37,975 nucleotides of DNA, from NCBI RefSeq assembly GCF_003034965.1, contig NZ_PZKE01000021.1:1-37975 (forward strand). The letters are read 5' to 3'. Position 1 is the stretch's first letter. The number at the start of each line of letters is the position of its first letter. Positions 1 to 37,975 of the stretch are shown piece by piece. The notes below the pieces were generated by a model. It worked only from the letters and a program-made list of their open reading frames with translations, did no database searches and was not told where the DNA came from. A program made the translations under genes and the position numbers. This stretch comes from Fuscovulum blasticum DSM 2131 (GTDB lineage Bacteria; Pseudomonadota; Alphaproteobacteria; Rhodobacterales; Rhodobacteraceae).

Positions 1-1503
1 CGGGCGCGGCATCGGCGGCAGTTCATCCACCGGCTTGCCGCGGGCGGCGCGCGCCAGTGCGGCGGCATCGGGGCGCACAGGCGCCGTCAGCGGCGGCACC
101 GTCCGCGGCCGGCTGTCGGCATCAACGCCCCGGCGGCTTGAAAACGCCGCCAGCGCCGCGGGCGAGGGGGCCGGCGGCAGATCGTCGTCCTCCGGCAAGG
201 CCTTGGCCGCGCCGGTCGGGGCGCGGGGGGCCTCATCCTCGGGGAAAGCCGTGCTGTCGGCCACATGGGTAAACGGCGCTTCCTCGACCTCGGGCAACGG
301 ATCGGGCACCGCGCGGACCAAGGCAGGCTCGGACAACGCAGCCTCATCCGCGTTGTCCGGGGCGGCGCGGGGCGCCTCATCCCGGGCGGGCGCCATCGTG
401 TCAGCCTGGAACACCGGCTCGACGGCGGGCGTCTCTTCGGCGGCCTCTGCGGGCAGGCTGTCCTCTGCCGCGGGCGCCACCGGCGCGGGGTCGGCAACGG
501 CGGGCGGCGGGATGTCCTCGACAGGCAGCACATCGCCATCGGCCAGCGCCGGGAACGTCCTGTCCTCCTCCGGCGCGGCCATTGCCGGGGCGGGCGTTTC
601 ATCCTTGACCGGGGCAGCGGCGATCTCCGGCAGGACATCGGTCTCCTGCACCTCGATTGCAGGCACCTCGTCCGTCTCGGCTTCGGCCTCTGGCGCGACA
701 AGCCTGCCCTGATCCGGCGCGGAAACATCCTCCGTCACAAGGCCGGGCACGGTATCGGGGGCGGTTTCCGCCACCGCATCCGCAACAGCCGCAGGCGCGG
801 CGTCCGGCGCGGGGGGCTCTACCAGATCCTCGGTTTCGAAATCGGCAAATTCTTCGGGGAAGGCCAGGGCGCTGTCGGCATCGGGCCAGACTTCCGCCGC
901 AGGTTCAGGGCTGACCACGGGCGCAGCGGCCTTGGCCGGTTTTGCCGCGCCGCGCGGGCTGTCGATGATGCTGATCGCCGTGCGGTCGCGCAGGGCCGCC
1001 GCCTTGTCAGCGGGCAGATCCACGGCGGCGCCGGCGGGGCCGAACCATGGTTCGCCGGAAAACGTGCCGGGTTCGGGAATGGCCACGAAGGACACCGGAT
1101 CAAAGCGGTGCTGCGTGGCGAAATCCTCGGCCTCGTCCAGCGTCTGGCGGTCAACCGCCACGACCTTGACGGTCTTGCCCTTGCCCGACCAGTCGAACAC
1201 CATGTCCTCGGCGGTCAGCGAGGTGCGCGCCTCCAGCGCGGCGGTGATCTGGGCGCGGCGCTCGGCCTCTGACGGGCCGGGGGCCTCGATCTCGGCATAC
1301 AGAAGCTGCGAATTGGGGATCACCAGCTTGGTGGTGAACCCGCCCGGTGCCAGCCCCAGCGCCGTGGCGCGCAGGTAGTCCAGCGCTTCGGTCAGATCGG
1401 GGCTGTCGAACGGCGTTTCACCGACCTGAACCCAGCCCTTCGTGGCCCGGTGCAGAAGCGCGATGCTGGTCTCGGTGAAGTTCAGGGCGAATGTCGGTTT
1501 CAT
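1..1503 (-). CDS. PilM/GspL-like N-terminal domain protein with long acidic Pro/Ala-rich region (5' part, runs off left edge)
   Basis: An uninterrupted minus-strand frame runs from an ATG at 1503 to the left edge, so the C-terminus is missing. The first ~165 residues (starting MKPTFALNFTETSIALLHR) form a compact domain with the alternating strands and short 'single-molecule' opening typical of actin-like PilM/GspL/PilN-system proteins. From about residue 185 onward the protein becomes rich in Ala, Pro, Glu and Asp with no cysteine, which suggests an extended disordered linker. Rhodobacteraceae carry similar long proteins that are often loosely named 'translation initiation factor 2'; nothing here supports that function. 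An alternative in-frame ATG lies at 1512, directly after a TAG codon; neither start has a clear Shine-Dalgarno sequence. The reading frame is solid, the function is inferred weakly. Confidence 0.75.
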   Translation of the reverse strand, partial: MKPTFALNFTETSIALLHRATKGWVQVGETPFDSPDLTEALDYLRATALGLAPGGFTTKLVIPNSQLLYAEIEAPGPSEAERRAQITAALEARTSLTAEDMVFDWSGKGKTVKVVAVDRQTLDEAEDFATQHRFDPVSFVAIPEPGTFSGEPWFGPAGAAVDLPADKAAALRDRTAISIIDSPRGAAKPAKAAAPVVSPEPAAEVWPDADSALAFPEEFADFETEDLVEPPAPDAAPAAVADAVAETAPDTVPGLVTEDVSAPDQGRLVAPEAEAETDEVPAIEVQETDVLPEIAAAPVKDETPAPAMAAPEEDRTFPALADGDVLPVEDIPPPAVADPAPVAPAAEDSLPAEAAEETPAVEPVFQADTMAPARDEAPRAAPDNADEAALSEPALVRAVPDPLPEVEEAPFTHVADSTAFPEDEAPRAPTGAAKALPEDDDLPPAPSPAALAAFSSRRGVDADSRPRTVPPLTAPVRPDAAALARAARGKPVDELPPMPRP

Positions 1504-1675
1504 GCCGTGCATCTAGCATAGGAGGCGGGGGTGCGAAAACGCGCCCCGGCGGATTTTTCCCGTTCTACAGCAGGTTTCTGCCGAGGGGAAGGAAAACGCC
1601 CGTGAAGGCGCCAAGGAATGGGTTGTGCTGCGCGTCCAAGTTCTGATTGGTTATCGCAAACGAAGGAGAGACCTC

Positions 1676-2395
1676 ATGCGTACCCTGTTCCGTCACGTTC
1701 CCCTGACCCTGGCCCCGGGCCTTGTCGCGCTGGCGATGGCGCTGCCTTTCGCCGCAGCCGCGCAGGCCGAAGCGGCCACCATCACCGTGACCGGCGAAGC
1801 CAGCACCGCAGCGGCCCCGGACATGGCAACGCTCAGCATCGGCGTGACCAAGGTCGGGGAAACCGCGGCGGCGGCGCTGGCCGACAACACCGCCCAGATG
1901 CAGGCGGTGATTGACCGTCTCAAGGCCGCCGGGATCGAGCCGCGCGACATCCAGACCACCGGCCTGTCGATCAACCCGAACTGGCCGGGCTATGACAGCA
2001 GCGTCTCGGGCGGCCCCACCATCGCCGGCTATACCGCGACGAACATCGTCACCGTGCAGGTCCGCGCGCTGGACGGGCTGGGTGCCGTGATCGACGCCGC
2101 CGTCAGCGATGGCGGCAACACCCTGAACGGGCTGACCTTCGGCCTGGCCGATCCGCGCCCGGCGCTGGATGCCGCGCGCAAGGAAGCGGTGGCCGATGCC
2201 AAGGCCAAGGCCGATCTTCTGGCCGGCGCGGCGGGGCTGGGCCTTGGCCCGATCGTCAGCCTGACCGAAGGCGGCGGCTACGGTGCCCCGGTGCCGATGT
2301 TCAAGGCCGATTCTGCGGCTGCGGCGGTGCCGGTTGAACAGGGCGCCATCAGCTATACCGCCAGCGTGACGGTTGTTTACGAAGTCGCACAATAA
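1676..2395 (+). CDS. SIMPL domain (DUF541) exported protein
   Basis: Encodes 239 residues. The N-terminus (MRTLFRHVPLTL...) is a Sec signal peptide with a hydrophobic core and an AQA-type cleavage region near residue 30, so the product is periplasmic or outer-membrane associated. The mature part opens with ATITVTGEAS and continues with repeated predicted alpha/beta modules, the hallmark of SIMPL/DUF541 proteins (BP26/OMP28-like), whose biochemical role is poorly defined; some form ring-shaped oligomers and some are linked to oxidative stress. The start at 1676 is chosen over an upstream in-frame start at 1625 because AAGGAGA lies just upstream and the signal peptide begins there. It appears monocistronic, with a 106-base gap to the next gene. 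Confidence 0.85.
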   Translation: MRTLFRHVPLTLAPGLVALAMALPFAAAAQAEAATITVTGEASTAAAPDMATLSIGVTKVGETAAAALADNTAQMQAVIDRLKAAGIEPRDIQTTGLSINPNWPGYDSSVSGGPTIAGYTATNIVTVQVRALDGLGAVIDAAVSDGGNTLNGLTFGLADPRPALDAARKEAVADAKAKADLLAGAAGLGLGPIVSLTEGGGYGAPVPMFKADSAAAAVPVEQGAISYTASVTVVYEVAQ

Positions 2396-2501
2396 TCGGC
2401 TGACGGGCCGGATTTGCCAGAAAGCATCGCCATTCCGGCCCGTTTCCGCCCCAATTTCCCCGTAGCGCAGGGCCAGAAGCCACCTTGCACGGGGAAATCG
2501 C

Positions 2502-3686
2502 ATGGTCCGTGGGCCTGTCAGTCTGGTGATCGTCGGCATTGCCACGCTGGCGATGTTCGCGCTGGTGATCGGCGGCCCGCGGACATTCGAAAGCATCCTG
2601 CCAGAAAGCGCCATCATCTGGCTTGAAACCATGGGCGGCCGTTCGGGCGCCGGCGGCATCATGGCGACCGGCGGCGATGTCGGCTGGATGCAGGGCGCCA
2701 CGGCGTCAGACACTCCGGGCGATCTGCTGGCCGATACCTCGGATGGCTGGGCGGCACAGGGGCCGATTGCGGCGGTGCCCGGCGGCGCCGTCTTCATTGA
2801 TCAGGTTCTGGCGGGCTATTCGGTGCGCGTGCGCGGGCAGGTGCCCGCCCAGACTACTGCGCTGGTGCCCTTGCAGGGCTGCGCGCCAACCCCGCCGGGG
2901 GCGGGCGTGGCGGTGCTGCACGCCGGGGCGGCCAGTTCGGACCGGGTGCCATTGGGCGTCTCGACCTATGGCGATGCCGATCTTGCGCGCGGCGTGCAGG
3001 CCTTTGCCCGCGCCTATCGGCGGACGGTCGCACCGCCGCGCATCGGGGCCGAAGGTCTGGCCTTCGGGGTGCAGGACGTGGCCGTCACCGAAACGGAAAA
3101 GCCGGTCTATCTGGTGCTTGAGGCCCCCGCTGGCAAGGTGATCTTCAACATCCATCTGGCCCCCGGTGCCCGGCTTGACCGCGTGGTGCTGATCGGAGGA
3201 GAGCAGGTCGGCGTGGCCAATGTGGCCCCCGATGTGCCGGTCGAGGTGATGCGGCAGGCCGAACTGGCCGCCTGCGGGATGCAGCCCTTCTATCCGCTGA
3301 ACCCCAACCATCTGTTCTATCAATCGGTCGAAATGGGCGTGATCCAGGGCGAGGAGCTGGCGCAGAAACAGACCGGATTCCAGCTTGCGGCGGCAAACTG
3401 GGACGCCGCGTTCCGTGCCCTGTTCGGCGTGGGGGCGGCCGAAACGCTGGCCGGCGGCTGGCTGCGGGGCAGCGTGTCGGCGGTGGGTCCGGTGCCTGCA
3501 ACAGCGCAGGGCCGCGCGGTCTGGCAGCCGGTCAGCGGCGGCCTGATGCGGCTGACACTGGACCAATATGTCGATCTGGCCGTGCCTGGCGGCGAAAACA
3601 TCGACTTTGCCGCCCGCGTCCGGGCGATAGCCACGGCCTTTGCCGGTGGTGATCTGGCAAGTCTGAAGGCGGGGGTGCAGTTCTGA
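2502..3686 (+). CDS. Unknown membrane-anchored protein, first of an overlapping pair
   Basis: Encodes 394 residues that I do not recognise. One hydrophobic segment near the N-terminus (about residues 6-25, VSLVIVGIATLAMFALVIGG) would anchor the protein, with the rest most likely periplasmic. The body is rich in Gly, Ala and Val and includes a beta-rich stretch at about 150-240 (PVYLVLEAPAGKVIFNIHLA). Its TGA stop overlaps the ATG of the following gene (TGATG), so the two are almost certainly translationally coupled and act together. Codon use matches the neighbours, so recent transfer is not indicated. The coding call is strong; the function is unknown. Confidence 0.8.
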   Translation: MVRGPVSLVIVGIATLAMFALVIGGPRTFESILPESAIIWLETMGGRSGAGGIMATGGDVGWMQGATASDTPGDLLADTSDGWAAQGPIAAVPGGAVFIDQVLAGYSVRVRGQVPAQTTALVPLQGCAPTPPGAGVAVLHAGAASSDRVPLGVSTYGDADLARGVQAFARAYRRTVAPPRIGAEGLAFGVQDVAVTETEKPVYLVLEAPAGKVIFNIHLAPGARLDRVVLIGGEQVGVANVAPDVPVEVMRQAELAACGMQPFYPLNPNHLFYQSVEMGVIQGEELAQKQTGFQLAAANWDAAFRALFGVGAAETLAGGWLRGSVSAVGPVPATAQGRAVWQPVSGGLMRLTLDQYVDLAVPGGENIDFAARVRAIATAFAGGDLASLKAGVQF

Positions 3687-4519
3687 TGCTGGTGCGGATG
3701 ATCCTGCTGCTGGGACTGGCGCTTGTGCTGTTCGCGGGGGGCGCGGCGGGTTTGCAGATGCTGGACGCCCACAAGATTGATCCGGTCGCCTGGCTGAACC
3801 GCGTCGTCGCGTCGTCTCCGCCTGCCGAGGACGGCCCCGCGCTGGTGCCGGGCAAGGCCGGGGCGCCCGCGACCCCGGTGCCCCTGACCGAACAGAACTG
3901 GCTGATCAGCCCCGGCGGCGGGCTGGTCGACCGTGCTACGGTTGCGGCCTATCTGCGGCAGGACCGGCTGGTCGAGACCCGCATCGCCCGCCTGACCCGC
4001 CGCGCCCCGCTGGCGGATCTGCTGCAACCGGGGGAAAAGCTGCCGGCGCCTGTCTACCGGCAGGCCTTTGCCGACATCCGGGCGCAGGCGCTGGCCGAGC
4101 GCGACTGCGCCGCGCTGATGGCCGCCTTCGCCACCCGCTGCGAGATGGTCTCCGCCGGGGTGGTCGATGAAAGCCTGGATGCCGCGGGGGAAACGGCCGA
4201 ATTCCAGATCGTTCTCACCTATACGCAGGCGCTTGATCCGGCCACGATGCCTGATCTGGCCACCGTGGTGCTGCGCGAGGACCGTCTGACGCTGGACGCC
4301 GCCGCCCCGGCCGAGGCGCGGGATGACAGCCGCTTGCTGGCGGGCTTCCTGCAAGGCGCGATGGACGAATGTCGCCCCGACAGCGCCACGCGGCCCCAGT
4401 GCCGCATCCTGTCTTTCGATGTGACGCGCGATGAAGCCGGCCAGACGAAGGCCCGGTTTCATATCGCCTGGCTTGGGCCGCTGCCGGCGGGGCTTTATGC
4501 CGCCCCGCCGTTGAACTGA
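3686..4519 (+). CDS. Unknown membrane-anchored protein, second of an overlapping pair
   Basis: Encodes 277 residues with an N-terminal hydrophobic segment (about residues 5-24, MILLLGLALVLFAGGAAGLQ) followed by a soluble domain. Four cysteines occur in the distal two thirds (for example in ERDCAAL, ATRCEMV, DECRPDS, PQCRILS), compatible with two disulfides in an oxidising compartment. The start codon overlaps the stop of the preceding gene. The stop lies only nine bases from the convergent metY stop. No family recognised; the pair is probably a conserved Rhodobacteraceae two-gene unit, which is an inference from tight coupling only. Confidence 0.8.
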   Translation: MLVRMILLLGLALVLFAGGAAGLQMLDAHKIDPVAWLNRVVASSPPAEDGPALVPGKAGAPATPVPLTEQNWLISPGGGLVDRATVAAYLRQDRLVETRIARLTRRAPLADLLQPGEKLPAPVYRQAFADIRAQALAERDCAALMAAFATRCEMVSAGVVDESLDAAGETAEFQIVLTYTQALDPATMPDLATVVLREDRLTLDAAAPAEARDDSRLLAGFLQGAMDECRPDSATRPQCRILSFDVTRDEAGQTKARFHIAWLGPLPAGLYAAPPLN

Positions 4520-4528
4520 GCCTGCGGT

Positions 4529-5818
4529 TTACGCGGTGGCCTTGGCCATCGCCTGATCCAGATCGGCGATGATGTCGGCCACATCCTCGATCCCGATGGA
4601 CAGGCGCACCACATTGGGCGGCGCCCCCGCCGCCACCTGCTGTTCCGGCGACAACTGCCGGTGCGTGGTCGAGGCCGAATGGATGATCAGGCTGCGCGTA
4701 TCGCCAAGGTTGGCGACATGGCTGAACAGCTTCACATTGTCGATCAGCTTGACGCAGGCGTCATAGCCGCCCTTCAGCGCGAAGGTGAACAGCGCACCGG
4801 CGCCCTTGGGCAACAGCGCCTCGGCCCGGCGATGCCAGGGCGAGGATTTCAGCCCGGCATAGGTAACAGCCTCGACCCGCGGGTCTTGCTCCAGCCATTC
4901 GGCCACGATCTGGGCGTTCTTGACGTGCCGTTCCATCCGCAGGCCCAGCGTCTCGATCCCCATCAGCGTGTAATGCGCGCCCTGCGGGTTCATCGTCATG
5001 CCCAGGTCACGCAGGCCGATGGCGATGGAGTGGAACGTATAGGCCATGCTGCCCAACGTGGGGTGGAACACAAGCCCGTGGTAGGCGGGTTCGGGTTGCG
5101 ACAGCGACGGGAACTTGTCGGAGGCCGACCAGTTGAACTTGCCCGAATCCACCACGATGCCGCCCGTGACGGTGCCGTTGCCGGTCAGGTATTTGGTGGC
5201 CGAATGGACAACCAACGTCGCGCCCATTTCAATGGGGCGCGCCAGCCACGGGGTCGCGGTGGTGTTGTCCACGATCAGCGGAATCCCCTTCAGATCGGCA
5301 ATCCGCGCCAGCGCCGGAATGTCGCTGATGTAACCGCCGGGGTTGGCGATGGTCTCGCAGAACAGCGCGCGGGTGTTGTCGTCAATCGCCGCCTCGACCG
5401 CCTTCAGATCGTCGGTGTCCACGAACTTGGCCGACCAGCCAAAGCGTTTGATGGTCTGGGAAAACTGGGTGATCGTGCCGCCGTACAGCCGCGACGAGGC
5501 AACGATGTTCTTGCCCGGCCCCATCAGCGGGAACAGCGCCATGATCTGCGCGGCATGGCCCGACGAACAGGCGATGGCGCCCGCGCCGCCTTCCAGCGCC
5601 GCCACCCGGTTGGCCAGCGCGGCCACGGTGGGGTTGGTCAGGCGCGAATAGATGTAGCCCACCTCTTCCAGATTGAAGAGCCGTGCCGCATGGTCGGCGT
5701 CTTTGAAGACATAGGCGGTGGTCTGGTAGATGGGCACCTGCCGCGCCCCGGTGGCGGGGTCCGGCGCCGTGCCGGCGTGAATGGCAAGCGTGTCAAAGCC
5801 CTGCGGCCTGTCGGTCAT
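4529..5818 (-). CDS. metY: O-acetylhomoserine aminocarboxypropyltransferase (sulfhydrylase)
   Basis: Encodes 429 residues, the usual MetY length. The PLP-dependent enzyme makes homocysteine from O-acetylhomoserine and sulfide in direct-sulfhydrylation methionine synthesis, in the cytoplasm. Visible family signatures are FDTLAIHAG at the N-terminus, the YSRLTNPT segment (57-64), the SSGHAAQ loop near residue 86, the cofactor aspartate in VDNTTATP (about 184) and the Schiff-base lysine K209 in VVHSATKYLTG. The length and the extended region after the lysine favour MetY over MetB/MetZ. GGAGG precedes the ATG at 5818. The Lrp-type regulator gene lies 75 bases upstream on the same strand and may be co-transcribed. 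I saw no SAM-II type riboswitch in the short upstream gap. Confidence 0.93.
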   Translation of the reverse strand: MTDRPQGFDTLAIHAGTAPDPATGARQVPIYQTTAYVFKDADHAARLFNLEEVGYIYSRLTNPTVAALANRVAALEGGAGAIACSSGHAAQIMALFPLMGPGKNIVASSRLYGGTITQFSQTIKRFGWSAKFVDTDDLKAVEAAIDDNTRALFCETIANPGGYISDIPALARIADLKGIPLIVDNTTATPWLARPIEMGATLVVHSATKYLTGNGTVTGGIVVDSGKFNWSASDKFPSLSQPEPAYHGLVFHPTLGSMAYTFHSIAIGLRDLGMTMNPQGAHYTLMGIETLGLRMERHVKNAQIVAEWLEQDPRVEAVTYAGLKSSPWHRRAEALLPKGAGALFTFALKGGYDACVKLIDNVKLFSHVANLGDTRSLIIHSASTTHRQLSPEQQVAAGAPPNVVRLSIGIEDVADIIADLDQAMAKATA

Positions 5819-5893
5819 GGTGTCCTCCGGGTGTGATGTGCCGGGCGCAGGCTAGGCGAGGGGCGTGGATTGGGCAATGGCCGGCCTTCGCGG

Positions 5894-6346
5894 TCAGGCG
5901 CGGTCGTCCTTGGGGCTGCCCATGACGACGAAGGTGGTGATCGCCCGCACCTGCGGCAGAACCCCCAGAATCTCGGTATGCCAATGCTTGTAGGCGGCCA
6001 GGTCGGCGGCCTCCACCCGCAGCAGATATTCCACCGTGCCCGTGATATTGTGACATTCCCGAACCTCGGGCGCGCGGGACACGGCGCGTTCAAACGCCTC
6101 TTGCGCGGCCTTGGTGTGGGCGCTCAGCCCTACGGTCACATAGGCAACGAAGCCCCGGCCGGTCTTTTCCGGGTCCAACACCGCGCGATAGCCCTTGATG
6201 ACCCCCGTCCGCTCCAGCTCCTGCACGCGGCGCAGGCATGCACTGGGCGACAGGCCAACCCGGTCGGCCAGTTGCAGGTTGCTCAGCCGGCCATCACGCG
6301 CCAGCTCGTGCAATATGCGTTCGTTTATGGCGTCAATCTTCGGCAT
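5894..6346 (-). CDS. Lrp/AsnC family transcriptional regulator
   Basis: Encodes 150 residues. Residues 1-60 form the Lrp winged helix-turn-helix (DAINERILHELARDGRLS, then LADRVGLSPSACLRRV), and about 68-145 form the RAM/AsnC effector and oligomerisation domain (VTVGLSAHTKAAQEAFERAV). Lrp-family members sense amino acids and form octamers. It is divergent from a LysE/RhtB amino-acid exporter with a 73-base gap that contains a perfect 12-base palindrome, the usual layout for a regulator controlling its neighbour. It also lies upstream of metY. Regulation of the exporter is inferred from context. Confidence 0.92.
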   Translation of the reverse strand: MPKIDAINERILHELARDGRLSNLQLADRVGLSPSACLRRVQELERTGVIKGYRAVLDPEKTGRGFVAYVTVGLSAHTKAAQEAFERAVSRAPEVRECHNITGTVEYLLRVEAADLAAYKHWHTEILGVLPQVRAITTFVVMGSPKDDRA

Positions 6347-6375
6347 TTGTTGTGCAGAATGTCAAAACCCGCATC

Positions 6376-6387
6376 AGATTGCAATCT
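6376..6387. promoter_or_regulatory. Perfect palindrome AGATTGCAATCT between lrp-type regulator and exporter
   Basis: The twelve bases are an exact inverted repeat centred in the gap between two divergent genes, an Lrp-type regulator and a LysE-type exporter. Lrp/AsnC proteins bind AT-centred dyads of this kind. Its use as the operator is an inference. Confidence 0.4.
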
Positions 6388-6419
6388 CATGTCGCCTGTT
6401 GCGCCGCAGGATTGCGCCC

Positions 6420-7019
6420 ATGACATATGACCTGTTCCTTGCCCTGCTGGGCTTTGCCTTCGTCACCTCGGTCACGCCGGGGCCAAACAACATGATGCTG
6501 CTGGCCAGCGGGGTGAACTTCGGCTTTCGCAGGACGGTCCCGCATATGCTGGGCATTTCGGCCGGCCATGCGCTGATGGTGTTCCTGGTGGGCATGGGGC
6601 TGGCCGGGCTGTTCAAGGCCTGGCCGCTGGCGCTGACCGGGCTGAAACTGGCCTCGGTCGCCTATATGCTGTGGCTGGCCTGGAAGATCGCCCATGCCGC
6701 CGCTCCGGGCGAGGGGCGGGCACGGCCGCAACCGATGACATTCCTTCAGGCGGCGGCCTTCCAATGGGTCAACCCCAAGGCCTGGGCCATGGCGCTGGGG
6801 GCGGTGGCGGCCTATGTCACCATGCCGTCAACGGCGGCCTATCTGGCGGTGGCGGGCACCTTCTGCCTGGTCAACCTGCCCTCGGTGTCGCTCTGGGCGG
6901 TGGCGGGGCAGGGGCTGCGGCGCTGGCTGGATGATCCGCGCCGGCTGCGGCTGTTCAACTGGACCATGGCGCTGCTGCTGGTCGCCTCGCTTTACCCGGT
7001 GGTGACGATGCGGCTGTGA
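6420..7019 (+). CDS. LysE/RhtB family amino-acid exporter
   Basis: Encodes 199 residues, typical for the family. The N-terminus MTYDLFLALLGFAFVTSVTPGPNN carries the TPGPNN signature of LysE/RhtB exporters, and the sequence contains about five or six hydrophobic segments with the QWVNPKAW motif near residue 120 that is common in the RhtB branch. It should be an inner-membrane exporter of amino acids or derivatives such as homoserine or threonine; the substrate cannot be told from sequence. An upstream in-frame start at 6195 is rejected because it would run through the divergent regulator gene. Its stop is nine bases from the convergent gene. Confidence 0.9.
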   Translation: MTYDLFLALLGFAFVTSVTPGPNNMMLLASGVNFGFRRTVPHMLGISAGHALMVFLVGMGLAGLFKAWPLALTGLKLASVAYMLWLAWKIAHAAAPGEGRARPQPMTFLQAAAFQWVNPKAWAMALGAVAAYVTMPSTAAYLAVAGTFCLVNLPSVSLWAVAGQGLRRWLDDPRRLRLFNWTMALLLVASLYPVVTMRL

Positions 7020-7028
7020 CCGGGCGCG

Positions 7029-8012
7029 TCAGCGCAGCCACAGCCCCGCCCGTTTCAGCGCGTTGCGGATCATCTGTTCGCGTGGCGGCAGGTCGTTCTG
7101 GTCAAACATCGCGCGGGCCCGGCGGCCGCCGTTCTGGTAAACCAGTTGTTTGACCTGCGGCCAGTCGCGCAACAGGCGGCGGTTTTCCTTCACCAGCGCC
7201 ACCTCCTCCAGCACCTGCACCGCCAGATCGGATTCCTTGGCGTAAAGCAGGGGAATCGTGCGGTAATGGCAGGTCACATCGCCATCCAGCCCGTCCAGTT
7301 CCGGCCCGGGCCGGCCACCGCCAAAGGAATGAACCGCCAGCGGCAGGGCAATCTGGTCCAGCCATGGGAAGATTTCCTGACAGACCAGCTCTTCAGGCCG
7401 GTCATCGCGGATCTGGCGCGCATAGTCCAGAAGGCGGCCCCCGAAGGCGGGGGCGCTGGCATGGAAGAACCAGCCGGCGTTGAAATACAGGTACCGCTGC
7501 CAGAATTCGTCGGGCTGGCTCAGGTCAAGGCTGCTGTCGAACTCCAGCCCGAACTTGTCATACAGCGATTTCCAGGTTGCGGCATAGCCCGGCCCGTACA
7601 GCTCGATCGTGGGCCAGGTGCCTTCGCGGCGCATTGACGCCGAGGGGCGGTTGAAATCGAACCCGACCGTGTCGAACGACCCGGTGATCAGCGTGTCGGT
7701 ATCCAGAAACAGGAAGGGCGCGTCGGGGGCGGCCTTCACGGCCTCGATCTTGTTGCCATAGGGATAGCCGTTGCCGAAGACACGGCTTTCGAATGGCAGG
7801 AATTCGGCGCCCAGTTCGGCCAGACGGTCGCGCAGCGGCCCGTCGGGCAGGCGCGGGTCTTGCGGCCAATGCGGGCCGGGCTGCGGTTCCGCCAGGATCA
7901 GCCGGCCGGCAAAGCCCGGGTTGGTGGCGCGCAAAGACGCGGCCAGCAGCAGCGCCTCATAGGCCAGTCGACCGCCCTGAACGACGGCGATGATATTGAA
8001 GGGCGAGGTCAT
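7029..8012 (-). CDS. Predicted GT-A-fold glycosyltransferase-like protein
   Basis: Encodes 327 residues from the ATG at 8012; a GTG at 8018 is an in-frame alternative. The N-terminus FNIIAVVQGGRLAYEALLLAAS followed by FLFLDTDTLITG near residue 105 resembles nucleotide-diphospho-sugar transferases of the GT-A fold, in which the DxD motif binds metal and sugar nucleotide. There is no signal peptide or membrane segment, so it is cytoplasmic. The upstream ddaH gene ends 25 bases before this start on the same strand, so the two are probably one operon. A specific sugar donor or acceptor cannot be assigned. Confidence 0.7.
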   Translation of the reverse strand: MTSPFNIIAVVQGGRLAYEALLLAASLRATNPGFAGRLILAEPQPGPHWPQDPRLPDGPLRDRLAELGAEFLPFESRVFGNGYPYGNKIEAVKAAPDAPFLFLDTDTLITGSFDTVGFDFNRPSASMRREGTWPTIELYGPGYAATWKSLYDKFGLEFDSSLDLSQPDEFWQRYLYFNAGWFFHASAPAFGGRLLDYARQIRDDRPEELVCQEIFPWLDQIALPLAVHSFGGGRPGPELDGLDGDVTCHYRTIPLLYAKESDLAVQVLEEVALVKENRRLLRDWPQVKQLVYQNGGRRARAMFDQNDLPPREQMIRNALKRAGLWLR

Positions 8013-8037
8013 TGGCACACGTCTCGCGGGTTACGGG

Positions 8038-8826
8038 TCAGGACGGAGTGAAACGCAGCGACAGGCAGGACATGCCGCCGTCAATCTTGGCACATTCGGA
8101 ATTGCCGATTTCATGGACAGTGTAACCGGCGTCCGCCAGCTGGTCACGGGTGCGCGGGAAACCGGCCGGGAACAGCACGATCCCGTTGAAGCGGATCGCA
8201 TTGGCCGCGGCCTCTTCGCCCGGGGCAACCGGAATCACCTTGTAACCATCAAAACAGCCCGAAACAGCCAGCCGGTCGGTGGCCAGCACGGTTTCGGCAT
8301 CCATCAGCGAACAGTCGGTCTTGAAATGCAGCACGCCGGGGGGCGTATGCACCTCGCGCACGACATGGTCCCAGTCGGCCACCAGACGCGCCAGTTCCGC
8401 GATGCCGGCCACATTGGTGCGGGCGCTGCGACCGACAAGGATTTCCGTCTCGGTCGTCAGGATGTCGCCACCTTCGATGAAGCTGTCCTCGCCCGAAATG
8501 CGGCGCATCTGGCTGTAAAGCCCGGCAAGATGCGGCTCCATCTCGGCGGCCTCGCCCAGACGGGACGGCGCGCCGGGGCGCATGAGGATGGCGCCTTCGG
8601 GCAGGCAAAGCGCGGTATCTTCCACGAACACGCTGTCGGGATAGGCCTCCAGCGCGTCCAGCACCGTCACCTCAGCGCCGGTGCCGCGCAGCGCGGCAAC
8701 ATAGCTGTCATGGTGGGCCTGCATCAGCGCCAGATCGGGGGCGCCGGTATCCACCGCACGCAGACCCCGGATGATCGAGGCGGCCGGACGGCGGGCAATG
8801 GCATGGGTGAAGCTGTAGGAGCGCAT
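8038..8826 (-). CDS. ddaH: Dimethylarginine dimethylaminohydrolase (arginine deiminase superfamily)
   Basis: Encodes 262 residues, close to the ~255 of known DDAH enzymes, which hydrolyse methylated arginine to citrulline and an amine. Signature elements are visible: the N-terminal FTHAIARRPA, the acidic pair in FVEDTA (69-70), the EGGD guanidinium-binding motif (118-121), the catalytic histidine in GVLHFKTDCSL (H167) and the nucleophile C254 in GGMSCLSLRF at the C-terminus. No domain suggests an arginine deiminase or amidinotransferase of full length. It lies downstream of tRNA-Tyr and its terminator and upstream of a GT-A-like gene with which it is probably co-transcribed. Confidence 0.9.
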   Translation of the reverse strand: MRSYSFTHAIARRPAASIIRGLRAVDTGAPDLALMQAHHDSYVAALRGTGAEVTVLDALEAYPDSVFVEDTALCLPEGAILMRPGAPSRLGEAAEMEPHLAGLYSQMRRISGEDSFIEGGDILTTETEILVGRSARTNVAGIAELARLVADWDHVVREVHTPPGVLHFKTDCSLMDAETVLATDRLAVSGCFDGYKVIPVAPGEEAAANAIRFNGIVLFPAGFPRTRDQLADAGYTVHEIGNSECAKIDGGMSCLSLRFTPS

Positions 8827-8917
8827 GGGCAGGGTCCGATCTGCTGTCCGGGCCGGAATGGCGCAGGTGCAGCAAAAAGGAAAGCCAAATCCGTTGTCCA
8901 GAGTCGGGAATGAAGAC

Positions 8918-8939
8918 GGCCGGCCCCGAAGGACCGGCC
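8918..8939 (-). terminator. UUCG-loop terminator hairpin after tRNA-Tyr
   Basis: On the minus strand a 9-base stem (GGCCGGTCC with GGGCCGGCC, one G-U pair) closes a UUCG tetraloop and is followed by a T-rich stretch. It lies about 30 bases past the tRNA 3' end. The tRNA-Gly gene in this window has the same type of hairpin. Confidence 0.7.
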
Positions 8940-8967
8940 GGATCTTGCTCTTCCCTTGCAGGAAGAA

Positions 8968-9051
8968 TGGTGGGCGACCCTGGAATCGAACCAGGCGTGG
9001 GTCGCCCCGGCGGAGTTACAGTCCGCTGCCGCACCTTGCAGCTCGTCGCCC
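8968..9051 (-). tRNA. tRNA-Tyr (anticodon GTA)
   Basis: Read on the minus strand, the acceptor stem GGGCGAC pairs with GTCGCCC, the anticodon arm is GCGGA-CTGTAAC-TCCGC with GTA at 9017-9019, and the T arm is CCTGG-TTCGATT-CCAGG. A long variable arm with a GGG/CCC stem makes it a class II tRNA, as expected for bacterial Tyr. The CCA end is encoded (8968-8970). The D arm is somewhat unusual, with a GCTGC/GCGGC stem and G at position 8. Confidence 0.95.
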
Positions 9052-9186
9052 ACTGGGGGCGGGATGTAGCCAAGGGGGAACGGGGCGTCAAGGGCGTTTC
9101 AGGGGGGATCGCGGCGCTTTCCACCCTTGCACGCCGCGCGGTTTTCACGCCTTGATCGGCGAAGAAAATTCAAAGGCGGACACGGG

Positions 9187-9963
9187 ATGAAGAAACCCAG
9201 TTGGGTGGTCGACAAGGAACGCCAGCGGCGTGTCGAGGCAAAGGAAACGATCTGGCTGTTCGGTCTGCACGCGGTTCGCGACGCGCTGGTGAACCCGCGG
9301 CGCGAAAAGCTGCGGCTGATCGTGACGAAGAACGCCCATGACAAGCTGGAAGAGGCCATCGCCGAAGCCGGCATCGTGCCCGAAGTGGTGGACCCGCGCC
9401 GCTTCGACGCGCCGCTTGATCCCGGCTCGGTGCATCAGGGTGCCGCACTTGAGGCGCGGCCGCTGGACTGGGGCAAGCTGATCGACGTGGCCATCTCGGG
9501 CGAAGGCGCGCCGCTGGTCGTGCTGCTGGACCGCGTGACCGACCCGCACAACGCCGGCGCCGTGCTGCGGTCGGCCGAGGTGTTCGGCGCCCGCGCCGTG
9601 ATCGCGCCGCGCCACCATTCCGCCCCGGAAACCGGCGCGCTGGCCAAGACCGCCAGCGGCGCGCTGGAACGCCAGCCCTATCTGCGCGTCACCAATCTGG
9701 CCGAGGCGATGGAAGAGCTGAAGGCCGCCGGCTATGTGATGATCGGGCTGGACGGCGCCGCCGAACTGCCGCTGGCCGAGGCGATTGCCGGGGCAAAGGG
9801 CCGCCCGGTGGGGCTGGTGCTGGGGGCCGAAGGGCCCGGCCTGCGAGAACGCACCCGCACCACCTGTGACGCGCTGGCCCGCATCCCCGCGGCGGGGCGG
9901 TTCGGCAGCCTGAACGTGTCGAACGCGGCGGCGGTGGCCCTTTACGCGGCCACCCACGGCTGA
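9187..9963 (+). CDS. rlmB: 23S rRNA 2'-O-ribose G2251 methyltransferase (SpoU/TrmH family)
   Basis: Encodes 258 residues. Residues ~20-95 form the small N-terminal substrate-binding domain (IWLFGLHAVRDALVNPRREK) and the rest is the SPOUT catalytic domain with its three motifs: LLDRVTDPHNAGAVLRSAEV (motif 1), LVLGAEGPGLRE (motif 2) and RFGSLNVSNAAAVALY (motif 3), which form the trefoil knot that binds S-adenosylmethionine. RlmB methylates the ribose of a P-loop guanosine in 23S rRNA; other TrmH relatives with a different rRNA or tRNA target cannot be fully excluded. The start at 9187 is chosen because similarity begins there; an upstream in-frame start at 9127 adds an unlikely basic tail. It is divergent from tRNA-Tyr. 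Confidence 0.87.
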   Translation: MKKPSWVVDKERQRRVEAKETIWLFGLHAVRDALVNPRREKLRLIVTKNAHDKLEEAIAEAGIVPEVVDPRRFDAPLDPGSVHQGAALEARPLDWGKLIDVAISGEGAPLVVLLDRVTDPHNAGAVLRSAEVFGARAVIAPRHHSAPETGALAKTASGALERQPYLRVTNLAEAMEELKAAGYVMIGLDGAAELPLAEAIAGAKGRPVGLVLGAEGPGLRERTRTTCDALARIPAAGRFGSLNVSNAAAVALYAATHG

Positions 9964-10078
9964 TCACGATAGCGCGACACCGCCTTTAACGCGACGGCAA
10001 TTCCCTTACCTTATCGGGGGAAGGCACGGGACCGGAACCCCCGTCCTTGACTTCACTGTCCCTCGTTCCGCACCTTTC

Positions 10079-10110
10079 GCGCCTGTGTCCTCCGGCACAG
10101 GCGCTTTTTT
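10079..10110 (+). terminator. Strong intrinsic terminator
   Basis: A perfect 9-base stem (GCGCCTGTG with CACAGGCGC) with an 8-base loop is followed by six Ts (10105-10110). It ends only 23 bases before the start of the next gene, so it terminates rlmB read-through or an independent small RNA encoded between 9964 and 10110. Confidence 0.88.
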
Positions 10111-10133
10111 ATGCAGCAGATGCGAAGGATGCC

Positions 10134-10553
10134 ATGGACGACGATGCCCTGATCCGCGAAATCCTGACCTCGGTGAAAACCATCGCCGTGGTCGGCTGGT
10201 CGCCCAAGCCCGACCGGGCCAGCCATGGCGTCGCCGCCTTTCTGGCACGGCAGGGCTACCGGGTGATTCCGGTGAACCCCGGCCAGGCGGGGCAGGCGGC
10301 GCTGGGAACCACCGTGCGCGCCTCGCTGGCCGAGGCGGCCGAAAAGGACGGCCCCATCGACATGGTGGACATCTTCCGTCGCAGCGAAGAGGCCGGCGCC
10401 GTGGTGGATGAGGCAATCGCCATCGGGGCCGGAACGGTGTGGATGCAGCTTGGTGTCATCGACGAAGCCGCCGCCGCACGGGCCCGGGCGGCCGGGCTGC
10501 GCGTGGTGATGAACCGCTGCCCGGCGATCGAGATTCCGCGGCTGGGGCTGTAA
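10134..10553 (+). CDS. CoA-binding (YccU-type) protein
   Basis: Encodes 139 residues. It has the CoA_binding Rossmann fold: IREILTSVKTIAVVGWSPKPDRASHGVAAF matches the nucleotide-binding beta-alpha-beta start, and GAGTVWMQLGVIDEAAAARA and NRCPAIEIPRL match the C-terminal signature of YccU-like proteins. These are small cytoplasmic proteins related to succinyl-CoA synthetase alpha and acyl-CoA synthetases; their role is unclear. The start at 10134 follows GAAGGA; an upstream in-frame start at 10047 would run through the terminator hairpin and is rejected. Confidence 0.88.
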   Translation: MDDDALIREILTSVKTIAVVGWSPKPDRASHGVAAFLARQGYRVIPVNPGQAGQAALGTTVRASLAEAAEKDGPIDMVDIFRRSEEAGAVVDEAIAIGAGTVWMQLGVIDEAAAARARAAGLRVVMNRCPAIEIPRLGL

Positions 10554-10562
10554 CCCGCCGCG

Positions 10563-10892
10563 TTACTTCTTCCGAGCGGCCTTTTCTGCCAGCCCCGAGG
10601 TGCCTTCGCGCCGGGCCAGTTCCGCCTCGACATCGGCCAGCGTCACGTCGCGCGCGGCCAGCATGACCAGCAGGTGAAACAGCGCATCGGCCGCTTCCGA
10701 GACCAGCGCCGCGCGGTCGCCCCGCACCGCCTCGACAATCGCCTCGACGGCCTCTTCCCCGAATTTCTGGGCGCATTTCTCGGGGCCCTTGGCCAGAAGT
10801 CTCGCGGTCCAGCTTGTTTCGGGATCGGCCCCCTTGCGGGCGGCGATGGTGGCGGCCAGACGGTCAAGCGCGCCTGCGGCTGTGGGGGTCAT
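10563..10892 (-). CDS. hisE: Phosphoribosyl-ATP diphosphatase
   Basis: Encodes 109 residues. HisE removes pyrophosphate from phosphoribosyl-ATP in step two of histidine synthesis. The MazG-like helical fold is seen in the motif [17 protein letters not shown] followed by [14 protein letters not shown], with the metal-binding acidic residues conserved. HisE is stand-alone here, not fused to HisI. The ATG overlaps the hisF stop (ATGA), showing translational coupling at the end of the hisA-hisF-hisE run. Confidence 0.95.
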
Positions 10893-11650
10893 GTCAGCCT
10901 CACGGGAATACCGGCCGCCGCCATATGGGCCTTGGCCTGCCCGATGGTGAAGGTGCCGAAATGGAAGATCGAGGCCGCCAGCACGGCGCTGGCATGGCCT
11001 TCGGTGATGCCCTCGACCAGATGGTCCAGCGTGCCGACACCGCCCGACGCGATCACCGGGATCGAGACGGCTTCCGCGATGGCGCGGGTCAGCGGCAGGT
11101 TGAAGCCCGCCTTGGTGCCGTCGCGGTCCATGCTGGTCAGCAGGATTTCCCCTGCGCCCTTGGCGGCCACCGTGCGGGCGAATTGCACCGCATCAATGCC
11201 GGTCGGCTTGCGCCCGCCATGGGTGAAGATCTCCCACCGGCCGGGTTCAACCGTCTTGGCGTCAATGGCGACAACGATGCACTGGCTGCCGAAACGGTCT
11301 GCGGCTTCGGCCACCACATCGGGGTTGGCCACGGCGGCCGAGTTGAACGAAACCTTGTCGGCCCCGGCCAGCAGCAGCGCCCGCACGTCATGGTGGCTGC
11401 GCACACCCCCGCCCACGGTCAGCGGCACATAGATCTGTTCCGCCGCGCGGGTGACCAGATCGAACATGGTGCCGCGGTTTTCATGGGTGGCGTGGATGTC
11501 AAGAAAGCAGATCTCGTCCGCCCCCGCCCTGTCATAGGCGCGGGCCACTTCCACCGGGTCGCCGGCGTCGATCAGGTTGACGAAGTTCACGCCCTTGACC
11601 ACGCGGCCATTGGCAACGTCAAGACAGGGGATGAGGCGGGTTTTCAGCAT
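10889..11650 (-). CDS. hisF: Imidazole glycerol phosphate synthase, cyclase subunit
   Basis: Encodes 253 residues, the normal length. This (beta/alpha)8 barrel uses ammonia delivered by HisH to convert PRFAR to imidazole glycerol phosphate and AICAR. The catalytic aspartates are both present: D11 in [15 protein letters not shown] and D130 in VVAIDAKTV, together with the phosphate-binding VGGGVRS and ASGGVGT loops. Its partner hisH lies at 14672-15313, separated from hisF by hisA and a plus-strand gene island. It overlaps hisE by four bases. Confidence 0.96.
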
Positions 11651-11689
11651 GTCCGAGGTCTAGCCGCTTGCGGCAGCGGGGGAAAGGGG

Positions 11690-11792
11690 GCGCTGCCCCC
11701 GTCGCCGCCTGCGCGGCGCCTCCCCCGGGGTATTTTCCGGCCAAGTGGAAGCGGCAGGGTCTTCCTCTTGGTCCAAATACCCCCGCCGGAGG
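11690..11792. repeat. Intergenic palindromic repeat of Rhodobacteraceae type
   Basis: The 161-base gap between hisA and hisF holds a GGGGG-CGCTG-CCCCC hairpin followed by two ~32-base arms in inverted orientation (11720-11751 and 11761-11792) sharing CGGGGTATTT, CCAAG and GGAAG. From memory, CTCCCCCGGGGTATTT...CCAA elements of this kind recur between genes in many Rhodobacteraceae genomes. It may act as a transcript-stabilising or terminating structure between hisA and hisF. Confidence 0.65.
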
Positions 11793-11811
11793 CAGGTCAG
11801 GCCGTGCGGCG

Positions 11812-12531
11812 TCAGGCCTTGAGCGCGCCGAGGGCCGTGGCAAGGTCAATTGCCCCGTCATAAAGCGCGCGGCCCGAGATGGCGCCGGCGATGACGCCGG
11901 TGTCGCGCAGCGCGATCAGGTCGTCCATCCGGCTGACGCCGCCGCTGGCGATGACCGGAATGGCAACGGCGCGGGCCAGCGCCTCGGTCGCCTCGATGTT
12001 CGGGCCCTGCATCGCGCCGTCGCGGTCGATGTCGGTGTAGATGATCGCGGCAACGCCGGCATCCTGAAAGCTGCGGGCCAGGTCGGTGGCCATGACATCG
12101 GTCTCGGTCGCCCAGCCCTTGGTCGCGACGCGGCCCTTGCGGGCGTCGATCCCGACGGCAACCTTGCCCGGAAAGGCGCGGGCGGCCTCGCGCACCAGGG
12201 CGGGGTTTTCCACCGCCACGGTGCCCAGAATGACCCGCGCCAGACCCCTGGTCAGCCACATCTCGATGGTGGCCATGTCGCGGATGCCGCCGCCCAACTG
12301 GCAGGGCACGGCGACACGGGCCAGAATCGCCTCGACCGCGGCGGCGTTCACCGGCTGGCCGGCGAAGGCGCCGTTCAGATCGACCAGATGCAGCCATTCG
12401 CAGCCGGCGTCCACGAAGCGGGCGGCCTGCGCGGCCGGATCGTCGCCGAACACGGTGGCCGCCGCCATTTCGCCGCGCAACAGGCGCACACATTGGCCGT
12501 CTTTCAGGTCGATGGCGGGATAAAGGATCAT
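11812..12531 (-). CDS. hisA: ProFAR isomerase
   Basis: Encodes 239 residues. HisA isomerises ProFAR to PRFAR, the fourth histidine step, on a (beta/alpha)8 barrel. The catalytic aspartates appear as D8 in [14 protein letters not shown] and D129 in VGIDARKG, and the phosphate loops as QLGGGIRD and [10 protein letters not shown]. The start at 12531 is chosen because the family begins with MILYPAIDL; the in-frame extension to 12654 is rejected because it shows no family similarity and runs into the divergent promoter region. hisF follows after a palindromic repeat. Confidence 0.95.
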
Positions 12532-12676
12532 CGCTTGGGCTCCGTCTGCGGCACGGGCGTCCTTTGGCACGGGGCGGCGGCGATGGGAAGGGGGCGGTCG
12601 CGACCCCACGTCATGCTTGATCGAAGACGGGTGTGGCCGCAAGGATTTGCCCATGGTTCAGGGAGGAGGAACCCCT

Positions 12677-13066
12677 ATGAAAAAGTGGATGCTTGCGGCG
12701 GCTCTGGCAGTGCTGGGCACGGCGGCTGCGGCCGATCCGGTGGAAGGCACCTGGAAGACCAAGGTCGATGACAACGGCAACTACGGTCATGTGAAGATCG
12801 TGCCTTGCGGCCAGGCCTTCTGTGGCACGCTGGTCAAGGCGTTTGACGGCACGGGCAAGCAGATCGAAAGCCCGAACGTCGGCCGCAAGATCGTCTGGGA
12901 CATGGTGCCCTATGGCGACGGCCGCTATGACGACGGCAAGATCTATTCCCCCGACCGCGACAAGACCTACAACTCCGAGATGGAACTCTCGGGCAACAGC
13001 CTGAAGGTCTATGGCTGCGTGCTGGGCATCTGCCGCGATGGCGGCACCTGGCAGCGGGTGAAGTGA
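12677..13066 (+). CDS. DUF2147 family exported protein
   Basis: Encodes 129 residues: a Sec signal peptide (MKKWMLAAALAVLGTAAAA, cleavage near residue 20) and a small beta-rich domain DPVEGTWKTKVDDNGNYGHV ending in YGCVLGICRDGGTWQRV, which is the DUF2147 pattern. Four cysteines are spaced for two disulfides. The function of the family is unknown; the product should be periplasmic. AGGAGGA precedes the start. It is divergent from hisA and heads a plus-strand run with an exporter, an Ada-domain protein and a VOC protein. Confidence 0.85.
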   Translation: MKKWMLAAALAVLGTAAAADPVEGTWKTKVDDNGNYGHVKIVPCGQAFCGTLVKAFDGTGKQIESPNVGRKIVWDMVPYGDGRYDDGKIYSPDRDKTYNSEMELSGNSLKVYGCVLGICRDGGTWQRVK

Positions 13067-13133
13067 CAAAGCGCAGCTTCCGGGTCGTCACCGGCCCGGA
13101 AGCCCGTTATCGGCACCGGCAGGGAGTATGCCG

Positions 13134-13997
13134 ATGCCACGCAGCGATCTGATCCGCCTTTTCTGTCTGTCCCTTCTCTGGGGCGGATCGTTCATCCTTG
13201 TGGCGATTGCCCTGCAGTGCCTGCCGGCGCTGAGCGTGGTGATGGGCCGCGTCGGGCTGGCGGCCGTGATCCTGGCGCTGGCGCTTGCCCTGCGCGGGGT
13301 GCCGCTGCCGCCGCGCCAGGCCGTGCCGGCGCTGCTGGTCATGGGCCTTCTCAACAATGCGGTGCCCTTCACCCTGTTTGCGCTGGCGCAGGGCCAGATC
13401 GGCGGCGGGCTGGCCGCCATCGTGAACGCAACCACGCCGCTCTGGACCGTGATCGTTGCCCATCTGGCCACCACCGACGAACGGCTGACACCGGCCCGGC
13501 TGGCCGGCGTCGCCACCGGATTCGCCGGTGTGGTGGTCATGGCCGGCCGCAGTTCCGGCGGCGAGGTCTGGGCCATCGTCGCCTGCCTGGGCGCGGCCTT
13601 GAGCTATGGCTGCGCCAGCGTCTGGGGCCGGCGGTTCCGGGCGATGGGGCTGCTGCCGGCGCAAACCGCGCTGGGGCAGTTGATCGCCTCCAGCCTGATG
13701 ATCCTGCCGGTCTGGCTGCTGGTCGATCACCCCTGGGCGCTGCCCTTTCCGGGCTGGGGGCCGCTGGCGGCGGTCGGCGTGCTGGCGGCGGCCTCGACCG
13801 CCTTCGCCTATCTTCTGTTCTTCCGCATCCTGGCCGGGTCGGGGGCGGTGGCGATTTCGCTGGTCACCTTCCTGATCCCGGTCTCGGCCGTGGCCATGGG
13901 CGTGGCCTTCCTGGGCGAATCCCTGCTGCCGCGGCATCTGGCCGGCATGGCGCTGATCGCGGCTGGGCTGTGGTTCCTGCAACGGAGGCGGGCATGA
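13134..13997 (+). CDS. EamA/DMT family transporter
   Basis: Encodes 287 residues with about ten hydrophobic segments in two EamA repeats (about 5-130 and 145-285). Typical signatures are LLWGGSFILVAIAL at the start, PLWTVIVAHLATTDERLTPARLAGV at the end of repeat one and PVSAVAMGVAFLGESLLPRHLAGMALI near the C-terminus. It is an inner-membrane exporter of unknown small metabolites. AGGGAG at 13121-13126 is spaced seven bases from the ATG at 13134, which I prefer to the in-frame ATG at 13128. Its stop overlaps the next start (ATGA). Confidence 0.88.
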   Translation: MPRSDLIRLFCLSLLWGGSFILVAIALQCLPALSVVMGRVGLAAVILALALALRGVPLPPRQAVPALLVMGLLNNAVPFTLFALAQGQIGGGLAAIVNATTPLWTVIVAHLATTDERLTPARLAGVATGFAGVVVMAGRSSGGEVWAIVACLGAALSYGCASVWGRRFRAMGLLPAQTALGQLIASSLMILPVWLLVDHPWALPFPGWGPLAAVGVLAAASTAFAYLLFFRILAGSGAVAISLVTFLIPVSAVAMGVAFLGESLLPRHLAGMALIAAGLWFLQRRRA

Positions 13998-14221
13998 AAC
14001 TGCATCTGGCCGGGCAGGCCCCGACCGAAGACGACTGGGCGGCCTTCGTCGGCCGACAGCCCACCGGGCGGGTCTGGGCCGTCGCCACCACCGGCATCCA
14101 TTGCCGCGACGGCTGCCCGGCGCGGCCCTGCCTGCGGCAGAACCTGCGGGTCTTCGACACCCGGGCCATGGCCGAGGCGGCCGGCTTCCGCGCCTGCAAG
14201 CGCTGCGGCGGCGGTGCTTGA
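13994..14221 (+). CDS. Stand-alone Ada N-terminal zinc-binding domain protein
   Basis: A 75-residue protein that starts inside the stop of the EamA gene (ATGA overlap). It matches the Ada metal-binding domain along nearly its whole length: GRVWAVATTGIHCRDGCPAR and EAAGFRACKRC. C37, C41, C68 and C71 have exactly the spacing (4, 27, 3) of the zinc ligands C38, C42, C69 and C72 of E. coli Ada, where C38 is the acceptor of methyl groups from DNA phosphotriesters. The AraC-type and O6-methylguanine methyltransferase parts of Ada are absent. It could be a methyl-phosphotriester sensor or repair protein, or just a small zinc-binding protein; activity is not demonstrable from sequence. Confidence 0.8.
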   Translation: MKLHLAGQAPTEDDWAAFVGRQPTGRVWAVATTGIHCRDGCPARPCLRQNLRVFDTRAMAEAAGFRACKRCGGGA

Positions 14222-14256
14222 CGGCGGGCACCCGCCGGGGGCAGGGTTGTTGGGCC

Positions 14257-14664
14257 ATGACACCGCAGGCGATCCTTGAGACGGCAATCTATACCGACGA
14301 TCTGGCGGCGGCCGAGGCGTTCTATGGCGGCCTCTTGGGCCTGCCGGTGGTGCTGCGCCAGCCGCGGCGGCATGTGTTCTTCCGCGTCGGCGCGGGCATC
14401 CTGCTGGTCTTTGACCCCGCCGCGACCGAACAGCCCGACCCGGCGGCCCGCTTCCCGGTGCCCACCCATGGCGCGCGCGGGCTGGGGCATCTGTGTTTCG
14501 CCGCCACCCGCGCCGAGATTGACCGCTGGCGCGACCGATTCGCCGCCGTCGGCATCCCCGTCGAGGCCGAGTTCGACTGGCCGAACGGCGCGCGGTCGCT
14601 GTATGTGCGCGATCCCGCCGGCAATTCCGTGGAATTTGCCGAACCAGCGCTGTGGCAGGATTAG
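14257..14664 (+). CDS. VOC family (glyoxalase/dioxygenase-fold) protein
   Basis: Encodes 135 residues, one vicinal-oxygen-chelate domain of two beta-alpha-beta-beta-beta modules. Visible elements are ILETAIYTDDLAAAEAFYGGLLGLPVV at the start, GLGHLCFAAT with a probable metal-ligand histidine mid-protein and LYVRDPAGNSVEFAEP with a ligand glutamate at the end. This matches glyoxalase/bleomycin-resistance-like proteins; the substrate is not predictable. It follows the Ada-domain gene by 35 bases, and its stop is seven bases from the convergent hisH stop. Confidence 0.88.
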   Translation: MTPQAILETAIYTDDLAAAEAFYGGLLGLPVVLRQPRRHVFFRVGAGILLVFDPAATEQPDPAARFPVPTHGARGLGHLCFAATRAEIDRWRDRFAAVGIPVEAEFDWPNGARSLYVRDPAGNSVEFAEPALWQD

Positions 14665-14671
14665 GCCGCCG

Positions 14672-15313
14672 TCAGGGCCGCCAGGTCAGGAAATTGGCAA
14701 TGATGCGCAGCCCCGTGGCCGAGGATTTCTCGGGGTGGAACTGGGTGCCGAAGATGGTGTCGCGCCCGACAATGGCCGTCACCTCGCCCGCATAATCGAC
14801 ATGCGCCAGACGATGCGCCGGATCGGCGGCGCGGAAATGGTAGGAATGTACGAAATAGGCATGGTCGCCGGTGGTCACGCCCTCCAGCACCGGATGGCGG
14901 TGGTCGATCACCAGATCGTTCCAGCCCATATGCGGCACCTTCAGCGCCGGGTCGGCGGGCGCGATGCGCACCACTTCGCCGCCAATCCAGTCAAACCCCG
15001 GGGTCGGTTCGTATTCCAGCCCGCGGCTGGCCAGCATCTGCATCCCGATGCAGATGCCGAAGAACGGCCGGGCGCGGCGGGTAACCGCCTCGTCAATCGC
15101 CTCGAACAGGCCGCCATAGGCGCCAAGGGCCCGGCGGCAGGCCGGGAAGGCGCCATCGCCCGGCAGGACAATCCGGTCGGCCCGCGCCACGTCTTCGGGG
15201 CGCGAGGTGACCAGAACCTCGCCCGCGCCGGTTTCCTGCGCCATGCGCTGAAACGCCTTTTCGGCCGAGTGAAGGTTGCCGGAATCGTAGTCGATCAGAA
15301 CGGTCAGGCTCAC
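14672..15313 (-). CDS. hisH: Imidazole glycerol phosphate synthase, glutaminase subunit
   Basis: Encodes 213 residues from a GTG start. HisH is the class I glutaminase that feeds ammonia to HisF. The triad is visible: C88 in [12 protein letters not shown]193 and E195 in GTQFHPEKS. The GTG at 15313 overlaps the hisB stop (GTGA) and gives the family N-terminus [15 protein letters not shown]; the frame stays open upstream into hisB but that extension is not HisH-like. It is coupled to hisB and lies far from hisF. Confidence 0.94.
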
Positions 15314-15897
15314 AGCGCGCCCTTCGTGCTGGGCAGGCTGCCGGCCATGCGCGGATCGGGTTCCACCGCTTCGCGCAGGGCGCGCGCCACGGCCTTGAAC
15401 GCGGCTTCGGCAATGTGGTGGCTGTTCAGCCCGTGAATCAGGTCCACATGCAGCGTGATGCCGCCATGCGTGCTGAGCGCCTGGAAGAATTCGCGCACCA
15501 GCTCGGTATCGAAACTGCCGATCTTTCCGGTGGGGAAGGGCAGGTTGCACACCAGATAGGGCCGGGCCGACAGGTCCAGCGCGCAGGCGACCTGCGTGTC
15601 GTCCATCGCCAGCCGGAAATGGCCATAGCGGCGGATGCCGCGCTTGTCGCCCAGGGCGCGCGTCAGCGCCTGGCCAAGCGCAATGCCGGTATCCTCGACC
15701 GTGTGGTGATCGTCGATATGGGTGTCGCCCTTGGCGCGGATGGTCAGGTCAATCAGGCTGTGGCGGGCCAACTGGTCCAGCATGTGGTCGAAGAAGCCCA
15801 CGCCGGTCTGGCAGTCATATTGCCCGGTTCCGTCAAGGTTGACCGAAACCTCGATCGCCGTTTCCGCCGTTTTCCGGCTGATCTTCGCCTCGCGCAT
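15310..15897 (-). CDS. hisB: Imidazoleglycerol-phosphate dehydratase
   Basis: Encodes 195 residues, the monofunctional IGPD form without the histidinol-phosphatase part found in enterobacteria. It dehydrates imidazole glycerol phosphate to imidazole acetol phosphate using two manganese ions. The metal-binding repeats are visible: [30 protein letters not shown] and the later [20 protein letters not shown]. It is first in the minus-strand hisB-hisH pair and overlaps hisH by four bases. The tRNA-Gly gene and its terminator lie just upstream. Confidence 0.95.
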
Positions 15898-15977
15898 GGC
15901 ATCCTCCGCCGCCTGACGCGGGCGTTATAGGCGCTGCGTTGCGGCGATCCAAGCGGAATGGCGGCGGCGAAATGCGA

Positions 15978-15999
15978 AAGGGCGCCCGAAGGCGCCCTT
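15978..15999 (-). terminator. UUCG-loop terminator hairpin after tRNA-Gly
   Basis: On the minus strand a perfect 9-base stem (AAGGGCGCC with GGCGCCCTT) closes a UUCG tetraloop. It starts 16 bases after the encoded CCA of tRNA-Gly and separates it from hisB. Confidence 0.75.
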
Positions 16000-16014
16000 G
16001 TCAGCGATCCGATT

Positions 16015-16089
16015 TGGAGCGGGCGATGAGATTCGAACTCACGACCCTAACCTTGGCAAGGTTATGCTCTACCCCTGAGCTACGCCCGC
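16015..16089 (-). tRNA. tRNA-Gly (anticodon GCC)
   Basis: On the minus strand the acceptor GCGGGCG pairs with CGCCCGC, the D arm is GCTC-AGGGGTA-GAGC, the anticodon arm AACCT-TGCCAAG-GTT carries GCC (16055-16057) and the T arm is GTGAG-TTCGAAT-CTCAT with one G-U pair. The CCA end is encoded (16015-16017). A standard class I tRNA with T54-T55 present. Confidence 0.96.
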
Positions 16090-16253
16090 CCGCTTCGGAT
16101 GGCGGTGATCTATAAAAGCCTGCCGGGGGGTTCAAGGGGTAAAGTGCGGTCCGGGTGAAGTTTTTGTATCGGCGCGCCGAAAGGGGGCGGAACAGGCTGG
16201 CCATGCCGGGGCGGCTGGCTTAGGCCGGACGCCAGAAAATGCAGGAGGCCGGG

Positions 16254-16775
16254 ATGGCAATGGCGGATCTGATGGCCCGGTCGGGCGGTGTGTGCGAATT
16301 CTGCGGCGCGGGCGAGGGGCTTCAGCCCGAAGATGTGCCGCCTGCGGGCGAAGTGCTGCTCTGCCCGCTGTGCCGGGGCGATGCGCCGGCCCCCGCGGGC
16401 CACTGGCGGGCGCTGGAAGGCGCCGCCTGGAGCGAGGTGCCCGTGGTGCAACTGGCGGTCTGGCGCAAGCTGGCAGCGCTGGCCGAACCCTGGGCCACCG
16501 AGGCGCGCGAGGGCATGATCCTTTCCCCCGAGGCGCAGGCCTGGGCCGATGCCCCGGCGGCGCTGGAACACCGTGATTCGAACGGCGCCTTGCTGGCGCA
16601 GGGCGATACGGTGGTTCTGATCAAGGATCTGCCGGTGAAGGGCGCGAATTTCACCGCCAAGCGCGGCACCGCGGTGCGGGGCATTTCGCTGGTTCCCGAC
16701 AATGCGGCGCAGATCGAAGGCCGGGTCGAAGGCCAGCGCATCGTGATCCTGACCGAGTTCGTCAAGAAACGCTGA
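16254..16775 (+). CDS. PhnA (YjdM)-type zinc-ribbon protein
   Basis: Encodes 173 residues. The N-terminus carries a zinc ribbon with two CxxC pairs (CEFCGAG and LLCPLCRG), and the C-terminal ~70 residues (SNGALLAQGDTVVLIKDLPVKGANFTAKRGTAV) form the PhnA/YjdM SH3-like domain with the KDLPVKG motif. Despite the PhnA name, the family has no proven role in phosphonate breakdown. The ATG at 16254 is preferred to 16239 or 16260 because AGGAGG ends five bases before it. Its transcript converges on pyc across two hairpins. Confidence 0.88.
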   Translation: MAMADLMARSGGVCEFCGAGEGLQPEDVPPAGEVLLCPLCRGDAPAPAGHWRALEGAAWSEVPVVQLAVWRKLAALAEPWATEAREGMILSPEAQAWADAPAALEHRDSNGALLAQGDTVVLIKDLPVKGANFTAKRGTAVRGISLVPDNAAQIEGRVEGQRIVILTEFVKKR

Positions 16776-16785
16776 CGGGCCGGGC

Positions 16786-16856
16786 GGCGGAGTTTTCAAA
16801 ACCTCCGCCCCGAACCCCTTGAAGGGCGCGCCCCGATTCCCTGCAGGAAATCGGGG
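16786..16856. terminator. Two hairpins between convergent PhnA-type gene and pyc
   Basis: A 7-base stem GGCGGAG/CTCCGCC flanks an AT-rich centre (16786-16809), and a second hairpin pairs CCCCGATT with AATCGGGG (16831-16856). In a convergent gap this suggests termination in both directions; T-runs are weak. Confidence 0.5.
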
Positions 16857-16867
16857 CGGTGACGCTG

Positions 16868-19800
16868 TTACTCCAGTTCGATCAGCAGATCCTTGGCCTC
16901 GATCTGGGCACCGGGCTGCACATGAATCGCCTTGACCGTGGCGTCGCGGTCGGCGTGCAGGCCGGTTTCCATCTTCATGGCTTCGATCGTCAGCATCAGA
17001 TCGCCCGCCCGCAGCTTCTGCCCCACCTTCACCGCGATGGCCGCCACCGCGCCCGGCATGGGCGCGCCGATGTGCAGCGGGTTGCCCTCCTGCGCCTTGG
17101 GGCGGGCGGCGGTCTTGGCCTTGACCGCACGGTTCGGCACCCGGATCACCCGCGGCTGACCGTTCAGTTCGAAAAAGACCTTGGCCTCGCCCTCTTCGGT
17201 GGTTTCGCCCACGGCTTGCAGGCGGATTTCCAGCGTCTTGCCCGGGTCGATCTCGACCGCGATCTCGTCGCCGGGCTGCATCCCGTAGAAGAAGGTCCGC
17301 GTCGGCAGGGTGCGGACCGGGCCATACTGGCGATGGCGGCCCATGTAATCGAGAAAGACCTTGGGATACATCAGATAGCCGTTCAGGTCTTCGTCATCGA
17401 CGGTAAAGCCGTTCAGCTCGGCCGAAAGCCGGCTGCGCGTCGCTTCCAGATCGACAGGCGGCAGCGATTTGCCGGGCCGGTCGGTCAGTGGCGCTTCGCC
17501 CTTGAGCACCTTCTTCAGAATACCCTCGGGCCAGCCGCCATGCGGTTGGCCAAGATTGCCCTTCAGCATGTCGATGACCGAGTCGGGGAAGGCCACGTCA
17601 ACCGTCGGGTCTTCGACCTGCGCCCGGGTCATGCCCTGCGCCACCATCATCAGTGCCATGTCGCCCACCACCTTTGACGATGGCGTGACCTTCACGATGT
17701 CGCCGAACATCTGGTTGGCATCAGCATAGGCCTGCGCCACCTCGTGCCAGCGGTCCTCCAGCCCCAGGCTGCGGGCCTGCGCCTTGAGGTTGGTGAACTG
17801 GCCGCCGGGCATCTCGTGCAGGTAAACCTCGGACGCGGGGGCCTGCAGGCCGGTCTCAAAGGCGGCGTATTGCTTGCGGACGCCTTCCCAGTAATCCGAC
17901 AACTGCCGGATCGCCGCGATGTCCAGCCCGGTGTCGCGGTCGGTATGGCGCAGCGCCTCGACGATCGAACCAAGGCAGGGCTGCGAGGTGCCGCCCGAAA
18001 AGGCATCCATCGCCGCATCGACGGCATCGACACCCGCATCGCAGGCCGCCAGAACGGTGGCCGCCGCCGCGCCGCTGGTGTCATGGGTGTGGAAATGGAT
18101 CGGCAGGCCGATTTCCTGTTTCAGCGCCTTGACCAGAATCCGCGCCGAAGCCGGCTTCAGCAGCCCCGCCATGTCCTTCAGCCCAAGGATATGGGCCCCG
18201 GCCGATTTCAGCTCGCGCGCACGATCAAGGTAATACTTAAGGTCATACTTCGCGCGTACAGGATCCAGCATGTCACCTGTATAACAGATGGTCCCTTCGC
18301 ATACCTTGTTCGCCTCGATCACGGCATCCATGGCAACGCGCATGTTCTCGACCCAGTTCAGGGAATCGAACACGCGGAACACATCCACGCCGGTCGCCGC
18401 GGCCTGCTTGACGAAGGCCTGCACCACATTGTCGGGATAGTTGGTATAGCCCACGCCATTGGATGCCCGCAGCAGCATTTGCGTCATCACATTGGGCATG
18501 GCCGCGCGCAGATCGCGCAGGCGCTGCCAAGGACATTCCTGCAAGAAGCGGTAGGCCACATCGAAGGTTGCCCCGCCCCAGCATTCAACGCTGAAAAGCT
18601 GCGGCAGGTTGGCCGCATAGGCGGGCGCGACCTTGATCATGTCGATCGACCGCATCCGCGTGGCCAGCAGCGACTGGTGGCCGTCGCGCATGGTGGTGTC
18701 GGTCAGCAGCACCTTGGTCTGGGCCTTCATCCAGTCGGCCACGGCCTGCGGGCCCTTTTGTTCCAGCAGGTTGCGGGTTCCCATGGCGGGTTCGGCGCGG
18801 GGCGCGGGGGGCTTCGGTGCCTTGGCCTCGGCCGGGGGCTTGGGGCGCGAAACCGTCTCGGGGTGGCCGTTCACGGTGATGTCGGCGATGTAGGTCAGGA
18901 TCTTGGTCGCCCGGTCGCGCCGCTTCTTGAAATGGAACAGGTCGGGCGTCGTGTCGATGAACTTGGTGGTATAGCTGTAGTCCAGAAAGGTGGGGTGTTT
19001 CAGCAGGTTGATGACGAATTCGATGTTCGTCGCCACCCCCCGGATACGGAATTCGCGCAGCGCCCGGTCCATGCGCGCGATGGCCTTTTCCGGTGTCTGG
19101 GCATGGGCCGTGACCTTGACCAGCAGCGAATCATAATACCGGGTGATGACCCCGCCGGCATAGGCGGTGCCGCCGTCCAGCCGGATGCCGTTGCCGGTGG
19201 CGCTGCGATAGGCGGTCAGGCGGCCATAGTCGGGAATGAAGTTGTTGAGCGGGTCTTCGGTGGTGACGCGGCATTGCAGGGCATGGCCGTTCAGCCGGAT
19301 CTCGTCCTGGCTGGCGATGCCGGTCGCCTCGGTCAGGGTCTTGCCTTCGGCAATCAGGATCTGGGCCTGCACGATGTCGATTCCGGTCACCTCTTCGGTG
19401 ACGGTGTGTTCGACCTGAACGCGGGGGTTCACCTCGATGAAGTAGAACTTGCCGCTGTCCATATCCATGAGGAATTCGACGGTGCCGGCACATTCATAGT
19501 TCACATGGGCGCAGATGCGGCGGCCCATCTCGCAGACCTCGTCGCGCTGGGCCTGGGTCAGATAGGGGGCGGGGGCGCGTTCGACGACCTTCTGGTTGCG
19601 GCGCTGCACGGTGCAGTCGCGTTCCCACAGATGGTAGATATGGCCCTGCTTGTCGCCCAGGATCTGCACCTCAACGTGGCGGGCGCGCTGGATCATCTTT
19701 TCCAGATAGCCTTCGCCATTGCCGAAGGCGGCCTCGGCCTCGCGCCGGCCTTCCAGCACCTTCGCCTCAAGCTCGTCCTCCGACAGGATCGGGCGCATCC

Positions 19801-20314
19801 CGCGCCCGCCACCGCCCCAACTGGCCTTGAGCATCAGCGGATAGCCGACCTCGGCCGCCTGCCGCTTGATCAGGGCGATGTCGTCACCCAGAACCTCGGT
19901 CGCGGGAATGACGGGAACGCCGGCCTCGATGGCCACGCGCCGCGCGCTGGCCTTGTCGCCAAGGGCGCGCATGGTTTCGGCGCGGGGGCCGATGAAGGTG
20001 ATGCCGGCCTGATCGCAGGCTTCGACGAAATCGGGGTTTTCCGACAGCAGGCCATAGCCGGGATGGATGGCGTCAGCCCCGGCCATGCGGGCGACGCGGA
20101 TGACCTCGGCAATGGAAAGATAGGCGCCAACCGGCGACAGCCCCTGACCGATCTGATAGGCCTCGTCAGCCTTGAAACGGTGCAGCGAGAGCTTGTCTTC
20201 CTCGGCGTAGACGGCGACCGTCTTCTTTCCCATTTCATTGGCGGCCCGCATGACGCGGATCGCGATTTCGCCCCGGTTCGCAACGAAGATCTTCTTGAAG
20301 TCGGGCATCGGCAT
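16868..20314 (-). CDS. pyc: Pyruvate carboxylase
   Basis: Encodes 1148 residues, the usual single-chain length. The biotin enzyme makes oxaloacetate from pyruvate and bicarbonate to replenish the TCA cycle. Biotin carboxylase occupies about 1-460 (KKIFVANRGEIAIRVMRAAN; glycine-rich ATP loop KASWGGGGRGMRP; FIEVNPRVQVEHTVTEEVTG). The carboxyltransferase starts near 535 (LLTDTTMRDGHQSLLATRMR) and includes LGLKDMAGLLKP and HFHTHDTSG. The biotin domain ends the protein, with the carrier lysine near 1114 in IEAMKMET. An in-frame ATG six bases downstream (20308) is equally possible. Upstream are direct TGCA...TTGCGAA repeats that may be regulatory. Confidence 0.97.
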   Translation of the reverse strand: MPMPDFKKIFVANRGEIAIRVMRAANEMGKKTVAVYAEEDKLSLHRFKADEAYQIGQGLSPVGAYLSIAEVIRVARMAGADAIHPGYGLLSENPDFVEACDQAGITFIGPRAETMRALGDKASARRVAIEAGVPVIPATEVLGDDIALIKRQAAEVGYPLMLKASWGGGGRGMRPILSEDELEAKVLEGRREAEAAFGNGEGYLEKMIQRARHVEVQILGDKQGHIYHLWERDCTVQRRNQKVVERAPAPYLTQAQRDEVCEMGRRICAHVNYECAGTVEFLMDMDSGKFYFIEVNPRVQVEHTVTEEVTGIDIVQAQILIAEGKTLTEATGIASQDEIRLNGHALQCRVTTEDPLNNFIPDYGRLTAYRSATGNGIRLDGGTAYAGGVITRYYDSLLVKVTAHAQTPEKAIARMDRALREFRIRGVATNIEFVINLLKHPTFLDYSYTTKFIDTTPDLFHFKKRRDRATKILTYIADITVNGHPETVSRPKPPAEAKAPKPPAPRAEPAMGTRNLLEQKGPQAVADWMKAQTKVLLTDTTMRDGHQSLLATRMRSIDMIKVAPAYAANLPQLFSVECWGGATFDVAYRFLQECPWQRLRDLRAAMPNVMTQMLLRASNGVGYTNYPDNVVQAFVKQAAATGVDVFRVFDSLNWVENMRVAMDAVIEANKVCEGTICYTGDMLDPVRAKYDLKYYLDRARELKSAGAHILGLKDMAGLLKPASARILVKALKQEIGLPIHFHTHDTSGAAAATVLAACDAGVDAVDAAMDAFSGGTSQPCLGSIVEALRHTDRDTGLDIAAIRQLSDYWEGVRKQYAAFETGLQAPASEVYLHEMPGGQFTNLKAQARSLGLEDRWHEVAQAYADANQMFGDIVKVTPSSKVVGDMALMMVAQGMTRAQVEDPTVDVAFPDSVIDMLKGNLGQPHGGWPEGILKKVLKGEAPLTDRPGKSLPPVDLEATRSRLSAELNGFTVDDEDLNGYLMYPKVFLDYMGRHRQYGPVRTLPTRTFFYGMQPGDEIAVEIDPGKTLEIRLQAVGETTEEGEAKVFFELNGQPRVIRVPNRAVKAKTAARPKAQEGNPLHIGAPMPGAVAAIAVKVGQKLRAGDLMLTIEAMKMETGLHADRDATVKAIHVQPGAQIEAKDLLIELE

Positions 20315-20391
20315 GGTCCCACGGATGGCAGTGCTGAGAGCGTCACTCTAGGAGTGCTGCGGTGCGGCGCAAGGGCCGAAGGTTGTGCGGC

Positions 20392-20435
20392 TGCAAAGTT
20401 TGCGAAATATGCAGGGGCGAATTTGCAGTTGCGAA
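20392..20435. promoter_or_regulatory. Direct TGCA..GTTGCGAA repeats upstream of pyc
   Basis: TGCAAAGTTTGCGAA (20392-20406) and TTTGCAGTTGCGAA (20422-20435) share TGCA followed by a TTGCGAA-like word. They lie 78-121 bases upstream of pyc and resemble the TTTGCAAA-type half-sites of the RamB/PccR (ScfR) regulators of acyl-CoA metabolism, but spacing and sequence are not exact. Function is a guess. Confidence 0.3.
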
Positions 20436-20458
20436 GCGCGCGCCGTCATCGGGCAGGA

Positions 20459-20995
20459 TCAGCCGGCGGTCACGTTCAGATCGGGGCGGAAGCTGAGCAA
20501 GAGCTGCAGAAAGATGCGCTTGCCGCCGTAGATGTTGTAAACGACGATCCGGCGCCCGCGCCGCCCGGTCAGCACATGGCTGCGCAGGCGGTCAACGTGG
20601 ATCGAGGTGATCTCGTCCCAGGTCAGGAAGACGGGTCGCGCGCCAACTGGCAGCAACCCATAGCCCGAGGGGCCGATCACCCCGTCCTCATCCCATTCCA
20701 GATTGTAGGCCGGTGTCAGCGTCAGCAGCAGGGCCAGGCCGAACAGCCCCACGATGCCGGCCGCCGCCCGGACCGGCGTGCCGCCGCCCTGCACCGCAAG
20801 GCTGCCCAGAACCGCGGCCAGCGCAAGGAACCCCAGCACGAAGAACAGCAACTGCCCGCGCGGCAACCGCATCAGCCCGCGCCCATCGGGCAGGATCACT
20901 GGCAGGGCGGTGCGGTGGCGCCAGCGGAACCACACGGTCAGCCCCGCCATGAGCGCAAGGACAAGCCCGAGACTGATCAGCGTGATGGGGTCCAT
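20459..20995 (-). CDS. Hypothetical membrane protein
   Basis: Encodes 178 residues with three likely transmembrane segments (about 4-22, 48-68 and 74-95), then a soluble C-terminal domain of ~80 residues with alternating strands (LEWDEDGVIGPSGY, FLTWDEITSIHVDRL, RRIVVYNIYGG). That tail looks like the small beta-rich PH-like domains seen in bacterial membrane proteins, but I cannot assign a family. It is upstream of pyc on the same strand with a 145-base gap and divergent from uvrD, so its promoter region overlaps the uvrD LexA-box region. Confidence 0.75.
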   Translation of the reverse strand: MDPITLISLGLVLALMAGLTVWFRWRHRTALPVILPDGRGLMRLPRGQLLFFVLGFLALAAVLGSLAVQGGGTPVRAAAGIVGLFGLALLLTLTPAYNLEWDEDGVIGPSGYGLLPVGARPVFLTWDEITSIHVDRLRSHVLTGRRGRRIVVYNIYGGKRIFLQLLLSFRPDLNVTAG

Positions 20996-21095
20996 TCTGG
21001 TCCGGTCGGGTGGCTTGGGTCTGGAGGGGGCGGGGAGTCGGCCCGTGTCGCGCCGTTCTTGCCGCCGACTTCGGCGGCATTGTGGCGATGTGATG

Positions 21096-21110
21096 GAACA
21101 TTTGCCGAAC
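21096..21110. promoter_or_regulatory. LexA (SOS) box, GTTC-N7-GTTC
   Basis: GAACATTTGCCGAAC is, on the minus strand, an exact GTTC-N7-GTTC, the LexA operator of Alphaproteobacteria. It ends 41 bases before the uvrD start and lies 101 bases upstream of the divergent membrane-protein gene, so SOS control of uvrD is likely. Confidence 0.75.
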
Positions 21111-21151
21111 AGTTCTTCCGCTTTGGACAGTCAGGCGCTAAAGTCGCGGTC

Positions 21152-23587
21152 ATGACCCCGTGGGAAGACAATGAGGCCTTCGAGGCCGCCGCCGTGCCCC
21201 TGTCGCAGCGCGCCCTGGCGCAGCGGCCCGCCCCTTATCTGGATGATCTGAACCCCGCGCAGCGCGAGGCGGTCGAGGCGCTGGATGGGCCGGTCCTGAT
21301 GCTGGCCGGCGCGGGAACCGGCAAGACCAAGGCGCTGACGGCGCGGATCGTGCACCTGCTGGCGCTGGGCAAGGCCCGGCCGCACGAGATTCTGGCGGTG
21401 ACCTTCACCAACAAGGCCGCGCGCGAGATGAAGGACCGGGTGCTGCGGATGCTGGGTCCGGCGGGGGAGGGGATGCCCTGGATGGGCACCTTCCATTCGC
21501 TGTCGGTCAAGATCCTGCGCCGCCATGCCGAACTGGTGGGGCTGAAGCCCAGCTTCACCATCCTGGACACCGATGATCAGTTGCGGTTGCTGAAACAGTT
21601 AATTCAAGCCCGCAACATTGACGACAAGCGTTGGCCGCCGCGGATGCTGGCCGGGCTGATTGACGGCTGGAAGAACCGCGCGCTGACACCGGCGCGGGTG
21701 CCGTCGTCAGACGGGGCGGCCTATAACAACGTCGGGACCGAGATCTATGCCGAGTATCAGGACCGGCTGCGCACGCTGAACGCCTGCGATTTCGGCGATC
21801 TGCTGCTGCATTGCGTGGAAATCTTCAAGACGCACCCGGATGTGCTGGCGCAATACCAGCGCTGGTTCCGCTACATTCTGGTGGACGAGTATCAGGATAC
21901 CAACGTCTGCCAATACCTGTGGCTGCGGCTGCTGGCGCAGGCGCATCGCAACATCTGCTGCGTGGGCGATGACGACCAGTCGATCTATGGCTGGCGCGGG
22001 GCCGAGGTGGGCAACATCCTGCGGTTCGAGAAGGACTTTCCCGGCGCCAAGGTGATCCGGCTTGAACAGAACTATCGCTCGACCCCGCATATCCTGGCCG
22101 CCGCCTCGGGGGTGATTGCCGCCAACGCCAACCGTCTGGGCAAGACGCTGTGGACCGAGGCCGAAACAGGCGAGAAGGTCCGCCTGATCGGCCATTGGGA
22201 CGGCGAGGAAGAGGCGCGCTGGATCGGGGAGGAGATCGAGGCGATCCAGCGCGGCACACGGGGCTGGGCGCCGGTCAGCCTGAACGGGCAGGCCATCCTT
22301 GTGCGGGCCAGCCACCAGATGCGGGCCTTCGAAGACCGTTTCCTGACCATCGGGCTGCCCTACCGGGTGATCGGCGGCCCGCGCTTCTATGAGCGGCAGG
22401 AAATCCGCGATGCCATGGCCTATTTCCGGCTGGCGGTGTCCCCCGATGACGACCTTGCCTTCGAGCGGGTGGTGAACGTGCCGAAGCGCGGCCTTGGCGA
22501 CAAGGCGGTGCAGTCGATCCAGCGCGAGGCGCGGGCGAACGGGCTGACGCTGGTGGACGGCGCGCGGTCCTTGCTGGCGGGCGGCGGCATTGGCGGCAAG
22601 GGCGCGAACCAGTTGCGCGCCTTTTGTGACGGGATCGACCGTTGGCACATGGCGATCCGCGACGCGCGACCGGTGGTTGCCGATGCGGTGATCGAACCGC
22701 TGCTGCCCGACACGCCCCCGAACAGCGATCTAGGCCATGTGCGGCTGGCCGAGGTGATCCTTGAAGAGTCCGGCTATGTCTCTATGTGGCAGAACGACAA
22801 GACGCCCGAGGCCGAGGGGCGGCTGGAGAACCTGAAGGAACTGGTCAAGGCGCTGGAGCAGTTCGACAGTCTGCAGGGCTTTCTGGAACATGTCGCGCTG
22901 ATCATGGACAATGACAGCGAGGATGCGACCGAGAAGGTCAGCATCATGACGCTGCACGCGGCCAAGGGGCTGGAGTTTCCGGTGGTCTTCCTGCCAGGCT
23001 GGGAGGACGGCCTGTTCCCCAGCCAGCGCAGCATGGACGAAAGCGGGCTGAAGGGAATCGAGGAGGAGCGCCGGCTGGCCTATGTCGGCATCACCCGGGC
23101 CGAGGAGCTGTGCACGATTTCCTTTGCGTCGAACCGCCGGGTCTATGGGCAATGGCAAAGCCAGTTGCCCAGCCGGTTCATCGACGAGCTGCCGCAGGCG
23201 CATGTCGAGGTGCTGACACCGCCGGGCCTGATGGGCGGCGGCTATGGCGCGGCGGCGCCGGGGTTCGGTGGTGGGTTCGGGTCAACGATCGAGGAACGCG
23301 CGACGCGGGCCGATGTCTACAACAGCCCCGGCTGGCGGCGCTTGCAGGACCGGCAGGGGCAACGCTCCGTCAGCCAGCCGCGCGAGGCGCGGCATGTCAC
23401 CATCGACCATCAGGCCGAGAGCGGCTACGCGCTGGGCGAGCGGGTGTTCCATGTGAAGTTCGGCTACGGCCGCGTGATCGGGATCGAGGGCGACAAGCTG
23501 GACATCCGCTTCGACAAGGCAGGCGAGAAGAAGATCGTCGCGCGTTTCGTCATGCCGGCCGACATTGGCGACGAGGTGCCGTTCTGA
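21152..23587 (+). CDS. uvrD: ATP-dependent DNA helicase UvrD/PcrA
   Basis: Encodes 811 residues. This superfamily 1A 3'-5' helicase unwinds DNA in nucleotide excision and mismatch repair. Motifs appear in order: Q-motif LNPAQREAVEALDGP, Walker A AGAGTGKTKAL (52-62), motif Ia AVTFTNKAAREM, Walker B ILVDEYQDTN, motif III GDDDQSIYGWRGAEV, motif IV RLEQNYRST, motif V VSIMTLHAAKGLEFPVVFL and motif VI RRLAYVGITRAEE. The C-terminal ~50 residues (RVFHVKFGYGRVIGIEGDKL) are the Tudor-like domain that contacts RNA polymerase in PcrA/UvrD. The frame stays open far upstream through the antisense of pyc; the ATG at 21152 is where similarity begins. A LexA box lies just upstream. Confidence 0.95.
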   Translation: MTPWEDNEAFEAAAVPLSQRALAQRPAPYLDDLNPAQREAVEALDGPVLMLAGAGTGKTKALTARIVHLLALGKARPHEILAVTFTNKAAREMKDRVLRMLGPAGEGMPWMGTFHSLSVKILRRHAELVGLKPSFTILDTDDQLRLLKQLIQARNIDDKRWPPRMLAGLIDGWKNRALTPARVPSSDGAAYNNVGTEIYAEYQDRLRTLNACDFGDLLLHCVEIFKTHPDVLAQYQRWFRYILVDEYQDTNVCQYLWLRLLAQAHRNICCVGDDDQSIYGWRGAEVGNILRFEKDFPGAKVIRLEQNYRSTPHILAAASGVIAANANRLGKTLWTEAETGEKVRLIGHWDGEEEARWIGEEIEAIQRGTRGWAPVSLNGQAILVRASHQMRAFEDRFLTIGLPYRVIGGPRFYERQEIRDAMAYFRLAVSPDDDLAFERVVNVPKRGLGDKAVQSIQREARANGLTLVDGARSLLAGGGIGGKGANQLRAFCDGIDRWHMAIRDARPVVADAVIEPLLPDTPPNSDLGHVRLAEVILEESGYVSMWQNDKTPEAEGRLENLKELVKALEQFDSLQGFLEHVALIMDNDSEDATEKVSIMTLHAAKGLEFPVVFLPGWEDGLFPSQRSMDESGLKGIEEERRLAYVGITRAEELCTISFASNRRVYGQWQSQLPSRFIDELPQAHVEVLTPPGLMGGGYGAAAPGFGGGFGSTIEERATRADVYNSPGWRRLQDRQGQRSVSQPREARHVTIDHQAESGYALGERVFHVKFGYGRVIGIEGDKLDIRFDKAGEKKIVARFVMPADIGDEVPF

Positions 23588-23595
23588 ACCGCGCC

Positions 23596-23617
23596 CCGGA
23601 CCTTGTGAAAGGTCCGG
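23596..23617. terminator. Hairpin terminator between uvrD and benE-like gene
   Basis: A perfect 9-base stem (CCGGACCTT with AAGGTCCGG) closes a GTGA tetraloop in the 53-base gap between convergent genes. Flanking T-runs are short, so it may terminate weakly or serve to stabilise 3' ends. Confidence 0.6.
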
Positions 23618-23640
23618 TCAGGTTGCCTTGACGGATGGTC

Positions 23641-24795
23641 TCAGCCGCGGCGGCGGGACCAGGCCCGTTCGGTGGCGTAAAGGCCAAGACCGGCGACCAG
23701 CCCCCAGAACGCCGCGCCGATGCCCAGGAAGGGCACGCCGGCCGCCGTGACCGCCAGCGTCACCGTGGCGGCGAAGCGTTGTTCGGGCAGGGCGTAGCCG
23801 GTGGTCAGCGCCCCGGTCAGCGCCCCCAGCAGCGCCAGCGCGACCAGCGCCAGCATGACCTGCGCGGGCAGCGCACCCAGAAGCATCAGGATGGCCGGGC
23901 TGAACAGCCCCAGCAGCACCCAGGCCCCGGCATAGGCAAGCCCGACCTTCCAGCGCTGGTCCTTGTCGGGGTGCACATCGGGGCCCATGCAGATGGCGGC
24001 GGTGATCGCGGCCATGCTGGTGGTATGCGCACCGAACAGCGCCGACAGCGCCGACAGCCCGCCGGTGACAGTCAGGGCGGATTGCACCGGCGGCTCATAT
24101 CCGGCGGCGCGCAGCGTGGCAAAGCCGGGCAGGTTCTGGCTGGCCATGGTGACAAGGTACAGTGGCAGCGCCAGGCCGATGATCGTGCCGGCATCGAAGG
24201 CGGGGGCAATGAATTCCAGCCGGGGCAGCGGCAGGGACAGGGCCGGCCAGACGGCGCCGCCGATGGTGAAGGACAGGGCCAGCCCGAGCGCGAGTGCCGA
24301 GAGCACCGCCAGGGCCGGATTGATCAGTCGCACCAGAACAAAGACCGCGACCATGGGCAGAACCAGCGCGGGCGATGCTTCGGCTGCGCCGGCGCCCTTC
24401 AGGCAGAACGGCAGCAGCACACCGGCCAGCATCCCGCCGGCGATGCCGTCGGGGATCAGCGCCACGGCCCGGCCCAGCGGGCGCAACGCGCCGGTCAGCG
24501 CGATCAGCAGCCCCGTCAGCACGAAGGCGCCCACGGCCTGCGCCATGCCGATTCCCTGCGTGGCCGCGACCAGGGCCGCGCCTGGCGTGGACCAGGCCAG
24601 CACGACCGGCACCCGGTGGCGGGCCGACAGGAAGGCCGATCCTGCCGCCTTGGCAAGGCTGATCGCCAGCACCCAGCTTGCGGTTTGCGAGGGCGATGCC
24701 CCCACGGCGGCCGCGGCCGACAGCACCAGCGCAATGGTCGAGCCATAGCCCACCAACGCGGCCACCACGGCCGCCGAGATCAGGGAAATCCGCAT
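23641..24795 (-). CDS. BenE family (benzoate/H+ symporter-like) transporter
   Basis: Encodes 384 residues with eleven or twelve hydrophobic segments. The repeated blocks VVLAWSTPGAALVAATQ and LPLYLVTMASQNLPGFATLRAAGYEPP followed by LFGAHTTSMAAITAAICMGPD are diagnostic for the BenE/YdcO family, related to the NCS2/SulP fold. It is an inner-membrane proton-coupled importer; benzoate is the known substrate of BenE, but no benzoate genes are nearby, so the real substrate is open. The ATG at 24795 follows AAGGTGG; a GTG at 24804 is a less likely start. It begins about 67 bases downstream of the last sRNA hairpin of the CcsR-type array on the same strand. Confidence 0.88.
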   Translation of the reverse strand: MRISLISAAVVAALVGYGSTIALVLSAAAAVGASPSQTASWVLAISLAKAAGSAFLSARHRVPVVLAWSTPGAALVAATQGIGMAQAVGAFVLTGLLIALTGALRPLGRAVALIPDGIAGGMLAGVLLPFCLKGAGAAEASPALVLPMVAVFVLVRLINPALAVLSALALGLALSFTIGGAVWPALSLPLPRLEFIAPAFDAGTIIGLALPLYLVTMASQNLPGFATLRAAGYEPPVQSALTVTGGLSALSALFGAHTTSMAAITAAICMGPDVHPDKDQRWKVGLAYAGAWVLLGLFSPAILMLLGALPAQVMLALVALALLGALTGALTTGYALPEQRFAATVTLAVTAAGVPFLGIGAAFWGLVAGLGLYATERAWSRRRG

Positions 24796-24859
24796 GTCAC
24801 CCACCTTTTCGGGCGGCGACTATCTGCGGGCGGGCTTTGAAGGGCAAGGGGAGAGGAAA

Positions 24860-24933
24860 GATGCGGCGGTGCCGAGGGAGGAGGAGTAGGCACCGCCGCT
24901 GGTTCCGGGGCCCGAGGGAGGAGGAGAGGGCCG
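24860..24933 (-). ncRNA. CcsR-type sRNA, unit 4 (two CCTCCTCCC-loop hairpins)
   Basis: Read on the minus strand the first hairpin (24909-24932) has a 5-base stem and the second (24863-24899) a perfect 11-base stem ending in GCGGCGG pairing. Both loops show CCTCCTCCC (24916-24924 and 24876-24884). A T-rich CATCTTTCC follows the second stem. The unit is preceded by a small CGGGC/GCCCG spacer hairpin. Ends are inferred from the structures only. Confidence 0.82.
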
Positions 24934-24968
24934 CCGAAGACTGTCGGGCACAAGGGCCCGGAAGGAAG

Positions 24969-25049
24969 GGGCGCGGCGGCATCCGAGGGAGGAGGAGAGG
25001 ATGCCGCCGCTTGCTCCGGCGGTTCCCGAGGGAGGAGGAAGGGAACCGT
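24969..25049 (-). ncRNA. CcsR-type sRNA, unit 3
   Basis: Hairpin one (25020-25048) pairs CGGTTCCC with GGGAACCG; hairpin two (24973-25010) has a perfect 12-base stem. Loops carry CCTCCTCCC at 25030-25038 and 24987-24995. The stems differ from those of the other units but remain fully paired. A GGCCC-ATC-GGGCC spacer hairpin lies upstream. Exact ends are not determined. Confidence 0.82.
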
Positions 25050-25078
25050 CGAATCTGCTGGCCCGATGGGCCGAAAGG

Positions 25079-25150
25079 GGTGCGGCGACGCCAGGGAGGA
25101 GGAGAGGCGTCGCCGCTGGTTCCGGGGCCCGAGGGAGGAGGAGAGGGCCA
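25079..25150 (-). ncRNA. CcsR-type sRNA, unit 2
   Basis: Hairpin one (25126-25149) has a GGCCC/GGGCC stem and hairpin two (25082-25116) a perfect 11-base stem. Loops carry CCTCCTCCC at 25133-25141 and 25094-25102. A CGGGTC-ATCT-GGCCCG spacer hairpin precedes it. Hairpin one and its flank are nearly identical to those of unit 4, suggesting a relatively recent duplication. Confidence 0.82.
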
Positions 25151-25182
25151 CCGAACTGTTTCGGGCCAGATGACCCGGAAGA

Positions 25183-25262
25183 AAGTGCGGCGTCGTCAGG
25201 GAGGAGGAGAGACGACGCCGCGTTTGCCATGGACCCCGAGGGAGGAGGAGAGGGGTCCGAGC
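25183..25262 (-). ncRNA. CcsR-type sRNA, unit 1
   Basis: This unit directly follows the DUF1127 gene, whose stop codon lies ten bases before the first stem. Hairpin one (25231-25258) pairs GGACCCC with GGGGTCC; hairpin two (25187-25221) has a perfect 11-base stem followed by ACTTTCTT. Loops carry CCTCCTCCC at 25240-25248 and 25199-25207. It lacks the upstream spacer hairpin of units 2-4. In R. sphaeroides the four CcsR sRNAs sit at the same place behind a DUF1127 gene. Confidence 0.85.
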
Positions 25263-25268
25263 AAGAAA

Positions 25269-25484
25269 TTATCTGCCGTAGGCGGCCTCACGGGCCACAT
25301 CGGCAATGGAAAGGCGCGAGATGCCCAGATCGGCAAGTTCGCGGTCGGTCAGTTCGCGCAGTTCGGCCAGCGTGCGGGTATAGACACGACGGCGGGCCAG
25401 GGCGGCGCCCAGAACCGAGAACAGGCCACCGCCGCGCTGCGCCGGATGCGCGGCTGCCGATCGGGTTTGCATGACATAGGCCAT
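25269..25484 (-). CDS. DUF1127 small RNA-binding-type protein (CcaF1-like)
   Basis: Encodes 71 residues. The C-terminal part TRTLAELRELTDRELADLGISRLSIADVAREAAYG is a textbook DUF1127 domain, a short arginine-rich helical pair. In Rhodobacter sphaeroides the equivalent small protein (CcaF1) binds RNA and influences maturation of the CcsR sRNAs and RNA turnover. Here too, four CcsR-type units follow immediately, so a joint transcript with sRNAs processed from its 3' part is expected. The start at 25484 gives the compact family size; the frame is open up to 25592 but the extra residues overlap the candidate promoter and do not look like the family. MQTRSAAA at 25472 is an alternative start. Confidence 0.88.
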   Translation of the reverse strand: MAYVMQTRSAAAHPAQRGGGLFSVLGAALARRRVYTRTLAELRELTDRELADLGISRLSIADVAREAAYGR

Positions 25485-25538
25485 AGGACTGCTTGCCTCT
25501 AGAAACGGGGGCACAACTTCTGTTGCGCTGTTGCCGTT

Positions 25539-25567
25539 AACATGGGCCGGTTTCTGCACCTGCACAA
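25539..25567 (-). promoter_or_regulatory. Candidate promoter of the DUF1127-CcsR transcript
   Basis: On the minus strand TTGTGC (25567-25562) and CATGTT (25544-25539) are separated by 17 bases, predicting a start about 50 bases before the DUF1127 gene. In R. sphaeroides this operon is driven by the stress sigma factors RpoHI/RpoHII; the CATGTT element is compatible with that class, but the assignment is weak. Confidence 0.3.
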
Positions 25568-25587
25568 TGGTTACGGTCTGCAATGCT

Positions 25588-25608
25588 GCCATGCGGCAAC
25601 CGCATGGC
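25588..25608. promoter_or_regulatory. Perfect dyad GCCATGCGG-CAA-CCGCATGGC
   Basis: Nine-base inverted arms around CAA lie between the divergent DUF1127 and apbC genes, upstream of both likely promoters. It has no T-run, so an operator is more likely than a terminator. The binding protein is unknown. Confidence 0.4.
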
Positions 25609-25733
25609 TGATTGTTGCTAAATCGTTATTCTTTTCAGCGTGTTTGCTGAATTTATGGCCGATCTGTGAAAGCTACTTGCCCTTTCCGGCGGGAATGAAG
25701 ACTTTGCTGCGACAGATGGTATCGGAGGACGGC

Positions 25734-26807
25734 ATGACGCTGACGCGCGACGGGGTGACCGGGGTTCTGGCAGGCATCGCTGTGCCGGGTGGGGGCACGC
25801 TGGTTTCGCGCGATCTGATTCGGGCGCTGACGGTCGACGGGGGCGTCGTGCGCTTCGTGATCGAGGCGGCCACGCCGGAGGATGCGCGCGCGCTGGCCCC
25901 GGTCGAGGCCGAGGCGGAGCGGGCGCTGAAGGCGCTGCCGGGGGTGACGTCGGTGCAGATCGTGATGACGGCGCATGGCCCGGCGGCCAAGGCGCCACCG
26001 CCCAGCCTGAAGATCGGCGGCCACCCGACGCCGCAGCAGGGCGGGCCGCAGAAGGTGGCCGGCGTGGCGCGCATCCTGGCCGTGGCCAGCGGCAAGGGCG
26101 GGGTTGGCAAATCCACGGTCTCGTCAAACCTTGCGGTGGCGCTGGCGCGGGCTGGGCGCAAGGTGGGCCTTCTGGATGCCGATATCCTGGGGCCAAGCCA
26201 GGCCAAGATGATGGGCGTCAGCGCCCGGCCGCAAAGCCCCGATGGTCAGACCATCGAGCCGCCCACCGCACATGGCGTGAAGATGATGTCGCTGGGCCTG
26301 ATGCTGAAAGAGGATGAGGCGGTGATCTGGCGCGGCCCCATGCTGATGGGCGCGTTGCAGCAGTTGATCGGTCAGGTGAACTGGGGAACGCTGGATGTGC
26401 TGATCGTCGATCTGCCGCCGGGCACCGGGGATGTGCAACTGACCCTGTGCCAGCGGGCGCAACTGACCGGGGCGCTGGTCGTCTCGACCCCGCAGGACGT
26501 GGCCCTGCTGGATGCGCGCAAGGCGATCGACATGTTCAGCAAGCTGAAAACCCCGGTGCTGGGGCTGATCGAGAACATGTCCACCTACATCTGCCCCAAT
26601 TGCGGACATGAGGCGCATATCTTCGGCCATGGCGGGGTGGCGGCCGAGGCGGCGCGGCTGGACCTGCCGTTCCTGGGGGAATTGCCGCTGTCGCTGGAGG
26701 TGCGCGAGGCCGGCGATGCGGGCCGGCCGATTGCGGCGGGCGAAGGGGCGAATGCCGAGGCCTATGCCCGGCTGGCGCATCGGCTGATTGCCGGGGGAAT
26801 GGCCTGA
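25734..26807 (+). CDS. apbC: Mrp/NBP35 family ATP-binding iron-sulfur carrier
   Basis: Encodes 357 residues. Residues 1-85 are a MIP18/DUF59 domain and ~110-357 the Mrp P-loop ATPase. The deviant Walker A is [21 protein letters not shown] (residues 119-128 core), followed by [29 protein letters not shown] and the cysteine pair ICPNCG (near 275) that holds the bridging [4Fe-4S] cluster in the dimer. It loads Fe-S clusters onto apo-proteins in the cytosol. CGGAGGA precedes the ATG at 25734; upstream in-frame codons reach into the divergent intergenic region and are rejected. It is divergent from the DUF1127-CcsR operon. Confidence 0.94.
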
Positions 26808-26825
26808 GGGCGCGTTCCCCGGCGG

Positions 26826-27062
26826 TCAGAGATAGCGGTGCAGCCGCGTCTGGATGAAGGGGATGATCCCCCAGACCATGCAGACGACCATGATCGGCAC
26901 GAAAACCGCCGTGCGCGCCGGCAGCGGCCAGCCCTGCGTGAGCGGCAGCAGGATCGCCTGCAGCGTGGTCACAAGCGGATAGACGAAAAGCATGATGAAG
27001 CCGGCGAACCGCACCCTTGACGGGAGGCGGCGGGTGGCGGCTTGCGCAGGGGCGGCGGGCAT
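26826..27062 (-). CDS. Small two-segment membrane protein, possibly DUF2798
   Basis: Encodes 78 residues with two hydrophobic segments (about 20-42 and 50-68) joined by a short loop, and a basic start (ATRRLPSRVRF). The layout, with RxLPxR before the first segment, resembles DUF2798 proteins, whose function is unknown. It is divergent from a TetR regulator with two imperfect operator-like dyads in the 72-base gap, so it is the probable target of that regulator. Confidence 0.7.
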   Translation of the reverse strand: MPAAPAQAATRRLPSRVRFAGFIMLFVYPLVTTLQAILLPLTQGWPLPARTAVFVPIMVVCMVWGIIPFIQTRLHRYL

Positions 27063-27077
27063 GGCAGATTCCTATCT

Positions 27078-27116
27078 GAACGGGACGTGTCGTTCACATA
27101 GAACGGAACGTACCGT
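27078..27116. promoter_or_regulatory. Two operator-like dyads between tetR-type gene and small membrane protein gene
   Basis: GAACGGGACGTGTCGTTC (27078-27095) and ACGGAACGTACCGT (27103-27116) are imperfect palindromes with related ACGT-centred cores, 23 bases apart centre to centre. Two related dyads in a divergent promoter gap are typical of TetR-family autoregulation. Confidence 0.5.
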
Positions 27117-27134
27117 CTCGCAAGAGGGAAAGTC

Positions 27135-27731
27135 ATGTCTGACGCCGCCCGCGCCTCGATCGGGGCCCGCCGCAACCCCGAAACCGAAACCGCCGTGCTG
27201 GACGCGGCGGCCGCGATCATTGCGGAAGAGGGGTTCGCCCGGCTGACCATCGAAGCGGTGGCGCGGCGGGCGCGGTCGGGCAAGGCCACGATCTACCGCT
27301 GGTGGCCGGGGAGGGGGCATCTGCTTCTGGCCCTGTACACCCGCGCGAAATCCACGCTGTCCACCCCCGATACCGGCAGCCTGCGGGGCGATCTTGAGCT
27401 TTATCTGGCCGGGATGATCCGGCAGTGGCAGGGGGATGAGGGCACGGCCGGGCTGGGAACGTTGTTCCGCCTGCTGATTGCCGAGGCGCAGACCGATGAA
27501 ACGGTCCGCGCAGCGATGCAGGCCGAGCGCGAGTCGCGCTGGCTGCATATCGACCGGATCGTGACGCAGGCCAGGGACCGGGGCGAGTTGAACCCGGCCA
27601 TCTCTGTCGTCGCCGCCGAGCGTCGGATCATCTCGGTCATGTGGTATCTGCTGCTGACCGATGCCCTGCCGCCGCCAGAGGCCACGCCGGCCCTGGTGGC
27701 CGACCTGATGGCGGGTCTGACCGCAGGCTGA
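27135..27731 (+). CDS. TetR/AcrR family transcriptional regulator
   Basis: Encodes 198 residues. Residues ~16-62 form the TetR helix-turn-helix: ETAVLDAAAAIIAEEGFARL, then TIEAVARRARSGKATIYRWW, and the remainder is a helical ligand-binding and dimerisation domain with no recognised ligand. It is divergent from a small membrane protein gene and probably represses both from the dyads in the shared gap. The following 617 bases before mraZ are non-coding. Confidence 0.92.
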   Translation: MSDAARASIGARRNPETETAVLDAAAAIIAEEGFARLTIEAVARRARSGKATIYRWWPGRGHLLLALYTRAKSTLSTPDTGSLRGDLELYLAGMIRQWQGDEGTAGLGTLFRLLIAEAQTDETVRAAMQAERESRWLHIDRIVTQARDRGELNPAISVVAAERRIISVMWYLLLTDALPPPEATPALVADLMAGLTAG

Positions 27732-27759
27732 TCGCGCCACGATTATCCGAATCACCGTC

Positions 27760-27779
27760 CGGGATTTCATGGGAAACAG
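27760..27779 (+). promoter_or_regulatory. CGGGA-N5-TGGGAAAC repeat (possible MraZ half-site pair, distal)
   Basis: CGGGA and TGGGA are spaced so that they repeat every ten bases, as in the TGGGN-N5 boxes bound by E. coli MraZ. It lies 29 bases after the tetR-type stop and is nearly the same as the copy at 27874. Confidence 0.4.
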
Positions 27780-27873
27780 GCCTTGTTTCGGGGCCAGCCG
27801 GGCTGATTCCGCGGCCGTCCGGCCGATCTGAGGCCCGTGATCTGGCCGGCAGGCCGCAAGTGCCGAAGATTTC

Positions 27874-27898
27874 CGGGAAATCGTGGGAAACCGGCGGC
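27874..27898 (+). promoter_or_regulatory. CGGGA-N5-TGGGA-N5-GCGGC repeat (possible MraZ site, middle)
   Basis: Two good and one degenerate five-base boxes at a ten-base period. With the distal copy it shares TCCGGGA, TGGGAAAC and GG, 114 bases apart. A MraZ operator is the best guess from the known TGGGN-N5 pattern. Confidence 0.45.
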
Positions 27899-28034
27899 AA
27901 TTTTTCCTGACACAATATCTAGGCGCTCATCGTGACGTGATCCCTAGAGTTAGGCTCGTGAGGGGGCGTGAAGGGCACAAGATACGGGTTTTCAGGTCGT
28001 ATCCGAACAAGATGCTGGGGGTTCAGCCCCAAAA

Positions 28035-28071
28035 TTTCCCTTGCTATCCCATCATATCCCATGGCATCCCT
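28035..28071 (-). promoter_or_regulatory. mraZ: Four-box period-10 GGGA array (probable MraZ operator)
   Basis: On the plus strand CCC ends at 28040, 28050, 28060 and 28070, so the minus strand reads (A/T)GGGA four times at exactly ten-base spacing; three boxes continue as GGGAT. This matches the TGGGN-N5 direct repeats bound by MraZ, in reverse orientation. It sits just upstream of the presumed start of the mraZ leader RNA. Confidence 0.6.
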
Positions 28072-28080
28072 TTCAGCACG

Positions 28081-28292
28081 GAAGATGAGACGGGCGACAA
28101 AGACGCAAGGGGCAGCGCAAGACCCCGAACAAGGCGAACAAGGCAGCTTCATACAGGCAGCCCCTTTCATCGGACGACACAGATCCGGCGCGCGAGCGAG
28201 CAGACACTCCCCCAGGTGGCGCGCGCAGCTGGACGCCCAGCGATGGGACAGCAGGCGGATCGGGTAGTGGCAGCAACCCGGTCCGCCTTTTT
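28081..28292 (+). ncRNA. UpsM-type 5' leader sRNA upstream of mraZ
   Basis: In Rhodobacteraceae the mraZ-led cluster has a long 5' leader (268 nt in R. sphaeroides) containing an intrinsic terminator that yields the ~206-nt sRNA UpsM, cleaved by RNase E under stress. Here the same arrangement is visible: structured sequence (for example GCGCGCG/CGCGCGC pairing 28188-28194 with 28220-28226), a strong terminator ending at 28292 and 56 bases to the mraZ ATG. The 5' end is set by analogy with the R. sphaeroides length, not by a recognised promoter. Confidence 0.75.
28253..28292 (+). terminator. Intrinsic terminator inside the mraZ leader
   Basis: AGGCGGATCGGGT (28253-28265) pairs with ACCCGGTCCGCCT (28276-28288) over 13 base pairs with one G-U, a 10-base loop and a run of five Ts. 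Lying before the first gene of the cluster, it must be an attenuator rather than an operon end. Confidence 0.92.
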
Positions 28293-28348
28293 CATTCGCG
28301 CGGGTGCAAATCGGGACAAACCGGGGGGAGACAAGGGCCGCAAGGCAG

Positions 28349-28855
28349 ATGGCTGAGGCATTCAGAGGCGAGTTCTACCAGTCGGTAGACAAGAAGGCCC
28401 GGGTTTCGATCCCGGCGGCCTTTCGCCGTATTCTGGAAGCCGACGACACCGTCCGCGGAGACAAGGGCGGCCCGCGTGTTTACATGGTTTATGGCGGCAA
28501 GGCCCGGCGCTTTGTCGAGTGCTATTCCAAGGCAGGCGCGGATGCGCTGGCCGAGCGGATCGAGGCGATGGAGCTTGGCTCGCCCGAACGCGACCGCGCC
28601 GAGCGCGACCTGATCAGCCGCAGCGTGATGCTGGAGATCGAACCCGACGGCCGCGTCGTGCTGCCCCAGAAGGTGCGCGAGAAGATGGGCTTTCTGGGCG
28701 ACGACCTGTCCGACGGCGGCGAGGCGGCCTTCGCGGGCTTTACCAACCGTTTCAAGCTGTATCGCCGCGAAGTCTATGAGGCCGAGCTGGCCGAAGACGA
28801 TGACGATGACACCGATCCGCTGACCCTGGTGGGCCGCGCGACACGCAGCGGGTGA
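28349..28855 (+). CDS. mraZ: Division/cell-wall cluster transcriptional regulator
   Basis: Encodes 168 residues made of two AbrB-like MraZ domains: [21 protein letters not shown] (about 5-25) and the second [20 protein letters not shown] (about 90-110), each with the DxxxR-type motif. MraZ forms a ring-shaped oligomer and binds TGGGN direct repeats in its own promoter. The tail is acidic (DDDDDTD). The ATG at 28349 gives the family start [10 protein letters not shown]; an upstream in-frame start at 28304 is not MraZ-like. The next gene starts six bases after the stop. Confidence 0.95.
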
Positions 28856-28860
28856 CAGAG

Positions 28861-29862
28861 ATGCCCGCCGCTGCCATGGCCCCGCAAGACGACCCGCATA
28901 TCCCGGTCCTTCTGGGCCCTCTTCTGAAGACCGTCGCCCCCGTCCGGGGGCTTTGGCTTGATGGCACCTTTGGCGCCGGCGGTTATGCGCGCGGCCTGCT
29001 GGCGGCGGGTGCCGACCGGGTGATCGGGGTGGACCGCGACCCGCTGGCGCATGAGATGGCCGCTGGCTGGATCGGGCAGTTTGCGGGTCGGCTGGAGCTG
29101 AAGCTGGGCACGTTTTCCGAACTGGACACACTGGCCGGTGCGCCTCTGGATGGTGTGGTGCTGGATCTGGGCGTGTCGTCGATGCAACTGGACCGGGCCG
29201 AGCGCGGCTTTTCGTTCCAGAAGGACGGCCCGCTGGACATGCGGATGTCGCAGGATGGCCTGTCGGCCGCCGATCTGGTGAACACCGCCGCCGAGGCCGA
29301 TCTGGCCGACATCCTGTATCATTATGGCGAAGAACACGCCTCGCGTCGCATCGCGCGGGCGATTGTCGAACAGCGCGCGATCGAGCCGATCACCACCACG
29401 CTGCGGCTGGCGGAAATCGTGGCGCGGCAGTTGCCGCGGCCGAAGCCCGGCCAAAGCCATCCTGCAACGCGCAGTTTCCAGGCCATCCGCATTGCGGTGA
29501 ATGCCGAGTTTACCGAACTGGCCGAAGGGCTTGCCGCCGCGGAGCGCGCGCTGAAGCCGGGCGGGATGCTGGCGGTTGTCACCTTCCACAGCCTTGAGGA
29601 CCGGATCGTGAAGCGGTTCTTCCAGCTTGCCTCGGGGCAGGAGGCGAACGCCAACCGCTATGCGCCGGCCACCACGCAGGCCACGGCGCGGTTCGATCTG
29701 ATGACGCGCAAGGCCGTTGCGGCGGATGCCGATGAACTGGCCGTGAATCCCCGGTCGCGCAGCGCCAAGCTGCGGGTGGGGCGGCGGACCGATGCCCCCG
29801 CCAAGACGATTCCCCCGGCCGACCTTGGCCTTCCGACCTTCAGCCGCAAAGGACGCCGGTAG
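28861..29862 (+). CDS. rsmH: 16S rRNA (cytosine-1402 N4)-methyltransferase
   Basis: Encodes 333 residues (alias mraW). It methylates N4 of C1402 in the 16S rRNA P-site. Visible are the family opening [15 protein letters not shown], the SAM-binding [37 protein letters not shown], and [20 protein letters not shown] near residue 240. A GTG at 28852 overlapping the mraZ stop is an alternative start; the ATG at 28861 is preferred. The ftsL ATG follows the TAG stop directly. Confidence 0.95.
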
Positions 29863-30240
29863 ATGCGCCCCGTGCTTTATGTCCTGACCTTCCTTGCCGT
29901 GATCGCCCTGGGCTTCTGGGCCTATCGCGAGAACTACGCCACGCAGGCCTCGCTGCGCGAAGTGCGGGGATTGCAGAACGAGATTGCCGATCTGCGTGAA
30001 TCGCTCAGCGTGCAGCGCGCCGAATGGGCCTATCTGAACCGGCCGGACAGGCTGCGCGAACTGGCAACGCTGAACTTTGACACGCTCGGCCTGTTGCCGA
30101 TGGAGCCCGGCCAGTTCGTGGCGGCCGATCAGGTGGCCTATCCGGCCCCCGAGATTCCGGCGATCACCGCGCCGGTTGACGTGCAGGGCGAAACCTCTGC
30201 CGCCGCTGCGGCCCCCGCCGCCTCCGAGGAGGGACTTTGA
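29863..30240 (+). CDS. ftsL: Cell division protein FtsL
   Basis: Encodes 125 residues. A single membrane segment (about 4-20, VLYVLTFLAVIALGFWA) is followed by a coiled-coil-like stretch (LREVRGLQNEIADLRESLSVQRAEW) and the motif RPDRLRELATLN typical of alphaproteobacterial FtsL. FtsL joins FtsB and FtsQ in the septal complex that activates FtsWI. A low-complexity Ala/Pro tail ends the protein. It lies between rsmH and ftsI, the conserved position; identification rests on topology plus synteny. Confidence 0.9.
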   Translation: MRPVLYVLTFLAVIALGFWAYRENYATQASLREVRGLQNEIADLRESLSVQRAEWAYLNRPDRLRELATLNFDTLGLLPMEPGQFVAADQVAYPAPEIPAITAPVDVQGETSAAAAAPAASEEGL

Positions 30241-30242
30241 CC

Positions 30243-32033
30243 ATGCGCACCCCGCTTCGTCCCCTGACCCGCATCCTGCTGGCCCGCCAACGGGGCGAAA
30301 ACCCCGATCTGATCGAGCGCGAGAACCTTGACCGCCGCCATGAGGTGCTGCGGGAAAAGACGCAGGTCCGCGCCTCGGCCCGGCTGGGGTTGCTGGCACT
30401 GGCCTTCGGCTGCGCCTATGTGACCATTGGCGTGCGGATGGGCCATCTTGCGGCTTCGGTTCCGGTCGAGCCGGTCGCCAGTGCCCGCGGGGCCGAGATC
30501 GTGGCACAGCGCGCCGATATCGTGGACCGTGAAGGCCGCATCTTGGCCACCAACATGACCACACACGCGCTTTATGCCCATCCCAAGGACATGGTTGATC
30601 CGAAGGGCACCGCGAAGAAGCTGGCCGAGATTTTCCCTGACCTTGACGCTGCGGCGCTGGAGCGGCGCTTTACCGACGGCCGCAGCTTTGTCTGGGTGCG
30701 CAAGGTGCTGTCGCCTGAACAGATGCAGCTTGTGCATGAAATCGGCGATCCGGGCCTGCTGTTCGGCCCGCGCGAGATGCGGCTTTACCCGAACGGCACG
30801 CTGGCGGCGCATGTTCTGGGGGGCTATTCCTTCGGTGCCGAAGGGGTACATTCGGCCGAGGTGATCGGCACGGCAGGCGTTGAAAAGGCAATGGACGCGC
30901 GGTTGCGCGACCCCGCCGAAGGCGGCGAGCCGCTGGAACTGTCGCTGGACCTGTCGGTGCAAGCCACGGTGGAAGAGGTGCTGGCCGGCGGCATTGCGAT
31001 GATGAACGCCAAGGGCGGCACGGCCATCCTGATGGATGTGCATACCGGCGAAGTGCTGGCGATGGCCTCGGCCCCGACCTTTGACCCGAACGACCGCCCG
31101 ACGCCGCTGGTCGACAAGAACGCCGAACCTGCGGACAGCCCGCTGTTCAATCGCGGGGTTCAGGGGGTTTATGAACTGGGTTCGACCTTCAAGATCTTTG
31201 CCGTTGCGCAAGCCATGGAGCTGGGGCTGGTCAACCCCAATACCATGGTCGATGCCAATGCGCCGATGACCTGGGGCAAGCACAAGATCAAGGAATTCGA
31301 GGGTCACAACTATGGCCCGCTGCTTTCGGTCAGCGATGTGATTGCCAAGTCGTCGAACGTGGGCACGGCGCATATCGCGCTGATGGTCGGGCCGCTGCGG
31401 CAGCAGGCCTTCCTGAAATCGCTGGGCTTTTTCGAACCGACGCCGCTGGAACTGATCGAAGCGCCGGGCGCCAAGCCGCTGATTCCGAAACGCTGGCCTG
31501 AAATCGTGACCATCACCACCTCTTATGGACACGGCATGTCGGCCAGCCCGATGCATCTGGCGGCAGCCTATACGGCGATTGCCAATGGCGGCATCTATAT
31601 AAAGCCCACGCTTCTGAAGCAGACCGGCCCGGCCAAGGGCGTGCGGGTGATGTCCGAAAAGGTGGCGGCCGAGTCGCGCAAGATGCTGCGCCGCGTGGTG
31701 ACCGATGGCACCGCGTCCTATGGCGAGGTCGAGGGGTATGAGGTGGCTGGCAAGACCGGGACCGCCGACAAGCCCAAGAAATCGGGTGGATATTACAAGA
31801 ACAAGGTGATCAATACCTTTGCATCGATGTTCCCGGCCAGCGCGCCGCGCTATGTGCTGATCGTTACGCTGGATGAGCCGATCAATACGCTGGGTTCGAT
31901 CCCGCGGCGCACCGCAGGCTGGACCGCGGTTCCCGTCGCGGCCGAGATGATCCGCCGTGTCGCGCCGCTGCTTGGGCTGCGTCCCAAGGTTGAACTTGCC
32001 AACCAACCCACGCTAACTGCCGCCAAGAACTGA
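30243..32033 (+). CDS. ftsI: Septal peptidoglycan transpeptidase (PBP3)
   Basis: Encodes 596 residues. FtsI cross-links septal peptidoglycan. After a cytoplasmic tail of ~50 residues comes one membrane segment (ARLGLLALAFGCAYVTIGV), a dimerisation domain opening with RADIVDREGRILATN, and a transpeptidase domain with all class B motifs: S314-T-F-K in YELGSTFKIF, SSN in IAKSSNVGT and KTG in VAGKTGTADKP. The start is the ATG at 30243, three bases after the ftsL stop; a TTG at 30237 is less likely. murE follows after 13 bases. Confidence 0.96.
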   Translation: MRTPLRPLTRILLARQRGENPDLIERENLDRRHEVLREKTQVRASARLGLLALAFGCAYVTIGVRMGHLAASVPVEPVASARGAEIVAQRADIVDREGRILATNMTTHALYAHPKDMVDPKGTAKKLAEIFPDLDAAALERRFTDGRSFVWVRKVLSPEQMQLVHEIGDPGLLFGPREMRLYPNGTLAAHVLGGYSFGAEGVHSAEVIGTAGVEKAMDARLRDPAEGGEPLELSLDLSVQATVEEVLAGGIAMMNAKGGTAILMDVHTGEVLAMASAPTFDPNDRPTPLVDKNAEPADSPLFNRGVQGVYELGSTFKIFAVAQAMELGLVNPNTMVDANAPMTWGKHKIKEFEGHNYGPLLSVSDVIAKSSNVGTAHIALMVGPLRQQAFLKSLGFFEPTPLELIEAPGAKPLIPKRWPEIVTITTSYGHGMSASPMHLAAAYTAIANGGIYIKPTLLKQTGPAKGVRVMSEKVAAESRKMLRRVVTDGTASYGEVEGYEVAGKTGTADKPKKSGGYYKNKVINTFASMFPASAPRYVLIVTLDEPINTLGSIPRRTAGWTAVPVAAEMIRRVAPLLGLRPKVELANQPTLTAAKN

Positions 32034-32046
32034 ACGGAGGCGGGGA

Positions 32047-33525
32047 ATGTCAGGGGCGAAGCGGCTTTCGGAACTGGGCTTGAAGGCGCGCGAGGGCCGC
32101 AATCCGGTGCTGTCCGGTGTGACAAGCGACAGCCGGGCGGTGCGGCAGGGTGTGCTGTTCGCAGCCCTTCCGGGCAGCGCCCGGCACGGGGCCGATTTCA
32201 TTCCGCAGGCATTGGCGGCAGGGGCGGCGGCGATCCTGACCGACCCGATGGGGGCGATCATCGCGTCGGACGCGCTTGGCCTGTCGGATGCGGCCCTGGT
32301 CGTGGCGAATGACCCGCGCGAGGCGCTGGCCTATTCCGCCGCGCTGTGGTTCGGCGCCCAGCCCGAGACCATGGTCGCGGTGACGGGAACCAACGGCAAG
32401 ACCTCGGTCGCCACCTTTACCCGCCAGATATGGATGGCGCTGGGGCATGAGGCGATCAACATCGGCACCACCGGGGTTGAGGGCGCCTGGACGGCACCGT
32501 CCTCGCACACGACCCCCGATCCGGTGACGTTGCACCGGATGCTGGCCGAGGCCGCGGCGGCAGGGGTGACCCATGCCGCGATGGAGGCGTCGTCGCACGG
32601 GCTGGACCAGCGCCGGCTGGAAGGCGTGCGGCTGAAGGCGGCGGGTTTCACCAACCTGACGCAGGACCATCTGGATTATCACCACACGATGGAGGCCTAT
32701 CTGGCCGCCAAGGCGGGCCTCTTCTCGCGGCTGTTGCCCGAAGACGGGGTGGCTGTGGTGAACCTTGACGGGGCACATGCCTCGGAAATCGCCGAACTGG
32801 CGCTGGATCGGGGGCTGCGGCTGCTGACCGTGGGCAAGGGGCAGGGGGCCGACTTGCAGATCGCGGGCATCCGCCCCGATGCGACGGGGCAGGAGGTGCG
32901 CTATCTTTGGCAGGGTCGTGCGGTGCAGACCCGGCTGGGGCTGATCGGGGCGTTTCAGGCCGAGAATGTGGCGGTGGCGGCGGGGCTGGCCATCGGCGCG
33001 GGCGACGATGCCGATGCGGTTCTGGCAAGCCTGCCGAAACTGACCGGCGTGCGCGGGCGGATGCAACTGGTGGCGACGCGGAAGAACGGGGCTTCGGTCT
33101 TTGTCGATTATGCCCATACGCCCGACGCCATTGAAACTGCGCTGCAGGCGCTGCGGCCGCATGTGATGGGGCGGATCATCGTGGTCTTTGGCGCCGGTGG
33201 CGACCGCGACCGCGGCAAGCGCCCGCTGATGGGGGCTGCGGCCAAGGCACATGCCGATGTGCTGTATGTCACCGATGACAATCCGCGCAGCGAAGACCCG
33301 GCCAGCATCCGCGCGGCAATTCTGGAAGCCTGCCCCGAGGCGAATGAGGTGGGCGACCGCGCCGAGGCGATCCTTCGCGCGGTGGACGCCCTGCTGCCGG
33401 GCGACGCGCTGCTGATCGCCGGCAAGGGGCATGAGACCGGGCAGGTGATCAAGGGCGATGTGTTCCCCTTTGACGATGCCGAACAGGCATCAATCGCGGT
33501 GGCCGCACTGGATGGGGTGATCTGA
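32047..33525 (+). CDS. murE: UDP-MurNAc-Ala-Glu: meso-diaminopimelate ligase
   Basis: Encodes 492 residues. MurE adds the third stem residue to the peptidoglycan precursor in the cytoplasm. The N-terminal domain has SGVTSDSRAVRQGVLFAAL, the ATP loop is VTGTNGKTSVATF and the central region has TTPDPVTLHRML. The DNPRSEDP motif near residue 415 is diagnostic for meso-diaminopimelate rather than lysine specificity. GGAGG precedes the start. The stop overlaps the murF start (TGATG). Confidence 0.96.
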   Translation: MSGAKRLSELGLKAREGRNPVLSGVTSDSRAVRQGVLFAALPGSARHGADFIPQALAAGAAAILTDPMGAIIASDALGLSDAALVVANDPREALAYSAALWFGAQPETMVAVTGTNGKTSVATFTRQIWMALGHEAINIGTTGVEGAWTAPSSHTTPDPVTLHRMLAEAAAAGVTHAAMEASSHGLDQRRLEGVRLKAAGFTNLTQDHLDYHHTMEAYLAAKAGLFSRLLPEDGVAVVNLDGAHASEIAELALDRGLRLLTVGKGQGADLQIAGIRPDATGQEVRYLWQGRAVQTRLGLIGAFQAENVAVAAGLAIGAGDDADAVLASLPKLTGVRGRMQLVATRKNGASVFVDYAHTPDAIETALQALRPHVMGRIIVVFGAGGDRDRGKRPLMGAAAKAHADVLYVTDDNPRSEDPASIRAAILEACPEANEVGDRAEAILRAVDALLPGDALLIAGKGHETGQVIKGDVFPFDDAEQASIAVAALDGVI

Positions 33526-34964
33526 TGGCGCTGTGGACTTCGGCCGAGGCGGTGCAGGCGACCGGCGGGCAGGCTGTGGGCGACTGGGCGGTGACGGGCG
33601 TTTCAATCGACACCCGGACCCTGCAACCCGGTGATCTGTTCGTGGCCCTGAAAGACTTGCGCGACGGGCACGATTTCGTGGCGCAGGCACTGGCCAAGGG
33701 CGCGGCGGCGGCAATGGTTGCCCGCGTGCCCGAAGGCGTGGCTGCCGATGCGCCGCTGCTGGTGGTTGACGACGTGCTGGCGGCGCTGGCGCGGCTGGGG
33801 GCTGCCGGGCGGGCGCGGTGCCGGGCGCGGGTCGTGGGCGTGACCGGATCGGTCGGCAAGACCTCGACCAAGGAAATGCTGCGGGCGGTGCTGGCCGGGC
33901 AGGGGCGTGTTCATGCTGCCGAGGCCAGCTACAACAACCATTGGGGCGTGCCGCTGACGCTGGCGCGGATGCCGGCGGATTGCGATTTCGCCGTGATCGA
34001 GATCGGGATGAGCCACCCGGGAGAGATTGCGCCCCTGGCCCGGCTGGCGCGGCCGCATGTGGCGATGATCACCACCGTGGCGCCGGCCCATCTGGAGGCC
34101 TTTGCCGATCTGGCCGGCATCGCGCGGGAAAAGGCGTCGATCTTCGAGGGGCTGGAGCCGGACGGCGTGGCCGTGATCAACGCCGATCTGGAGACCACGC
34201 CGATCCTGATCGGGGCGGCACGGGCGGCTGCGGCGCGGGTGGTGACCTTTGGCGCCAGTGCCGGGGCCGATTATCGCCTGACCGATGCGCGGATCGCCGA
34301 TGAAACCACGGTGGCGCAGGCCCGGCACGGCGATCTGCCGGTGCTGTTCAAGGTGTCCTCGCCGGGCCGGCACTTCGTGCTGAACGCCTTGGGTGCGCTG
34401 GCGGTGGCCGAGGCGCTGGGGGCCGATCCGGCGATTGCCGCGCTGGACATCGGCCGTTGGGCGCCGCCGATCGGGCGAGGGATGCGCGAACGGCTGCTGC
34501 TGGATGTGGTGGACGAAACCTATTTCGACCTGATCGACGACGCCTTCAACGCCAATCCGGTTTCCATGGCGGCGGCGCTGGATGTGCTGATCGCGGCCCG
34601 CCCGACCGATGGCATGGGCCGGGTGGGCGGCGGCCGGCGGATCGCCATTCTGGGCGACATGCTGGAACTGGGGCCGACTGAGATCGAAAAGCATGTGGCG
34701 ATTGCCCGCCACCCGGGCCTGTCGGCCATTTCCATCATCCATTGCGTCGGCCCGCGTATGCGCGCGCTGTGGGAGGCGCTTCCGCGCAACCAGCGGGGCG
34801 ACTGGGTCGAGACCGCGCCCGAACTGGTGGCGCGGGCGCGCAACCTGTTCGATGCAGGGGATATCGTGCTGGTCAAGGGGTCGAAGGGGATCAAGGTCAG
34901 CCTTGTCGTTGACGCCCTGCGCAAAATGGGCCAAGCCGCGCCCCAAACAGAAGGGACAGAGTGA
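33525..34964 (+). CDS. murF: UDP-MurNAc-tripeptide: D-Ala-D-Ala ligase
   Basis: Encodes 479 residues. MurF completes the UDP-MurNAc-pentapeptide. Visible are the N-terminal VTGVSIDTRTLQPGDLFVAL, the P-loop GVTGSVGKTSTKEML, NNHWGVPLTLARMP, IEIGMSHPGEI and the C-terminal DAFNANPVSMAAAL with AILGDMLELG, all typical MurF blocks. It overlaps murE by one base and abuts mraY directly (stop at 34964, ATG at 34965). Confidence 0.96.
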   Translation: MALWTSAEAVQATGGQAVGDWAVTGVSIDTRTLQPGDLFVALKDLRDGHDFVAQALAKGAAAAMVARVPEGVAADAPLLVVDDVLAALARLGAAGRARCRARVVGVTGSVGKTSTKEMLRAVLAGQGRVHAAEASYNNHWGVPLTLARMPADCDFAVIEIGMSHPGEIAPLARLARPHVAMITTVAPAHLEAFADLAGIAREKASIFEGLEPDGVAVINADLETTPILIGAARAAAARVVTFGASAGADYRLTDARIADETTVAQARHGDLPVLFKVSSPGRHFVLNALGALAVAEALGADPAIAALDIGRWAPPIGRGMRERLLLDVVDETYFDLIDDAFNANPVSMAAALDVLIAARPTDGMGRVGGGRRIAILGDMLELGPTEIEKHVAIARHPGLSAISIIHCVGPRMRALWEALPRNQRGDWVETAPELVARARNLFDAGDIVLVKGSKGIKVSLVVDALRKMGQAAPQTEGTE

Positions 34965-36047
34965 ATGCTCTACTGGCTCACCCAATTCTCGGACGGCGGC
35001 GACGTTTTCAACCTGTTCCGCTACATCACCTTCCGGGCGGGTGGGGCCTTCGTCACCGCGCTGGTCTTTGGCTTCCTGTTCGGGCGCCCGCTGATTGATC
35101 TGCTGCGCCGCAAGCAGGGCAAGGGCCAGCCGATCCGCGATGACGGCCCGCAGACCCATTTCGCCAAGGCCGGCACGCCCACCATGGGCGGGCTGCTGAT
35201 CCTGTCGGCGCTGATGGTGTCAACGCTGCTCTGGGCGCGGCTGGACAACGGCTATGTCTGGATCGTGGTGCTGGTGACGCTGGCCTTCGGGCTGATCGGC
35301 TTTGCCGACGATTATGCCAAGGTGACCAAGCAGAACACCAAGGGCGTGTCGTCGCGGGTGCGCTTCCTGCTGGGGCTGATCATCGCCGGGCTTGCCAGCT
35401 ATGCGGCGGCCCAGTTCCACCCCGCCGACCTGACCAACCAGCTTGCCTTTCCGTTCTTCAAGAATGCCCTGCTGGATCTGGGCATCTTCTTCGTGCCCTT
35501 CGGCATGATCGTGATCGTCGGCGCGGCCAATGCCGTGAACCTGACCGACGGGCTGGACGGGCTGGCCATCATGCCGGTGATGATCGCCTGCGGCACGCTG
35601 GGCATCATCGCCTATGCGGTGGGCCGGGTCGACTATACCACCTATCTGGATGTGCATTACGTTCCCGGCACATCGGAACTGGTGATCTTTGCCGCCGCGT
35701 TGGCGGGCGCCGGGCTGGGCTTCCTGTGGTACAACGCACCTCCGGCGGCGGTGTTCATGGGCGATACCGGCAGCCTTGCCCTGGGCGGGGCCCTTGGCGC
35801 CATGGCGGTCTGCACCAAGCACGAGATCGTGCTGGCCATCGTCGGCGGGCTGTTCGTGGTCGAGGCGATGTCGGTCATCATCCAGGTCGCCTATTACAAG
35901 GCCACCAAGAAGCGCATCTTCCTGATGGCGCCGATCCACCACCATTTCGAAAAGAAGGGCTGGGCAGAGCCGCAGATCGTGATCCGGTTCTGGATCATCT
36001 CGGTCATTCTGGCGATGATCGGGCTGGCAACGCTGAAGCTGCGCTGA
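34965..36047 (+). CDS. mraY: Phospho-MurNAc-pentapeptide transferase (lipid I synthase)
   Basis: Encodes 360 residues with about ten membrane segments. MraY transfers phospho-MurNAc-pentapeptide to undecaprenyl phosphate at the inner membrane. The catalytic and family motifs are [45 protein letters not shown] and the histidine-rich [14 protein letters not shown]. It is the last cell-wall precursor gene of this cluster: murD, ftsW and murG, which usually follow, are not present in the window. Confidence 0.97.
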
Positions 36048-36146
36048 GACACATAGCGGGGCGCCGCCGATCGGCGGCACCGGATTTGACCGACAGCCTG
36101 CGCAAGATAGGCTGCGGTGTGAGGCAACGAGTAGAGAGGCAGGCAG

Positions 36147-37385
36147 ATGATCACGCGGCGGCTGTTCGGGCTATCGGTTCTTGGGGCGGCCCTTTCGGGG
36201 TGCGTCGGAGGCGGGTCTTCCTCGGGGATGCGCGGCCCGGGGGGCGAGGCACCGCCGCCGCAGCCGGTGCCGAACGCGGGTTTCGACGCCTGGGTTGACG
36301 GGTTCCGGGGCCGGGCTGCCGGACGGGGTATCTCGCAATCCACGCTGAACGCGGCTTTCGGCAATGCCGGGTTCCTGCCCGAGGTGATCGAGAAGGATCG
36401 CAACCAGACCGAGTTCAAGCGCACGCTGGAAGATTACCTCGCCATCGCCGCTTCGGACGAGCGGGTCTCGCTGGGGCGGCAGAAGTATTCGCAACTGGGC
36501 GGGCTCTTGTCGCAGATCGAGGGGCGCTATGGCGTCGAGCCGCATGTCGTGACCGCCTTCTGGGGGCTGGAGTCGTTCTACGGCACCCGGCGCGGTAATG
36601 TTCCGGTGATCTCGGCCTTGGCGACGCTGGCCTATGAGGGGCGGCGGGCTGATTTCTTTGAAAGCCAGCTTACGGCGGCGCTGAAGATCATCCAGAACGG
36701 CGACATCACGCCCGCGCGGATGACCGGAAGCTGGGCCGGGGCGATGGGGCATACCCAGTTCATCCCGACCACCTACCTGGCCTATGCGGCCGACTGGAAC
36801 GGTGACGGGCGGCGCGACATCTGGTCGGAAGATCCGGCGGATGCACTGGCTTCGACCGCGAATTATGTGGCGAAATCTGGCTGGGTGCATGGCCTGCCCT
36901 GGGGGATGGAGGTCAGCCTTCCGGCGGGCTTCTCGTCCGGCCTGCTGGGGCGGGGCAAGGGCAAGTCGGCGGCGGAATGGCAGGCCTTGGGTGTGCGCGC
37001 GGCAGACGGCGGCAGTTTGCAGGCCGGGTCCGTCGTGGCGCCGGGCGGGCTGTCCAGCCCGGCCTTCCTGCTGACGCGGAACTTCAACGTCATCCTGCGC
37101 TACAACAACGCGGAAAACTACGCCATCGGCGTGGGCCATCTGAGCGACCGCATCCGCGGTGCCGGCCCGATCCGCGGCAGTTTCGGCCCCGATGCCAACG
37201 GCCTGACCAAGACCGACCGGCAAGAAGTGCAGCGGCTGCTGACCGCCCAAGGCTATGATACCGGCGGCAGCGACGGGGTGATGGGCGCCAAGAGCAAGGC
37301 CGCCATCGAGGCCTATCAGGCCAGCCGCGGCATGGCCGTGACCGGCGTGGCCACGGCGGCCCTGCTGGCCGCGCTGCGCGGCTGA
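36147..37385 (+). CDS. MltB-family lytic murein transglycosylase, Tat-type lipoprotein
   Basis: Encodes 412 residues. The signal ITRRLFGLSVLGAALSGC combines a twin-arginine motif with a lipobox whose cysteine is C19, so export by Tat and lipidation are likely. The SLT/MltB domain spans about 45-340 with the catalytic E142 in FWGLESFYGTRRG, plus GSWAGAMGHTQFIPTTY and DGDGRRD-like DWNGDGRRDIWS. A C-terminal peptidoglycan_binding_1 domain (LTKTDRQEVQRLLTAQGYDTG, then SKAAIEAYQASRGM) completes it. The enzyme cleaves glycan strands to form anhydro-MurNAc. It lies 99 bases after mraY on the same strand. Confidence 0.93.
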   Translation: MITRRLFGLSVLGAALSGCVGGGSSSGMRGPGGEAPPPQPVPNAGFDAWVDGFRGRAAGRGISQSTLNAAFGNAGFLPEVIEKDRNQTEFKRTLEDYLAIAASDERVSLGRQKYSQLGGLLSQIEGRYGVEPHVVTAFWGLESFYGTRRGNVPVISALATLAYEGRRADFFESQLTAALKIIQNGDITPARMTGSWAGAMGHTQFIPTTYLAYAADWNGDGRRDIWSEDPADALASTANYVAKSGWVHGLPWGMEVSLPAGFSSGLLGRGKGKSAAEWQALGVRAADGGSLQAGSVVAPGGLSSPAFLLTRNFNVILRYNNAENYAIGVGHLSDRIRGAGPIRGSFGPDANGLTKTDRQEVQRLLTAQGYDTGGSDGVMGAKSKAAIEAYQASRGMAVTGVATAALLAALRG

Positions 37386-37396
37386 TCCTTTCGCGG

Positions 37397-37417
37397 GGGG
37401 GGCGGGCGCTGCCCCCC
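37397..37417 (+). terminator. GC-rich hairpin after the transglycosylase gene
   Basis: GGGGGGC pairs with GCCCCCC around a 7-base loop, followed by a T-rich TGCTTCTCTTGT. A probable terminator of the mltB-type transcript, without a clean T-run. Confidence 0.5.
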
Positions 37418-37528
37418 TGCTTCTCTTGTCCGCGACCCTTTCGCCCGCGCCGGAAACGCCGGTCGCAGGGCCTTGAAGGGGCCGGGGCGCCGCCCTACTG
37501 TCCCGGCGGACACGACAGGGAGGCCACC

Positions 37529-37975
37529 TTGGCCCAGAAACGCAGCATTTTCGAAGAGGTCGGCAGCGAACAGCCGGCCAGGCCGCCGGTGAAGGCACCG
37601 GGCGGCGGGTTGATCGACAGCCGGCCCAAGGGCGCCCGCAACGCGATCCGGCGCTGGCTGATCGTGCTGTTCCTGCTGGTGGTGGGCATGGTGGTGGTGG
37701 GCGGACTGACCCGTCTGACCGACAGTGGATTGTCGATCACCGAATGGCGCCCCGTGACCGGCATGGTGCCGCCCCTGTCGGAAACAGATTGGGCGGTCGA
37801 GTTCGAAAAATACAAGGCGACCCCGCAATTCGCCCTGCTGAACAGCCAGATGACGGTAGATGACTTCAAGTCGATCTACTGGTGGGAATGGAGCCACCGG
37901 CAGTTGGGCCGCCTGGTCGGGCTTGTCTGGGCCGCGGGATTTCTGTGGTTCCTGCTGCGCAAATCCATTCCATAC
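37529..37975 (+). CDS. ctaA: Heme A synthase, 5' part (runs off right edge)
   Basis: An open frame of 149 codons continues past the right edge. After a 40-residue cytoplasmic tail comes a membrane segment (about 43-60, WLIVLFLLVVGMVVVGGL) and the family signature LTRLTDSGLSITEWRPVTG, then YWWEWSHRQLGRLVGLVW with the conserved heme-ligand histidine. This is the alphaproteobacterial CtaA/COX15 type that converts heme O to heme A for cytochrome aa3 oxidase. The start is TTG at 37529, placed five bases after AGGGAGG; no ATG fits the N-terminus. Confidence 0.93.
   Translation, partial: MAQKRSIFEEVGSEQPARPPVKAPGGGLIDSRPKGARNAIRRWLIVLFLLVVGMVVVGGLTRLTDSGLSITEWRPVTGMVPPLSETDWAVEFEKYKATPQFALLNSQMTVDDFKSIYWWEWSHRQLGRLVGLVWAAGFLWFLLRKSIPY

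Follow-up and report, generated by a model that had tools for sequence, protein, structure and literature searches.

We analysed a window of 37,975 nucleotides from Fuscovulum blasticum DSM 2131. Its minus strand carries a short gene coding for a DUF1127 protein of 71 amino acids and, directly downstream on the same strand, an array of RNA hairpins whose loops contain the motif CCTCCTCCC. The stop codon of the gene occupies 25269-25271 and the first stem of the array starts at 25264, 4 nt further on, in agreement with the first-pass annotation, which had placed the array within ten bases of a 71-codon DUF1127 gene. A short DUF1127 gene (PF06568) in this position is one of the features that define CcsR operons. 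The motif occurs nine times in the window, eight of them on the minus strand within 24876-25248, compared to 0.74 expected and a maximum of 3 in 100 shuffles; the whole 3.59-Mb genome contains 23 copies, including the eight in the array. The first motifs of successive units are 107, 103, and 114 nt apart, which bears out the four units of about 103 to 114 bases originally described. The features of the locus are listed in Table 1.

Table 1. Positions in the window of the ccaF1-like gene, its putative promoter, the hairpins of the array and the candidate target
Feature	Position	Strand	Evidence
Putative -35 element of RpoH-like promoter, TTGTGCA	25561..25567	-	ATTGTGC kept in 9 of 10 aligned upstream stretches
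Putative -10 element, CCCATGTTA, 14 nt after the -35 element	25538..25546	-	CCATGTT kept in the same 9 stretches
ccaF1-like gene, 71 aa, DUF1127	25269..25484 (stop included)	-	PF06568, 42.5 bits (cut-off 23.3)
Unit 1, first hairpin, CCTCCTCCC loop at 25240-25248	25224..25264	-	Folds; CcsR1 model match over 25182-25269
Unit 1, second hairpin (11 bp), loop motif at 25199-25207	25187..25221	-	Folds; CcsR1 match
Spacer hairpin 1, without motif	25162..25177	-	Spacer folded alone; pairs with spacer 2 in whole-region fold
Unit 2, first hairpin, loop motif at 25133-25141	25121..25155	-	Folds; CcsR1 56.1 bits over 25081-25156
Unit 2, second hairpin, loop motif at 25094-25102	25082..25116	-	Folds; CcsR1 match
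Spacer hairpin 2, without motif	25060..25072	-	Spacer folded alone; pairs with spacer 1 in whole-region fold
Unit 3, first hairpin, loop motif at 25030-25038	25020..25048	-	Folds; CcsR1 38.1 bits over 24968-25055
Unit 3, second hairpin (12 bp), loop motif at 24987-24995	24973..25010	-	Folds; CcsR1 match
Spacer hairpin 3, without motif	24945..24960	-	Forms alone and in whole-region fold
Unit 4, first hairpin, loop motif at 24916-24924	24904..24938	-	Folds; CcsR1 51.6 bits over 24858-24942
Unit 4, second hairpin, loop motif at 24876-24884, last of the array	24863..24899	-	Folds
Candidate target site GGGAGGAGG, DUF2147 ribosome site, perfect loop complement	12661..12669	+	Kept in relatives
DUF2147 gene, candidate target	12677..13066	+	PF09917, 71.2 bits; target status inferred

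The 436-nt array region folded at -207.8 kcal/mol (z = -12.5), and none of 100 shuffled sequences was as stable. When the transcript was taken to start at position 25530, all eight motifs were predicted to lie unpaired in stem-closed loops, each with a mean unpaired probability of at least 0.997. CcsR RNAs have two hairpins in each unit, with CCUCCUCCC loops that stay unpaired, and this held for eight of eight motifs. The claim of two hairpins per unit with exact motif loops therefore stands as far as these loops are concerned but leaves out a third, motif-free hairpin that is possible in the spacers. Similarly, the eight stems had been described as different in sequence yet complementary. Pairing in the stems is supported by covariation across the aligned matches described below; however, units 2 and 4 begin with hairpins of nearly the same sequence, and the long stems have a common GCGGCG-type base, so that not all eight stems differ. 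The last hairpin of the array is possibly a terminator, with a pyrimidine-rich stretch after it. A terminator scan detected none on the strand of the array and a single one on the plus strand, at 25588-25608.

Since a hairpin without the motif can form in each of the three spacers, the number of hairpins per repeat is three instead of two. Only that of spacer 3 was present when the whole region was folded at minimum energy, where spacers 1 and 2 made a long-range helix of 6 + 9 bp around unit 2. Among 104 unaligned spacers folded alone, which are non-independent where they come from one array or from related genomes, 100 formed a simple hairpin of at least 4 bp, compared to 51% of shuffles, and 77 formed one of at least 5 bp, compared to 28%; the mean z was -1.34, and 68 of the 104 were below -1. 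In the alignment of model matches described below (A2, 150 matches), 74.4% of cells were paired in the corresponding third helix, and each of its five pairs had changed on both sides. RNAalifold did not recover the spacer hairpin from a MAFFT alignment (A1), owing to a wrong register of A1 at the spacer and in some first loops. A literature search, with primary papers outside its reach, returned nothing new on such a hairpin in Rhodobacter sphaeroides. We infer that the spacer hairpin may guide cutting or guard a 3′ end.

The covariance-model search proposed in the first-pass annotation assigned unit 1 to the CcsR family: RF02791 (CcsR1) matched it at 72.3 bits, over the gathering cut-off of 65.3. 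Units 2, 4, and 3 matched the same model at 56.1, 51.6, and 38.1 bits (E values of 6.9e-13, 1.5e-11, and 1.4e-7), all under the cut-off. The ar14/NfeR1 model (RF02344) scored the four units at 39.3 to 49.7 bits, below its cut-off of 58.8, and thus does not claim them as members. RF02791 has 83 positions and stops before the spacer hairpin. A model of our own (R1) spans unit and spacer (109 positions) and was built from 48 aligned units of 62 non-redundant ones, with its structure written by hand. R1 recovered all four units in the F. blasticum genome, at 89.3, 85.6, 62.2, and 61.9 bits. Across 82 sources it gave 187 matches, a list that holds two of the four units of the window because neighboring matches overlap by a few bases. 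Alignment A2 consists of the best 150 of these 187 matches, 147 of them distinct. All 17 pairs changed on both sides, and covariation was 0.483, compared to 0.189 for shuffled alignments and at most 0.130 with slid partners, although these counts lean towards the hand-written structure. Open reading frames of 123 to 274 codons run across the array on both strands, as would be seen if the array were protein-coding and its repeats low-complexity reading frames; this reading was rejected on the grounds of the covariation, the Rfam match, and unit spacings that are not all multiples of three, and we regard its probability as negligible.

A fifth, weak RF02791 match in the genome (26.9 bits; E = 0.07 with R1) was the only one outside the array. 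It corresponds to a single 11-bp hairpin with a CCTCCTCCC loop (L005:1500-1555; G000:C9:64486-64540, minus strand), located on the sense strand between genes that we named by eye as an ABC-transporter-like substrate-binding protein and an ATPase.

We then surveyed other genomes with RF02791 at an E value of 0.001, using stricter filters that lose weak matches in both surveys. Matches were present in 29 of 60 genomes (own genome included), among them 11 of 12 congeners, with 2 of the 60 over the cut-off. In the family as a whole, sampled as one genome per genus and again with the own genome included, 205 of 248 genomes matched and 11 exceeded the cut-off, which indicates that homologues often fall short of it. 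Of the 14 control genomes, Thermus composti alone gave a match, below the cut-off. A search of plasmids returned three records, matched by the Mrp gene only. One locus (L035), from a record titled Exiguobacterium, matches the alphaproteobacterial family throughout and probably derives from a mislabelled assembly.

The surroundings of the array are largely kept. Among the 54 loci brought in by RF02791 (L006-L033 and L061-L086), most of which reach only 1.5 kb to each side, an Mrp/ApbC homologue was close to the array in 48, a CcaF1 homologue in 44, and a BenE or UvrD homologue in 30. Tabrizicola, Gemmobacter, and Rhodobacter ruber each have a DUF1127 relative together with an array. The number of motifs ranged from 2 to 14 across 35 arrays for which a pattern located a DUF1127 gene, the window included. 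Neighboring units are near identical in two arrays (L049:5165-5717 and L010:1508-2224), which suggests recent tandem growth. Two genomes (G262 and G130) have CcsR-type matches on several contigs or far apart, unlike the single array described here. A mobile or selfish hairpin repeat that lacks a regulatory function and came to lie behind a DUF1127 gene by chance might be expected to vary in unit number, to include near-identical units, and to scatter, as in G262 and G130 and as with the single hairpin elsewhere in the F. blasticum genome. Such a repeat would not be expected to keep the same position next to Mrp, as in 48 of 54 loci, or to change its stems with compensation around a constant loop, and the only match outside the array in the own genome is weak. 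We consider this origin very improbable.

Upstream of the ccaF1-like gene, two blocks, ATTGTGC and CCATGTT, are shared by nine of ten aligned stretches, the window among the nine; the tenth (L010) is cut inside the gene. The corresponding elements of the window, TTGTGCA and CCCATGTTA, resemble what we take to be the RpoH consensus, and we regard them as a conserved, RpoH-like, putative promoter. A sigma-70 promoter scan found none. Farther upstream, the plus-strand inverted repeat picked out by the terminator scan (25588-25608) overlaps a block, CATGGCAGCATTG, that is partly kept in relatives.

The closest known counterpart of this locus is ccaF1 (RSP_6037) with CcsR1-4 of R. sphaeroides (Rfam RF02791), in which a DUF1127 gene for a protein of 71 amino acids likewise precedes four sRNAs with CCUCCUCCC loops (PMC10253847, PMC8625941). 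The promoter there is of the RpoH type (PMC10253847, PMC8625941), stated as RpoHI/RpoHII for ccaF1 (PMC10253847), and the kept blocks of the window agree with it. The gene order, the 71-aa protein (the length given for CcaF1 in PMC10253847), the putative RpoH-like promoter, and the kept neighbors all fit the R. sphaeroides operon. Together with the RF02791 match they uphold the identification of a ccaF1-CcsR locus made in the first-pass annotation, and the family-wide pattern points to orthology with the R. sphaeroides genes. The two differ in that the present array comes from another species and has three of its four units below the Rfam cut-off. CcsR-like sRNAs beside short DUF1127 genes are described as frequent in alphaproteobacteria under the name CIN1 (PMC10253847), and the Cuckoo RNA family/CIN1 (Reinkensmeier and Giegerich 2015) has the same adjacent hairpins, CCUCCUCCC loops, and variable stems. 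The NfeR1/ar14 sRNAs of rhizobia (RF02344) carry an identical loop motif and act by pairing with ribosome sites; they differ in having three hairpins within one sRNA, a sigma-70 promoter of their own, and independence from Hfq (PMC10746234). SmelA075 and SmelA099 of Sinorhizobium meliloti have three and four hairpins with similar CCUCCUCCC loops, and the passage describing them names no DUF1127 neighbor (PMC3927594).

For R. sphaeroides, co-transcription, RNase E processing, and stress induction of ccaF1-CcsR have been shown (PMC10253847, PMC8625941, PMC8307010, PMC7866481). The transcript is cut by RNase E (PMC10253847, PMC8307010, PMC7866481, PMC7074977), and CcsR1-4 are processed by RNase E and PNPase (PMC7866481). 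One target of the CcsRs is flhR, and they also have effects on glutathione and pyruvate dehydrogenase (PMC10253847, PMC8307010, PMC7866481, PMC7074977). By analogy, a single transcript from a stress promoter of the RpoHI/RpoHII type would comprise the mRNA for the DUF1127 RNA-binding protein and, as its 3′ UTR, the four sRNA units. RNase E would separate the units, its probable cutting sites being the unpaired, pyrimidine-rich segments next to the spacer hairpins. The two unpaired CCUCCUCCC loops of each sRNA would then pair with particular mRNAs at ribosome binding sites of the GGAGGAGG type, and this pairing would block translation or speed up decay. Co-transcription, cutting by RNase E, the role of CcaF1, stress control, and repression through the loops are carried over in this scheme from the R. 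sphaeroides and S. meliloti papers. What we observed directly is the family match, the structure and its covariation, the kept gene order and putative promoter, and the kept loop matches at the two candidate targets considered below. On this basis we hold with considerable confidence that the locus is a ccaF1-CcsR operon, transcribed as one unit from a stress promoter, with four sRNA units as its 3′ UTR and loops that pair with ribosome sites.

We looked for candidate targets of the loops in the F. blasticum genome. GGGAGGAGG occurs 3 to 10 nt before an ATG eight times, once inside the array and seven times outside it, and the reversed pattern does not occur; the 8-mer GGAGGAGG precedes an ATG 14 times, compared to once for its reverse. 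Two of the seven outside sites head no ORF of 30 codons, and behind three others lie genes that match Pfam families, namely DUF2147, a phage-type tail completion protein, and an acetyl/propionyl-CoA-synthetase-like (prpE-like) gene. The last of these is called prpE-like after its best NCBIfam scores, which were obtained over a 400-residue part and fall below the full-length cut-offs. Loop-matching sites also make candidates of a 76-aa protein and a DctP-like gene. At another position (L182; G000:C6:129788), a 45-aa cysteine-rich ORF with no Pfam family lies downstream of a GGAGGAGG ribosome site.

The conservation of such sites was examined in relatives for prpE, DUF2147, phaB, and mnhE, with the own genome counted in each total. 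A loop match of at least 8 nt was kept at DUF2147 in 10 of 16 relatives (7 of 9 within the genus) and at the prpE-like gene in 10 of 21 (9 of 13 within the genus), counts that overstate independence because some congeners are close (L130-L132 have nearly one leader). Distant or partial matches (L144-L152 and L169-L177) were left out of the counts; among L144-L152 and L169-L175, an 8-nt match is present in L146, and no start was obtained for three. As a baseline, none of 134 long ORFs, taken as those of at least 200 codons with mechanical starts and so longer than DUF2147 (129 codons), had a loop match of at least 8 nt. The flanks of the target loci, with a match in 7 of 52, were excluded from this baseline since that set includes the target genes themselves. 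Two further candidates were rejected as kept targets: mnhE retained a match of at least 8 nt in 1 of 15 only, and phaB in 2 of 12, with 7 nt in nine more. Their failure indicates that a loop match seen in a single genome says little about target status. The proposal that the anti-Shine-Dalgarno loops could have many mRNA targets is thus only partly borne out, given that outside the array a perfect 9-nt site precedes an ATG just seven times and that mnhE and phaB failed.

The kept matches at DUF2147 and prpE are 8 to 9 nt long within the genus, and the longest match of these sites to what we take to be the 16S tail is 5 to 6 nt. With this assumed tail sequence, predicted duplex energies for the own-genome leaders were -23.2 kcal/mol for the loop versus -16.5 kcal/mol for the tail at DUF2147, and -19.8 versus -16.3 kcal/mol at prpE. 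In ccaF1 itself, by comparison, the match between ribosome site and loop never exceeds 5 nt (35 of 35 arrays), which is what an operon that escapes repression by its own sRNAs should show. Selection for translation could by itself preserve a strong ribosome site, and weak ccaF1 sites may have reasons other than such escape. The matches suggest that DUF2147 and prpE are repressed in the organism by the sRNAs of the array; they are candidates from the present work, whereas R. sphaeroides CcsR has flhR as its published target. The literature search, with primary papers outside its reach, returned no link between DUF2147 and a small RNA, between CcsR and an anti-Shine-Dalgarno role, or between CcsR and propionyl-CoA, which we do not take as absence from print.

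The array could instead serve mainly as a 3′ UTR stabilizer or as a protein decoy, its loops binding CcaF1, Hfq, or another protein, with sRNA-mRNA pairing being secondary. CcaF1 of R. sphaeroides binds RNA and affects the levels of CcsR and many other RNAs (PMC10253847), the CcsRs interact with Hfq (PMC8307010), and a motif number of 2 to 14 in 35 arrays is what a dosage device might show. However, the loop is an exact anti-Shine-Dalgarno sequence, the ribosome sites of two genes keep the match to it while that of ccaF1 stays at 5 nt or less throughout, and the same loops act by pairing in NfeR1, which represses ntrB at the ntrB ribosome site (PMC10746234). A decoy or stabilizer as the main function therefore appears unlikely, and we retain repression by loop pairing as the preferred reading. 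In its most specific form, which we put forward tentatively and consider somewhat less probable than its negation, a three-hairpin repeat, in which two anti-Shine-Dalgarno loops are joined by a conserved hairpin in the spacer that directs cutting or protects a 3′ end, would repress a small kept set of mRNAs (DUF2147 and prpE in the genus) whose sites match the loop better than the 16S tail, while the ccaF1 site would escape.

The operon family has already been described; our additions are the spacer hairpin, the two candidate targets, and the extent of under-annotation. The surveys indicate that this bacterial family regularly carries ccaF1-CcsR-like arrays, and as the Rfam cut-off reports so few of them, most would go unannotated. 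With the longer model R1, the spacer hairpin, and two loop-matching sites that have been kept, the general idea of anti-Shine-Dalgarno loops gives way to named, testable targets.
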